From assembly GCA_900322135.1 (NCBI GenBank), contig ONYP01000055.1, positions 1-47,558 on the forward strand: a DNA stretch of 47,558 bases, read 5' to 3'. Under the pieces are notes generated by a model. The model searched no databases, was not told the DNA's origin, and worked only from the letters and a program-made list of their open reading frames with translations. This DNA comes from an uncultured Prevotellaceae bacterium (lineage in GTDB: Bacteria > Bacteroidota > Bacteroidia > Bacteroidales > Muribaculaceae). Positions 1-47,558 of this stretch are shown here, in pieces. Positions within the stretch are counted from its first letter, which is position 1, and every line of letters begins with the position of its first letter. The translations under genes and the position numbers were made by a program.

Positions 1-32
1 TATTTTTAGCAATGCTGTTCTTGATTTAAAAA

Positions 33-95
33 TCATCCTGCAAAATGAACCTTAGAACCACTATGGATGATTTTCATCCTGCAAAATGGACCTTA
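33..95. repeat. Direct repeat, two 22-nt copies
   Basis: Positions 33-54 and 74-95 carry the same 22-nt unit (TCATCCTGCAAAATG followed by RACCTTA) with one mismatch, 41 nt apart. A third partial match (TCATCCT) lies at 123-129. The copies lie downstream of the minus-strand promoter at 153-184, so they would be in the leader of a transcript leaving the window. I do not recognise the unit as a known element. Short ORFs begin near the repeats on the minus strand (for example 61-126), but none looks like a real gene. Confidence 0.7.
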
Positions 96-152
96 TGCCA
101 ATTTTTATGGGAGCGTCGTTTTTCATCCTTCTCGTTATATTGCATCGCACTG

Positions 153-184
153 CAAATATAGCATAAATATCAAAAATTTACAAA
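153..184 (-). promoter_or_regulatory. Bacteroidota promoter directed out of the window
   Basis: On the minus strand the -7 element TATATTTG (153-160) is preceded by a -33 TTTG (181-184) with a 20-nt spacer, matching the Bacteroidota housekeeping sigma consensus. The start of transcription would be near 146, reading toward position 1. In many Bacteroidales genomes hpf/xerC/rpsU lie next to tRNA and tuf genes, so such a transcript is expected there, but its target is outside the window. Confidence 0.75.
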
Positions 185-203
185 AAACCAGCCAGCAAAA
201 AAC

Positions 204-274
204 AAAAAACTACTAGAAACAGTAGAGACAAATAGCGGCGCCCCCTGCCGGCAGCAGAGTGCGGGCAGGGGGCG
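204..274 (-). terminator. Terminator region after hpf
   Basis: Two inverted repeats follow hpf on the minus strand. The first is an 11-bp GC-rich stem (239-249 with 264-274, arms CGCCCCCTGCC/GGCAGGGGGCG), which is not followed directly by a T-run. The second is a short stem (210-214 with 221-225) followed on the minus strand by TTTTTTG. Together they probably end the xerC-hpf transcript. Confidence 0.6.
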
Positions 275-309
275 TGAAAAATCTTCAATATGTGTCGTGA
301 CGCGAGGTG

Positions 310-603
310 TTACCTGTCGCGGCGTCCTTTCTCTAACTGCTTCTTGAGTGCGTCCACACAGTTGTCGATGGCTTCCTCGAAGGTGTCGGCCACCTTGTTG
401 GCGAAGAGGTCCTCGTTGCGCGGCACATTGAGGCGCACCGACGCCTCCTTGTTCATGGCTGTCTCGGGTTTCACTACCTTGAGAATCACCTCGGCGTTAG
501 AAATCTCCTCGTTGTACTTACCCAGTTTTTCGACTTTCTTGTTGATGAAGTCGTTGAGTTTCTCGGTTGCATCAAAGTGGATGGCATTGATTTTAATTTC
601 CAT
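310..603 (-). CDS. hpf: Ribosome hibernation promoting factor, short form
   Basis: A 97-residue HPF/YfiA-family protein. Short HPFs bind the 30S decoding site and help form inactive 100S dimers in stationary phase. The beta-alpha-beta-beta-beta-alpha pattern is visible: MEIKINAIHFDAT at the start, a basic helix (INKKVEKLGKY), then strands containing VILKVVKPE and ASVRLNVP, then a helix with the family-typical DTFEEAIDNCVDALKKQL. There is no C-terminal long-HPF extension. The start overlaps the last codons of xerC by 11 nt, so the two are cotranscribed. Unusually for this phylum, a perfect GGAGG lies 5 nt before the ATG. Identification is secure. Confidence 0.95.
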   Translation of the reverse strand: MEIKINAIHFDATEKLNDFINKKVEKLGKYNEEISNAEVILKVVKPETAMNKEASVRLNVPRNEDLFANKVADTFEEAIDNCVDALKKQLEKGRRDR

Positions 604-1504
604 AATAACCTCCTTTTTTTAGTGCCCTGGGATGGGCGAGTTCATAATTGTGTTGTAGTTCACTTAGTGTCACATGGGTGTAGACCTGGGTGGCCGCCAG
701 GCTCTCGTGACCGAGCAGCTCCTTGACGCTGTTGAGCTCGGCGCCATTGTTGAGCATCACGCTGGCAAAGGTGTGCCGCAGCACATGCGGGCTGAGTTTG
801 CCCGTTCCTCCGGCACCAGCCAGCGAGTCATGCACGACACGGTAGACAAGCGAGGCATACAGGGGCCGACCCTTGGCAGTGACCAGCAGGTTGCCGCACT
901 CGGCACCGACGCCGGCACGCAGCATGCGGTAACGGCCGATGAGCTGCGACAGCTCGCCACCGAAGGGAACGATGCGGTCCTTGTCGCGCTTGCCGTGCAC
1001 CTTGAGCTCGTGCTTGTCCTCATCGACGGCAGCATCCTGCAGCCCGATGAGCTCACTCAGGCGGATGCCCGTCTCGTAGAAAAGCATCACGATGAGCCGG
1101 TCCCTCACCTGGGTGAAGTCGTCCTGGTCGATGCCGGCATCAAGGATGGCATCGACAGTTTTTTCTCTAACAAATTTTGGCAGTGGTTTAGGCATCTTGG
1201 CAAGCTCGACCTGCGCCGCAGGATTAGACTTCGCCTCGCCTCGTCGCAACAGGTAGCGGTACAGCGACCTGATGGACTGCACCTTGTGGCGCAGGGTACC
1301 GGGGCAGTCGCCCATGGCAGAGCGCTCGATGAGCCACGCGCGGATGTCGTTGGCAGTGACCGTCGTCAAATCGGGCTCCAGCAAGCCTTTGGTCATGTAG
1401 TCCTGCCATTGTGCCAGATTGCGGCGGTACAGATCCACCGTTCTCCGGGACAGGTTGCGCTCATAGCGCAGGTATTGCAGGAAGCGTTCGACAATAGCGG
1501 TCAT
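593..1504 (-). CDS. xerC: Tyrosine recombinase XerC/XerD
   Basis: A 303-residue site-specific tyrosine recombinase, the size of Xer proteins that resolve chromosome dimers at dif. The N-terminal SAM-like DNA-binding domain (FLQYLRYERNLS) is followed by a catalytic domain with all key residues visible: Arg in ETGIRLSEL, Lys in HGKRDKDRIVP, His-x-x-Arg in SPHVLRHTFAS, His in LLGHESL, and the Tyr nucleophile in TQVYTHVT. The frame is open up to 1585, but a promoter at 1574-1605 would start transcription near 1567, and alignment of the family N-terminus favours the ATG at 1504 (or 1510). Its place beside rpsU and hpf is a conserved chromosomal context, so it is not a mobile-element integrase. XerC versus XerD cannot be settled from the sequence alone. 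Confidence 0.93.
   Translation of the reverse strand: MTAIVERFLQYLRYERNLSRRTVDLYRRNLAQWQDYMTKGLLEPDLTTVTANDIRAWLIERSAMGDCPGTLRHKVQSIRSLYRYLLRRGEAKSNPAAQVELAKMPKPLPKFVREKTVDAILDAGIDQDDFTQVRDRLIVMLFYETGIRLSELIGLQDAAVDEDKHELKVHGKRDKDRIVPFGGELSQLIGRYRMLRAGVGAECGNLLVTAKGRPLYASLVYRVVHDSLAGAGGTGKLSPHVLRHTFASVMLNNGAELNSVKELLGHESLAATQVYTHVTLSELQHNYELAHPRALKKGGYYGN
609..616 (-). promoter_or_regulatory. Strong Shine-Dalgarno of hpf
   Basis: On the minus strand AAAGGAGG ends 5 nt upstream of the hpf ATG (601-603) and lies just upstream of it within the xerC-hpf junction. Bacteroidota genes usually lack this element, and the other starts I inspected here (ychF, murF, gldL, gldM, rpsU) have none, so it is a notable exception. 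Confidence 0.85.
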
Positions 1505-1573
1505 AGGCATACAATTCGATGTGACACTCAGCAGCTCCGGCGGCATGGCGCCCGACGGGCTGCTTTGCGGTGC

Positions 1574-1605
1574 TAAAGTTAGCAACTATTTTTATCAATT
1601 GCAAA
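1574..1605 (-). promoter_or_regulatory. Promoter of xerC-hpf
   Basis: On the minus strand TTTG (1602-1605) is followed after 20 nt by TAACTTTA (1574-1581), one mismatch from the TAnnTTTG consensus. It lies between the rpsU terminator and xerC, and its expected start near 1567 rules out the upstream in-frame ATG at 1585. Confidence 0.6.
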
Positions 1606-1614
1606 TTTTAGGCC

Positions 1615-1654
1615 AAAAAAATGTCAGAAACCATCATTTCGACAGTTTCTGACA
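1615..1654 (-). terminator. Intrinsic terminator of rpsU
   Basis: A perfect 10-bp stem (1622-1631 with 1645-1654, arms TGTCAGAAAC/GTTTCTGACA) with a 13-nt loop is followed on the minus strand by seven T (1615-1621). It sits 34 nt after the rpsU stop and separates rpsU from xerC-hpf. Confidence 0.88.
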
Positions 1655-1687
1655 CAAAATAAGCTTATGATATCAACCGGTGAGCAA

Positions 1688-1879
1688 TTACTCCTCACGA
1701 GTGCGCAACTGCTGCACATACTCGGCCTTCATCATCTTCTTGCGGTTGATTACCGAAGGTTTCTCAAAAGCCTGACGGCTACGCAGTTCTTTAATGATAC
1801 CGGTCTTTTCGGTTTTACGCTTGAATTTCTTGAGGGCGCGTTCGATGTTGTCGCCTTCCTTAACGGGAACAATAATCAT
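1688..1879 (-). CDS. rpsU: 30S ribosomal protein bS21
   Basis: A 63-residue basic protein beginning MIIVPVKEGDNIERALKKF and ending in VQQLRTREE, a clear bS21. In Bacteroidota, bS21 with neighbouring proteins sequesters the 16S anti-Shine-Dalgarno on the 30S platform, which explains the phylum's SD-independent initiation. The frame extends upstream to 1981, but the extra 34 residues lie in the leader and do not resemble bS21, so the start at 1879 is chosen. There is no SD before this ATG; upstream is A-rich. The gene has its own promoter (2068-2098), a leader of about 185 nt with two hairpins, and its own terminator. Confidence 0.95.
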   Translation of the reverse strand: MIIVPVKEGDNIERALKKFKRKTEKTGIIKELRSRQAFEKPSVINRKKMMKAEYVQQLRTREE

Positions 1880-1961
1880 AATGAGTTTGCTTTGTTTTAA
1901 TTGTATTGTTTGTTTGTAAATTTTAAATTTCTTTGTCGTTTTGCGGCTCGATAGTGAAACC

Positions 1962-1993
1962 GCATCGCTGGCGAGCCACATGCCGAGCGATGC
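1962..1993 (-). promoter_or_regulatory. Hairpin in rpsU leader
   Basis: An 8-bp perfect stem (1962-1969 GCATCGCT with 1986-1993 AGCGATGC) is extended by GGC/GCC after a one-base bulge. It lies in the middle of the untranslated leader and has no T-run, so it is not a terminator. It could be a regulatory structure or just an mRNA-stability element. Confidence 0.55.
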
Positions 1994-2028
1994 AAAATCG
2001 GGTGATATGTATTGATTGTCAATATCTT

Positions 2029-2052
2029 AGGATAGGTTAACCAACCTCCTTT
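2029..2052 (-). promoter_or_regulatory. SD-like AAAGGAGG and hairpin at 5' end of rpsU mRNA
   Basis: About 10 nt after the predicted transcription start the minus strand reads AAAGGAGGTT (2043-2052), fully complementary to the 16S anti-SD core. It can fold with downstream sequence (AGGA-GGTT, loop GGTT, AACC-UA-UCCU; 2029-2050), which would hide the SD. No start codon lies at a usable distance; the rpsU ATG is about 165 nt away. A role in autoregulation by bS21 is my inference. Confidence 0.5.
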
Positions 2053-2067
2053 CGTTTTAAAGCGCGG

Positions 2068-2098
2068 CAAAGTTACACATAAAATCCTCCACGGACAA
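2068..2098 (-). promoter_or_regulatory. Promoter of rpsU
   Basis: The minus strand carries the -7 element TAACTTTG (2068-2075) and a -33 TTG (2096-2098) with a 20-nt spacer, a close match to the Bacteroidota consensus. Transcription would begin near 2061. Confidence 0.8.
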
Positions 2099-2362
2099 CA
2101 CTTTTGGGAGATATTTTTTAACAGCCCACCAAAAACATCTAACTACTCAGCCATTTTTCTCACGATAAGGCGCTAAGTCGCTAAGAGTGTCTCTCTAATA
2201 TGTTAAGTGATTTATTGATGATATGTCAGACGATATGAAATGCTTCAATCTATCAAAACGCTTCCCTGTGTTGACTATGATAATTGTCTAAAAATCAAAA
2301 AACTTTGCCTCATCGCAACTTAGCGTGAAATATGGTGACGGGTGTTTGGGCTGAATAGTTAC
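2099..2362. other. Intergenic stretch without a recognisable gene
   Basis: AT-rich spacer between the rpsU promoter and the terminator of the T9SS operon. It contains a small tandem CGCTAAG-T-CGCTAAG (2171-2185) of a type common between genes in this order. No coding frame, tRNA or convincing promoter was seen. Confidence 0.6.
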
Positions 2363-2400
2363 AAAAACATCGCACGGGCCATTATGCAGTCCGTGCGATG
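2363..2400 (-). terminator. Intrinsic terminator of the T9SS operon
   Basis: A perfect 10-bp stem, CATCGCACGG (2368-2377) with CCGTGCGATG (2391-2400), 13-nt loop, is followed on the minus strand by TTTTTGT. It lies 46 nt after the gldN stop codon and ends the porT-to-gldN transcript. Confidence 0.88.
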
Positions 2401-2446
2401 CTTGATTTACTAACTTCTTAATCCAGATTATGAAAAACCTGATTTA

Positions 2447-3631
2447 TCATTTCTTGCGGTTGCGCACCGAGCGCACGCCGGTGTTGACGGTCTGGGTGCT
2501 CGACTTGGGCTTCCGCTCCTTGATCTTGGTCTTTTTCTCCTTGGCTTTGGCCTTGGACGACTTCTTGTCCGAGGACTTGCTGGACGACTTGCTGCCGCGC
2601 TTGGTGGTGCGGGTTACCTTCTCGCCGTCACCGTCGCCGGCGGCATCGCCTTCAACCTGCTCGGCACCTTCCTCGCCCTCGGCGAGTTCACCCTCGGCCT
2701 CTTCGCGGGCTTTTTCCTCGGCCTCGGCACGGGCCTGCAGCACCTCCAGAGGGGGAACCCACAGGTCCTGGTTGAAACTGCGCAGGCGCTGCTCGATGCT
2801 GTCCTGGGCGTGCTTGTAGGCTTCATCCTCGGGGAACATCTGGCGCAACGACAGATTGCGCAGGTTCTTGGTCTTATAGATCTCACCGCTGTACATGTTC
2901 AGCTTGAAGAAGTCGTCGATGCTGTATCGTGCCAGGTTGTTGTCATCGTCGGTGAAGACATACTGCTGTGCCATGTAGGGGCGGATGTCGTTGAGCAGTA
3001 CCCAGAACATGGGATACTTGACGGCCTCCCCACCCCACTCGTCCATGCGGTGCAGCACGGGGCATAGCGCCTCGACGCGGGCCTTCATCTGGTTGCTGCG
3101 GGTGTCAAATTCCCACTTCTCGATAATGTAGTAACTGAGCACCTCGTTGCTGGGGATGTCGGCGTTCTCAAACTCGTAGAGGGGATTCTTGGCAGTGCTG
3201 CCCTTGGCCTCGGTATAATAGATGTGGAATCGGTCGAGCATCTCACCCACATTGATTTTGAACTCGTCGGTGAACATTTCCCGCCCGTCAAGGTACTCAT
3301 AGGCCGAGATTCTGTTGTTGGCCAGCAGGCGCATGATGATGAAGAACAGGTTCTCGCCGTCGGCATTGGGCAGCTCGGGATAGTAGAGCGCGGGGTTCTT
3401 TCCCTGGGTAAGGTCGATGGAGCGGTAGATGACCTTCATCCACTGCAGGTCGGCATCGCTGGGCTCTCTTACCTCGTAGAATGACTGCTGCCTGTCGGTG
3501 ATGGCGGCATTGCCTTCCTTCTTGTCCTTATCCCTGCCGCGGCTGTTGGCATCACGCTTGGTCACCTGGGCATTCAGTCCCAGAGCAAAGCCCACGAGCA
3601 GTAGGGCGATAATCAATCTCAGAGTTTTCAT
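2447..3631 (-). CDS. gldN: Type IX secretion/gliding protein GldN (PorN)
   Basis: A 394-residue periplasmic T9SS subunit. In Porphyromonas, PorN binds the PorK ring under the outer membrane. A signal peptide is clear (hydrophobic residues 7-19, then LNAQ). The GldN core follows, with the family-typical VMKVIYRSIDL-like segment (here MKVIYRSIDL), DRFHIYYTE and EKWEFDTR. The last 95 or so residues form a charged low-complexity tail: an acidic E/D/A-rich block, then a basic K/S/R-rich block ending in RNRKK. That makes it longer than typical PorN (around 360 residues). It is last in the porT-porP-gldKLMN operon, with a 32-nt gap from gldM. Confidence 0.94.
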   Translation of the reverse strand: MKTLRLIIALLLVGFALGLNAQVTKRDANSRGRDKDKKEGNAAITDRQQSFYEVREPSDADLQWMKVIYRSIDLTQGKNPALYYPELPNADGENLFFIIMRLLANNRISAYEYLDGREMFTDEFKINVGEMLDRFHIYYTEAKGSTAKNPLYEFENADIPSNEVLSYYIIEKWEFDTRSNQMKARVEALCPVLHRMDEWGGEAVKYPMFWVLLNDIRPYMAQQYVFTDDDNNLARYSIDDFFKLNMYSGEIYKTKNLRNLSLRQMFPEDEAYKHAQDSIEQRLRSFNQDLWVPPLEVLQARAEAEEKAREEAEGELAEGEEGAEQVEGDAAGDGDGEKVTRTTKRGSKSSSKSSDKKSSKAKAKEKKTKIKERKPKSSTQTVNTGVRSVRNRKK

Positions 3632-3663
3632 ATTCTCGTTATTGAATTGTTGTTACATTAAGA

Positions 3664-5247
3664 TTAGTTGACGATGACCTCGATGGGCGAGATGTCGCGG
3701 GTGATGCCGTCGGGGCCGGTGGCCTTGACATGCGAGATGTAGAAGCGCTTGCCATGCTGCAGGCTGCGCATCTTGGACTTCTGCCTCTCCGAGAACTGTG
3801 AGCCGTTACTCATCTCGGGCATTGCGTTGCCCATCGAGTCAAAGAATACCGTCTCAAACGACACCACCTTGTAGTCGATGTTGAGAATCTCGTCATCGAT
3901 GGCGGCGTCCAGGCCGGGAGCAGCCATGAGCAGAGCCTTGGAGAAAGGCTTGCCGCCCTTGTAACGGTTGGTCTGTCCGTTGGCGTCCTTGTAGGTGATG
4001 AAGGGCGTCGGGTCGGGCAGTTTGCGCACCCTGAAGGTGGTGCTGCCCACATTGGTGCGCTGGCCGTCCATCTCGGCGGTCACCGAGATGACGCACTCGG
4101 CGCCGACCTTGCTGGGATGGGCAATCCAGCCGTCACCGCTCTTGGTGAGCGTGCCGTTGGTCATCGTGGCGCTGATGCTACCCTCGGGCACACCAGGCAC
4201 AGCGATGCTGATGGGGTTGTTGATACCCGCATACAGGACATTCATCATCGTGGCGCTGATGGTGGCCAGCGGGTCGATGACGGTATAGCTCGACTTGAAG
4301 TCGCGACGAGTGATGGACCCGTCGCGGCCGAGCACTTCGATCCAGCCCGAGTAGTCATAGGTGCCTGCTTTGCTCGTACCCACCTCGTAGATGCCATTGT
4401 TGTTGGCCAGACGGCCACCGTTGATATAGACGGTGGGTCGCTGGGTGGTGTCGATGGCGGCGAGAACGATTTGGGCGCTGTACTTGGTGCCCCTCATCAC
4501 GATGCGCGAGTCGGGGACGACAAACGCGTTCACCAGGTTCACGCGCAGGTCGCCCAGGTCGATATTGGTCAGCATCTGGTTGAGGACCTCACCCTCGGCA
4601 TAGCGCACATCGTTCTGCAGCTTGGTGAGCAGCGTGACTGCGGCAATACAGGGCATATTGTCAAACATGGTCTCTTCCCATGTCTTCTTCTGGTCGAGTT
4701 CCACACCAGCGGTCTTGGGCGGCGCTGTCGAGAGCGCAGCCTCCAGATTCTTGCGCTTCTCGGGATCCTCGAGGAACGAGGTCACGAACTGGCGGTACTG
4801 GTCGATGCGCGTGCGCAGGGTCTTACCCTTGCCGCCCTTGGCGCCAAGCATGATGACGCTGGCGGCCTCGGTATTGTCGCGGCTGCGGATGTTGTCCACA
4901 TCGGCACCCTCACCGTCGGCGAGAGTCACGATTTGCAGTTTCAGCGTGTCGATATAGTTGTAGAGCTTGTCGGTCTCATTCACCACCTGGGTAGCCTTGT
5001 CAAGCCATATCTTGCCCTTCTCGGGGTTCTTCTCATTGAAGGCCTGGAGCTGGGCATAGAGGGCTTGGTTACGCGCCGTGATGGTGCGATTGGACCTGGT
5101 CAGACCGTCCTGCACCTGACTGAAGCCGTTGAGCACATCGCTCGACACATTCAGGGCAAGCATGGCCGTCAAGACGATGTACATGAGGTTAATCATCTTC
5201 TCTCGCGGCGACATGCGGTTGACGCTCTTATTTTTTGAGGTTGCCAT
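3664..5247 (-). CDS. gldM: Type IX secretion/gliding motor protein GldM (PorM)
   Basis: A 527-residue inner-membrane-anchored motor protein. GldM dimers span the periplasm and, with the GldL ring, convert proton-motive force into rotation that drives T9SS and gliding. The short basic cytoplasmic N-terminus (NRMSPREKMINLMYI) leads into one TM helix at about residues 18-34, followed by an all-helical then beta-rich periplasmic stalk of several domains. The arginine-rich ending region (RSLQHGKRFYISHVKATGPDG) is the C-terminal domain thought to contact the outer-membrane PorKN ring. Length is normal for the family. It sits between gldL and gldN in the expected order. Confidence 0.96.
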   Translation of the reverse strand: MATSKNKSVNRMSPREKMINLMYIVLTAMLALNVSSDVLNGFSQVQDGLTRSNRTITARNQALYAQLQAFNEKNPEKGKIWLDKATQVVNETDKLYNYIDTLKLQIVTLADGEGADVDNIRSRDNTEAASVIMLGAKGGKGKTLRTRIDQYRQFVTSFLEDPEKRKNLEAALSTAPPKTAGVELDQKKTWEETMFDNMPCIAAVTLLTKLQNDVRYAEGEVLNQMLTNIDLGDLRVNLVNAFVVPDSRIVMRGTKYSAQIVLAAIDTTQRPTVYINGGRLANNNGIYEVGTSKAGTYDYSGWIEVLGRDGSITRRDFKSSYTVIDPLATISATMMNVLYAGINNPISIAVPGVPEGSISATMTNGTLTKSGDGWIAHPSKVGAECVISVTAEMDGQRTNVGSTTFRVRKLPDPTPFITYKDANGQTNRYKGGKPFSKALLMAAPGLDAAIDDEILNIDYKVVSFETVFFDSMGNAMPEMSNGSQFSERQKSKMRSLQHGKRFYISHVKATGPDGITRDISPIEVIVN

Positions 5248-5320
5248 CTATAAGTTTCTCTCTATCGGTTAGAATAGGATTGATGTCGATACTGTTGAAA
5301 TCTCACGGGGAAGGACGGGA

Positions 5321-6298
5321 TTAAGCGTCCTGGTCGGTATTGTCGGGCTCGATACCGGGCATGCCGGGCATGGGCCGGTACATGTTGACGGTCATCGCCT
5401 TGATCATCTTCTCGTAGACGCTGTTCAACTGCTTCATGTAGCGGGCCATCTTCTCGGTCTCGTCGCAGTAGTGGGCACTCTCGGCAGCACTCTTCTCATA
5501 CATGTCGCGGATGTCCTTGAGGCCGCGGTTCACGCGGTCGATGTTGTCAAGCTGCGAGGAGATGCTCTTGAGCTGGATCTCGTAGATGGTGTTCAGGCCG
5601 CTGATGTTCTGGTTCAGAGCCTGCATCTGGTCCACATAGCCCGTGGAGCTCTCGGTGATGTTCTGGCTGTTGTCGGTGATGGCACGGTAGCTGCCCAGCA
5701 GGGTCTCGCTCACCTCGTTCAGGGCGGTCGTGGTGGCCTGCAGTTTCTGCATCTGCTCGCTGATTCCAGCCATCTGGGTCAGGTATTGCTGGGTGGCATC
5801 GGTCAGCTCAGCCATGCGTGAGAGCTGGTCGCTGGCAGCGGCCATCTTGGCAATGCTCTCGCTCAGCGACAGGGTATCCTCCTCGCTCAGGTTCACGCCC
5901 TGAGGCAGCCCCACGGCGCCCTTGGCCTCGGCAACGCTCACATTGACCTCACCGCCTTCATAGCCCTCTCCGCTGCCGGAGCCGCCGATGAAGATACCGC
6001 CGCCGGTATTGAAGTCGGGACGGTCCTCAGGGTCCTGGCTTGCCAGCACGGGGAAGACCTCTTCCCAGTGGTATTCCTTCTCGGGCTTGTCAAATGCCGT
6101 GAGCACGAACATCAAGACCTCGGTACCCATACCGACAGTAAGCAGCAGGTTACCCAGCGGCATGTGCAGAATCTTGAACAATGCACCCAAGATGACGATG
6201 GCAGCACCGATACTGTAGGCAAAGTTGAAAAACCGCTGACCGCTGTCACTCTTCAGGAAACGGCCTGCTTTCTTTTTATATCTCTTGATTTTACCCAT
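5321..6298 (-). CDS. gldL: Type IX secretion/gliding motor protein GldL (PorL)
   Basis: A 325-residue inner-membrane protein forming the pentameric ring of the T9SS proton-driven motor. Two TM helices are visible, about residues 24-44 (FNFAYSIGAAIVILGALFKI) and 49-68 (LLLTVGMGTEVLMFVLTAF). The intramembrane charged residues that the family needs are present: Lys42 in ALFKIL and Glu60 in GMGTEVL. A glycine-rich linker is followed by a long cytoplasmic coiled-coil region (residues about 135-305). Basic residues at the N-terminus (KIKRYKKK) agree with a cytoplasmic start. It lies 62 nt after gldK and 73 nt before gldM. Confidence 0.95.
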   Translation of the reverse strand: MGKIKRYKKKAGRFLKSDSGQRFFNFAYSIGAAIVILGALFKILHMPLGNLLLTVGMGTEVLMFVLTAFDKPEKEYHWEEVFPVLASQDPEDRPDFNTGGGIFIGGSGSGEGYEGGEVNVSVAEAKGAVGLPQGVNLSEEDTLSLSESIAKMAAASDQLSRMAELTDATQQYLTQMAGISEQMQKLQATTTALNEVSETLLGSYRAITDNSQNITESSTGYVDQMQALNQNISGLNTIYEIQLKSISSQLDNIDRVNRGLKDIRDMYEKSAAESAHYCDETEKMARYMKQLNSVYEKMIKAMTVNMYRPMPGMPGIEPDNTDQDA

Positions 6299-6360
6299 TG
6301 TTGCTTAATCTATAAAATAATGAGTGTGATGATTGTTTTTCTCTTGTGGATGGTCAGGCG

Positions 6361-7803
6361 TCAATCCTTGCAGCAGTTCTTGCGACGGCCCTTGACGAGG
6401 CCCACCTTGGAGCGCACGCAGCGGAAACCGATGTAGCTGCGCTGCTCGTTCTGGTACTCCCACATGCGCAGGTCGGCGCGGATGTTGTGCACGACATCCT
6501 TCCAGGAGCCGCCACGCACAATCTTGCGGGACATCTTGTAGGGATCCTCCTGGGCCACATAGTAGCGATACTCGGGGTTGATATCGTCGGTCATGCGGTC
6601 GATGCTCTCGGTGTAGGCGGTCGAGGTCCACTCGCTCACATTACCGGCCATGTCATACAGGCCGTAGTCGTTGGGCTCATAGGTGCCCACGGGAGCCGAG
6701 ATGATGTATCCGTCCTTGACATAGTTGCCCTCGTCGGGCTTGAAGTTGGCATAGAAGCAGCCCTCGTCGACCGTCAGGGGCAGATCGCCCTCCCACGGGT
6801 ACTTGTTCTTGTTCTGGCCGGCACGGGCAGCGAACTCCCACTCGGCCTCGGTGGGCAGACGGAAGGGCTCGACATAGATGCCCTGGTCGCCCAGCGACTT
6901 CTTGAGGAACTCGGTGCGCCAGTGGCAGAAGGCGTTGGCCTGCTCCCAGCTCACACCCACGACGGGATAGTTATTGTAGTTGCCGTTGGCGAAATACATG
7001 CGCACATAGGGTTCCTGATAAGCGTTCTCAAAGTCGTTGACCCAGCATGTGGTGTCGGGGTAAATGTTGACAATGTAGGTGTTCAGGAAGTCGTAGTCGC
7101 TCTGCAACGGGCGCGTGATGGTCTGGCGGATGATGCGGCCGTCATCGTCGATGAAGGCGGTATCCTTGCTGATGGTGGGAGCCGTAAAGTCCACCTCGTG
7201 GTCGGTGTTGTAGTCACGGCGCGTGGCATCAAAGCGGTGCTTGCGCTTGGCAGCCTCGGTCAGGTTATACACCTCGTAGCGGTAATTCATCTGCGCGGCG
7301 TCAAGTTCCTTGACTCCGGTGATGGGATTGATGCGGTACACGCTCTCGATGGCGCGCTCCTCATCCTCGCTGGGGTTCTTCCAGGGGATGGATTTGCTCC
7401 AGTCCAGATGCGGGGTCACGGGGTTGCCTTCCTTGTCCTCCTCAATCTTGAACTCCTCGTTGCCGCCATAGGCGGGATCGGCCAGGCGCTCACGGATGAT
7501 GGAGTCGCGCACCCAGTAAACAAACTGCTTGTACTTGGCATTGCTCACTTCCATCTCATCCATCCAGAAGGCGTCTACCGACACGCCGTGGGCTGTCGAG
7601 TCGATACCCCAAACCGAGTCTCGCTCATTGGGTCCCTCACGCATCGAGCCCACATCAACAAGCACCATGCCATAAGGGGTGGTCTCGTTAAACACGGGTG
7701 CTCCCACGCCGGTCACTTCACCGCCAGAAGTGCCGCCCTTGCGCATCGAGCCACACGACACGGTCACCACGGCGACCAACAGTATCAAAAATAGTTTCTT
7801 CAT
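6361..7803 (-). CDS. gldK: Type IX secretion/gliding lipoprotein GldK (PorK)
   Basis: A 480-residue outer-membrane lipoprotein. PorK forms the large periplasmic ring with PorN at the T9SS translocon. A lipoprotein signal ends at Cys17 (VTVSC). The rest is a formylglycine-generating-enzyme-like fold: MVLVDVGSM, MDEMEVSNAKYKQFV, PVVGVSWEQANAFCHWR, RLPTEAEWEFAARAG, YDMAGNVSEWTS, VRGGSWKD and YIGFRCVR. In this family the fold is structural, not catalytic. The C-terminus is basic and Cys-containing (GRRKNCCKD). Starting 5 nt after porP, it is certainly cotranscribed. Confidence 0.96.
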   Translation of the reverse strand: MKKLFLILLVAVVTVSCGSMRKGGTSGGEVTGVGAPVFNETTPYGMVLVDVGSMREGPNERDSVWGIDSTAHGVSVDAFWMDEMEVSNAKYKQFVYWVRDSIIRERLADPAYGGNEEFKIEEDKEGNPVTPHLDWSKSIPWKNPSEDEERAIESVYRINPITGVKELDAAQMNYRYEVYNLTEAAKRKHRFDATRRDYNTDHEVDFTAPTISKDTAFIDDDGRIIRQTITRPLQSDYDFLNTYIVNIYPDTTCWVNDFENAYQEPYVRMYFANGNYNNYPVVGVSWEQANAFCHWRTEFLKKSLGDQGIYVEPFRLPTEAEWEFAARAGQNKNKYPWEGDLPLTVDEGCFYANFKPDEGNYVKDGYIISAPVGTYEPNDYGLYDMAGNVSEWTSTAYTESIDRMTDDINPEYRYYVAQEDPYKMSRKIVRGGSWKDVVHNIRADLRMWEYQNEQRSYIGFRCVRSKVGLVKGRRKNCCKD

Positions 7804-7808
7804 ATCTG

Positions 7809-8795
7809 CTACATTAAGCGTACGCTTTTTTGTTTGTTCTTGTTTTTCTCCTTGTTCTCGAGCTTCACATTATAGGTGACAAACACCTCGTGGCTGCCGA
7901 AGGTGGCCTTGCTGATGGCCGACACGGGGTAATCATAGGAATACCCGATGTAGGCGTCCTTGAGGTTCACCCCGATAAAGGCAGTCACGGCGTCGTTGTG
8001 GCGATAGCCGACGCCGATGTTGAGCATGCGGTTGTAGCGCAACATCGTTGCCACCTGGGCCGTCCATGCCTTTTGATACATGGCAAACATACCCGAGGGT
8101 TGTATTTCAAATAACGAATTTTTGATGGGAATATTGCCGCCGGCAGTAAAATAATACCCCCTGTCCAGTTTGAACTCATAGATATCGGGCGCTTCACGCG
8201 ACGCTTTCAGTTCGATGCTGGGCGCGGTGACATGGGTCACGGCGACGCCTGCCCATATCCTGGGGGTGGAGAAATACACGCCCACATTGGCATCAAACGC
8301 CGTTCCCGAAACATCATTTTTGGGGATTGCATCATCGACGCTGCTCTCTTCATCGGCATCGGGCGCATGAGCTTCGTGGCCACGGAAGGTCTGGGAGAAA
8401 ATGCCGGGCTGGACACCCACACTCAGATAGGTGTTCTTGGCCAGCTCACGCTTGTAGGCGACCTGTGCGCCGATGCGCGTGTTGGTGTACAAACCGATTC
8501 GCTCAAACTCGGCTTTCACGCCCACGCCGAAGCGCTGCCTCATCAGTTTGTAGGGCATGTCGGCGGTAATGTAAAAGGTCATCGGCGCGTTCCTGAAATC
8601 CACCCATTGCATGCGGCTTCCCAGCGTCAGGTGGATGGCGTTATACTCTCCCGCAGCGGCAGGGTTGTAGTAGTTCTTGGCCACCCATGCGTGGGAGAAG
8701 GCGGCATCGGCCTGGGCCAATGCACCAAGCGTCACGGTGGCAAGCAATGCCATCGTGACCAGCAAGCGTCTTATGTCTAGTGAACTCAATTTCAT
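7809..8795 (-). CDS. porP: T9SS outer-membrane protein PorP/SprF
   Basis: A 328-residue PorP/SprF-family beta-barrel. Members co-occur with T9SS cores, and SprF paralogues serve specific cargo; PorP belongs to the core operon. It has a signal peptide (LLVTMALLATVTLGALAQAD), the family N-terminal motif (AFSHAWVAKNYYNPAAAGEYN), then alternating amphipathic strands such as YLSVGVQPGIFSQ, DANVGVYFST, IWAGVAVTHVT, LNIGVGYRHND and AYIGYSYDYPVS. The last strand (HEVFVTYNVKL) is followed by a short lysine-rich tail. It lies between porT (18 nt upstream) and gldK (5 nt downstream), as in the porP-porKLMN arrangement of Porphyromonas. Confidence 0.93.
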   Translation of the reverse strand: MKLSSLDIRRLLVTMALLATVTLGALAQADAAFSHAWVAKNYYNPAAAGEYNAIHLTLGSRMQWVDFRNAPMTFYITADMPYKLMRQRFGVGVKAEFERIGLYTNTRIGAQVAYKRELAKNTYLSVGVQPGIFSQTFRGHEAHAPDADEESSVDDAIPKNDVSGTAFDANVGVYFSTPRIWAGVAVTHVTAPSIELKASREAPDIYEFKLDRGYYFTAGGNIPIKNSLFEIQPSGMFAMYQKAWTAQVATMLRYNRMLNIGVGYRHNDAVTAFIGVNLKDAYIGYSYDYPVSAISKATFGSHEVFVTYNVKLENKEKNKNKQKSVRLM

Positions 8796-8813
8796 GAATT
8801 CTCGTCGTTCGTT

Positions 8814-9560
8814 TTACTCAAAGAAGAATGTGACCACCACCATGTTGCTCTTGATCTTGCTCACGCTCTGGGTGAAACGCATCACCTCAGGGTTGTCCTG
8901 CAGGTCGGGACGGTTGCGGTCAAGCAGGTTGTTCAAGCCGAAACAGAACTTCACCTCGGGACACAGCTTGAAGAACGGCATGTAGAAGTCGCACCCCATG
9001 CCCACGGTGAGCATCACATCGCTGTTCTTGAGCTTGAGCTGCTCGCTGCGGTCCTTGGCCAGGTCACAGGCATACATCGCTCCGGCTGTGAAATAGGGAC
9101 GCATGTTGTGATAGCGCTTGGCACTCATCTTCAGGTCCACAGGCACGACGATGTAGGTCGACTTCACATTCTGGCTCTGCTTGTAGTGCGACTGCTCCAC
9201 CCACTCGGGGTTGCCCTCATGGTTGAGAAAGCGCACTACCTTGTTGCCGAAGTACAGGCCCGGCGACACCCTCAGGTTGAAGTGCTCGGCAATGCGGTAG
9301 TCGGCCAGCACATTCACACTGAAGCCCGGCGAATGAGAGGGCACATCGGCATACCACTCCTCGCCGTCATCGGTGACAAAGCCGTTGTTGGTAATGGCCA
9401 GATTCTGGAAATTCATGCCCACCGAGAAGCCGAAGTGCAACGGCTTGGTGTCGGCATAGGGGCGGTTCAGAATCATGTCATTATCCTGGGCATGCGCCAC
9501 GGCGCACCCCAGAACCAACAGCACTGTCAATGCAATATGTTTCAGCTTAGTCAGGTCCAT
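8814..9560 (-). CDS. porT: T9SS outer-membrane protein PorT
   Basis: A 248-residue PorT/SprT-family protein, an eight-stranded outer-membrane barrel first found as necessary for gingipain secretion. A signal peptide ends near AVAHAQ. Family-typical segments are visible: LHFGFSVGMNFQNL, PGFSVNVLADYRI, NLRVSPGLYFGNK, STYIVVPVDLKMSAKR, RPYFTAGAMYACDL, VGMGCDFYMPFFKL and EVKFCFGLNN. It ends on a Phe-rich strand (VVVTFFFE), typical of barrel C-termini. It is the first gene of the operon. I found no clean TAnnTTTG promoter in its 149-nt upstream region, which is shared with ychF. Confidence 0.88.
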   Translation of the reverse strand: MDLTKLKHIALTVLLVLGCAVAHAQDNDMILNRPYADTKPLHFGFSVGMNFQNLAITNNGFVTDDGEEWYADVPSHSPGFSVNVLADYRIAEHFNLRVSPGLYFGNKVVRFLNHEGNPEWVEQSHYKQSQNVKSTYIVVPVDLKMSAKRYHNMRPYFTAGAMYACDLAKDRSEQLKLKNSDVMLTVGMGCDFYMPFFKLCPEVKFCFGLNNLLDRNRPDLQDNPEVMRFTQSVSKIKSNMVVVTFFFE

Positions 9561-9646
9561 TTACCCTTAATAACGCAGTTTTCCCTCCCTTATTGCTCAA
9601 AATGCAAAAAAGTGTTTCTCTCATCCCATTTCAGCACCTTATATTA

Positions 9647-9677
9647 TTTGCGTTGTAACGGGAAAAGTGTACCTTTG
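9647..9677 (+). promoter_or_regulatory. Promoter of ychF
   Basis: A -33 TTTG (9647-9650), 19-nt spacer and -7 TACCTTTG (9670-9677) match the Bacteroidota consensus exactly. Transcription should begin near 9684, giving a leader of about 26 nt. Confidence 0.88.
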
Positions 9678-9709
9678 CAACCCGAAAACAACAAAAACGA
9701 GATATAGCT

Positions 9710-10813
9710 ATGTCATTACAATGTGGAATCGTAGGTCTGCCCAATGTGGGTAAATCGACCCTGTTCAACTGCCTGTCGAATGCCAAAGCGCAGTCGGCCA
9801 ACTTCCCCTTCTGCACCATCGAGCCCAATGTGGGTGTCATCACCGTGCCCGATGAACGCCTTAACGAACTTGCCAAATTGGTCAACCCGGCACGCATCGT
9901 GCCCACCACGGTCGAGATTGTCGATATCGCGGGCCTGGTCAAGGGTGCCAGCCGTGGCGAGGGCCTAGGCAACAAGTTCCTGGGCAACATCCGTGAGACC
10001 GATGCCATCATCCATGTGCTGCGTTGCTTCGACGACGACAATGTGACCCATGTTGACGGCACTATCGACCCCGTGCGCGACAAGGAGGTCATCGACCTGG
10101 AACTGCAAATGCGCGACCTGGAGACCATAGAGAGCCGCATCAACCGCGTGCAGAAACAGGCTCAGACCGGCGGCGACCGTGAGGCCAAGGTACAGTACGA
10201 GGTGCTCAAGCGCTACAAGGAGGCCCTGGAGCAGGGACGCAGCGCACGCACCGTGGAACTGCTCAACAAGGACGAGGAGAAGATTGCCCACGAGCTGTTC
10301 CTGCTCACCAACAAGCCGGTGATGTATGTCTGCAATGTGGACGACAAGAGCGTCGTCAACGGCAACGCCTATGTCGACGCCGTGCGCGAGGCTGTCAAGG
10401 ACGAGGATGCCCAAATCCTGGTGGTGGCAGCACAGACCGAGAGCGAAATCGCTGAACTCGAGGACTACGAGGAGCGCCAGATGTTCCTCGCCGAAATCGG
10501 GTTGGAGGAGAGCGGTGTGAACCGCATCATCAAGTCGGCATACGCCCTGCTGAACCTCGAGACCTTCCTCACCGCCGGCCCCAAGGAGGTGAGGGCATGG
10601 ACCTACCGCCGCGGCAGCAAGGCGCCGCAGTGTGCCGGTGTCATCCACAGCGACTTTGAGCGCGGTTTCATCCGTGCCGAGATCATCAAGTATGACGACT
10701 ACATCCACTACGGCAGCGAGGCCGCCGTCAAGGAAGCCGGCAAACTGCACATCGAGGGCAAGGAATATGTCATGCAGGACGGCGACATCGTCGTGTTCCG
10801 CTTCAATGTATAG
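9710..10813 (+). CDS. ychF: Redox-regulated ATPase YchF
   Basis: A 367-residue universally conserved Obg-family P-loop protein that prefers ATP over GTP and associates with ribosomes; in E. coli it modulates oxidative-stress and leaderless-mRNA responses. The Walker A motif is GLPNVGKS (residues 9-16), G2/G3 regions include FPFCTIEPN and DIAGLVKGAS, and the specificity loop is CNVDD. A helical insertion occupies about residues 130-200, and the C-terminal TGS domain contains LETFLTAGPKEVRAW, GVIHSDFERGFIRAE and MQDGDIVVFRFNV. The length equals the family standard. It stands as a single gene divergent from porT. Confidence 0.97.
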   Translation: MSLQCGIVGLPNVGKSTLFNCLSNAKAQSANFPFCTIEPNVGVITVPDERLNELAKLVNPARIVPTTVEIVDIAGLVKGASRGEGLGNKFLGNIRETDAIIHVLRCFDDDNVTHVDGTIDPVRDKEVIDLELQMRDLETIESRINRVQKQAQTGGDREAKVQYEVLKRYKEALEQGRSARTVELLNKDEEKIAHELFLLTNKPVMYVCNVDDKSVVNGNAYVDAVREAVKDEDAQILVVAAQTESEIAELEDYEERQMFLAEIGLEESGVNRIIKSAYALLNLETFLTAGPKEVRAWTYRRGSKAPQCAGVIHSDFERGFIRAEIIKYDDYIHYGSEAAVKEAGKLHIEGKEYVMQDGDIVVFRFNV

Positions 10814-10884
10814 TTTTCTCTCCGAGAACTCCAGGCTTGACTGAATTCTCAGGGTTCATTCCCGAATTATTTATAATAAACCGG

Positions 10885-10918
10885 CTTGTTGTTGCGTTAT
10901 TAAAGTGACAACAACAAG
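10885..10918. repeat. Inverted repeat before glycosyltransferase gene
   Basis: A perfect 10-bp inverted repeat (CTTGTTGTTG at 10885-10894, CAACAACAAG at 10909-10918) with a 14-nt loop ends 13 nt before the 10932 start. There is no T-run, so it is not an evident terminator. It could be an operator or a leader hairpin; no TAnnTTTG promoter was found in this gap. Confidence 0.5.
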
Positions 10919-10931
10919 TAAATGACGGCCT

Positions 10932-12134
10932 ATGGCAAAACGAGTACTCTTGGTCAATAAGTTTTATTACGCGAGAGGCGGCGACTGTGTTGTCGTCCTC
11001 AACACCGAGGCTCTGCTCCGTGAGAACGGCGTGGAGGCTCAGGTGTTTGCCATGGAATACCCGCAGAATCTGCCGGCACACTATCAGGACCGCTTTGCCA
11101 GCCGGGTGAACTTCGGCGGCGGCCTGCGCAACCAGTGGCAAGCCCTGCAGCGCACCATGGGCTGCGATGATGTGCGGGAGCGCTTTGAGGCCGTGCTCGA
11201 CGACTTCAAGCCCGATGTGGTGCACCTGCACAACATCCACAGTTACCTGTCCCCCATTGTAGGGGAACTGGCCCACAAGCGCGGCATCCGCGTGGTGTGG
11301 ACACTGCATGACTACAAACTGTTGTGCCCGCGCTATGACTGCCTGCTGGGGGACAAACCCTGTGAGAAGTGCTTCAAGGGCGCAAAACTCAACGCCCTCA
11401 CCCACAAGTGCATGAAAGGCTCTCTGCCCGCTAGCGGCGTGGCATGGCTCGAGGCCAGGAAGTGGAACCGCAAGCGCCTGGAGCGGAATACCGATGTGTT
11501 TGTCTGCCCCAGCGAGTTCATGGCCAGCAAAATGCTTGATGGAGGCTTTGACCCCGCAAAAATCAAGGTGCTCAACAATTTCCTCGACCCAGTCAAGTAT
11601 GAACGCTACCAATCTGGCGGCAACACCACGCGAGAGGATTATTACTGCTTTGTGGGGCGCCTTTCGTCCGAGAAGGGCATCAAGGACCTGCTCGAGGTAG
11701 CCTCCCGCCTCCCCTACCGGCTCAAGGTGGCAGGCGGCGGTCCGCTGGAGCCCGCCATGCGCATCAAGTATGCCGACTGCTCCAACATCGAGTTCCTAGG
11801 CATGATTGATGCTGTGCGAGTGGCCAATCTGCTCGCCAGCGCGCGGCTGAGTGTGACCCCGTCACAGTGGTACGAGAACAACCCGTTGAGCGTCGTCGAG
11901 TCGCTGTGTGCCGGCACCCCTGTCGCCGGGTCACAGGTCGGCGGCATTCCCGAACTCATCGACAGCAGCAACGGCATTGTCTTCCAACCCTTTGACCAAG
12001 AGACACTCTCGACAGCCATCACGATGGCCATGTCCCGCGATTGGGACCATGCCGGGATTGCCGCCAAGGCTCTTGAACGCTTCGGCTCCAAGGCCCACCT
12101 GAAGGGACTGATGCACGATATTTACAACTTCTGA
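10932..12134 (+). CDS. Glycosyltransferase family 4
   Basis: A 400-residue GT-B retaining glycosyltransferase. The N-terminal domain begins KRVLLVNKFYYARGGDC (acceptor side, with the glycine-rich loop) and has PDVVHLHNIHSYLSP. The C-terminal GT4 nucleotide-sugar domain begins near YYCFVGRLSSEKGI, with GGGPLEP and the E-x7-E pair in ENNPLSVVESLCAGTP. A Cys cluster in the middle (LCPRYDCLLGDKPCEKC) is common in this subfamily. No membrane helix was seen, so it acts as a cytoplasmic or peripheral enzyme. Substrate is unknown; context suggests exopolysaccharide repeat-unit assembly. It is the first gene of the plus-strand part of the glycan locus. Confidence 0.9.
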   Translation: MAKRVLLVNKFYYARGGDCVVVLNTEALLRENGVEAQVFAMEYPQNLPAHYQDRFASRVNFGGGLRNQWQALQRTMGCDDVRERFEAVLDDFKPDVVHLHNIHSYLSPIVGELAHKRGIRVVWTLHDYKLLCPRYDCLLGDKPCEKCFKGAKLNALTHKCMKGSLPASGVAWLEARKWNRKRLERNTDVFVCPSEFMASKMLDGGFDPAKIKVLNNFLDPVKYERYQSGGNTTREDYYCFVGRLSSEKGIKDLLEVASRLPYRLKVAGGGPLEPAMRIKYADCSNIEFLGMIDAVRVANLLASARLSVTPSQWYENNPLSVVESLCAGTPVAGSQVGGIPELIDSSNGIVFQPFDQETLSTAITMAMSRDWDHAGIAAKALERFGSKAHLKGLMHDIYNF

Positions 12135-12186
12135 CTCGCTTCTTCACTTGTCAGCACGCGTAGCAGTTGCAAATAAATGAATGATA

Positions 12187-12219
12187 TTTGCGCTGGCTTA
12201 CACATTTTTTATACCTTTG
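12187..12219 (+). promoter_or_regulatory. Promoter of radical SAM gene
   Basis: TTTG (12187-12190), a 21-nt spacer and TACCTTTG (12212-12219) fit the Bacteroidota promoter. Start of transcription near 12226 leaves a leader of about 50 nt. Confidence 0.8.
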
Positions 12220-12275
12220 CACAATATTTTAAATTTACATTAGTTAAATAAGTGTAATGCTTATTGACGATAGCG

Positions 12276-13190
12276 ATGAAGAATGTGATTCAGGGAAGTC
12301 TGATCACCACTTTCAGGTGCAATGCGCAGTGTAACATGTGCAATATCTGGAAGTTCCAGACCAACCCTAACGAAGAAATAGACTCCTCATACTATGAGAA
12401 ACTGCCCGCGGGGTTGCGCATCAACATCACGGGCGGTGAGCCGACGTTGCGCAAGGACATCGACCGCATCTTTGAAATCCTCTATCCCAAATCCCGTGGT
12501 CTGCCCAAGATCAACGACACCAAGCGCGGCATCAAGGACGGCTTTGACCACGCCCTGCGCACCATGCTCGAACTCAAGAAGACCAAGTGCAAAAACATCG
12601 GCTTCTCGGTGGTCATCTCGCCCGATAACTACAAGGACCTGCTGCACCTCTACGACCTGTGCGTGGCCCTGGATGTGGAACTGGGCAACAGCGCCGTCCA
12701 CAACTCGTGGTACTTCCACAAGGAGGACAACCAGATTGAGAGCGAGGAGGCCCTGCGCCAGCACGAACTCTTCGTCAAGGCCCTGCTCACCAGCAAGCGC
12801 CGCCACTTCAAGGACCGCCTGAAGGACTATGGCCGCGCCTACTTCAACCGTTCGATTCACCGCCGCCTGCGTGGCGACACAGACGAGTACCGTCCGCCCT
12901 GCGGCGCATTGAGCGACTTCTTCTTCATCGACCCGTGGGGCAATGTCACCCCCTGCAACGGCAGCGGTGAGGAATGGGTGATGGGCAACATCAAGGAAGA
13001 CTCCTTCGAGAACATCATGAACAGCGACAAGGCCAAGGCAGCGATGGAGAAGGTGCGCAACTGCAAGCGCAACTGCACCTTCATCGTCACCGAGCGCCAC
13101 GACATGGTGCGCCGCCCCTGGGTGCCCATCAAGTGGATTCTCAAGAACAAGTGGCGCATCCGCAAGGGCCAGGACCTGTGCTGGGACTAA
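12276..13190 (+). CDS. Radical SAM/SPASM-type protein, core internally shortened
   Basis: A 304-residue radical SAM protein. The 4Fe-4S cluster motif C-x3-C-x2-C is in TFRCNAQCNMC, the SAM-binding ITGGEPTLR follows, and a SPASM-like C-terminus carries further Cys (PPCGALSD, VTPCNGSGEEW, CKRNC). Homologues in glycan loci have about 30 more residues between LYPKS and GLPKIND, holding the STNG strand and an RVS(I/V)-type strand of the partial TIM barrel; here LYPKSRGLPKIND is continuous. The gene stays in frame but may be inactive. A TTG at 12264 would add four residues; the ATG at 12276 is preferred. Substrate is unknown. Confidence 0.85.
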   Translation: MKNVIQGSLITTFRCNAQCNMCNIWKFQTNPNEEIDSSYYEKLPAGLRINITGGEPTLRKDIDRIFEILYPKSRGLPKINDTKRGIKDGFDHALRTMLELKKTKCKNIGFSVVISPDNYKDLLHLYDLCVALDVELGNSAVHNSWYFHKEDNQIESEEALRQHELFVKALLTSKRRHFKDRLKDYGRAYFNRSIHRRLRGDTDEYRPPCGALSDFFFIDPWGNVTPCNGSGEEWVMGNIKEDSFENIMNSDKAKAAMEKVRNCKRNCTFIVTERHDMVRRPWVPIKWILKNKWRIRKGQDLCWD

Positions 13191-13199
13191 TTCGGTTAT

Positions 13200-13261
13200 G
13201 AGTTAGGAGTTAGGGGTTAGACTTCTAGATATTCTAGAACATCTAGAACAACTAGATATTC
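13200..13261. repeat. Short tandem repeats between two glycan genes
   Basis: Three 7-nt units (GAGTTAG, GAGTTAG, GGGTTAG; 13200-13220) are followed by a TCTAGAACA tandem (13233-13241, 13242-13250) flanked by direct repeats CTAGATATTC (13225-13234 and 13252-13261). Such simple repeats are prone to slippage. They end 9 nt before the next ATG. Confidence 0.7.
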
Positions 13262-13270
13262 AAGAAAAAG

Positions 13271-14338
13271 ATGAAAACGGTAGCGGTGATCGGGACGCGC
13301 GGCTTCCCTGGCATCCAGGGGGGCGTTGAGGCTCACAGTTACCACCTTTATACCCATTTGGACGATGTCAAGGTGCGCCTCTACCGCCGCCGCGCCTACC
13401 TCACAGAACAGTCGTCGCAATCGTTCCCTAACATCGAATACATCGATCTGCCCTCGACCCGCATCAAGGGTTTCGAGGCCGTGTGGCACACTTTATTGAG
13501 CGTGATGCACATCATGTTTCACCGCCCCGATGTGGTGCACATCCACAACATCGGGCCGGGCATGTTTGCGCCGCTCATTCGCCTAATGGGTCTGCCCGTG
13601 GTGCTGACCTACCACAGCCCCAACTACGAGCACAGCAAGTGGAACGCCCCCGCGCGCTGGCTGCTGCGACAGTGCGAGAAAATCTCTCTCCACTGCAGCA
13701 ACCGCGTCATCTTCGTCAACAAGTACCAGATGGAAAAGTGCGGAGCCCTCGACAAGAGCGTCTTTATCCCTAACGGCATCGACGCCGTGACCCGTAGCGA
13801 CTCGACATCGTTCCTTGACAAGCACGGCATCAACCGGGGCGAGTACCTGCTCGCCGTGGGACGCCTCACGCCCGAGAAGGGACTGGAATACCTGGTCGAG
13901 GCAGCCAACCGCCTGCCACAGGTCCAGCAGATCGTTATCGCGGGCGCCAGCGACCACGACAGTTCATACCGTCAACAACTGGAAAAACTGGATACCGGAA
14001 ACAAAGTCATCTTCACGGGATTCACCACAGGCGAGGACCTGCGCCAACTCTACAGCCATGCCCGCTGCTTTGTCCTGCCGTCGGTCAACGAGGGTTTCCC
14101 GATGGTGATGCTCGAGGCGATGGCCTACGGCTTGCCCATCGTGTGCAGCGACATCCCCGGCACACGCCAGGTCGACCTGCCCGAGCAGAGTTATTTCGCC
14201 GTGCAGGACATCGACGCCCTGTGCACCGCCCTCACCCGCCTGCTCGACGCCCCCGCCGAGCCGCAGCATTACGACCTTGAGAAATACGACTGGAAAACCA
14301 TCGCCGCGGCAACCCGCCAGCAACTCTTCCCCAACTGA
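13271..14338 (+). CDS. Glycosyltransferase family 4 (rhamnosyltransferase-like)
   Basis: A 355-residue GT-B enzyme. It begins KTVAVIGTRGFPGIQGGVE, the opening of the DUF1972/rhamnosyltransferase-type GT4 subgroup. VVHIHNIGPG lies mid-domain, and the C-terminal domain has YLLAVGRLTPEKGLEYLVEA, VIAGASDHDS and the donor-binding E-x7-E in EGFPMVMLEAMAYGLP. Donor and acceptor cannot be told. It ends 3 nt before the stop of the converging CotH-like gene, so the two transcripts have no room for a terminator between the coding regions. Confidence 0.9.
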   Translation: MKTVAVIGTRGFPGIQGGVEAHSYHLYTHLDDVKVRLYRRRAYLTEQSSQSFPNIEYIDLPSTRIKGFEAVWHTLLSVMHIMFHRPDVVHIHNIGPGMFAPLIRLMGLPVVLTYHSPNYEHSKWNAPARWLLRQCEKISLHCSNRVIFVNKYQMEKCGALDKSVFIPNGIDAVTRSDSTSFLDKHGINRGEYLLAVGRLTPEKGLEYLVEAANRLPQVQQIVIAGASDHDSSYRQQLEKLDTGNKVIFTGFTTGEDLRQLYSHARCFVLPSVNEGFPMVMLEAMAYGLPIVCSDIPGTRQVDLPEQSYFAVQDIDALCTALTRLLDAPAEPQHYDLEKYDWKTIAAATRQQLFPN

Positions 14339-14341
14339 CCT

Positions 14342-15720
14342 TTACTTTGGAAGCACTTCGTCTTCTGGCCCTTCAGGGTCAACAATAACCGGCATTCCCC
14401 ATTGGGATTGCAGCCAATCTATCTTGCTTTTCATGTACTGCTTAAACTGGTAGGCCTCCCAGTCAATCACACCCGTTCCTGACCACCGGATGGCATTGGC
14501 GGCATAGGCTTGACGGATGGCCTCGACATGGTCGTTAACAAACCGGTCGATGTCCAAACCATTGAAACCGGAAGCATAGAACTCGCGCCAGTGCCGCCTG
14601 ACGACAATTTGGAAATGCGGGAACTTGGCGATTTCCTCAATCCAGTGTGAATGGAAATAGGTGGGTTGCTGATAGAAGAAGTAGTCAAAGTCAGCCACTC
14701 CGGTATAAATCTTTCTCTGGAAGGCATTGCCAAAGTCCCACACCGGCCCGAAAATCAGTTTTTCATTATCCCCCCTGTGCTTGTACATGTAGCAACTGCC
14801 GGAGAAATATTCGGTATCATCCAGGATTTCGCCCACAATATAGAAACAAGCCAGGGAATCGATATCGATGTAGCGTTCCCACTCGGTGCTGACTTTGTTC
14901 TTGGTATAAATCGCAGTATTGGTTTTTTCCAGGAACTGCTGGATGTATTGATGCTGCTCGGCCGACAGCACTTCTCTTCATCGTTTTGCTCCTCGATGTT
15001 AACGCGATGCTTGCCCACGCGAATCTTTTCGGCAAGGAAATACAGACCGATGTACTGGCCGTTGAGAACGACCTCGACGGGTTTCTGCTCGGGTGTGTAA
15101 GCCATCCCGATGCGTCGGCTCAACTCAAAGCCCATGGCATTCTTGAGTTTGGCGTATTTATCATCGGCATGCGCCAACAGGCAGAAGTGACGGTTGCTGT
15201 CCATCCCCAGCAAGGGCTGTTTCTCGTCGAGTTTGATACGGAAGGGCTTTTTTCTCACCGTCCAGGTATAATTGCCACGGCCCTTGATTTGCATCCCCAA
15301 GGGATGCTCGGCCGACCCGAAGGATTCAACGCCCTCGATTCCCATGTTGTCAAGCCACCAGTCGGCATGCAGATACACTTCCTTGCTGTCGATGTTGTGG
15401 TACCCCTCGGTGTTGATATACATCACAGGCATGGTGCCCGAGAACGACGGCATGGGCGGCAGTTCGTGCCCGAGGACGGCATCCACGAGGAGGTTGATGT
15501 CGGCGATGTTGATTTCCTGGTCACCGTTGATGTCGGCGGCATAACTGTAGAACATGTGGTATTGCGCCCCCGACATGACCGAGTCGACCAGCGTGTTGAT
15601 ATCGGCAATCGTCACCTCCCAGTCGCAGTTCACATCACCACGCGGCCGCAACCCGCCCTGGGCCTGGGCTGCCAGTAGCGTGCCGAGAAGCAGTAGGATT
15701 GCGCTGAATAATCGTTTCAT
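14342..15720 (-). pseudogene. Dockerin-CotH-like protein, frameshifted
   Basis: Two overlapping frames make up one CotH-family gene. The first (15720 down to about 14980) has a signal peptide, two dockerin type I repeats (DVNCDWEVTIADIN, DINGDQEINIADIN) and the CotH N-terminal half (MQIKGRGNYTW, PFRIKLDEKQPLLG, LAHADDKYAKLKNAMGFELS, PVEVVLNGQYIGLYFLAEKI). After EEQNDEE the frame turns to nonsense. The second frame resumes at LSAEQHQYIQQFLEK and continues through FYIVGEILDD, GPVWDFGNAFQR and DWLQSQWG. The usual ITGGWLVEIDNY-like segment between the halves is missing from both frames, so the lesion is a deletion of about 40 codons plus a shift near 14970-14985. CotH proteins are kinase-fold proteins; this copy is probably inactive, or the assembly is wrong here. 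Confidence 0.85.
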
Positions 15721-15738
15721 GGTGCCAGATTCCTTTCT

Positions 15739-16830
15739 CTATTGTGCGATAGCAATCATCTTGCGGGCGCAGGCCACATTGGTCAGTTCGCGACCCTCCC
15801 TGACACAGGCAGCATGCATTTTATCATAGTTCTCAATCACTTTTATCAGGTCGGTCTCGTCCCAGTTGTCACGGGCGATACCCAAGCCATTAGCCGCAAT
15901 AAACGAGGCCGTCGAAGGTACCGTGTTGGTCACCACGGGAGTGCCGCTGGTGATGGCTTCGACTGTGGTAAGCATGTTCAAGTCATTGCTGGTATCGACA
16001 AGCAAGGCCAACGAATGCCTTAACGGTGCAGCGAGTTCTTCATGGCTCAGGAAACCATGGAAAACGACATGGTCCTCAATATCCATCGATGCTACAAGGC
16101 TTTTGAGTTTGGTCATTTGGTCGCCGTCGCCAATGATGTCCAGGCGGTAGTCAGTATAAGGCTTCTGGGCAATGAGTCGTGAAAATTTGGTGATGATGCG
16201 GTCCACATTCTTGCCAGGAACCAGTCGAGCGATGACGATGAAGGCTTTCTCCCGATGGTCGCTGGGGTAGAGCACTGATGCATCGGTGCCATGATCGACA
16301 ATCACATCGCTCACATGGTGGCTGTATCGACTCATGAAACGCTTGGCGGGCTCACTGCGCGGCACGATGGTCACATCGCGCATAAACATGGGAAACACGA
16401 CATTGTGCCAGACCTTGGAGGGCAGCTTGAACAACAGACGCTGATGGCGAACCATTTCCTGCCAGATGAGCAATTTAGGGCCACAAACCCTCGCGGCCAT
16501 CAAGCTGGAAATCTGGAACGACTCGCTGGCAATCACCAGGTCATAATCGGCGGCATGAGACTTCAACCACCCACGCATACCCCGTGGCCAGGGCAACAAA
16601 CTGGGTTTGAACACCTGCGGCAGCCGTGACGGGAAATAGATGACATCAAATGGCAGTTCCTCGGTTTCTGTCGGCTTGAATTCCTGTGAGGCGAGAATGG
16701 TGACTTTGTGCCCTAATTCAATAAAACCCCGCGCAAAGGTGCTGATCATACAGTCCCAAATGGATTTCTTGGGAGTAATGACGCCTTTCTCGGCCGTCGA
16801 GAGGATGCAGTTGATGATAAGAACCTTCAT
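15739..16830 (-). CDS. Glycosyltransferase family 4
   Basis: A 363-residue GT-B glycosyltransferase. It begins KVLIINCILSTAEKGVITPKK and has the N-terminal helix FARGFIELGHKVTILAS. The C-terminal domain has FIVIARLVPGKNVDRII, LDIIGDGDQ, VVFHGFLSHEEL and a donor-site loop DLNMLTTVEAITSGTP in which Asp replaces the first Glu of the usual E-x7-E pair. Its ATG overlaps the acyltransferase stop by 4 nt (translational coupling). It precedes the CotH-like gene by 18 nt in the minus-strand operon. Sugar specificity is unknown. Confidence 0.88.
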   Translation of the reverse strand: MKVLIINCILSTAEKGVITPKKSIWDCMISTFARGFIELGHKVTILASQEFKPTETEELPFDVIYFPSRLPQVFKPSLLPWPRGMRGWLKSHAADYDLVIASESFQISSLMAARVCGPKLLIWQEMVRHQRLLFKLPSKVWHNVVFPMFMRDVTIVPRSEPAKRFMSRYSHHVSDVIVDHGTDASVLYPSDHREKAFIVIARLVPGKNVDRIITKFSRLIAQKPYTDYRLDIIGDGDQMTKLKSLVASMDIEDHVVFHGFLSHEELAAPLRHSLALLVDTSNDLNMLTTVEAITSGTPVVTNTVPSTASFIAANGLGIARDNWDETDLIKVIENYDKMHAACVREGRELTNVACARKMIAIAQ

Positions 16831-17792
16831 GATTTTAGACTGCTATAAAAATCTTGTCTCATAAAGATAAACCTGCTGAGCCTCAACTTGTCGGCGAGCC
16901 AAGCGCTGACTAAGCAGCAGGTTACTACAAAGGTAAGCGACACAAGAGCGAAACAGATGGCCGTATGGTCAAATGAAAACAGTGGAGAGATCTGTTTGGT
17001 GAGAATCGTGAAGACAGGTGAAAACACAACGATAGCTAGTGAGTTACGCCCCACATAGCACAAAAGAGAACGCAGGGGATTCACGCAATAAGGGTAGATT
17101 GCCAATAGTAGACTGATAACCAGCACTGTAATGGCTATACCAGCCAATGAGCCACTGTTGAAGTTCTCGGGAAACCAAAACAGAATGATAAGCGGCAATG
17201 CTGCCAGAAATGACGGAGTGATGACTGACAGCAACGACTTTCCGCTCCTGAAAATGGCAATACCTATCAGAAAATAGATAACATTGTGCCAGTCCAAACC
17301 CTCGATGACCAACGAAAGTCCAAACAATGCAAGTCCAGACAAAGCAAGACCCGAGATGCCCTGCAACCGCAACACGCTGTAAACGAGCCAGTAAATTACC
17401 TTGCAGATAACCAACGTGTGCAGGTACCAATAGGGTCCCGTAGGCAGGGTCAAGACACGGGTCACGAAACCGGTCGCCGAGAGGCTGCCGATTGCGTTGT
17501 GTGCACCCAGGCTGCCGCCCAAGAAGTACTGCATGAGGATATATAGTGACTCGAACAGCAAATAAGGAACGGCGATGCGCAACAGTCCCTTGCCGAAGGC
17601 CTCTGGTTCCTTGTCCACATGGGCAAGGTAACCTGAAATGATGAGAAAAGCCGACATATGAAATGTGTAAACAGCATTTCTCAACACGGGATAAGTCTCC
17701 TCGACCAGTGCCAGATGGAACAGTACCATCAACAGGATGAAAATCCCTTTCAGGTAGTCTATTTGCAGAACCCTTTCTTTTGCCATACCCAT
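16827..17792 (-). CDS. Membrane acyltransferase, family 3
   Basis: A 321-residue polytopic protein of the acyltransferase-3 (OafA/WecH) family, which moves acetyl or succinyl groups to glycans at the inner membrane. It begins MGMAKERVLQIDYLKGIFIL, with the family motif of a short basic lead, D-x-x-KG, and the catalytic-type His in MVLFHLAL. About ten TM helices follow, with FHMSAFLIISGYL and PYWYLHTLVICKV as typical segments. The frame is open to 17840, but that would overlap the upstream gene by 41 nt; the ATG at 17792 (or 17786) fits the family start. It probably decorates the exopolysaccharide. Confidence 0.87.
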   Translation of the reverse strand: MGMAKERVLQIDYLKGIFILLMVLFHLALVEETYPVLRNAVYTFHMSAFLIISGYLAHVDKEPEAFGKGLLRIAVPYLLFESLYILMQYFLGGSLGAHNAIGSLSATGFVTRVLTLPTGPYWYLHTLVICKVIYWLVYSVLRLQGISGLALSGLALFGLSLVIEGLDWHNVIYFLIGIAIFRSGKSLLSVITPSFLAALPLIILFWFPENFNSGSLAGIAITVLVISLLLAIYPYCVNPLRSLLCYVGRNSLAIVVFSPVFTILTKQISPLFSFDHTAICFALVSLTFVVTCCLVSAWLADKLRLSRFIFMRQDFYSSLKS

Positions 17793-17799
17793 ATGAGTC

Positions 17800-19500
17800 T
17801 CATCGGATCGTATTGGAGCGGATTGATCGCTTCTTAACATTAGTCATTTTCTTAAACATGTCTTGCTCACTCTTCACACCTTGGAACACATTATTTTTCA
17901 CTTCCAATTTCTCAAATCTCATGTCATCGGTCGAAGTCTTTGCCCAATGTGTCATGAAACGGCCATCACCGCTGGACACCTTCACTTCGTTGTTATTGAA
18001 TACCACACTTCCTTTTGTCGCAAATTCCTGAAGGAAGAAATTCATATTGTCACATATAAGTGTGTTGCCCGTGAAATTAATATCCAAGCGTTCAACCTTG
18101 TGGCAGTATACTCTTGTGTCTCCGACAAAGTAGTTGTTGAAAGCGTTGAGTGTAAAATGCTTGGTACCTTCTCCAGCACCAACAGTCGAGATGCACTTGA
18201 TACCCTTGCACACATTATTACGCATAGTGAGCGTACCACCGTCGGCACCGCACCACACCAGTTGCACACCAGCCTCCTTGCCTGTGAAGGGATCAACAGT
18301 CACAGTGCTCACAATCTTGTTGTCACTCATATCAACATTGCCGCCCTGCATGAGCAGGAAACTGTACCCGATGGTCTTTGAAGGGTTGAGCACAGGGTTC
18401 TTGTTGGTTACTGTATTATTGACAATGTGGATAGGGTCTAGAGACTTACCCCGGTTATTGATTTCAATGTCCTGCCTGTAGTATTGACGGGAAGAATGCA
18501 AATTTTCGTTGACGATTTCGTTACCGACAAAGTTTATGTTCTGGATCCTGTCATTCTCTGTTAAACTCACAAAGATGCAACGCTGGCACTCGTCATTGAC
18601 CAAGAACTTATTGTTTTTTACATAGAAATTGCGCGTTGTAGTCACCCACTTGCCCTCATCGTTGCCAGTCTGTAGGGTAAATAAAGTATGATTAACCATA
18701 CTGGGGTCTTTTTCTTTCCCGTCATATCCATAAGAGATCTCATTATCCTCAATGTAGATGTCGGTGCGGTTAGCGTTTCCCCTGACAATTCCCTTATTGT
18801 TGACAATATTGCTGAAGACAGCGATAATCTCGTCGTTGCCATACTTATAAAACTTGTTGCGCTTGACATTGATATTGTGCATCTCGCCTCTAATCCACAG
18901 ATTGCCGCCCGTGTGGGTATTGTTATAGTTGGAAATGATGCAGTCGGTGATATCTACATTAGAGCAGATGCGCAGGTCATAGTTCGTAATGATGGCGTTG
19001 GACAGATAGCTGTTAACCCGATGGATGTTAACCCGATGGGCATGATATATCTTGACCGCATATTTTTCTTGGGACTTGTCGCCGGCATCGTTCCACCAGA
19101 TACCCTTGTGCTCCTTAAGCCTGAATGTCACATCACTGATGTCAACCGAAATCGATTGCTCAAGTAGACCATGAAACATTAAGAAGGTGTCATCAGTAAA
19201 TGCCTTGAAGCCATTGCGGTCGCTGCCATTGTTGAAGACAATAGTGGACAAATCTCTTCCCTTACCTTTAATAACAGCATTACACTTGAACTCAATGGTT
19301 CCATTGATGGCGTACTCTCCCTCGCCCACTTTGAGCACTACGGTGTCGCTGCGGGTGGCAACCTTGATTTTTTCCCTCAAGTACTGCGTCAGGTCTCCCG
19401 TTACGGTACTCATGTCAACAACGAAAGTCCTGGCTTGGGTGGGCAATGCCGTGAGCACCACAAGGGCCATCAGCAGGATGAATTGTGTTATCCGTTTCAT
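17800..19500 (-). CDS. Secreted right-handed beta-helix protein
   Basis: A 566-residue protein with a signal peptide (ITQFILLMALVVLTALPTQA) and a parallel beta-helix of pectate-lyase type: repeated strands and Asn ladders such as VDISDVTFRLKE, VDITDCIISNYNNT, INVKRNKFYKY, IYIEDNEISYG, FYVKNNKFLVND, INFVGNEIVNE and FNNNEVKVSS. The N-terminal YLREKIKVATRSDTVVLKVGEGEYAI is the entry turn of such folds. I cannot identify a catalytic site. Within a polysaccharide operon, it may be an epimerase, lyase or glycan-binding protein. Base composition is more AT-rich than its neighbours. The acyltransferase follows after 7 nt. Confidence 0.82.
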   Translation of the reverse strand: MKRITQFILLMALVVLTALPTQARTFVVDMSTVTGDLTQYLREKIKVATRSDTVVLKVGEGEYAINGTIEFKCNAVIKGKGRDLSTIVFNNGSDRNGFKAFTDDTFLMFHGLLEQSISVDISDVTFRLKEHKGIWWNDAGDKSQEKYAVKIYHAHRVNIHRVNSYLSNAIITNYDLRICSNVDITDCIISNYNNTHTGGNLWIRGEMHNINVKRNKFYKYGNDEIIAVFSNIVNNKGIVRGNANRTDIYIEDNEISYGYDGKEKDPSMVNHTLFTLQTGNDEGKWVTTTRNFYVKNNKFLVNDECQRCIFVSLTENDRIQNINFVGNEIVNENLHSSRQYYRQDIEINNRGKSLDPIHIVNNTVTNKNPVLNPSKTIGYSFLLMQGGNVDMSDNKIVSTVTVDPFTGKEAGVQLVWCGADGGTLTMRNNVCKGIKCISTVGAGEGTKHFTLNAFNNYFVGDTRVYCHKVERLDINFTGNTLICDNMNFFLQEFATKGSVVFNNNEVKVSSGDGRFMTHWAKTSTDDMRFEKLEVKNNVFQGVKSEQDMFKKMTNVKKRSIRSNTIR

Positions 19501-19548
19501 ATCTTTGTGTCCTTTTTATTGTTTTAGACTTGATTGTATCATATGTGT

Positions 19549-20667
19549 TTAACGGAATCGGGCGATAACTTCGTTGAGGGTTTCACGCAGGGCCTCAGGC
19601 GAATATTGCCGTTGATACATGTCGAGGCTCGATGTCGGGGCTTCGAGCGACCGCTTGATAGCATCGGCAAGCCCCTCAATTTCACCGCTCGGGAAAAACT
19701 CCACTCCCGCACACCCTTCACAGGTCTCTTTGAAGAAAGGCAGATCGCTCAAAACCATCGGCTTGCCGAAATAGCTGGCTATGCTGGCAACACCGCTCTG
19801 TGTCGCCGAGATATAGGGATAAACGACAATGGCGGCACGCGAGAACAGGTCTTTGAGTTCCTCGTCATCGATAAACCGGTTGATAAAAGTAACACCAGGC
19901 TCATCATTCGCCCGCTTGAAGTAGATGTAACCCGAGCCTGCGATGACTAGGGGATGGGCCTGCAGTTCGGGATGCGACAGGTAGGCCTCATAGAGCAGGT
20001 GCACACCCTTGTACAGTTGCAGGTTGCCGAAGAAGAGGATATAGCCGCCAGCGACCCCTTCGAGTTCCGGGACACGGGCATCGCCGCTGGCGATAGCCTC
20101 GGTAACCAACGTCGGGAACGGGGCATAATACACCTTGTGGTAAGGATAGCGCTCCTTTACCAATTGCTGCTGCGGCTTGCTGTTGGTGACCTGGTAGTGC
20201 GTCATTGCGATGAGGCGGCTTTGCGGCCAGGCCACGAGCAGATGGTGCTTGAGCCAAGAGACCAGACCGTCGAACTTGGAATCATGTCCCACCGCATCGT
20301 GGATGGTGTAGAGCAGCGGGACCAGACGCTGCAGTCGCCTGCAACTGCCGGCAAGGACCAGTTCCCCCGTGAGGCAATAGATGAGTTGAAGGCCTTGTTC
20401 GGTCACCAATTCCTCAATCTGCCGTATTAATTGGGAAGGCCTGAAACGGAAAGCCAGTTTTTTCAGTTTTGAGGCTGGATAATCCACCCAGGTGACGCTG
20501 TCGGCAGGCAGGCCGTCAAAATCATGCTTGACCGTGTCGTCCTTGGCAACCACCAACACATGGTCGCCCTGCTGCCACAGGCTATGGATTATGGTGTCGG
20601 CATAGGGCCGCATGCCTGCCGCATACTCGGTCGCAATGAACAATATGTGCTGCGACGGGGTTCTCAT
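19549..20667 (-). CDS. Glycosyltransferase, GT4-like
   Basis: A 372-residue GT-B protein. The N-terminal half has HILFIATEYAAGMRPYADTII and LLYTIHDAVGHDS; the C-terminal half has GYILFFGNLQLYKGVHLLYEAY, HPLVIAGSGYIYFK, VTFINRFIDDEEL and AIVVYPYISATQSGVASIASYFGKPMV, the donor loop of the subgroup that uses T-Q-S-G instead of a first Glu. It starts on an ATGA overlap with the stop of the O-antigen ligase gene, so translation is probably coupled. Donor and acceptor are unknown; its position suggests repeat-unit assembly. Confidence 0.88.
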   Translation of the reverse strand: MRTPSQHILFIATEYAAGMRPYADTIIHSLWQQGDHVLVVAKDDTVKHDFDGLPADSVTWVDYPASKLKKLAFRFRPSQLIRQIEELVTEQGLQLIYCLTGELVLAGSCRRLQRLVPLLYTIHDAVGHDSKFDGLVSWLKHHLLVAWPQSRLIAMTHYQVTNSKPQQQLVKERYPYHKVYYAPFPTLVTEAIASGDARVPELEGVAGGYILFFGNLQLYKGVHLLYEAYLSHPELQAHPLVIAGSGYIYFKRANDEPGVTFINRFIDDEELKDLFSRAAIVVYPYISATQSGVASIASYFGKPMVLSDLPFFKETCEGCAGVEFFPSGEIEGLADAIKRSLEAPTSSLDMYQRQYSPEALRETLNEVIARFR

Positions 20668-22145
20668 GCGGGTTCAGGGGTTGCGGGTTCTTCTTCCTTC
20701 TGTTCTTCTTCGATCTCGGCCAGTTGGCGGCGCTTGGCAGCCTCGACCGACTCAAACTCGGGGTGTTCCTCGGTGGGATAGTGACGGCTCAACGACAAAG
20801 CCACAAACATCAACGACAGGTTGAGCACCTGAGGTGTCAACGGGGCCCAGTCACTGCAGCCCTGAATGAGCCAGCAGAACGCCACGCCCAGGCCGGTGAT
20901 GTTGATGACGTTGTAATATCGGTTGAGCGACGAGCGCGTTCGTCGCTTGAAGGTCGCGATATACCAGATGACAAAGCCCAAGACAGGCAGGAACCCGATG
21001 AGACCCAACTCATCGATAAGGATAATCCAGATATTGTGGATGGGATTGGTGAACATGAATTCCTCGGGCTGCCAGATGTCGGTCATGTCGAACACCTGCT
21101 CAAACATCATCGCCGAGCCGTTCTCGACGAGATACACCAGATGGGCGTTCACGCCCACGCCCACCAACGGATGGTCCATGAAAATCTCATAGCCGCAGTA
21201 GTAGTGCAGCAGACGCGACATCGTCATCTCATCAAGATTCTCAACATCGCTGAACAAAAAACTCAAGGGACCACGCAGCATCAACGCGATGAAGATGCCC
21301 AACGGGACAATACCCTTCAGGATACTCTGGAAACTGAGCAGTTTGTAGCGCCTATAGACGTAAAAGACCACAATTGCCACCAGTGCCACTACCGCGGCGA
21401 GCAATGCGCTACGGCTTGCGCTCAAGACGATGATGATAAACGACAACGCCGCATAGACAGCGCTCTCGCGACGCCTATAAGCGGTCAGGAAGCAAGCGCA
21501 GAAAAAGATGAAATAGTAGGAAGCATAGGTACCCAAGATATTGGGGTGTCCCATGGTACCCACCGCACCCACACGGTCATCGCTACGTGTCGCGGCCTCG
21601 CTGTCAAACAGTTTGATGGCGGCCTCCATACCCATAATGGGGTACAAGATGGCCAGCATCACATGGATAATGACCGTAAAGGCCAGGCCCATGTAGATGC
21701 CCCTCACCACTGTCTTCACCGAGAAACTATTGGCGAACAGATAGATAAAGACGGCAAAAGACAACAGGTAAAAAACCTCGACCAGCGACGAACGCCGGGC
21801 AAGGTTATAAGGGTTGAGCATCGTGTAAGCGGCATAGGCCGTAAAAATGAGAACCAGCCATATGTTGGGGCGGCGGATGCGCCATTCCTTGTCATGGGCT
21901 ATAATCCATATCAGGATGAACGACATGAGATAGAAAGGCCAGATGGCAAGGCTTGTTCCGAAGGTACCACAAGGCTCTCCACTACCTTTGATCAGTGGCA
22001 GGTACAATCTGGTAAAGCAACACGAGAAGGTATAGATGGCGATGATGATTTCGCTCAGGCGCTCACGTGTCAAGCGGGAGCCCTCGCGCGCAAAGAAGAA
22101 GAGCGACGCGAAGCCCAAAGTCACGAATATGAGCGCTCGATCCAT
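20664..22145 (-). CDS. O-antigen ligase/polymerase family membrane protein
   Basis: A 493-residue polytopic protein with about eleven TM helices and the Wzy_C/O-antigen ligase signature: a periplasmic loop followed by MDHPLVGVGVNAHLVYL, with the conserved His and GxG, and NPIHNIWIILIDELGLIGFLP. A small-residue-rich stretch (ALSFIIIVLSASRSALLAAV) is typical of the helix before the loop. The C-terminus is a soluble acidic tail (EIEEEQKEEEPATPEPA). In a Wzx/Wzy locus it is probably the repeat-unit polymerase (Wzy), though WaaL-type ligases share the fold. Confidence 0.87.
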   Translation of the reverse strand: MDRALIFVTLGFASLFFFAREGSRLTRERLSEIIIAIYTFSCCFTRLYLPLIKGSGEPCGTFGTSLAIWPFYLMSFILIWIIAHDKEWRIRRPNIWLVLIFTAYAAYTMLNPYNLARRSSLVEVFYLLSFAVFIYLFANSFSVKTVVRGIYMGLAFTVIIHVMLAILYPIMGMEAAIKLFDSEAATRSDDRVGAVGTMGHPNILGTYASYYFIFFCACFLTAYRRRESAVYAALSFIIIVLSASRSALLAAVVALVAIVVFYVYRRYKLLSFQSILKGIVPLGIFIALMLRGPLSFLFSDVENLDEMTMSRLLHYYCGYEIFMDHPLVGVGVNAHLVYLVENGSAMMFEQVFDMTDIWQPEEFMFTNPIHNIWIILIDELGLIGFLPVLGFVIWYIATFKRRTRSSLNRYYNVINITGLGVAFCWLIQGCSDWAPLTPQVLNLSLMFVALSLSRHYPTEEHPEFESVEAAKRRQLAEIEEEQKEEEPATPEPA

Positions 22146-22168
22146 CTACCAGCAGAACTTATGCGGAA

Positions 22169-23008
22169 TCAATCCTTGTCCTTGTTGTTACCGATGCCGT
22201 AGCCGTAGGTGTTGTCATTGCTGGGCTTGGTATCGTTCAAGACGACGCACATGTTCTTCAACTGCTTGTTGGCAGCGATGCGGTTCATGAACTTGATGAG
22301 GTTGCGGCGCGTGTAGTTGGCACGCGTCACATAGACGGTAGCATTGCTGTACTTGTCCAGGGCGAAACTGTCGCTCACCTGGGCCACCGGCGCCGAGTCG
22401 ACGATGATGACATCGTACTGCTCTCGCAGGTCACGGAACATGTCCTTCACACGGTCACCCAGCAGCAACTCCGACGGGTTGGGCGGAATGGCACCACCGA
22501 CAAACACATCGAGGCCCTTGACCTCGGCACAAGGCTGTGCAATCTGGTCGAGGGTGACATCGCTGCGCGACAGGTAAGAAGTCACGCCAGGCACCTCCTC
22601 GAGGTTGAGCATCGTGGCCAACTTGGGCGAGCGGATATCCATGCCGACGAGGGCCACACGCTTGCCCAGCAGGGCAAACGACGAGGCGATGTTGGTGCTG
22701 ATGAACGACTTGCCCTCGCCACTGACGCTGCTGGTGACCAAGATGACCTTGTCATCCTCCTTGTTGAGCAGGAACTGCAGGTTGTTGCGCACATAGCGGA
22801 ACAACTCGACAATGGCCGAGGTCTTGCCCTCCTTGACCACCAGTTGGGTGTTGTGACGATTGTGGTGGATATGACCGATGAACGGCACCTGAGAAATCTC
22901 CTCGAGTTCCTCCTGGTTGGAGAACTTGGTGGTAAACAGGTCCTTGAGGTAAACCAGCAGCAACGGCAGGATGAGGCCTGCCATCAGCGCCATGGCCAGG
23001 GTTATCAT
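22169..23008 (-). CDS. BY-kinase (CpsD/Wzc C-terminal half)
   Basis: A 279-residue bacterial tyrosine kinase module. It begins with a TM helix (residues 1-21), then the cytoplasmic ATPase: Walker A SSVSGEGKS (93-101), Walker A' VALVGMDIRSPK with Asp124, Walker B VIIVDSAPV (about 200-208). The C-terminal tyrosine cluster is short (NTYGYGIG). In most Bacteroidales this module is fused to the Wzz domain in one chain of about 800 residues; here it starts on an ATGA overlap with the Wzz frame. The usual linker of about 20-25 residues before TM2 is absent, and a coding-like ISPNR lies just upstream in this frame. Either the gene has a frameshifting deletion or the chain is split and coupled. Confidence 0.85.
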   Translation of the reverse strand: MITLAMALMAGLILPLLLVYLKDLFTTKFSNQEELEEISQVPFIGHIHHNRHNTQLVVKEGKTSAIVELFRYVRNNLQFLLNKEDDKVILVTSSVSGEGKSFISTNIASSFALLGKRVALVGMDIRSPKLATMLNLEEVPGVTSYLSRSDVTLDQIAQPCAEVKGLDVFVGGAIPPNPSELLLGDRVKDMFRDLREQYDVIIVDSAPVAQVSDSFALDKYSNATVYVTRANYTRRNLIKFMNRIAANKQLKNMCVVLNDTKPSNDNTYGYGIGNNKDKD

Positions 23009-24432
23009 CCTGTTGGGGCTGATGCGTTCTCCTCGCGTTTCTCGAGCAGGAAGGTATAGAGCGTGTTCTGGATGCCCTGCTGGCGCAGCAGCTCGCGAGC
23101 CTCACGCTCCTCGGTAGGCACCTTGCTCAGGTCACCGGCGGTGGCATTGGCCTCGCCGCGTATTTTGTTCAGCTGCAACTCCACGCCACGGATGGAACTG
23201 TTGATGCCCTGCAGCACATTGCCGTGCATGGCGTCAATCTGCTGGTCGAGCTGTTTGAGTGCCAGGTTCTCGCCCTGGGCCGACTGCTCGAGTTCCATGC
23301 GCTTAGCCAACAGGGTGTTGTAGGCCTTGATAGATGCCGAAGCGGCACTTGAATCCACCTCAAAGGGGATGTAGCTATGCTTGTTGGCAGGGTTGCTCAC
23401 AAAGTCCTTGACCATGCCCAGCAGTTGGCGGTTGGTCTCCAACTTGACGATGGCGCGGTCGGTAATTTCCTGCTTGGCGACAGCCGACTTGACCTGCAAC
23501 TCGGGGTCCACAATCTTGTGTGCGCGCTTGTAGGCCTCGATATCGGCCTCGCTGCCCGTCAGTCCCTTGTAGATAATCGCCAAGCGCTCATCGATGAACT
23601 TGGCGGTATTGACAGCCTGCTCATCCTTCTCCAACTGTCCTCTCTCATTATAGAGGTCCATGAGGGTGTTCAGGACATCAATGCCTCGGGACTTATTGTT
23701 CTCGGTAATACTTAGGTTGATACCGTTGGATTTCTTGTTGGCCAGCTTGACCTTGATGCGCCTGTTGAGCTGCTCACCCTTAAGCTGGTTGCTGTACAGG
23801 CTGGCCGTGATGTGACGCGGCTTGCCGGTCGTGAAGTGGTCGGTTGCCTGCACGGCAAACACACCATAAGGGGTCTTGACCGTCGTCGGCAGTGTGGCGT
23901 TCTTCAACTCGGCCATGACTTTCTTGCCCTTGGTGGCCTTGATGCTTGCCCTACCCTCCTTGTCCAGATCAATCTTGAACTTCAATACCGAGGTCAGCGT
24001 GTCAAACATCTCCTCAGGGGCAATCACCTCGACAGGAGAACTGTTGTAATGGTCCCTGTCGGGCTTGTACCATGCCTTCTCTTCGAGGTAGGTGCGGTTG
24101 AGCTTGAGTTCCTTGACTACCTGGGTGCACAGCTCTTGCGACGAGAAGACAATCATCTCGTCATCGACCTTGCTGCCCTGGCCCATGAGTTTCATGCTCT
24201 TGAGCAGGCTGGCACCGGCACCGGCACCGTTATCGTCCTGGGCGACCAGGACAACCGATTTGACATTATAAATGCGCTGAGCAAACTTCAGGTAAAGGAA
24301 CGCCAGCGACATACAAGCAATCAGTGACAACAGGAAGAGCCACCAGTAGCGCTTGTACTTGCGCACAAATGCGCCAAAGTCAATAATCTGTTCTTCTTGC
24401 TGTGCTGTGGGAGGTGTATTGAATTTTGCCAT
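23005..24432 (-). CDS. Wzz/GNVR chain-length determinant (Wzc N-terminal half)
   Basis: A 475-residue polysaccharide co-polymerase. The N-terminal cytoplasmic segment (QIIDFGAFVRKYKRYWWLFL) leads into TM1 (about 33-51), then the periplasmic Wzz domain and long coiled-coil GNVR region ending LLRQQGIQNTLYTFLLEKREENA. That motif normally precedes a short linker and TM2, but here the frame runs out four codons later (SAPTG, stop). TM2 and the kinase are in the next frame at 22169-23008. It controls chain length and, with the Wza-like lipoprotein 33 nt upstream, links polymerisation to export. Confidence 0.88.
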   Translation of the reverse strand: MAKFNTPPTAQQEEQIIDFGAFVRKYKRYWWLFLLSLIACMSLAFLYLKFAQRIYNVKSVVLVAQDDNGAGAGASLLKSMKLMGQGSKVDDEMIVFSSQELCTQVVKELKLNRTYLEEKAWYKPDRDHYNSSPVEVIAPEEMFDTLTSVLKFKIDLDKEGRASIKATKGKKVMAELKNATLPTTVKTPYGVFAVQATDHFTTGKPRHITASLYSNQLKGEQLNRRIKVKLANKKSNGINLSITENNKSRGIDVLNTLMDLYNERGQLEKDEQAVNTAKFIDERLAIIYKGLTGSEADIEAYKRAHKIVDPELQVKSAVAKQEITDRAIVKLETNRQLLGMVKDFVSNPANKHSYIPFEVDSSAASASIKAYNTLLAKRMELEQSAQGENLALKQLDQQIDAMHGNVLQGINSSIRGVELQLNKIRGEANATAGDLSKVPTEEREARELLRQQGIQNTLYTFLLEKREENASAPTG

Positions 24433-24465
24433 GTTTTGGTTTGCGGTTTTCAGTTGGCAGTAAGC

Positions 24466-25269
24466 TTATCGGGCAAGTGCAATGATGAGTGAGGCGATAA
24501 CCGACACGCTGCTCACCACGGTAGAGATGACCGACAACTTGAATGCGTTGTTCTGATTATACTTCGAATTATCGACACGAATCTTGTTGGGCTCAACATA
24601 GACCACATCATTCTGGCGCAGGTAGAAGAAAGGCGAATTGAACACCTCGCTGCTATTCAGGTTCAGACGGTGGAACTCACGCTTGCCGTTCTCGGTGCGG
24701 ATGACATAGACGCGGTCGCGCTGACCATACTCGGTCAGGTCGCCACACTGGGCCAGGGCATCCAGCACGGTATATTGCTGATGACCCGAATATACGCGCT
24801 GCGGAGCGCGCACCTCGCCCATCACATCGACACTGAAGTTCACGATATCCACGCGGACATAGGGGTCCTTGACATTCTGGGCCACCATGCCCGTGATTTC
24901 ATTGGAGATTTCGCTCAGGGTCTTGCCGCCCACCAGTATGCGGCCCAATATCGGCAACAGGATATAACCCTGGTCATCAACGATATAGGTCTGAGTGCGC
25001 GGCTGGGTCTGCGTACGCAGGTTGCCCCGCGTGGCAGGGTTGTCCATGGGCAGGTTGTAGGCCGCAGTGGCCTCGGGCACAGCCGAGGTCACGGTAATCA
25101 CCAGTTCATCATCGGGTTGAATGCGTATGGGGTAATTACCCTGGGGATTGGGCAGCGTGCCCATTTCCTTGTCGCTCAGGTCATTGAAATAGCCAAGCGG
25201 ACTCTTGTTGGTTTGGCATGACAGCAGCGTTGCCGCGGCAATCAGCATTATCAGTAATCTTGATTTCAT
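24466..25269 (-). CDS. Polysaccharide export lipoprotein, Wza/BexD-like
   Basis: A 267-residue outer-membrane export protein. A lipoprotein signal ends at Cys18 (AATLLSCQTN). The Poly_export domain follows (YPIRIQPDDELVITVTSAVPEA), then GYILLPILGRILVGGKTLSEI and SLBB-type repeats (VRVDIVNFSVDVMGEVRAPQR, YTVLDALAQCGDLTEYGQRDRVYVIR, FYLRQNDVVYVEPNK). A C-terminal hydrophobic helix (VISTVVSSVSVIASLIIALAR) ends the chain. Short Wza homologues of this size are usual in Bacteroidales. It forms the exit pore for the polymer and lies directly upstream of the Wzz gene. Confidence 0.93.
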   Translation of the reverse strand: MKSRLLIMLIAAATLLSCQTNKSPLGYFNDLSDKEMGTLPNPQGNYPIRIQPDDELVITVTSAVPEATAAYNLPMDNPATRGNLRTQTQPRTQTYIVDDQGYILLPILGRILVGGKTLSEISNEITGMVAQNVKDPYVRVDIVNFSVDVMGEVRAPQRVYSGHQQYTVLDALAQCGDLTEYGQRDRVYVIRTENGKREFHRLNLNSSEVFNSPFFYLRQNDVVYVEPNKIRVDNSKYNQNNAFKLSVISTVVSSVSVIASLIIALAR

Positions 25270-25315
25270 ACGGTATAATAGTTTATTACTATTATATAAC
25301 GAGAAGGACAGCCGT

Positions 25316-26761
25316 TTATTTTGTGGAGGCGCGTGATTTGGTGAATTTCGACAGCAACAGGTCGCGCAATTCCTTGCCTGCAGCCCACGCTATCAAGGCC
25401 AGAGCGACAAGCATCACGATGATATCCAGCCACTTGAAAGGGTTATAATAGAACGGAACGGCACACAGCGACATCACTGCCACCGGCACCAGTGTGCGTT
25501 TCTCTATTTTCAGCACAAAATAGCGTTTCATGTCGTGCCAGCGGTAGATGACGAGCACCAGATAGGTCACCAGCTGGGTAACGATGACGCCATACACTCC
25601 CAACGGCTTGATAAGCAAGAAATTAAGAGCAACATTCACGATAGCCGCAAGCACAATGGCAGGCAGTGTGCGCTTGGTATCCTTGGCACACTGGTAGCCC
25701 ATGTCAAAGAATGCCGCTATGGCAAAGATGACAGCCGAGAAGCCTAACGGGAAGATGTAGTTGACACTCTCATTGTACTCACTGGCAACCAGCCAGTCAT
25801 AGTTGACCTTGAGCATGAACACATAGCCCACAAAGATGAATGCCAACAGGAAGATGTAACTATTGAACATCTTGGAGAAGAAGCGGTTGCGGTCGGGACT
25901 GTGGTATTGCAGGATTGCGGTCTCCTGCCAAGCTTGGTAGAAGATAATGGCCAGTGTGTTGATGATGCCCGTGAAACGGATGGCAACTGCATAAATGCCA
26001 TTGTCGTCCAATCCCAAGAAGTGGCTGATAAACAGGCGGTCGCTGCTGCCCGTCAGCCACCAGCACAACGACCCCGGGAGCAAGGGTAAAGTATAGTGCA
26101 CAATCTCACGACCCACCTCGCGGAAGTCGATGTGCAACCGCGTGTGCCGGGTAATCAGGCGCACGCGAGACTCGACAAGGATCAACGCCAACACGCGGGC
26201 AAGGATATTGGCCAGGTAGATGCCCTTGATACCCCAGCCCATCTTGACGACAAACAGAATGCTGAACACGCCGATTCCCAGCGCCGACAAGATGCCGACC
26301 ATCACAAATGCCCGATTATTACCTAAGCCCCTGAATACCTGTGAGTAAACCTCTTGCAAAGACATCGCTATGAGCATACCCACAGCATACCACAGATACC
26401 TGATATCGGTAAATAGCGCCATCACCACGGCAACAAGCATCGAAATGGTCATGGTCACCAGCATCACCCGGGCCACAAACGAGACGATGCGCTGTCGCTG
26501 CACCGTGTCATCACAATCGAGCAGGAACCTGAAAGCGCCATCGCGCAATTGCAGTGTCACAAACGGCACCAACAGCAAGCACACGGTCAAGCACAGATCA
26601 TAGTAGCCGAAATCTGACTTGGCCACATAGTGAGTGTACATCGGCACCATCAGGAAGGTGATGAGCTTGGAGCCGATGTTACCGATAGCATAAATGCCGA
26701 TGTCCTTCAAGAATTTAGAACCTCGGCTTGCAGCTTTATTGTTGTGTTGGTTTGTCGCCAT
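25316..26761 (-). CDS. Oligosaccharide flippase (Wzx/MATE-like)
   Basis: A 481-residue polytopic protein with 12-14 TM helices of the polysaccharide transporter (Wzx/MVF) superfamily. It begins FLKDIGIYAIGNIGSKLITFLMVPMYTHYV in two halves of the family-typical first helix, and contains YSQVFRGLGNNRAFVMVGI, LPLLPGSLCWWLTGSSDRLFISHFLGL and a C-terminal soluble tail (ELRDLLLSKFTKSR). It translocates undecaprenyl-linked repeat units to the periplasm. It is the first gene of the minus-strand operon. No consensus promoter was found in the 297-nt region shared with the divergent acyltransferases. Confidence 0.92.
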   Translation of the reverse strand: MATNQHNNKAASRGSKFLKDIGIYAIGNIGSKLITFLMVPMYTHYVAKSDFGYYDLCLTVCLLLVPFVTLQLRDGAFRFLLDCDDTVQRQRIVSFVARVMLVTMTISMLVAVVMALFTDIRYLWYAVGMLIAMSLQEVYSQVFRGLGNNRAFVMVGILSALGIGVFSILFVVKMGWGIKGIYLANILARVLALILVESRVRLITRHTRLHIDFREVGREIVHYTLPLLPGSLCWWLTGSSDRLFISHFLGLDDNGIYAVAIRFTGIINTLAIIFYQAWQETAILQYHSPDRNRFFSKMFNSYIFLLAFIFVGYVFMLKVNYDWLVASEYNESVNYIFPLGFSAVIFAIAAFFDMGYQCAKDTKRTLPAIVLAAIVNVALNFLLIKPLGVYGVIVTQLVTYLVLVIYRWHDMKRYFVLKIEKRTLVPVAVMSLCAVPFYYNPFKWLDIIVMLVALALIAWAAGKELRDLLLSKFTKSRASTK

Positions 26762-26946
26762 TAACTGTTTTGCGGCTGCGAAATTACAAATTTTTTACAA
26801 ACCTGACACCATAAAGCATATTTAATGGTTCAAGCGTTGCAAAAAAATTGTAACTTTTCCTATCGACCAGGATGGGCTGCACCTCGACAACAACCCTATA
26901 AAATGGCTATCGGCGGCCGCCGAGGCATTCGTTTTTTGCTATTTTA

Positions 26947-26979
26947 TTTGGTCATTCCGCTCGGCTTGCACTATCTTTG
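26947..26979 (+). promoter_or_regulatory. Promoter of tandem acyltransferases
   Basis: TTTG (26947-26950), 21-nt spacer and TATCTTTG (26972-26979). The predicted transcription start near 26986 lies downstream of the ATG at 26825, so the coding region must begin later, at 27059. Confidence 0.78.
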
Positions 26980-27058
26980 CGACACAATCTTGCGGCACCA
27001 TGCCGCCTATGGCCCACGCTGCAAGGCATTAGAAACGGGCTCCTTTTTTTGGCTGAAT

Positions 27059-28105
27059 ATGATACGGACAATCAACTCTTGGCGAGGACTCATGGCGATC
27101 ACCATCGTGCTCTTCCATGCCGGCGTGGGCTGGATATGGAATGTGGCGGTGACCGGTGTGACATTCTTCTTCCTCTCCAGCACTTTCCTGCTGGCAATGA
27201 GGCATCCGTTTGAGCGGCTCACGGCTGGCCGGTACGGCCGCTTTGCCATCTCACACGCCTTGAGGATTTATCCCCTGCACTGGCTGGGACTCGCGCTGTT
27301 GATAGCCCTGGGGTGGCACTATTACCCCTCCGACATCCATTGGGGGCCGACGGCCTTGAGTGCCATGCTCATCCATTCCTGGTTCCCTGCCCACGACATC
27401 CACTATGGGCTCAACCCTGTGGCATGGTACCTGTGCGCACTGCTGTTCTGCTACCTCATCTACCCTTTCATGGCCCACTGGATAGGCCGGTGGCGCCTGC
27501 GTTACAAGGTGGTACTGGCTATCGTGCTGGCCGTCGTGCTGGCTATCGTGCTGCTGCCCCTTGACATCCCGGGGCGCGAAGCCGTGTTTGTCAATCCATT
27601 GTCCCATGTCCTTGATATCGTTGTGGGACTCATCCTGTTCCATCTCTATCATGCCCTCAAGGCACACTGCCGCCAGGCCACCTTTGCCACAGCGACCGCG
27701 CTCGAGGCCGCTGCCATGCTCCTGCTTGCCGCCGCCATCACCGTGAATGTGGCCACCACATGGGTCAAGCCGTGGGAAGATGTGCTCATCTGGCTCCTGC
27801 CGCAGGGATGCATCCTGCTGGTTTTTGCCTTGTTCAACGGAAACGAGGGGGCAATAGGCAAACTATTGCTGTGCAAGCCATTACAATGGCTCGGCAGCAT
27901 CAGTTTTGAAGTCTATGTGCTGCAGTTTGTGGCCTTTCATCTGTTTAACTATGTGGTGTCACCCGTTGCTGGCCATTACGGCTGGATCATCTATGACCGG
28001 CTCGCATGGTTTGCCCTGCCCCTGCTCTTGCCGCTGGCATGGGTTGTGAACCGAGTGTTCACCCGCCCCTTGCGTAAAACTCTAAACTCTAAACTGAATG
28101 ATTAA
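27059..28105 (+). CDS. Membrane acyltransferase, family 3 (copy 1)
   Basis: A 348-residue polytopic acyltransferase-3 protein. It begins MIRTINSWRGLMAITIVLFHAGVGW, with the family R-G-hydrophobic segment and putative catalytic His in LFHAG. VTFFFLSSTFLLAMRHPFE, YPLHWLGLALL and NPVAWYLCALLFCYLIYPF are conserved segments; about ten TM helices. The frame is open from 26825, but the promoter at 26947-26979 and the match with copy 2 set the start at 27059. The stop overlaps copy 2 by 8 nt. It probably adds an acyl group to a surface glycan; substrate unknown. Confidence 0.87.
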   Translation: MIRTINSWRGLMAITIVLFHAGVGWIWNVAVTGVTFFFLSSTFLLAMRHPFERLTAGRYGRFAISHALRIYPLHWLGLALLIALGWHYYPSDIHWGPTALSAMLIHSWFPAHDIHYGLNPVAWYLCALLFCYLIYPFMAHWIGRWRLRYKVVLAIVLAVVLAIVLLPLDIPGREAVFVNPLSHVLDIVVGLILFHLYHALKAHCRQATFATATALEAAAMLLLAAAITVNVATTWVKPWEDVLIWLLPQGCILLVFALFNGNEGAIGKLLLCKPLQWLGSISFEVYVLQFVAFHLFNYVVSPVAGHYGWIIYDRLAWFALPLLLPLAWVVNRVFTRPLRKTLNSKLND

Positions 28106-29180
28106 AACCATTAACGGTTGGCGCGGTTTATTCGCCTTGGTTATAGTGCTTTTCCACGCAGGGGTGGCGGAGTTGGAAACCGCAACCTGGGCCGGTGTCA
28201 CCTTTTTCTTCATGGCCAGTGGATACCTGTTGACGCTCAAGTATCCGTTTGAGCAGTTGGACGGCTCCAGTTATCGCCGTTTTGCCGGTGGCCATGCCAT
28301 GAAACTTTTTCCCCTGCACTGGCTCACCCTGGGGCTTTGGCTTGCAGCGATGGCAGTCTTAGGGCTGCTCACCGTCAAGCCCTTGACGCTTGCACTCAAC
28401 GCGACGCTGCTGCACAGCTGGTCCTTCACACATTCCGTCTATTTTTCCTGCAACCAGTTCTCCTGGTTCCTCAGTACATTGCTGTTCTGCTACTTGTGCT
28501 ACCCGTTGCTGGCGCGCTGGTACCGCCCCCTGGGGCTGCGCCGCAAACTCGTCATCATTGCCGTGTTGGCCGTCATCGACTGTGCCGTGCTGGCGTTTAC
28601 CGACGACTACAGCCGCACGGCGCTGTATGTGTTTCCGCCCGTGCGTCTGATAGACTTCCTTATCGGCATCACGATTGCCGACGCTGTCCCCCGTCTCAGG
28701 CAATCCCCGCTGCTTGGCAAGAGCGAGAATGGCACCGATGCCGAACTTGTGGGCATCGCCCTGCTATCGGCCCTCATCTGGACTTTCCTCACCACCGGCG
28801 GGGCGCTGCTGTCATGGAGTGACGCTGTCCTGTGGTGGCTACCTGTGGCGGTGATTCTGTTGACATGCCACCTGTATGACAAGCGCGAGGGATTTGTCGG
28901 CAAGATACTGGCTTCCAAGCCACTGCAATGGCTAGGTGGCATCAGTTTCGAGATTTTCATGCTGCAGGGCTTGGCTGCCCTCGTCTTTAACTACTGGGTA
29001 GCGCCTGTGCTGGGGCACTTCGGCGTCACCGGTGTGCTCGATATGGTGTGCCATGACTTGACGGGCAACATGTCGCTCAATCACCTGGCCCTGTTCATCC
29101 TGCCCATCGACATCCTGCTCGCCTGGCTGGTCAACCGCCTGTTCACCCGCCCCCTGGCACGCCTGCTACGCCGCAAGTAA
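28098..29180 (+). CDS. Membrane acyltransferase, family 3 (copy 2)
   Basis: A 360-residue paralogue of the preceding gene. The two align from the first residue (MIKTINGWRGLFALVIVLFHAGV versus the neighbour) through FFLSS/FFMAS, PLHWL, SWFLSTLLFCYLCYPLL, the PLQWLGGISFEIFMLQG segment and the ending NRLFTRPLARLL. About ten TM helices. The start is fixed by the alignment and lies inside the end of copy 1, so the pair is coupled and arose by tandem duplication. A strong terminator follows 28 nt after the stop. Confidence 0.87.
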   Translation: MIKTINGWRGLFALVIVLFHAGVAELETATWAGVTFFFMASGYLLTLKYPFEQLDGSSYRRFAGGHAMKLFPLHWLTLGLWLAAMAVLGLLTVKPLTLALNATLLHSWSFTHSVYFSCNQFSWFLSTLLFCYLCYPLLARWYRPLGLRRKLVIIAVLAVIDCAVLAFTDDYSRTALYVFPPVRLIDFLIGITIADAVPRLRQSPLLGKSENGTDAELVGIALLSALIWTFLTTGGALLSWSDAVLWWLPVAVILLTCHLYDKREGFVGKILASKPLQWLGGISFEIFMLQGLAALVFNYWVAPVLGHFGVTGVLDMVCHDLTGNMSLNHLALFILPIDILLAWLVNRLFTRPLARLLRRK

Positions 29181-29208
29181 AGCCCGGCACGGCATCAAAC
29201 ACATCATC

Positions 29209-29247
29209 AATGCGACCGATGAATGCAATCGGTTGCATTATTTTTTT
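29209..29247 (+). terminator. Intrinsic terminator after acyltransferases
   Basis: A 12-bp stem (29209-29220 with 29228-29239; AATGCGACCGAT/ATCGGTTGCATT, one G-U pair) with a 7-nt loop is followed by A and seven T (29241-29247). It closes the glycan locus. Confidence 0.9.
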
Positions 29248-29267
29248 GCCCCTCTGCCACATTATTA

Positions 29268-29300
29268 TTTAAGAAAGCGGGCAACAAAGCGTTATATTTG
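29268..29300 (+). promoter_or_regulatory. Promoter of alpha-glucan operon
   Basis: The -7 element TATATTTG (29293-29300) is perfect. The -33 position, 21 nt upstream, reads TTTA (29268-29271) instead of TTTG. The leader to the MFS start is about 50 nt. Confidence 0.65.
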
Positions 29301-29358
29301 TAGGTGCTTAACCGCAATAACCGAGAAATTATCACAATAACACTAAAATAACACGACT

Positions 29359-30702
29359 ATGATTAAAACTAAACCGGATTTGAAATTCAACCAACTGTGG
29401 AACATCAGCTTTGGTTTCTTCGGAGTGCAGATTGCCTTCGCATTGCAACAAGCCAACATCAGTGGTATTTTCTCAACCTTGGGAGTTGACCTTGACAAGA
29501 TTGGTTACTTTTGGATTGTGCCCCCTTTGATGGGCATGATAGTACAGCCTCTCGTAGGCTTGTTTAGTGACAAGACCTGGAACCGCTTCGGCAGAAGACT
29601 ACCTTGGCTCATCGTCGGTACTTTAATCGCAGTACTTGTGATGACCTTCCTCCCGAACTCAGGTAATCTGGGTTTAGCCGCTAATGCTGTGTTCTTCTGC
29701 GTCGTCATGTTCATGCTACTTGACACGAGCATCAACATGGCAATGCAACCCTTCAAGATGATGGTGGGCGACATGGTCAATGAGAAACAGAAGGCCAAAG
29801 CCTACTCTATTCAAAGTCTGCTTTGCAACGCAGGAGCGCTTGTTGGCAATATCGCTCCCTTTGCTTTAGCCGCCATCGGCATTGCCAATGTTGCAGCCCC
29901 AGGCGTAATCCCTGATTCGGTTAAATGGTCTTTCTACATTGGTGCGGCCATCATGGTTGTGTGCGTTCTTTACACTTTCTTCAATGTTAAAGAATACAAC
30001 CCGCAACAGATGAAGGAATTCCGCGAGGCCGCTTTAACCGAGGAGAACGCAACGCAGACATCCACAGGCAATAGCCACTCCAAAAAGGCTATCAGAGTAT
30101 TTATTGAAGTGGCTGTCGTGCAATTCTTCTGCTGGATTGCTTTTACATACATGTGGACCTACACTAATGCCACCATCTCACACAATGTATGGGGAACTCT
30201 GGATGCTGCAAGTAAAGGTTTTCAGGATGCGCGCAACTGGGTAGGAATTGTATTTGCAGTTCAGTCGGCAGGTAGTATCCTGTGGGCCACCGTTTTGCCT
30301 AAGTTCAAGAACATTAAGGTTGGATATATTGTTTCGCTACTGATTGGTGCCGCTGGTTTTGCCTGGGTTCCTTATGTCCACAACCAGTACTTGCTGTTTG
30401 TGCCCTATTTCCTCATCGGCTTCGCTTGGGCCGCCATGCTGGCCTATCCCTTCACGCTTGTCACTAACGCCTTTGAAGGCAGCAAGCGCATGGGCACAGT
30501 GCTAGGCATCTTCAACTGCTCTATCTGCCTCCCCCAAATTGTGGCAGCTTCACTCAGCGAAACGCTATATAATTTAGTTGGAGGCAAACTTCTGCCCGAA
30601 TCCAATGGCAATATGCTGCTGCTTGCAGGCGTTCTGCTCACAGTAGGCGCCGTGTGTGTCTTCATCATCGAGGACAAGAAGCATAAACAGAACATTCAAT
30701 AA
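29359..30702 (+). CDS. MFS sugar transporter (SLC45/maltose type)
   Basis: A 447-residue 12-TM major facilitator of the glycoside/SLC45-like type found beside glucan genes in Bacteroidales. It begins KFNQLWNISFGFFGVQIAFALQQANIS. The MFS A-motif region reads PLVGLFSDKTWNRFGRRLPW, followed by FMLLDTSINMAMQPFKMMVGDMV. The middle loop is hydrophilic (residues about 215-235), and the second half includes GFAWAAMLAYPFTLV. It probably imports maltose or malto-oligosaccharides into the cytoplasm for the GH77 enzyme 18 nt downstream. Base composition is lower in GC than in the flanking genes. Confidence 0.88.
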   Translation: MIKTKPDLKFNQLWNISFGFFGVQIAFALQQANISGIFSTLGVDLDKIGYFWIVPPLMGMIVQPLVGLFSDKTWNRFGRRLPWLIVGTLIAVLVMTFLPNSGNLGLAANAVFFCVVMFMLLDTSINMAMQPFKMMVGDMVNEKQKAKAYSIQSLLCNAGALVGNIAPFALAAIGIANVAAPGVIPDSVKWSFYIGAAIMVVCVLYTFFNVKEYNPQQMKEFREAALTEENATQTSTGNSHSKKAIRVFIEVAVVQFFCWIAFTYMWTYTNATISHNVWGTLDAASKGFQDARNWVGIVFAVQSAGSILWATVLPKFKNIKVGYIVSLLIGAAGFAWVPYVHNQYLLFVPYFLIGFAWAAMLAYPFTLVTNAFEGSKRMGTVLGIFNCSICLPQIVAASLSETLYNLVGGKLLPESNGNMLLLAGVLLTVGAVCVFIIEDKKHKQNIQ

Positions 30703-30720
30703 CTTGAACACTACCATATT

Positions 30721-33405
30721 ATGAAAGTAAGATTCAACATCGAGTACAGCACCATCTATGGTGAGAACCTGGTACTCAATATCGTGGATAACGCAACGCC
30801 CGACAAGGTGACCGGGCATGTGATGAAACCCGCAACCGACAAGTCGTGGAAATGCGACCTGGACCTTCCCGCCAAGGCCGGGCACATCGATTACTACTAC
30901 AGCGTCGAGCGCGACGGCAAGCAGGTGCGCCACGAGTGGATGGTGATTCCCCATCGCCTGGACCTGTGCGCTGCCAAGGCCAACCGCTATATCACCTACG
31001 ACCACTGGAACGACATGCCCGACGACAGTTACCTGTACAGCTCGGCCTTCACCGACTGTGTGGCCCTGCGCAAGCATCAGGCTGTCCCCAAAGCAAAATA
31101 CACAACATGCATCCTGCTCAAGGTGCGCGCACCGCAGTTGCGCACCGGTGAGACGCTGGCCATCGTGGGCAACGAGCCTGCACTGGGTGACTGGAATGAG
31201 GAAAAAGCGCTGAAGATGACCGAGCACAACCACAACGAGTGGGTCATCTCACTCGACGGTGCCGCCTTCAAGAAAGCCATCATCGAGTTCAAGTTCGTTA
31301 TCCTGAGCGGCAAGGGCAAGGCTGCCATCTGGGAAACGGGCGACAACCGCACCGTGCTGTTGCCCGTGCTCAAGGAGAGCGAGCACATCGTCTATGAGCT
31401 GCAGCAGGCCTATTTCCCCCTCTACCCTGCCAAACTGGCGGGTACCGTAGTGCCCATCTTCTCGCTGCGCAGCGAGGGCAGCTTCGGCGTGGGCGACTTT
31501 GGTGACCTTAAACTCATGGTAGACTGGGTGGCCAGCACCGGCCAGCGAGCGCTGCAGGTGCTTCCCATCAATGACACCACCATCACCCACACCTGGAGCG
31601 ACAGCTATCCTTACAACAGCATCAGCATCTATGCCCTGCACCCGCAGTACATGGACCTGCGCCAGCTGCCCAAGCTTGCCGACAAAAAGCAGGCTGCCGG
31701 GTTTGAGAAATTGCGCAAGGAGCTTAATGCCCTGCCCCAGATTGATTACGAGCGCGTGAATAACGCCAAGCTGGAATACATGAAACTGTTGTTCGAGCAG
31801 GAGGGAGCCCAAGTGCTCAAGAGCGACGAGTTCAAGGCATTCTTCGAGGCCAATCAGGATTGGCTTGTACCCTATGCCGCCTTCTGCCACTACCGCGACA
31901 TGTATGGCACCGCCACCTTCTCCAAGTGGCCTGCCCACCACATCTTCACCGATGAGGAGCGAGCCGCCATGTCCAACCCCCGCAACAAGGCGTTCAAGGA
32001 GGTTGCCCTGTGGTACTATATCCAGTACTACCTCGACATGCAGATGCACGGAGCACACGCCTATGCCCAGAGCAAGCATGTCATCCTCAAGGGTGATATT
32101 CCCATCGGCATCAGCCGCGACAGTGTCGAGGCATGGGTTGAGCCTAAGTACTTCAACCTGAACGGCCAGGCCGGTGCACCGCCCGATGCCTTCTCGACCA
32201 ATGGCCAGAACTGGGGCTTCCCGACCTACAACTGGGATGTGATGCTCGCCGATGGCTGCCAGTGGTGGGTAAAGCGTTTCCGCAAGATGGCTCAGTACTT
32301 TGACGCCTACCGCATCGACCATGTGCTGGGATTCTTCCGCATCTGGGAAATCCCCATCAATGCCGTGCACGGCCTGCTGGGTCAATTCTCGCCGTCACAG
32401 GGCATGAGCGCACAGGAAATCCGCAGCTACGGGCTGAACTTCCAGGAGGACCTGATGACCCAACCGTTCATCGCCGACTGGGTACTCGAACGCGTATTCG
32501 GCAAGCTGGCCGACACCGTGCGTGAGAAATATGTGGAGCGTGTGCATGACGACATCTACCGCATGAAGCCCGAGTATGACACTCAGCGCAAGGTCGAGGC
32601 GGCCTTCCAGGGCAAGACCAGCGAGGAGGACATCTGGCTGCGCGACGGGCTGTATGCCCTCATCAGCGATGTGCTGTTCGTGCGCGACCGCAAGAATCCC
32701 GCCCTGTTCCACCCGCGCATCTCGGTGCAGTTCGACTTCATCTACGAGACCCTCTACGAGGGAGACAAGGCGGCGTTCAACAAACTCTACAACGAGTATT
32801 ACTACCACCGCAACAACGACTTCTGGTATCACGAGGCCATGAAGAAACTGCCCAAACTGGTGCAGGCCACCCGCATGCTCGTGTGTGCCGAGGACCTGGG
32901 CATGGTGCCCGACTGCGTGGCTTGGGTGATGAACGAGTTGCGCATCCTGAGTCTTGAGATCCAGTCGATGCCCAAGGACAACCACATCAAGTTCGGCAAT
33001 CTCAACGCCAATCCCTATCGCAGCGTGGCCACCATCTCCACCCATGACATGCCCACGATGAGGCAGTGGTGGGACGAGGACTGGGAGCGCACCCAGGAAT
33101 ACTACAACACATCACTGTGGCACAACGATGCCGCACCCCACCCGCTGCCTGGATGGCTCGCCGATGACATCGTGCGCGCCCACCTGGCAAGCCCGTCGAT
33201 GCTGTGCCTGTTCTCGTTGCAGGACTGGCTGGCCATCGACGAGAAGATGCGGCTTGAGGATGCCGATGCCGAGCGCATCAACATCCCCGCCAATCCCCGC
33301 CACTACTGGCGCTACCGCATGCACATGACTATCGAGCAGCTGATGAAGGCCAATGAATTCAACGGCCACATGAAAGAACTCATCTCTCAAAGCGGACGCA
33401 AATGA
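30721..33405 (+). CDS. malQ: 4-alpha-glucanotransferase, CBM20-GH77
   Basis: An 894-residue amylomaltase/DPE2-type enzyme that transfers glucan segments between malto-oligosaccharides. The N-terminal third holds two starch-binding-like modules; the second is a clear CBM20 (ETLAIVGNEPALGDWNEEKAL, EFKFVI). The GH77 catalytic domain follows, split by the insertion typical of the long form. Catalytic residues are visible: nucleophile Asp533 in YRIDHVLGF, acid/base Glu724 in CAEDLGMVPD, and Asp776 in STHDMPTMR. There is no signal peptide, so it is cytoplasmic. Its stop overlaps the pullulanase ATG (ATGA), so the two are translationally coupled. Length is normal for the Bacteroidetes type. Confidence 0.95.
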   Translation: MKVRFNIEYSTIYGENLVLNIVDNATPDKVTGHVMKPATDKSWKCDLDLPAKAGHIDYYYSVERDGKQVRHEWMVIPHRLDLCAAKANRYITYDHWNDMPDDSYLYSSAFTDCVALRKHQAVPKAKYTTCILLKVRAPQLRTGETLAIVGNEPALGDWNEEKALKMTEHNHNEWVISLDGAAFKKAIIEFKFVILSGKGKAAIWETGDNRTVLLPVLKESEHIVYELQQAYFPLYPAKLAGTVVPIFSLRSEGSFGVGDFGDLKLMVDWVASTGQRALQVLPINDTTITHTWSDSYPYNSISIYALHPQYMDLRQLPKLADKKQAAGFEKLRKELNALPQIDYERVNNAKLEYMKLLFEQEGAQVLKSDEFKAFFEANQDWLVPYAAFCHYRDMYGTATFSKWPAHHIFTDEERAAMSNPRNKAFKEVALWYYIQYYLDMQMHGAHAYAQSKHVILKGDIPIGISRDSVEAWVEPKYFNLNGQAGAPPDAFSTNGQNWGFPTYNWDVMLADGCQWWVKRFRKMAQYFDAYRIDHVLGFFRIWEIPINAVHGLLGQFSPSQGMSAQEIRSYGLNFQEDLMTQPFIADWVLERVFGKLADTVREKYVERVHDDIYRMKPEYDTQRKVEAAFQGKTSEEDIWLRDGLYALISDVLFVRDRKNPALFHPRISVQFDFIYETLYEGDKAAFNKLYNEYYYHRNNDFWYHEAMKKLPKLVQATRMLVCAEDLGMVPDCVAWVMNELRILSLEIQSMPKDNHIKFGNLNANPYRSVATISTHDMPTMRQWWDEDWERTQEYYNTSLWHNDAAPHPLPGWLADDIVRAHLASPSMLCLFSLQDWLAIDEKMRLEDADAERINIPANPRHYWRYRMHMTIEQLMKANEFNGHMKELISQSGRK

Positions 33406-35324
33406 AACGGCTGACCATCCTGCTGACGATAATCATGGCATTACTCGTTCCGCAAATCCTTAACGCTCGCACTGGGGTTAACTACAACCCCGGCGCGAGT
33501 GCCTTTACTGTCGAGACCAACAGCGACGCCCAGCAAGTGAAACTGCGCATCTACAACGATGGACTGGGCGGCAAGCCCGTCAAGACCGTCAACATGAAGC
33601 GCGACAAGGGCAATGGGACGATGTGGCAAGCCACCGTCAAGGGCGACTTGAAGGGCAAGTTCTACACCTTTGATGTAAAGTACAACGGCAAGTTCCGCGG
33701 TGAGTGTCCGGGCATCTGGGTTACCGCGGTGGGCGTGAACGGCAAGCGCGGCGCCATCGTTGACAAGGACGAGACCAATCCCCAAGGCTGGAACGCCGAC
33801 AAGCGCCCCAACATAGCCGCCAAGGATCTCATCCTCTACGAGATGCACCATCGCGACTTCTCCATCGACGAGTCGGGCGGTTTTACCCACAAGGGCAAAT
33901 TTCTGGCACTGACTGAGCCGCGCGCCATCGAGCACCTGAAGGCGCTGGGCGTGAACGCGGTGCACATCCTGCCGTCGTTTGACTATGCCTCGGTCGATGA
34001 GACCCGCCTCGACGAGCCTCAGTACAACTGGGGTTATGACCCCCTGAACTACAATGTGCCCGAGGGCGGTTACTCGACCGACCCCTATAAGCCCGAGGTG
34101 CGCATCCGCGAGTTCAAGCAGATGGTGCAGGCCCTGCACCAAGCCGGCATCAAGGTGATTCTCGATGTGGTGTACAACCACACTTGGAACATCGACGGGA
34201 GCAACTTCCAGCTCACCCGTCCCGACTACTTCTACCGCAAGAACACCGACGGCACCTACAGCAACGGCAGCGGCTGCGGCAACGAAACAGCCAGCGAGCG
34301 CGATGCCATGCGCCAATACATGATTGAGAGTGTGAAATACTGGGTCGAGGAGTACCATATCGACGGTTTCCGCTTCGACCTGATGGGCGTGCACGACATC
34401 GAGACAATGAACGCCATACGCGCCGCTGTACCCCAGGACATCTTCATCTATGGCGAGGGGTGGAGCGCCGGCAGTTGCGCCTACTCAGGAGAACTGGCCA
34501 TGAAGGCCAACACCAACAAGATGCCAGGCATCGCCGCCTTCAGCGACGAGATGCGCGATGCATTGCGCGGCCCGTGGGACAGCAACAGCAAGGCTGCTTT
34601 CCTGGGCGGCGTCAAGGGCAATGAAGAAAGCATCAAGTTCGGTATCGTGGGCGCCATCCAGCACCCTGGCGTGGACTACAGCAAGGTGAACTACAGCAAG
34701 GCTCCCTATGCCTTGGAACCCACCCAGATGATTGCCTATGTGAGTTGCCATGACGACATGTGCCTGGTGGACCGCCTCAAGGCCAGCATCAAGGGCATAA
34801 CCACCGACGAACTCATCCGCTTGGACTTGCTGGCCCAGACCGTGGTGATGACCTCACAGGGTGTGCCGTTCATGCTCAGCGGCGAGGAGATGCTGCGCGA
34901 CAAGAAGGGCGTGCACAACAGTTTTGAGAGCCCTGACAGTATCAACCACCTCGACTGGGACAACCTGGAGCGTTACCCACAGGTGATGGAATACTACAAG
35001 AATCTGATTGCCCTGCGCAAGGCACATCCCGCCTTCCACATGGGCAGTGCCGATATGGTGCGCCGCAACCTGGACTTCCTGCCCACCGAGAACTGCCTCG
35101 TGGCTTACCACATCAACGGCCGCAATGTGCCCGGCGAGCAGTGGGGTGACATATATGTGGCCTTCAATGCTCATAAGCGTGCCCGCACCATCGAGGTGCC
35201 CGAGGGTACTTACACCGTCGTGTGCCGCAACATCAGGTGCGACGCCCAAGGCATAGCCACCGTCAAGACCAAGGGCGGCAAGGTCACTATCCCTGCACAG
35301 AGCGCCCTCATCATGCACAACTGA
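33402..35324 (+). CDS. pulA: Type I pullulanase, secreted
   Basis: A 640-residue GH13 debranching enzyme cleaving alpha-1,6 links of pullulan and branched glucans. A signal peptide covers about residues 1-22 (LTILLTIIMALLVPQILNA). A CBM48-like beta-sandwich (YTFDVKYNGKFRGECPGIW) precedes the TIM barrel. The type I pullulanase signature is present (YNWGYDPLNYNVPEGGYST), with catalytic Asp326 in GFRFDLMG, Glu352 in IYGEGWS and transition-state Asp451 in SCHDDMCL. It acts in the periplasm or on the surface and is the last gene of the MFS-GH77-pullulanase operon. A strong bidirectional terminator follows. Confidence 0.95.
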   Translation: MKRLTILLTIIMALLVPQILNARTGVNYNPGASAFTVETNSDAQQVKLRIYNDGLGGKPVKTVNMKRDKGNGTMWQATVKGDLKGKFYTFDVKYNGKFRGECPGIWVTAVGVNGKRGAIVDKDETNPQGWNADKRPNIAAKDLILYEMHHRDFSIDESGGFTHKGKFLALTEPRAIEHLKALGVNAVHILPSFDYASVDETRLDEPQYNWGYDPLNYNVPEGGYSTDPYKPEVRIREFKQMVQALHQAGIKVILDVVYNHTWNIDGSNFQLTRPDYFYRKNTDGTYSNGSGCGNETASERDAMRQYMIESVKYWVEEYHIDGFRFDLMGVHDIETMNAIRAAVPQDIFIYGEGWSAGSCAYSGELAMKANTNKMPGIAAFSDEMRDALRGPWDSNSKAAFLGGVKGNEESIKFGIVGAIQHPGVDYSKVNYSKAPYALEPTQMIAYVSCHDDMCLVDRLKASIKGITTDELIRLDLLAQTVVMTSQGVPFMLSGEEMLRDKKGVHNSFESPDSINHLDWDNLERYPQVMEYYKNLIALRKAHPAFHMGSADMVRRNLDFLPTENCLVAYHINGRNVPGEQWGDIYVAFNAHKRARTIEVPEGTYTVVCRNIRCDAQGIATVKTKGGKVTIPAQSALIMHN

Positions 35325-35352
35325 CGACATCCCACGACTTGCCATCAGCAAT

Positions 35353-35404
35353 AAAAAATCAGCGGCTTTTGCACTACACGCACAAAAGCCGCTGATTCGT
35401 TTTT
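35353..35404. terminator. Bidirectional intrinsic terminator
   Basis: A perfect 15-bp stem (35357-35371 with 35383-35397; AATCAGCGGCTTTTG and its complement) with an 11-nt loop has a T-run on the plus side and A6 on the left (T-run on the minus strand). It serves both the pullulanase operon and the converging zinc-ribbon genes. Confidence 0.95.
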
Positions 35405-35422
35405 GTTATGTTCCAACTGTCA

Positions 35423-35914
35423 TCAAAACAGTTCAATGATATTCTTTACATTATTAAACATATAATATAATACCAAGGGTGTAATCAGAGCAAATGCGGC
35501 AATCTTCAACGGCATCTTCTTGATAGCCAGTGGTATCATGAATAGAGATAAATTGTGCAACAAAAGTATTACAAAATAAAACAAAATCCAACCCTTTTCT
35601 TCATCATACCAAGGATTTACAAATTCGTCAATCAGGGTCAGGATTAAAGCGGACACAAAAAAGATAGCAGCAAATGCCACAAGGATTATTGACGAAAAAT
35701 CCTTGCCGAAAGCAGTCTGAGCGGATCCCATCTGATTATGATAGGCCGGGTATTGCTGCGCTTGGTTTTGATACACGGGCTCTGCGGCCTGTTGGTCTTG
35801 ATACATCGGATATTGAGCCATCGACTGATCAGGATAAGCCGTCTGGTCGGCACCGCAATATGTGCAGAATCTCGCGTTGTCAGAGATTTCTTGTTTACAA
35901 TTTTTGCAATACAT
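35423..35914 (-). CDS. Zinc-ribbon membrane protein (copy A)
   Basis: A 163-residue protein of unknown function. An N-terminal zinc ribbon has two C-x2-C pairs (YCKNCKQEI and FCTYCGAD). A Tyr/Pro/Gln-rich linker (AQYPMYQDQQAAEPVYQNQ) leads to three TM helices at about residues 77-95, 108-125 and 132-152 (IILVAFAAIFFVSALILTL, WILFYFVILLLHNL, PLKIAAFALITPLVLYYMF). It is a close paralogue of the gene at 35947-36438, of the same length and with long stretches identical in DNA. The layout resembles small membrane proteins with a cytoplasmic zinc ribbon; no partner can be named. Confidence 0.83.
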   Translation of the reverse strand: MYCKNCKQEISDNARFCTYCGADQTAYPDQSMAQYPMYQDQQAAEPVYQNQAQQYPAYHNQMGSAQTAFGKDFSSIILVAFAAIFFVSALILTLIDEFVNPWYDEEKGWILFYFVILLLHNLSLFMIPLAIKKMPLKIAAFALITPLVLYYMFNNVKNIIELF

Positions 35915-35946
35915 AGTAGGCTATAGAATTAGATGTTTCAATGTCA

Positions 35947-36438
35947 TTACAGCAGTTCAATTATATTCTTCACATTATAAAACATGAGATATAATACCGG
36001 GGGAATAATCAGAGCGAATGCGGCAATCTTCAACGGCTTCTTCTTGATGGCCAGTGGTATCATGATGAAGGATAAATTGCGCAACAAGATTATTACTTGA
36101 TAGAACAAAAGCCAACCTGTTTCTCCATATTCCCAAGGACGCATAAATTCGGAAATCAGAATTCCAATTAAAGAGGTCACAAAAAAGAAGACAACAAATG
36201 CCAGAAGGATTATTGACGAAAAATCCTTGTCGAAAGCAGCCTGAACTGGTGCCACCTGATTTTGATAGGCCGGGTATTGCTGCGCTTGGTCTTGATACAC
36301 GGGCTGTGCAGCCTGCTGGTCTTGATACATCGGATATTGAGCCATCGCCTGATCAGGATAAGCCGTCTGGTCGGCACCGCAATATGTGCAGAATCTCGCG
36401 TTGTCAGCAATTTCCTTTTTACAATTCTTGCAATACAT
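35947..36438 (-). CDS. Zinc-ribbon membrane protein (copy B)
   Basis: A 163-residue paralogue of the next gene downstream. It has the same zinc ribbon (YCKNCKKEI, FCTYCGAD), the same Tyr/Gln-rich linker and three TM helices. The copies differ mainly in the loop between TM1 and TM2 (EFMRPWEYGETGW here, EFVNPWYDEEKGW in copy A). The period of the duplication is 524 nt, including a shared ATTCTATAGCCTA sequence before each start. No consensus promoter is visible; it lies 52 nt after ddl and could be cotranscribed. Function unknown. Confidence 0.83.
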   Translation of the reverse strand: MYCKNCKKEIADNARFCTYCGADQTAYPDQAMAQYPMYQDQQAAQPVYQDQAQQYPAYQNQVAPVQAAFDKDFSSIILLAFVVFFFVTSLIGILISEFMRPWEYGETGWLLFYQVIILLRNLSFIMIPLAIKKKPLKIAAFALIIPPVLYLMFYNVKNIIELL

Positions 36439-36490
36439 AGGCTATAGAATTAAAGATTGAAAAGTTTTATATACTTGAATTGTCCGCTCG

Positions 36491-37492
36491 TTAGAACTGG
36501 TTCTCAACAATGTCGGTGAGGACATCGGTGAGCGAGAGGCCTGCTGCACGCACCTGCTGCGGGATGAAACTGGTAACAGTCATGCCTGGCGTGGTGTTGA
36601 TTTCCAGCAGGTTGATGTGGTCGCTACCGTCAGGGTTCTTAGTGATGATGTAGTCGATGCGGATGATGCCGTTGCAGTGCAGGATGTCATAGATGCGCGA
36701 TGTCTCGGCCTGCAGGGCGGCAGTGAGTTCGTCGCTGATGCGGGCAGGTGTGATTTCTTCGACCTGACCGTTGTACTTGGCGTCGTAGTCAAAGAACTCA
36801 TTGTCGGTCACCACCTCGGTAACGGGAAAAACGACCGATTTTTCCTTGGTCTTATAGCAGCCCACGGTGACCTCGGTGCCGTCGAGGAAGCGCTCAATCA
36901 TCACATTGTCACACTGCTTGAAGGCAAACTCCATCGCGTCATCCAACTGGTCACAACTCTTCACCTTGGTCACACCGAAACTGGAGCCGTCGGCAGTAGG
37001 CTTAACAAAGCAGGGCATTCCCAAGTAGTCCTTGACCTTCTCGGCTGTCCAGCCATGAGGCACGCCGCGGCGCACCTGGATGCTGTCGGGGACGGAGCAA
37101 CCAAAGGCTTTCAGGTAGTTGTTCAGGGCAAACTTGTGGAAGGTGAGCGCCTCGACCAGCACATTGCAGGTCGAGTAAGGCAGGTCAATCATGTCAAAGT
37201 AGCCTTGCAGCACGCCATTCTCGCCAGGAGTGCCATGGATGGTGATGTAGGCATAGTCAAAACGGATCTTCTCGCCATCTTTCATAAACGAGAAATCGTT
37301 CTTGTCGATGACAGGTTGACAGCCATCGGGCAGGTTAACATGCCAATCCTGTTTCCTGATTAAAACGATATATACATCGTAGCGGTCATGGTCAAATGCC
37401 GAGTCAATGCCCTCTGCCGAACGCAAGGAGACCTCATACTCGGAGGAGTCGCCACCACACACGATGGCAATGGTTCTCTTGGTTGTATTCAT
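36491..37492 (-). CDS. ddl: D-alanine--D-alanine ligase
   Basis: A 333-residue ATP-grasp ligase making D-Ala-D-Ala for peptidoglycan. It begins KRTIAIVCGGDSSEYEVSLRSAEGI, the Ddl N-terminal glycine loop. The ATP-grasp region has GMPCFVKPTADGSSFGVTKV, VMIERFLDGTEVTVG and the metal-binding ending LLEINTTPGMTVTSFIPQQ. The frame begins at a GTG (37507); the ATG at 37492 (MNTTKRT) is preferred from family length. It is divergent from murF, which uses the product, so the two cell-wall genes share one regulatory region of about 90 nt. Confidence 0.96.
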   Translation of the reverse strand: MNTTKRTIAIVCGGDSSEYEVSLRSAEGIDSAFDHDRYDVYIVLIRKQDWHVNLPDGCQPVIDKNDFSFMKDGEKIRFDYAYITIHGTPGENGVLQGYFDMIDLPYSTCNVLVEALTFHKFALNNYLKAFGCSVPDSIQVRRGVPHGWTAEKVKDYLGMPCFVKPTADGSSFGVTKVKSCDQLDDAMEFAFKQCDNVMIERFLDGTEVTVGCYKTKEKSVVFPVTEVVTDNEFFDYDAKYNGQVEEITPARISDELTAALQAETSRIYDILHCNGIIRIDYIITKNPDGSDHINLLEINTTPGMTVTSFIPQQVRAAGLSLTDVLTDIVENQF

Positions 37493-37523
37493 TGTATTAT
37501 CACGCACATTAAAAATTCAAGTG

Positions 37524-37531
37524 CAAAAGTA
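37524..37531 (-). promoter_or_regulatory. -7 element of ddl
   Basis: On the minus strand TACTTTTG matches TAnnTTTG, 31 nt upstream of the ddl ATG. No -33 TTTG is seen at the usual distance. Confidence 0.55.
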
Positions 37532-37553
37532 CATAAAAAATCTGCTTTTTGTG

Positions 37554-37561
37554 TAAATTTG
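37554..37561 (+). promoter_or_regulatory. -7 element of murF
   Basis: TAAATTTG matches TAnnTTTG, 22 nt before the murF ATG, which implies a short leader. No clear -33 element. The ddl and murF elements are back to back. Confidence 0.55.
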
Positions 37562-37583
37562 CGGCAAATAATGTGAATAGATT

Positions 37584-38909
37584 ATGGACAGCAAAGAACT
37601 TTACGCTATCTACCAGCATATCTACCAGCAGCATCCGGTCATCACCACCGACAGCCGCGAGTGTCCCGAGGGCAGCATCTTCATCGCCCTGAAGGGCGAC
37701 TCGTTCGACGGCAACCAGTTTGCCGCCCAGGCACTTGACAAGGGTTGTGCCGTCGCCATCGTGAGCGACGAGCAGGTATATAATGCCTACCATGGCGACA
37801 AGCAGATGATACTCGTCGACGACACGCTACAGGCCTTCAAGGACATGGCACGCGAACACCGCCGCCTCTTTGACATCCCCGTCATCGGCATCACGGGTAC
37901 CAACGGCAAGACGACAACCAAGGAACTCGTGCGTGCGGTCCTTGCCGAGCGTTATGACGAGATGGCCACCGAGGGCAACTTCAACAACGATGTGGGCGTG
38001 CCCAAGACACTGTTCCGCCTCAATGTCATGCACGAGATTGCCGTCGTGGAGATGGGTGCCAGCCACCCCGGTGACATCAAGACGCTAGTCGAGACCGCCG
38101 AGCCCACCTGCGGTCTGATCACCAATGTGGGCAAAGCCCACCTGCAGGGCTTCGGCTCGCTCGAGGGCGTCATACACACCAAGGGTGAACTCTATGATTT
38201 CCTGGCGACACGAGAGGATAGCGTCATCTTCATCAATGCCGACAACGAGCACCTGATGGGCATTCTGCCCCAAGGCGTCAAAGCCGAGTGCTATACACAG
38301 GACGAGAACATGAACGGTGCCCGCGTCTATGGCCAGATTGTCGCCTGCGACCCGTTCCTGCGTCTGCGGTGGAAAGAGAATAGCGGCGACTGGCACGAGG
38401 TGACGACCCACCTCATCGGCAGTTACAACATCGACAATGTGCTTGCCGCAGTCACCGTGGGCCTGCACTTCGATATCACTCCTAAGCAGATCTGCCACGC
38501 CATCGAGAACTATGTGCCGTCCAACAACCGCTCACAACTCACCGAGACCGGCCACAACCACCTCGTGGTGGATGCCTACAACGCCAACCCCACATCGATG
38601 GCTGCAGCGCTCGACAACTTCTGCATGATGGAAGTGAGCCCCAAGATGGCCATCCTGGGCGAGATGCGTGAACTGGGCGACAGCAGCGCCGAGGAGCATC
38701 GCCGCGTCGTGGAACGACTGGCGTCGTGCCCCTTTGACGAAGTGTGGCTCGTGGGAGCCGAGTTCAAGGACATCGACTGCCCCTACCGCAAGTTTGACGA
38801 TGTGGAACAAGTCAAGGCCGCTATTGCCGAGAAACGCCCCGAGGGCCACTACATCCTCATCAAGGGCTCCAACGGCACCCGCCTGTTCCAACTGCCTGAA
38901 CTGCTATAG
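37584..38909 (+). CDS. murF: UDP-MurNAc-tripeptide--D-Ala-D-Ala ligase
   Basis: A 441-residue Mur ligase adding D-Ala-D-Ala to UDP-MurNAc-tripeptide in the cytoplasm. The N-terminal domain has TDSRECPEGSIFIALKGDSFDGNQF, the UDP-binding segment of MurF. The central ATPase has GITGTNGKTTTKEL (P-loop), TEGNFNNDVGVP and VEMGASHPGDI, plus ITNVGKAHLQGFGS. The C-terminal domain has VDAYNANPTSMAAALDNF and LGEMRELGDSS. The length is typical of Bacteroidales MurF. It faces ddl across a shared promoter region and runs convergent with the esterase gene. Confidence 0.97.
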   Translation: MDSKELYAIYQHIYQQHPVITTDSRECPEGSIFIALKGDSFDGNQFAAQALDKGCAVAIVSDEQVYNAYHGDKQMILVDDTLQAFKDMAREHRRLFDIPVIGITGTNGKTTTKELVRAVLAERYDEMATEGNFNNDVGVPKTLFRLNVMHEIAVVEMGASHPGDIKTLVETAEPTCGLITNVGKAHLQGFGSLEGVIHTKGELYDFLATREDSVIFINADNEHLMGILPQGVKAECYTQDENMNGARVYGQIVACDPFLRLRWKENSGDWHEVTTHLIGSYNIDNVLAAVTVGLHFDITPKQICHAIENYVPSNNRSQLTETGHNHLVVDAYNANPTSMAAALDNFCMMEVSPKMAILGEMRELGDSSAEEHRRVVERLASCPFDEVWLVGAEFKDIDCPYRKFDDVEQVKAAIAEKRPEGHYILIKGSNGTRLFQLPELL

Positions 38910-38933
38910 GCTGTTTCTCTCCCCCATCACCAT

Positions 38934-38968
38934 CACACGCCACCCGAGGACCGTCCCCAGGTGGTGTG
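38934..38968 (+). terminator. Possible terminator hairpin after murF
   Basis: CACAC-GC-CACC (38934-38944) can pair with GGTG-GTGTG (38960-38968), leaving a two-base bulge; TTGTTG follows. The T content is poor, so it is only a candidate end for murF. Confidence 0.35.
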
Positions 38969-39014
38969 TTGTTGCAGTGCAGGCAATCGGCTTGTATCAA
39001 GTGCTGCAACGGCA

Positions 39015-39602
39015 TTACAACAGCCGCTGCAACAGCCGCCACAGGTCGCCGGTACCAGGCTCGGTGAACGACGGGTTCATGCGGTGCCCCACTTGTGATG
39101 TCTCGCTATAGCGCTCATCGGGAACCAGCGCACGGCAGGCGGCACGGTTGTCACCCAGCAGTTCGTCATGGTCGCTGCACAGGATATAGGTCTCGGGTGT
39201 GATGTCAAACCCGATGCCACGGAATTCCAACAGATTCTCGGGGCCGAAATCGAAATACCAATTGCCGTCCTCGCGGGGGTTGAAATAGCGCAGATGACCG
39301 AACATGTCGGGATGATTGAGCATCACCTCGGGATTGGTCGCCGGATTCACAGCCACTTTGGGACAGGGCACCCGGGCACACAGGGTATAGAACCCGCCCA
39401 GCGATGTACCCAACAGCAGGTCGATGCCATGCTCGCTTACATACTGCTCGATGCGGCCTATCGACTCTGCCGGGTGATGGTTCACATCGATGGCATGAAC
39501 CTCGCAAGTGCCATGAAACACCTCACGCAACCGCCCCACTGTTGCCGTCTGGGCTGAACTACAAAAACCATGAATGTAAAGAATCTTCTTTTTCTTTTCC
39601 AT
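39015..39602 (-). CDS. YqiA/YcfP-family alpha/beta-hydrolase
   Basis: A 195-residue small alpha/beta-hydrolase of the UPF0227/YqiA esterase group. It begins KILYIHGFCSSAQTATVGRL (oxyanion-hole HGF). The nucleophile elbow is LLGTSLGGFY, the acid is in CSDHDELLGD and the catalytic His in QVGHRM. YqiA of E. coli has esterase activity on short acyl esters, but its physiological substrate is not known. There is no signal peptide, so it is cytoplasmic. It has its own strong promoter (39640-39670) and converges on murF. Confidence 0.9.
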   Translation of the reverse strand: MEKKKKILYIHGFCSSAQTATVGRLREVFHGTCEVHAIDVNHHPAESIGRIEQYVSEHGIDLLLGTSLGGFYTLCARVPCPKVAVNPATNPEVMLNHPDMFGHLRYFNPREDGNWYFDFGPENLLEFRGIGFDITPETYILCSDHDELLGDNRAACRALVPDERYSETSQVGHRMNPSFTEPGTGDLWRLLQRLL

Positions 39603-39639
39603 GAATCTCAGTATTATTCAGTTATTATTGATTCTTTCA

Positions 39640-39670
39640 CAAAGATAACAAAAAATCATGAGTAATCAAA
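39640..39670 (-). promoter_or_regulatory. Promoter of YqiA-like gene
   Basis: On the minus strand TTTG (39667-39670), 19-nt spacer and TATCTTTG (39640-39647), a perfect Bacteroidota promoter. The leader is about 30 nt. Confidence 0.87.
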
Positions 39671-39733
39671 AAAAATAACGCCTATAACTCAAACTATTTA
39701 TCGGCAAAATCCTGTGTTAAAAGAAAAAAATGC

Positions 39734-39741
39734 TACATTTG
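39734..39741 (+). promoter_or_regulatory. -7 element of susA-like gene
   Basis: TACATTTG matches TAnnTTTG; the -33 region 19 nt upstream reads CCTG instead of TTTG. Transcription from about 39748 excludes the upstream in-frame ATG at 39730 and supports the start at 39778. Confidence 0.6.
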
Positions 39742-39777
39742 CAGTTATATAAAAAACCAACTCTACTAATAACCAAA

Positions 39778-41643
39778 ATGAAGAAGATAGTATTTTTCCT
39801 TGCAGTGGTGCTGGGTGTGCTTGCGGCCCAGGCTGCCAAGGTCAATGTTGAACGCATTGAACCCACCGACTGGTTTGTTGGCATTAAGACCATACCCAGT
39901 GTGCAGTTGATGGTCTACGGAGAGGGCATCGGCAGTGCCCAGGTCACAACACAATATCCCGGCGTTACGATTGACAGTGTGGTGAGGGTGGACTCACCCA
40001 ACTACCTGCTCGTGTATATCGACACCCGTGATGCACAGCCAGGCACGATGGAGCTCAAGTTTGAGCAAGGACGCAACAAGAAGGTTGTGAAATACCAACT
40101 CAAAGCCCGCGAGAAAAGCGGCAGTGAGCGCATGGGCTTCACCAATGCCGATGTGCTGTACATGCTGATGCCCGACCGCTTTGCCGACGGCAATCCCGCA
40201 AACAACCAGATTGCCGGCATGGAAGCCTACACAAACGACCGTTCGCGCCCCAGCCTGCGCCACGGCGGCGACATCGAGGGCATCCGCCAGCACCTGGACT
40301 ACTTTACCCAGTTGGGCGTTACCGCCCTGTGGTTCACCCCCGTGCTAGAGAACAACTCGCCCGACGGGCACAACCACTCGACCTATCACGGCTATGCCAC
40401 CACCAACTACTACAAGGTGGACCCGCGCTTCGGCACCAACGAGGAATACCGCCGGCTGGTTGACGAGGCCCACAGCCGCGGCCTCAAGGTGGTGATGGAC
40501 ATGATTTTCAACCACTGCGGCGACTACCACCCCTGGCTCAAGGACATGCCCACCAAAGACTGGTTCAACCAGCCTGACTACAAGAACAACTACCTGCAGA
40601 CCAGTTACAAACTGACCCCTGTCATGGATCCCTATGCCAGCGAGATTGACCTCAAGGAGACCGTTGAGGGGTGGTTTGTCCCCTCGATGCCCGACCTGAA
40701 CCACCACAATGTGCATGTGATGAATTACCTCATCCAGAACAGTGTCTGGTGGATTGAGACGGTGGGTATTGACGGCATACGCATGGATACCTATCCCTAT
40801 GCCTACGCCGACGCGATGGCACGCTGGATGAAAGTGCTCAATACCGAGTACCCCAACTTTAATGTCGTGGGTGAGACCTGGGTGGAGAATCCCGCCTACA
40901 CAGCGGCCTGGCAGAAGGGCAACAAGATGGGCAAACCCGAGAGTTACCTGCCCACAGTGATGGATTTCTCCTTCTATGAGAAGGTGGACAGCGCCAAGCA
41001 TGAGGAGACCGACGGCTGGTGGCGCGGATACAACCGCGTGTACAACAGCCTGTGTCATGACTACCTCTACCCCAACCCGTCGAGTGTGATGGCCTTTATC
41101 GAGAACCACGACACCGACCGCTTCCTGCGCAACGGCCAGGATGCTGATGCCCTGAAACAGGCTCTCGCGCTGCTGCTGACCATCAAGCGCATCCCGCAAC
41201 TGTACTACGGCACCGAGGTGCTGATGAACGGCACCAAGGAGGTGACCGACGGCAATGTGCGCAAGGACTTCCCCGGCGGTTTCCCCGGAGATCAGCACAA
41301 CGCCTTTACAGCCGAGGGACGCACACCCGCCCAGAACGACATGTTCAACTGGCTGAGCGCCCTGCTGCACTGGCGCCAGGGCAATGACCTTATCATCAAG
41401 GGCAAGATGACCCAGTTCATCCCCAAGGACGGCATCTATGTCGTTGCACGCACCTACAAGGGCCGCCATGCCCTTACCATCATCAACGGCACGACCCATG
41501 AGCAGCAGATGAACCTTGACCACTATAGCGAGGTCATCGGCAACGCCACCGTGGCGCGCGATATTCCCACGGGTAAGACCGTCAGCCTTGCCGACGGCGT
41601 GCTCATGCTTCCTGCCCGTGGCACCCTAGTGCTGGAATACTAA
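39778..41643 (+). CDS. susA: Neopullulanase, SusA-like GH13
   Basis: A 621-residue periplasmic enzyme cleaving malto-oligosaccharides and pullulan, closest in layout to SusA of the Bacteroides starch system. The signal peptide is KKIVFFLAVVLGVLAAQA. The N-terminal sandwich domain starts VNVERIEPTDWFVGIK, the cyclomaltodextrinase/SusA opening. The GH13 barrel has LYMLMPDRFADGNP, VVMDMIFNHCG, nucleophile Asp337 in GIRMDTYPYA, acid/base Glu366 in VVGETWV and Asp445 in IENHDTDRF. A C-terminal beta domain ends GTLVLEY. No SusC/SusD pair is adjacent, unlike the classic sus cluster. Confidence 0.93.
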   Translation: MKKIVFFLAVVLGVLAAQAAKVNVERIEPTDWFVGIKTIPSVQLMVYGEGIGSAQVTTQYPGVTIDSVVRVDSPNYLLVYIDTRDAQPGTMELKFEQGRNKKVVKYQLKAREKSGSERMGFTNADVLYMLMPDRFADGNPANNQIAGMEAYTNDRSRPSLRHGGDIEGIRQHLDYFTQLGVTALWFTPVLENNSPDGHNHSTYHGYATTNYYKVDPRFGTNEEYRRLVDEAHSRGLKVVMDMIFNHCGDYHPWLKDMPTKDWFNQPDYKNNYLQTSYKLTPVMDPYASEIDLKETVEGWFVPSMPDLNHHNVHVMNYLIQNSVWWIETVGIDGIRMDTYPYAYADAMARWMKVLNTEYPNFNVVGETWVENPAYTAAWQKGNKMGKPESYLPTVMDFSFYEKVDSAKHEETDGWWRGYNRVYNSLCHDYLYPNPSSVMAFIENHDTDRFLRNGQDADALKQALALLLTIKRIPQLYYGTEVLMNGTKEVTDGNVRKDFPGGFPGDQHNAFTAEGRTPAQNDMFNWLSALLHWRQGNDLIIKGKMTQFIPKDGIYVVARTYKGRHALTIINGTTHEQQMNLDHYSEVIGNATVARDIPTGKTVSLADGVLMLPARGTLVLEY

Positions 41644-41666
41644 GGACTGAAAAGTGAGAACCTAAA

Positions 41667-42299
41667 ATGGCAAACCTTATAAAGTATTACCGGCGCTCTA
41701 GATATCCGCAGAGGTTTTGGGGCAAGCGTGCGCTCATGAAAATGAACAGCGCACGGCATGCATTGATGCCCGAGTGGGTACTAGCCGAGTTTGAAATCGC
41801 CGACAATTGCCGTCTGCTCGACATCGGTTGCGGTGGTGGAGCCAACCTCAACCGCATGCTGTCGCGGTTCCCCACAGCCAATGCTGTGGGCATGGATATC
41901 TCGCCGTTGGCGATGGAAGTAACCCGCGAGGTAAATTATCGTGATATCGTCGACAAGCGCTGCTTGCTGCTAGGCGGGGATGCGACACAGATACCACTGG
42001 CCAAGGAGTCGTTTGACCTGGTTACCGCTTTTGAAACCATCTATTACTGGCAATCGATGGAACAAGGCGCACAGGAATTATTCAGGTTGCTGCGTCCTGG
42101 CGGAACTTGTCTCATCGCCAACGAAATGGATGGTCTGGAAAAGGATGTCAGGCGTTTTGAAAATGCTGTGGGCAACTTCCGCGTCTATTCCATTGAGGAG
42201 ATTGCAGAATACCTGACTGATGCCGGATTCATCGACATCCAGTCCCGTCACGACGAGAAGCGCCACTTCATCTGTGTCACCGCCCGAAAGCCTGAATAG
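41667..42299 (+). CDS. Class I SAM-dependent methyltransferase
   Basis: A 210-residue Rossmann methyltransferase. The SAM-binding motif I is LLDIGCGGGANL, motif II AVGMDISPLAM, then LGGDATQIPLAKESFDLVTAFETIYYW and LRPGGTCLIANE. The substrate is unknown; the closest resemblance is to small-molecule methyltransferases of the UbiE/Methyltransf_11 group. It lies 23 nt after susA and may be cotranscribed, with no obvious metabolic link. It ends at a long hairpin shared with the converging GH53 gene. Confidence 0.88.
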   Translation: MANLIKYYRRSRYPQRFWGKRALMKMNSARHALMPEWVLAEFEIADNCRLLDIGCGGGANLNRMLSRFPTANAVGMDISPLAMEVTREVNYRDIVDKRCLLLGGDATQIPLAKESFDLVTAFETIYYWQSMEQGAQELFRLLRPGGTCLIANEMDGLEKDVRRFENAVGNFRVYSIEEIAEYLTDAGFIDIQSRHDEKRHFICVTARKPE

Positions 42300-42314
42300 G
42301 CCAGTAAACCTGAA

Positions 42315-42368
42315 TACAACACAAAGCGCGGCAAGGGGAACGCCCCATTGCCACGCTTTGATGTTGTA
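42315..42368. terminator. Long hairpin between convergent genes
   Basis: Arms 42315-42338 and 42343-42368 pair over about 22 bp with a few single-base bulges (TACAACA-CAAAGCG... and ...CGCTTTG-A-TGTTGTA), 4-nt loop. There is no T-run on either side. Placed 16 nt after the methyltransferase and 14 nt after GH53, it probably ends both transcripts. Confidence 0.7.
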
Positions 42369-42381
42369 ACAGCCTGCGGTG

Positions 42382-43752
42382 TTACTCCAGGAATGTCTTG
42401 AGTTCGTACAAGGCGGGCAAGGCCTTGCCGGTCTCATGATTCCACAAGCCGGCATTATACCAGTTGTCATTGACATGAAGAACGGACCAGTGGCTACCGC
42501 CCAATCCATACTCGTTGGCTTCGGGGAACCACCAGAACAAGCCCTTGACACGAGCATAGGGTTTGAGAGTGTTGATGAGGTCAAGGGTAAACTGGCGTTG
42601 TCCCTCGGCTGTCAGGGGCCAGGTAGAGGAGAAATCCTGGTCCCCCACCTTATAGTGGTAACTGTAGCCCGTCTCGACAATCATGATGTCTTTATTCTGG
42701 AAAGTGTTGCTCACGCTATTGAGCGCCGTTTTCAACACCGCCAAGTTACCATGGTAATAGGGATAGTAGCTCAAGCCGATAATGTCGTAATCCACACCAC
42801 TGTTCTTCATCTGGTTGTAGAAGTTGACTAGCACATTGGTGCGAGGCACACGCTCGGTGTGCAGCACAATCTTGGCATTGGGGCACTCCTCGCGGCAAGC
42901 CCTGCCGACGGCCTTGAGCAGGTTGGCGAACCGTACCCAGTTCTCCTCGGGACTGGTTGAGAAACACTGCTTGAGCTGGGACTGCGGCGTGCCTGCAGAT
43001 CCCCACAGCATGCCGTAACTGATTTCGTTGCCCGTCTGGATATAGTCGGGTGTCGCTCCTGCAGCCTTGAGGGCACGCAGGCAGTCGCGGGTGTACTCAT
43101 ACACCTGCTGAGCCAGAGCCTCATCATCGAGGTCAGCCCATGCGGCAGGCGTGGTCTGAGCCGACGGGTCGGCCCATGTGTCACTGTAGTGGAAGTCGAG
43201 CATGAACTGCATGCCGGCGGCCTTGATGCGCGCGCCCAGCACCATCACCGTGTCGAGGTTCTGGATGACACCCTGCCCCTTGTGCTCGGCTGAGGCGTTC
43301 TCGGGGTTGACGAACAAGCGCACACGCGCCGCGTTCCACCCCTGTTGCTTGGTCCAGGTGATGACATCGTTGATGACCGCGCCGTTCACATCATAATAAT
43401 GGGCATTGGTGATGCCGTAACGAGCGAATGCCATCTGCTGATGGGCCTCATACTTGGTCAACATCGAGATGTCACCGCCCACCACAGGACCGTCATAAGG
43501 CACATCCGGTCCGCCTCCCAAGATGATGCTAATCACCGCATTGACATCGGCAATGCTCACCTCGTTGTCACCATTCACATCGCCTGCAGAATTGCCATTG
43601 CCTGATAAAATCATGTCAATGAGGGCATTGACATCGGCGATACCCACCTCACCGTCACCGTTCACATCGCCGTGAACAGCAGCATTGGCGCTGACCGCCG
43701 TTGCAGTCAGCACCAATGCGATAAAAATTCGTTTCACCCAATCGGTCATCAT
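42382..43752 (-). CDS. Dockerin-GH53 endo-beta-1,4-galactanase
   Basis: A 456-residue secreted enzyme cutting beta-1,4-galactan side chains of pectin. The signal peptide covers about residues 8-25 (IFIALVLTATAVSANAA). Two dockerin type I calcium-loop repeats follow (DVNGDGEVGIADVNALIDMIL, DVNGDNEVSIADVNAVISIIL in shorter form) at about 29-78. The GH53 barrel contains MLTKYEAHQ, WNAARVRLFVNP, FMLDFHYSDTWADP, catalytic Glu243 in QTGNEISYG, Glu360 in MIVETGYS and GLFWWFPEANE. It lies 19 nt after the amylase, so the two share an operon. N-terminal placement of the dockerin is less usual than C-terminal. Confidence 0.92.
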   Translation of the reverse strand: MMTDWVKRIFIALVLTATAVSANAAVHGDVNGDGEVGIADVNALIDMILSGNGNSAGDVNGDNEVSIADVNAVISIILGGGPDVPYDGPVVGGDISMLTKYEAHQQMAFARYGITNAHYYDVNGAVINDVITWTKQQGWNAARVRLFVNPENASAEHKGQGVIQNLDTVMVLGARIKAAGMQFMLDFHYSDTWADPSAQTTPAAWADLDDEALAQQVYEYTRDCLRALKAAGATPDYIQTGNEISYGMLWGSAGTPQSQLKQCFSTSPEENWVRFANLLKAVGRACREECPNAKIVLHTERVPRTNVLVNFYNQMKNSGVDYDIIGLSYYPYYHGNLAVLKTALNSVSNTFQNKDIMIVETGYSYHYKVGDQDFSSTWPLTAEGQRQFTLDLINTLKPYARVKGLFWWFPEANEYGLGGSHWSVLHVNDNWYNAGLWNHETGKALPALYELKTFLE

Positions 43753-43771
43753 GTTACCGGATTTGTAGAGA

Positions 43772-45850
43772 TTAAGCGGCTTTCAGGATAATACCGATCA
43801 GGGCATTGGCATCGGCGATGCTCACCTCGCCATCACCGTTCACATCGGCACGCGTCATCGTTTCACCAGAAGCGTTACCACCCAGGATAATGTCAATCAG
43901 TGCATTGACATCGGCGATGTTTACCTCATCGTCACCATTGACATCACCTGTGACACCATTCAGGTAGGGCAGATAGATGTCGGTCACATCCTTCACCTCA
44001 TACTTGTTGGTCTGGGTGGTCACCTCAAAGAAGGAGGTCTTCCTCACATCGGTCACATCTTCGGTCTGGTGACTGCCAGCCGTGCTGCCGCCCTGGTTGA
44101 ACACGAAGTTCATGTAGTAGTTCTTGCCCGTGATGGTGTAGGTGTGGTAGTAGAACTTCACGCCGTTAACCACCTTGGTGGCGGTGATGGTCTGGCCGGG
44201 CCAGTTGCCGTTGAACTGCTTGTCCGAACTGTCCCAAGTGTAGAAATTCACCATCGGCCAGTTGTTGGGAGCCACCGTCGGGTCCTTGAGGAAAACGGTA
44301 ATCTCGTAGGGCTCAAAGTCACTATTCTCAATCGTGTAGTTGCGGGTGATGACACCGCTCACGGCGCCGTTGATCAGCAGGCCCACCTTGAGAGTTGTGT
44401 TGGCACTGATATTCACGCTGGAGCCATCGGCCACCTTGGTGCCGTTGCTGGCGGTGGGCTCGCTGCCGTCGAGGGTATAGACGAGTTGAGCGCCATCGGT
44501 CTGGCTAACGGCATTCAGAGTAACGCTGAATGCGCCCTGGTACTCACCGCTGGGCTTGCTGGCCCAAGCGGTCTCGGTCGTCTTGCTCAGAGCCAAGCGG
44601 TAGTTGGTACCACTGGCCACGACAACGAAGGTAGCAGGCACATTATAGGCAGTGGAGCCCATCATTGCCAACACCGAGCCGCGGGTGCCCACGGTGCGCT
44701 GCACATAGTAGTTCTGAGTCGTGCTGTTGGCCATGTTGGATGTGGTGCTCATATTGGTGATACCTGCCAACTGGCGGATATAAATCATCTGCTTGATGCT
44801 CTCCTTGTAGTCCTGCCAGTGCTTGAGGAAGATGCAGGGCGTGCCCGGCATGGCCAGCAGATAGGCGTTGGCGGCCTCGATATTCTTGGTGATAGGATCC
44901 TGGGGAGCGCTGGCGCTGCGATACTCCGTGTCGTGGTTCTCGACAAAGGTCACCGCATAGCGCTTGTAGTTGGTCTCCATGTTCAGGCCCTTGCCTGAAC
45001 CGGCCAGGTTGCTCCAACGGGTGTTGTTGACAGCGTCACGGATGGTGTAGCGGAAGGGGAAGTCGAACGCGGCGCTCTGGATCACGCCACCCACCTTGGT
45101 GCCTTCAACCCAGTTCCTGACAGCCGCAACATTACCGTCCCAATACTCACCCACCGAGTACTCTGCCCCCACATGGGAGTTGTACATACCCGTGAACGAT
45201 GCAGCATAGCCTTTAGTCATATCATAGCGGAAGCCCGTATAGCCCAAGTCGTTGAGCAGCATGTCCAGGTAGGCCTTGACATTGTTCTGCACATTCTCGC
45301 TCTTGTGATCCAGGTCGCGCATTCCGCCCCAGTCCTCACCGGTGTCGTTATTGTTACTCAGCGAGTAGCCGTTCTGGGTGGCCCAGGTGAGCGCGGCACC
45401 GCCGTCATCGTTGCGGCAGATGTCGGTCGACTGGAGTTGATAGGTCACGCCCTTATAGGTCTCGGCAGGGAAATTGACCCAATTCGAGACATTCTTGCGG
45501 TGGTTAATCACCACATCGGCAATGGTGCCGATGCCCTTGCTCTTGAAGGTGTTGATCATCGAGCGCAGTTGAGACTCGTTGCCGAATGAACTGTTGTAGT
45601 TGGTGAACCAGTACAGGTCATCATAGCCCATCGATGTGCCGCCACAATTGGCGCTCTGGGGCACCCACACCAGGGTGAAGAACTCAGCCAACTCATCGGA
45701 CTGGGCCTCCAGGCGCGTCCAACGGCTGTCGCTGTAACTGTCCCAATAGAAACCCTGCAGCATCACGCCGCCGTAGTTTGCCGGCCATCCCTGGGCCAGC
45801 ATCATCAGCGGCAGCAGCATAACAAATGCGGAAGTCAGAATCTTTTTCAT
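43772..45850 (-). CDS. Secreted alpha-amylase with CBM26-like and dockerin modules
   Basis: A 692-residue GH13 amylase. The signal peptide is about residues 1-20. The barrel includes GGVMLQGFYWDSYSDSRW, ADVVINHRKN, nucleophile Asp210 in GFRYDMTKGY, acid/base Glu235 in SVGEYWDG and Asp307 in VENHDTEYR. After it come a chitobiase-C-like sandwich (YTLDGSEPTAS...GVITRNYTI), a starch-binding CBM26-like module (EITVFLKDPTVAPNNWPMVN to YYMNFVFNQGG), and two dockerin repeats at the end (DVNGDDEVNIADVNALIDIIL, DVNGDGEVSIADANALIGIIL in part). It probably degrades granular starch outside the cell. It has its own promoter and leads the operon with GH53. Confidence 0.93.
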   Translation of the reverse strand: MKKILTSAFVMLLPLMMLAQGWPANYGGVMLQGFYWDSYSDSRWTRLEAQSDELAEFFTLVWVPQSANCGGTSMGYDDLYWFTNYNSSFGNESQLRSMINTFKSKGIGTIADVVINHRKNVSNWVNFPAETYKGVTYQLQSTDICRNDDGGAALTWATQNGYSLSNNNDTGEDWGGMRDLDHKSENVQNNVKAYLDMLLNDLGYTGFRYDMTKGYAASFTGMYNSHVGAEYSVGEYWDGNVAAVRNWVEGTKVGGVIQSAAFDFPFRYTIRDAVNNTRWSNLAGSGKGLNMETNYKRYAVTFVENHDTEYRSASAPQDPITKNIEAANAYLLAMPGTPCIFLKHWQDYKESIKQMIYIRQLAGITNMSTTSNMANSTTQNYYVQRTVGTRGSVLAMMGSTAYNVPATFVVVASGTNYRLALSKTTETAWASKPSGEYQGAFSVTLNAVSQTDGAQLVYTLDGSEPTASNGTKVADGSSVNISANTTLKVGLLINGAVSGVITRNYTIENSDFEPYEITVFLKDPTVAPNNWPMVNFYTWDSSDKQFNGNWPGQTITATKVVNGVKFYYHTYTITGKNYYMNFVFNQGGSTAGSHQTEDVTDVRKTSFFEVTTQTNKYEVKDVTDIYLPYLNGVTGDVNGDDEVNIADVNALIDIILGGNASGETMTRADVNGDGEVSIADANALIGIILKAA

Positions 45851-45896
45851 TGCAGTATAGTTTTTTGTGTCGGTTATAATGTCCTTCTAATTTATG

Positions 45897-45925
45897 CAAA
45901 TATAGCAATTTATCCTCAATGTCAA
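45897..45925 (-). promoter_or_regulatory. Promoter of amylase-GH53 operon
   Basis: On the minus strand the -7 element TATATTTG (45897-45904) is perfect; a TTG (45923-45925) lies 18 nt upstream, one base short of the usual range. The leader is about 40 nt. Confidence 0.72.
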
Positions 45926-46002
45926 CCCTTAACCCGAAATATCTGTAAAAAAAAATCACATGCAATCGTTTGCAGGGCCCGTATTCCCCACTCCATAGGT
46001 GT

Positions 46003-46040
46003 AAAAAATAGAAGCGCAAGAACATAATTCTCGCGCCTCT
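46003..46040 (-). terminator. Intrinsic terminator of secreted-protein gene
   Basis: The minus-strand RNA forms a 13-bp stem (46028-46040 with 46010-46022; AGAGGCGCGAGAA pairing with UUCUUGCGCUUCU, two G-U pairs), followed by six T (46003-46008). The wobble pairs show it works on the minus strand, for the gene at 46097-47209. Confidence 0.85.
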
Positions 46041-46096
46041 ATAATTCGTTTGTGCTAATAGCCAACTAAACTGCTAACTATTAGCCGTCAACTCTC

Positions 46097-47209
46097 TTAC
46101 TTCATCACCTTAGCGGTGCTGGTGGTGCCGTCGGTGTAGGTGGTAACAACAATCGTCAGACCATTAGCCTCCTGCATCTCCTGGCCGGCAGCGTTGAAGT
46201 AGCGGGTGCTGGCAACAGTCTTGCCGTTAACCATCTCGCTCAGGCCGGTAGTCGGGCTCACATAGAACTCATAAGCGATGGGATCGCTCTCGATTTTGTC
46301 ATCGGCAACGGCATAAGCCTCTACGCGGTACTTACCGTCCTGGGTGAAACTCAGGATGTCATCGTAGAGGGTCCAATCGGTGAAGTCACCGTCGTTGTAC
46401 TGAACACGATAGTAGATGTAACTGGGCTCGCTCTCGTTAATCTCTACGAAGTAGGCGTGGATGCCATCGGTGGTGTAGCCGTTGAACACGGGAGCACCGG
46501 TCTTCTCCTGATACATATACGAGAACTGGGTCAAGGGAAGGGAAACATTGGTGCCGCAACCCAGGGTAGCGGTAGCATTGGGGAAGTCCTCACTCTGAGT
46601 ATACTCGTAGAAACCAGTCCAGTTGTTGGTATAGGTCATCACTTTACCGATGCCAGCGGTGTAGAAAGGAGCGTAGTCACTGCCCATGGTGCAGTTGTCG
46701 TCATCGTAGGCATCAGCAATAACGGTCACGAGCAGGCCCTTACCCGAGGTGTAGGGCATGTTAAAGCGGAACGAAAGGGTCACATCCTCACCGTATAAAT
46801 AAACCAACTCGTAGTACTTATCTTCAACAGTGATGGGCTCACCTTCCACAGGGAAGAACTGCTTGATGCCTTCGTCATTAACAGCAAACTCAGTAGCATC
46901 GGTCTCCTGAATGAAGATTACAAACGAGCGGGTGATGTCCTCGAAAGTCTCACAGTGGAATTTGAAGGAGATCTGGTTGAGCCTCAGGTTAGGCTTGTCC
47001 TGGATTTCGGCCAGCATGTCGGGCGTGTAAATCATCTGAGCAGCAGTGTGAGCCACATAGAAGTTGGTCGGTGCCATGTCAAAATAGGAGCCATTGTAGG
47101 TGGTGGTGGGGTTGTCCCAGTCACCCACATTAAAAGTGCCCCAAGTCTGGGCCTGTGCCGTCATTGCCATTGCAGCGATGGCTGCGAGAATAAAGTAGAA
47201 TCTCTTCAT
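46097..47209 (-). CDS. Secreted protein with conserved C-terminal tail
   Basis: A 370-residue exported protein of unknown function. The signal peptide is KRFYFILAAIAAMAMTAQA. The body is beta-rich: a jelly-roll-like part (LRLNQISFKFHCETFEDI, VTLSFRFNMPYTSGKGLLV) and a fibronectin/Ig-like part (YIYYRVQYNDGDFTDWTLYDD, GKYRVEAYAVADDK). The last 35 or so residues (STRYFNAAGQEMQEANGL, TYTDGTTSTAKVMK) resemble the C-terminal sorting tail of T9SS cargo in Prevotella-like bacteria. The frame is open to 47272, but the signal peptide sets the start at 47209. The same tail ends the next gene upstream (47460-47558). Confidence 0.82.
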   Translation of the reverse strand: MKRFYFILAAIAAMAMTAQAQTWGTFNVGDWDNPTTTYNGSYFDMAPTNFYVAHTAAQMIYTPDMLAEIQDKPNLRLNQISFKFHCETFEDITRSFVIFIQETDATEFAVNDEGIKQFFPVEGEPITVEDKYYELVYLYGEDVTLSFRFNMPYTSGKGLLVTVIADAYDDDNCTMGSDYAPFYTAGIGKVMTYTNNWTGFYEYTQSEDFPNATATLGCGTNVSLPLTQFSYMYQEKTGAPVFNGYTTDGIHAYFVEINESEPSYIYYRVQYNDGDFTDWTLYDDILSFTQDGKYRVEAYAVADDKIESDPIAYEFYVSPTTGLSEMVNGKTVASTRYFNAAGQEMQEANGLTIVVTTYTDGTTSTAKVMK

Positions 47210-47249
47210 TGTTACGATAAAAATTAAATAGTTAATTAAATGCCTGTTT

Positions 47250-47265
47250 CGCATCGGCTGATGCG
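47250..47265 (-). repeat. Small hairpin in leader of secreted-protein gene
   Basis: CGCATC (47250-47255) and GATGCG (47260-47265) form a 6-bp stem with a GGCT-type loop, in the untranslated leader about 40 nt before the ATG. Function unknown. Confidence 0.45.
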
Positions 47266-47297
47266 TCAACATAGCCCTTGTACAGGTTATGATGATG

Positions 47298-47330
47298 CAA
47301 AAGTAGTGATTATTTGATTTTCAAGCCAAA
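47298..47330 (-). promoter_or_regulatory. Promoter of secreted-protein gene
   Basis: On the minus strand TTTG (47327-47330), 21-nt spacer and TACTTTTG (47298-47305). Transcription from about 47291 gives a leader of about 80 nt. Confidence 0.78.
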
Positions 47331-47375
47331 AAATCAGACTAAAAAATCATCACCATCGGCTGATTTCAAGAAACA

Positions 47376-47405
47376 GTGGAGGCGCGGGAATTTCCGCGCC
47401 TCCAC
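47376..47405 (-). terminator. Terminator hairpin of edge gene
   Basis: A perfect 12-bp GC-rich stem (GTGGAGGCGCGG at 47376-47387, CCGCGCCTCCAC at 47394-47405) with a 6-nt loop lies 54 nt after the stop of the partial gene. The minus-strand downstream sequence is TGTTTCTTG, a weak T-tract. Confidence 0.7.
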
Positions 47406-47459
47406 AATTTCGTTTAGGCAATAGTCAACTTTTAACTGTCAACTATTAACTGTAATGGC

Positions 47460-47558
47460 TTACTTCATCACCTTAACGGTGCTGGTGGTGCCGTCGGTGT
47501 AGGTGGTAACAACGATCGTCAGACCGTTAGCCTCCTGCATCTCCTGACCGGCAGCGTT
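47460..47558 (-). CDS. Secreted protein, C-terminal fragment at window edge
   Basis: Only the last 32 codons and the stop are in the window. They read NAAGQEMQEANGL, then TIVVTTYTDGTTS, then TVKVMK, the same tail as the neighbouring 46097-47209 gene with one residue changed (V for A). Over about 95 nt the two genes differ at only a handful of bases. The rest of the gene continues past the right edge, so nothing can be said about its function beyond probable secretion by the same route. Confidence 0.8.
   Translation of the reverse strand, partial: NAAGQEMQEANGLTIVVTTYTDGTTSTVKVMK

What the first reader, a model, noticed from the sequence alone, without database searches (positions are those of the whole stretch)
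603..2052. ASD-complementary GGAGG sites at rpsU and hpf
Seen: AAAGGAGG starts about 10 nt into the predicted rpsU mRNA inside a hairpin, and AAAGGAGG lies 5 nt before the hpf ATG; the rpsU ATG itself and other starts checked have none. Known: in Bacteroidota the anti-SD is occluded with help of bS21, and in Flavobacterium ribosomes lacking bS21 favour SD-bearing mRNAs, with rpsU autoregulated that way. Inference: low bS21 would raise hpf translation, tying hibernation to bS21 supply, and the rpsU leader site may act as a sensor or standby site.
Basis: partly seen in the sequence, partly recalled or inferred. Interest (0 to 1): 0.72.

Follow-up and report, generated by a model that had tools for sequence, protein, structure and literature searches.

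The report
Distant ribosome-binding site in rpsU leader
In a Bacteroidales bacterium, a group whose ribosomes normally ignore Shine-Dalgarno signals, two neighbouring genes, for ribosomal protein bS21 and for a ribosome-hibernation factor, both carry conserved ribosome-pairing sites, one of them far upstream at the very start of a folded leader, so the cell may use bS21-less ribosomes to sense and correct a bS21 shortage.

Summary
Both sites are real and conserved. (1) hpf: AAAGGAGG 5 nt before the ATG. In an order-wide sample 85 of 96 hpf starts pair with the 16S tail at -9 kcal/mol or better; a mock window further upstream gives 1 of 96. (2) rpsU: GAAAGGAGGT lies 15 nt after a predicted promoter element and 164 nt before the ATG. 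Among 80 close rpsU loci, 22 of 23 with a far promoter have such a complement (about -17 kcal/mol) directly after it; of 53 with a near promoter, none. A profile of the leader precedes rpsU in 49 of 50 fetched hits, in eight genera of the family at E<=1e-3; a second family shows the same layout in 5 of 5 drawn genomes. The leader also has an ACATAT motif, a small hairpin over the SD and a probable pseudoknot; Rfam has no match. The published screen looked next to start codons and found no Bacteroidales meeting its rpsU criteria (PMC9976891). I read the leader as a standby or sensor site for 30S subunits lacking bS21, and hpf as a second SD-dependent gene of the locus. Regulation is untested.

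The parts
310..603 (-). hpf, short ribosome hibernation-promoting factor (97 aa)
   Evidence: TIGR00741 over cut-off, PF02482
609..616 (-). AAAGGAGG, SD of hpf, 5 nt before its ATG; inside the last codons of xer
   Evidence: sequence; -13.4 kcal/mol; conserved order-wide
593..1585 (-). xer, tyrosine recombinase ORF (true start uncertain), overlaps hpf by 11 nt
   Evidence: PF00589 and PF02899; best NCBIfam hits XerC and XerD below cut-off
1688..1879 (-). rpsU, ribosomal protein bS21 (63 aa), start ATG 1879
   Evidence: TIGR00030 over cut-off, PF01165
2068..2075 (-). TAACTTTG, predicted promoter element (Bacteroidetes consensus TAnnTTTG, recalled)
   Evidence: found upstream of the SD in 65 of 67 leaders, median 15 nt; a nearby promoter was a condition for picking most of those leaders
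2044..2053 (-). GAAAGGAGGT, extended SD near the predicted 5' end of the rpsU mRNA
   Evidence: -17.0 kcal/mol with the 16S tail
2034..2047 (-). small hairpin AGGTT-GGTT-AACCT overlapping the SD
   Evidence: 50 of 65 leaders vs shuffled mean 31
2005..2010 (-). ACATAT, conserved motif some 35-50 nt after the SD
   Evidence: alignments A1 and A3
1987..1993 (-). predicted pseudoknot stem 1, 5' arm GCATCGC
1972..1980 (-). predicted pseudoknot stem 2, 5' arm TGTGGCTCG (in the stem 1 loop)
1962..1968 (-). predicted pseudoknot stem 1, 3' arm GCGATGC
1942..1950 (-). predicted pseudoknot stem 2, 3' arm CGAGCCGCA
1880..1941 (-). A-rich translation initiation region of rpsU without an SD
   Evidence: sequence

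Best explanation
The rpsU-xer-hpf locus carries two complements of the 16S 3' tail in an order whose ribosomes normally hide that tail. Shown by sequence: a 10-bp extended SD near the predicted 5' end of a long rpsU leader (164-343 nt in relatives), and a start-adjacent SD at hpf, both conserved. Inferred: 30S subunits that lack bS21 have a free tail, dock at the 5' SD of the rpsU mRNA (opening the small hairpin over it), and are held on the leader by the pseudoknot and the A-rich region until they reach the SD-less rpsU start codon. The leader is then a standby or sensor site that raises bS21 synthesis when bS21 is short, doing from a distance what the start-adjacent SD of rpsU does in Flavobacterium. 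The same subunits would also favour hpf, so a bS21 shortage would raise the hibernation factor.
For: rpsU: in a test that uses no SD expression, 22 of 23 far-promoter loci of the close set have a complement of -13 or better in the 35 nt after the promoter, 0 of 23 in the 35 nt before it, and 0 of 53 near-promoter loci have one. 49 of 50 fetched profile hits precede rpsU; the fiftieth ends at a contig edge. The two of the 49 that miss my search expression still pair (L230, L239); the rest vary by A-to-G changes that G-U pairs tolerate. Second family, 5 of 5 drawn genomes. Stem 2 of the pseudoknot beats shuffled downstream sequence at p<=0.05 in 24 of 56 leaders. hpf: 85 of 96 SD versus 1 of 96 mock; in 34 of the 79 with GGAGG the site lies wholly beyond the xer stop, so coding does not explain it. 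rpsR SD in the same genome. bS21-less ribosomes favour strong SDs in F. johnsoniae (PMC9976891).
Against: No expression, structure-probing or depletion data. No start codon stands at SD distance in the window's leader, so docking there cannot itself start a protein. Order-wide only 3 of 7 far-promoter loci have the SD (one of them the window's own), so the circuit is not general. Of the 24 leaders with p<=0.05 for stem 2, 15 are close relatives of the window; outside them it is 9 of 41. Pair counts in the close relatives do not exceed column shuffles (two double changes in all); RNAalifold finds no consensus in the first 95 nt; the arm-swap test separates poorly (own better than the mean in 41 of 48, in the top tenth in 8 of 48). 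hpf's SD is mostly weaker (median -12.2) than the threshold of about -13 that the paper gives, with another program, for rpsU.
Confidence: 0.5

Rival explanations
1. 5' stabiliser: a 30S subunit bound at the 5' SD protects the mRNA from decay, as the STAB-SD of Bacillus cry3A does, without feeding the start codon.
For: Same position (near the 5' end, more than 100 nt from the start, no initiation there) as described for STAB-SD (PMC4113751, passages read). Tolerates any leader length, and lengths vary from 164 to 343 nt.
Against: STAB-SD acts against RNase J; none of 21 genomes (13 of the window's genus, own included, and 8 others) has a match over the RNase J model's cut-off, though 13 of 21 have weak partial matches; 9 of 14 control genomes are over it. 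Other nucleases were not tested. It does not explain the pseudoknot or ACATAT.
Confidence: 0.2
2. The leader binds bS21 (or bS6-bS18) directly, and the SD-like stretch is part of that protein-binding structure.
For: Long conserved leader with a probable pseudoknot before an r-protein gene, as in other autoregulated r-protein leaders (recalled).
Against: The conserved block is a complement of the 16S tail and varies in ways that keep the pairing; no conserved fold around it beyond a 4-5 bp hairpin.
Confidence: 0.12
3. The hpf SD is only a helper for coupled initiation of a downstream gene after xer terminates.
For: In 52 of 95 order-wide cases hpf starts less than 10 nt after the xer stop or overlaps it; other ribosomal genes of Bacteroidia carry SDs (PMC9976891, section 32).
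Against: SDs also occur where hpf starts further away; none of 37 window ORFs, several in close rows, has -11 or better at its first ATG.
Confidence: 0.3
4. Chance or search bias.
For: The leaders used for alignments and structure tests were picked with an expression that demands the SD and mostly a promoter, so their conservation is partly built in; loci are related to each other.
Against: One search uses no SD expression (22 of 23 versus 0 of 53); mock 1 of 96.
Confidence: 0.02

Closest known systems
rpsU autoregulation by bS21-less ribosomes in Flavobacterium johnsoniae (PMC9976891)
   Same: extended SD of better than -13 kcal/mol on the bS21 mRNA in a class with a hidden anti-SD
   Different: there the SD is next to the ATG (native leader 25 nt); here it is 164 nt upstream near the 5' end of a long leader, and hpf carries an SD too; the paper states that no members of Bacteroidales meet its two criteria
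tisB standby site with 5' pseudoknot, E. coli (PMC7708055; abstract and outline read)
   Same: 30S recruitment about 100 nt upstream of the ribosome-binding site, with a pseudoknot needed for it
   Different: tisB uses a single-stranded region and protein S1, not an SD; its own ribosome-binding site is sequestered; it is a toxin mRNA
STAB-SD of Bacillus cry3A (PMC4113751; passages read)
   Same: SD near the 5' end that can bind 30S and starts no protein
   Different: stabilises against RNase J, for which no match over the cut-off was found here
SD at rpsR of Bacteroidales (Jha et al. 2021, not held; as cited in PMC9976891)
   Same: SD on a gene of an SD-poor order
   Different: bS18 is part of the pocket that hides the anti-SD; HPF, as far as I know (recalled), is not

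Membership tests
Flavobacterium-type rpsU SD autoregulation | extended SD of -13 kcal/mol or better at SD distance from the rpsU ATG | tested here: not met
   none at the window's rpsU start; 0 of 80 in the close set and 4 of 110 order-wide reach -13
Flavobacterium-type rpsU SD autoregulation | extended SD elsewhere on the predicted rpsU mRNA (works-like feature) | tested here: met
   -17.0 at 2053..2044; conserved
Flavobacterium-type rpsU SD autoregulation | intact anti-SD in 16S rRNA | tested here: inconclusive
   own 16S not held; CCUCC intact in two other Bacteroidales
Flavobacterium-type rpsU SD autoregulation | bS21-less ribosomes translate the mRNA better | not testable with these tools
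   needs depletion or purified ribosomes
tisB-like standby | pseudoknot in the leader far from the start | tested here: inconclusive
   predicted; shuffles of downstream sequence support it, pair counts and arm swaps do not decide
tisB-like standby | 30S or S1 binding at the leader | not testable with these tools
   needs binding assays
STAB-SD | SD near the 5' end that starts no protein | tested here: met
   window: no ATG, GTG or TTG 4-12 nt after GGAGG (by eye); mRNA start is predicted only. Three leaders of the second family do have such an ATG
STAB-SD | RNase J in the host | tested here: not met
   0 of 21 genomes over the cut-off; own genome is 82.55% complete
Known Rfam leader family | match to a covariance model | tested here: not met
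   none at E up to 5 for 1860-2120, none at gathering score in the window
SD-bearing hpf | SD in the 20 nt before the hpf start, conserved | tested here: met
   85 of 96 order-wide, 40 of 50 in the close set

The most novel reading that the evidence does not exclude
A new class of ribosome-sensing leader: an extended SD at the extreme 5' end of the mRNA captures ribosomes with an exposed anti-SD, and a downstream pseudoknot hands them to an SD-less start codon more than 150 nt away, so that the rpsU-xer-hpf locus forms one bS21-responsive unit that couples completion of 30S subunits to ribosome hibernation.
Probability: 0.35. Interest if true: 0.85.

Novelty: new variant of a known kind. Interest (0 to 1): 0.7.

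Why it matters
Why Bacteroidota keep an intact anti-SD that their ribosomes hide is an open question; the published answer is control of bS21 (and perhaps bS18), with Bacteroidales reported not to meet the criteria at rpsU. A distant SD at rpsU would show that screens limited to the start codon miss such sites, and an order-wide SD at hpf would extend what bS21-less ribosomes may control from ribosome assembly to hibernation. Both are directly testable with reporter fusions in a cultured Bacteroidales strain.

Tried and rejected
A translated upstream ORF after the leader SD in the window's family: rejected by eye, the triplet before AAAGGAGG is ATG, TTG, CTG, GTG, ACG or CCG and the frames close at different places. 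In three leaders of the second family an ATG 4 nt after GGAGG opens three codons and a stop; not pursued.

Transcription attenuation: U-runs occur in some long leaders of other loci but not in the window's close relatives (read by eye); not pursued.

Alternation of the SD between rpsU and hpf across genomes: looked suggestive, not significant order-wide.

Consensus structure by RNAalifold: none. Arm-swap test of the pseudoknot: weak. Covariation of the SD hairpin: weak (swap mean 47 of 65 against 50 observed).

A wider profile (R2) over 393 order genomes gave 13 hits at E<=0.002; 5 precede rpsU (G000 and four of the second family; G133 was missed), 8 do not. The promoter-plus-SD pattern matched 161 of 393 genomes; the reversed control also matched often, so most of these are probably chance, and I followed only the second family (plus one stretch of G104 not analysed).

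Family name: record titles of the nearest named relatives say Muribaculaceae, Porphyromonadaceae, Prevotellaceae or Bacteroidales; the window's own name is not given, so I leave it at Bacteroidales, probably Muribaculaceae.

Full report
Observation. The minus strand carries rpsU (1879-1688), a tyrosine recombinase ORF and hpf (603-310). AAAGGAGG stands 5 nt before the hpf ATG. GAAAGGAGGT stands just downstream of a TAnnTTTG promoter element (15 nt from its end to AAAGG) and 164 nt before the rpsU ATG. Both complement the 16S tail ACCUCCUUUCU, read in two other Bacteroidales 16S genes; the window's own 16S is not held. None of 37 mechanically chosen window ORFs has an SD of -11 kcal/mol or better at its first ATG.

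Samples. Close set: the best 80 of 564 rpsU relatives in named genomes; a few records come from the same or near-identical genomes. Order set: 110 of the 180 genomes with an rpsU match in an order-wide draw of 198, namely the 30 best plus 80 more taken mostly by rank; the window's own locus (L081) is one of them.

The hpf site. In the order set 96 of 110 loci gave an hpf start: 79 have GGAGG, 85 pair at -9 or better, and a mock window 26-43 nt upstream does so in 1 of 96. In the close set 50 of 80 gave an hpf start: 39 with GGAGG, 40 at -9 or better, mock 1 of 50. In the order set 34 of the 79 GGAGG sites lie wholly beyond the xer stop, 45 do not. Eleven of 96 lack an SD of -9. In other orders of the class 12 of 25 have it, mock 0 of 25; these 25 come from the best-ranking hits only. 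For comparison, rpsU starts reach -13 in 4 of 110 and 0 of 80, and -9 in 20 of 110 and 0 of 80. rpsR has GGAGG before its likely start in the own genome (-12.2) and in 10 of the 13 same-genus genomes including it (counted by eye).

The rpsU site. A test without any SD expression: in the close set, 23 loci have their nearest TAnnTTTG more than 120 nt from the rpsU ATG; 22 of them have a complement of -13 or better in the 35 nt after it, 0 in the 35 nt before it, 1 in the next 35 nt. Of 53 near-promoter loci none has one after the promoter. In the order set the numbers are 3 of 7 and 2 of 99 (the two are start-adjacent SDs). Eight loci of the two sets had no usable promoter or too little upstream sequence. 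A sequence profile of 24 leaders (R1) was run over 297 genomes of the family: 122 have a hit at E<=0.05, many short and weak; 39 of 40 same-genus genomes, own included, hit at E<=3.5e-5; at E<=1e-3 seven further genera do. Of 50 hit loci taken (the best 30 and 20 of the next 22), 49 have rpsU downstream; the other ends at a contig edge. These include the window's own locus and repeats of sequences behind the profile: in all, 76 leaders gave 67 distinct ones. Two of the 49 miss my search expression and still pair: L230 has an inserted base, L239 has GGC for GGT. In a second family all 5 drawn genomes have the promoter-proximal site 169-199 nt before rpsU, two of them with ACATAT. A wider profile over 393 order genomes finds 5 rpsU leaders and 8 other places.

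Promoter. In 65 of 67 leaders a promoter-like element lies within 60 nt upstream of the SD (median 15 nt; five at 29-52 nt), but closeness of a promoter was part of how most were picked. Six leaders also have a TAnnTTTG between SD and ATG. Of 161 loci without the leader, 152 have the element within 200 nt, median 48 nt from the ATG.

Anatomy. After the SD come a small hairpin (GGTY with RRYY 3-11 nt on; 50 of 65 distinct leaders, shuffled mean 31, maximum 43; swapping the variable base still gives 47), ACATAT, and a stem whose loop can pair with a later stretch. In 19 close relatives stem 1 is GCATCGC/GCGRTGY and stem 2 GTGGCTC/GAGCCGC with variants; L208 and L222 each have a paired change in stem 2. 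Paired cells are 89.7% against at most 41.7% when slid, but the structure was drawn on one of these sequences, and column shuffles are not exceeded because so little varies. Elsewhere the arms differ and often still pair: against shuffled downstream sequence stem 2 reaches p<=0.05 in 24 of 56 leaders (15 of them close relatives of the window, 9 of the other 41) and p<=0.2 in 40 of 56; relatedness inflates the combined p. A free search agrees (32 of 66 leaders beat all 30 shuffles); the arm-swap test is weak. No Rfam match.

Mechanism. In F. johnsoniae bS21, bS18 and bS6 hide the 16S tail; ribosomes without bS21 prefer strong-SD mRNAs and thereby restore bS21 (PMC9976891; abstract, sections 18, 32, 34 part 1 and passages read). 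That screen used windows next to the start codon and states that no members of Bacteroidales meet its criteria. [quoted passage not shown] No start codon stands at SD distance in the window, so the site should dock 30S rather than start a protein. tisB shows that 30S can be recruited about 100 nt upstream and that a pseudoknot can be essential for it (PMC7708055, abstract and outline). STAB-SD shows a 5' SD acting on stability (PMC4113751, passages), but no RNase J over the curated cut-off was found in 21 genomes. I therefore favour standby or sensing by bS21-less 30S. At hpf the site sits where an ordinary SD does, with strength like rpsR, so use by anti-SD-exposed ribosomes is the simplest reading; coupling to xer termination is a serious rival.

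Literature. In the listings of searches, and in passages of PMC9976891, PMC8710568, PMC10783764, PMC6847099 and PMC10931766, I saw no report of a distant SD at rpsU, a structured Bacteroidales rpsU leader, or an SD at hpf in this group; 'hpf' does not occur in the main text of PMC9976891. The library holds only open-licence papers, supplements were not open to me, and Jha et al. 2021 was not held, so a mention there cannot be excluded.

Limits. Promoter and transcript start are predicted by motif. Many genomes are metagenome-assembled. Energies use RNAduplex with one tail sequence for all genomes, not the program of the published screen.

Noticed in passing
G000 contigs C65, C69, C112 (loci L246-L253): The other 8 GAAAGGAGGT sites of the genome lie on three contigs, 7 of them just before ORFs of 43-251 aa at normal SD distance; these may be mobile or phage genes that use SDs, or stray contigs of the assembly.
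   Followed up: partly
L151, L186 and L152: Two genomes of another Bacteroidales family have a full extended SD directly before rpsU (-16.5), and a genome of a third family a near-complete one (-15.3), which seems at odds with the published statement on Bacteroidales.
   Followed up: partly
L162, L165, L166, L171, L172: These share GAAAGAGGTAT before the rpsU ATG, an anti-SD complement with a one-base bulge (-10.1 to -10.6).
   Followed up: no
L345 about 1470-1600: One genome has a promoter-proximal AAGAGGAGGTT that could fold into a hairpin, plus ACATAT, before an ORF starting MSRICEITGKR, which looks like rpmB (bL28, recalled).
   Followed up: no
L335, L336, L182: In the second family the leader SD is followed at 4 nt by ATG and, after three codons, a stop: a minimal ORF.
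   Followed up: no
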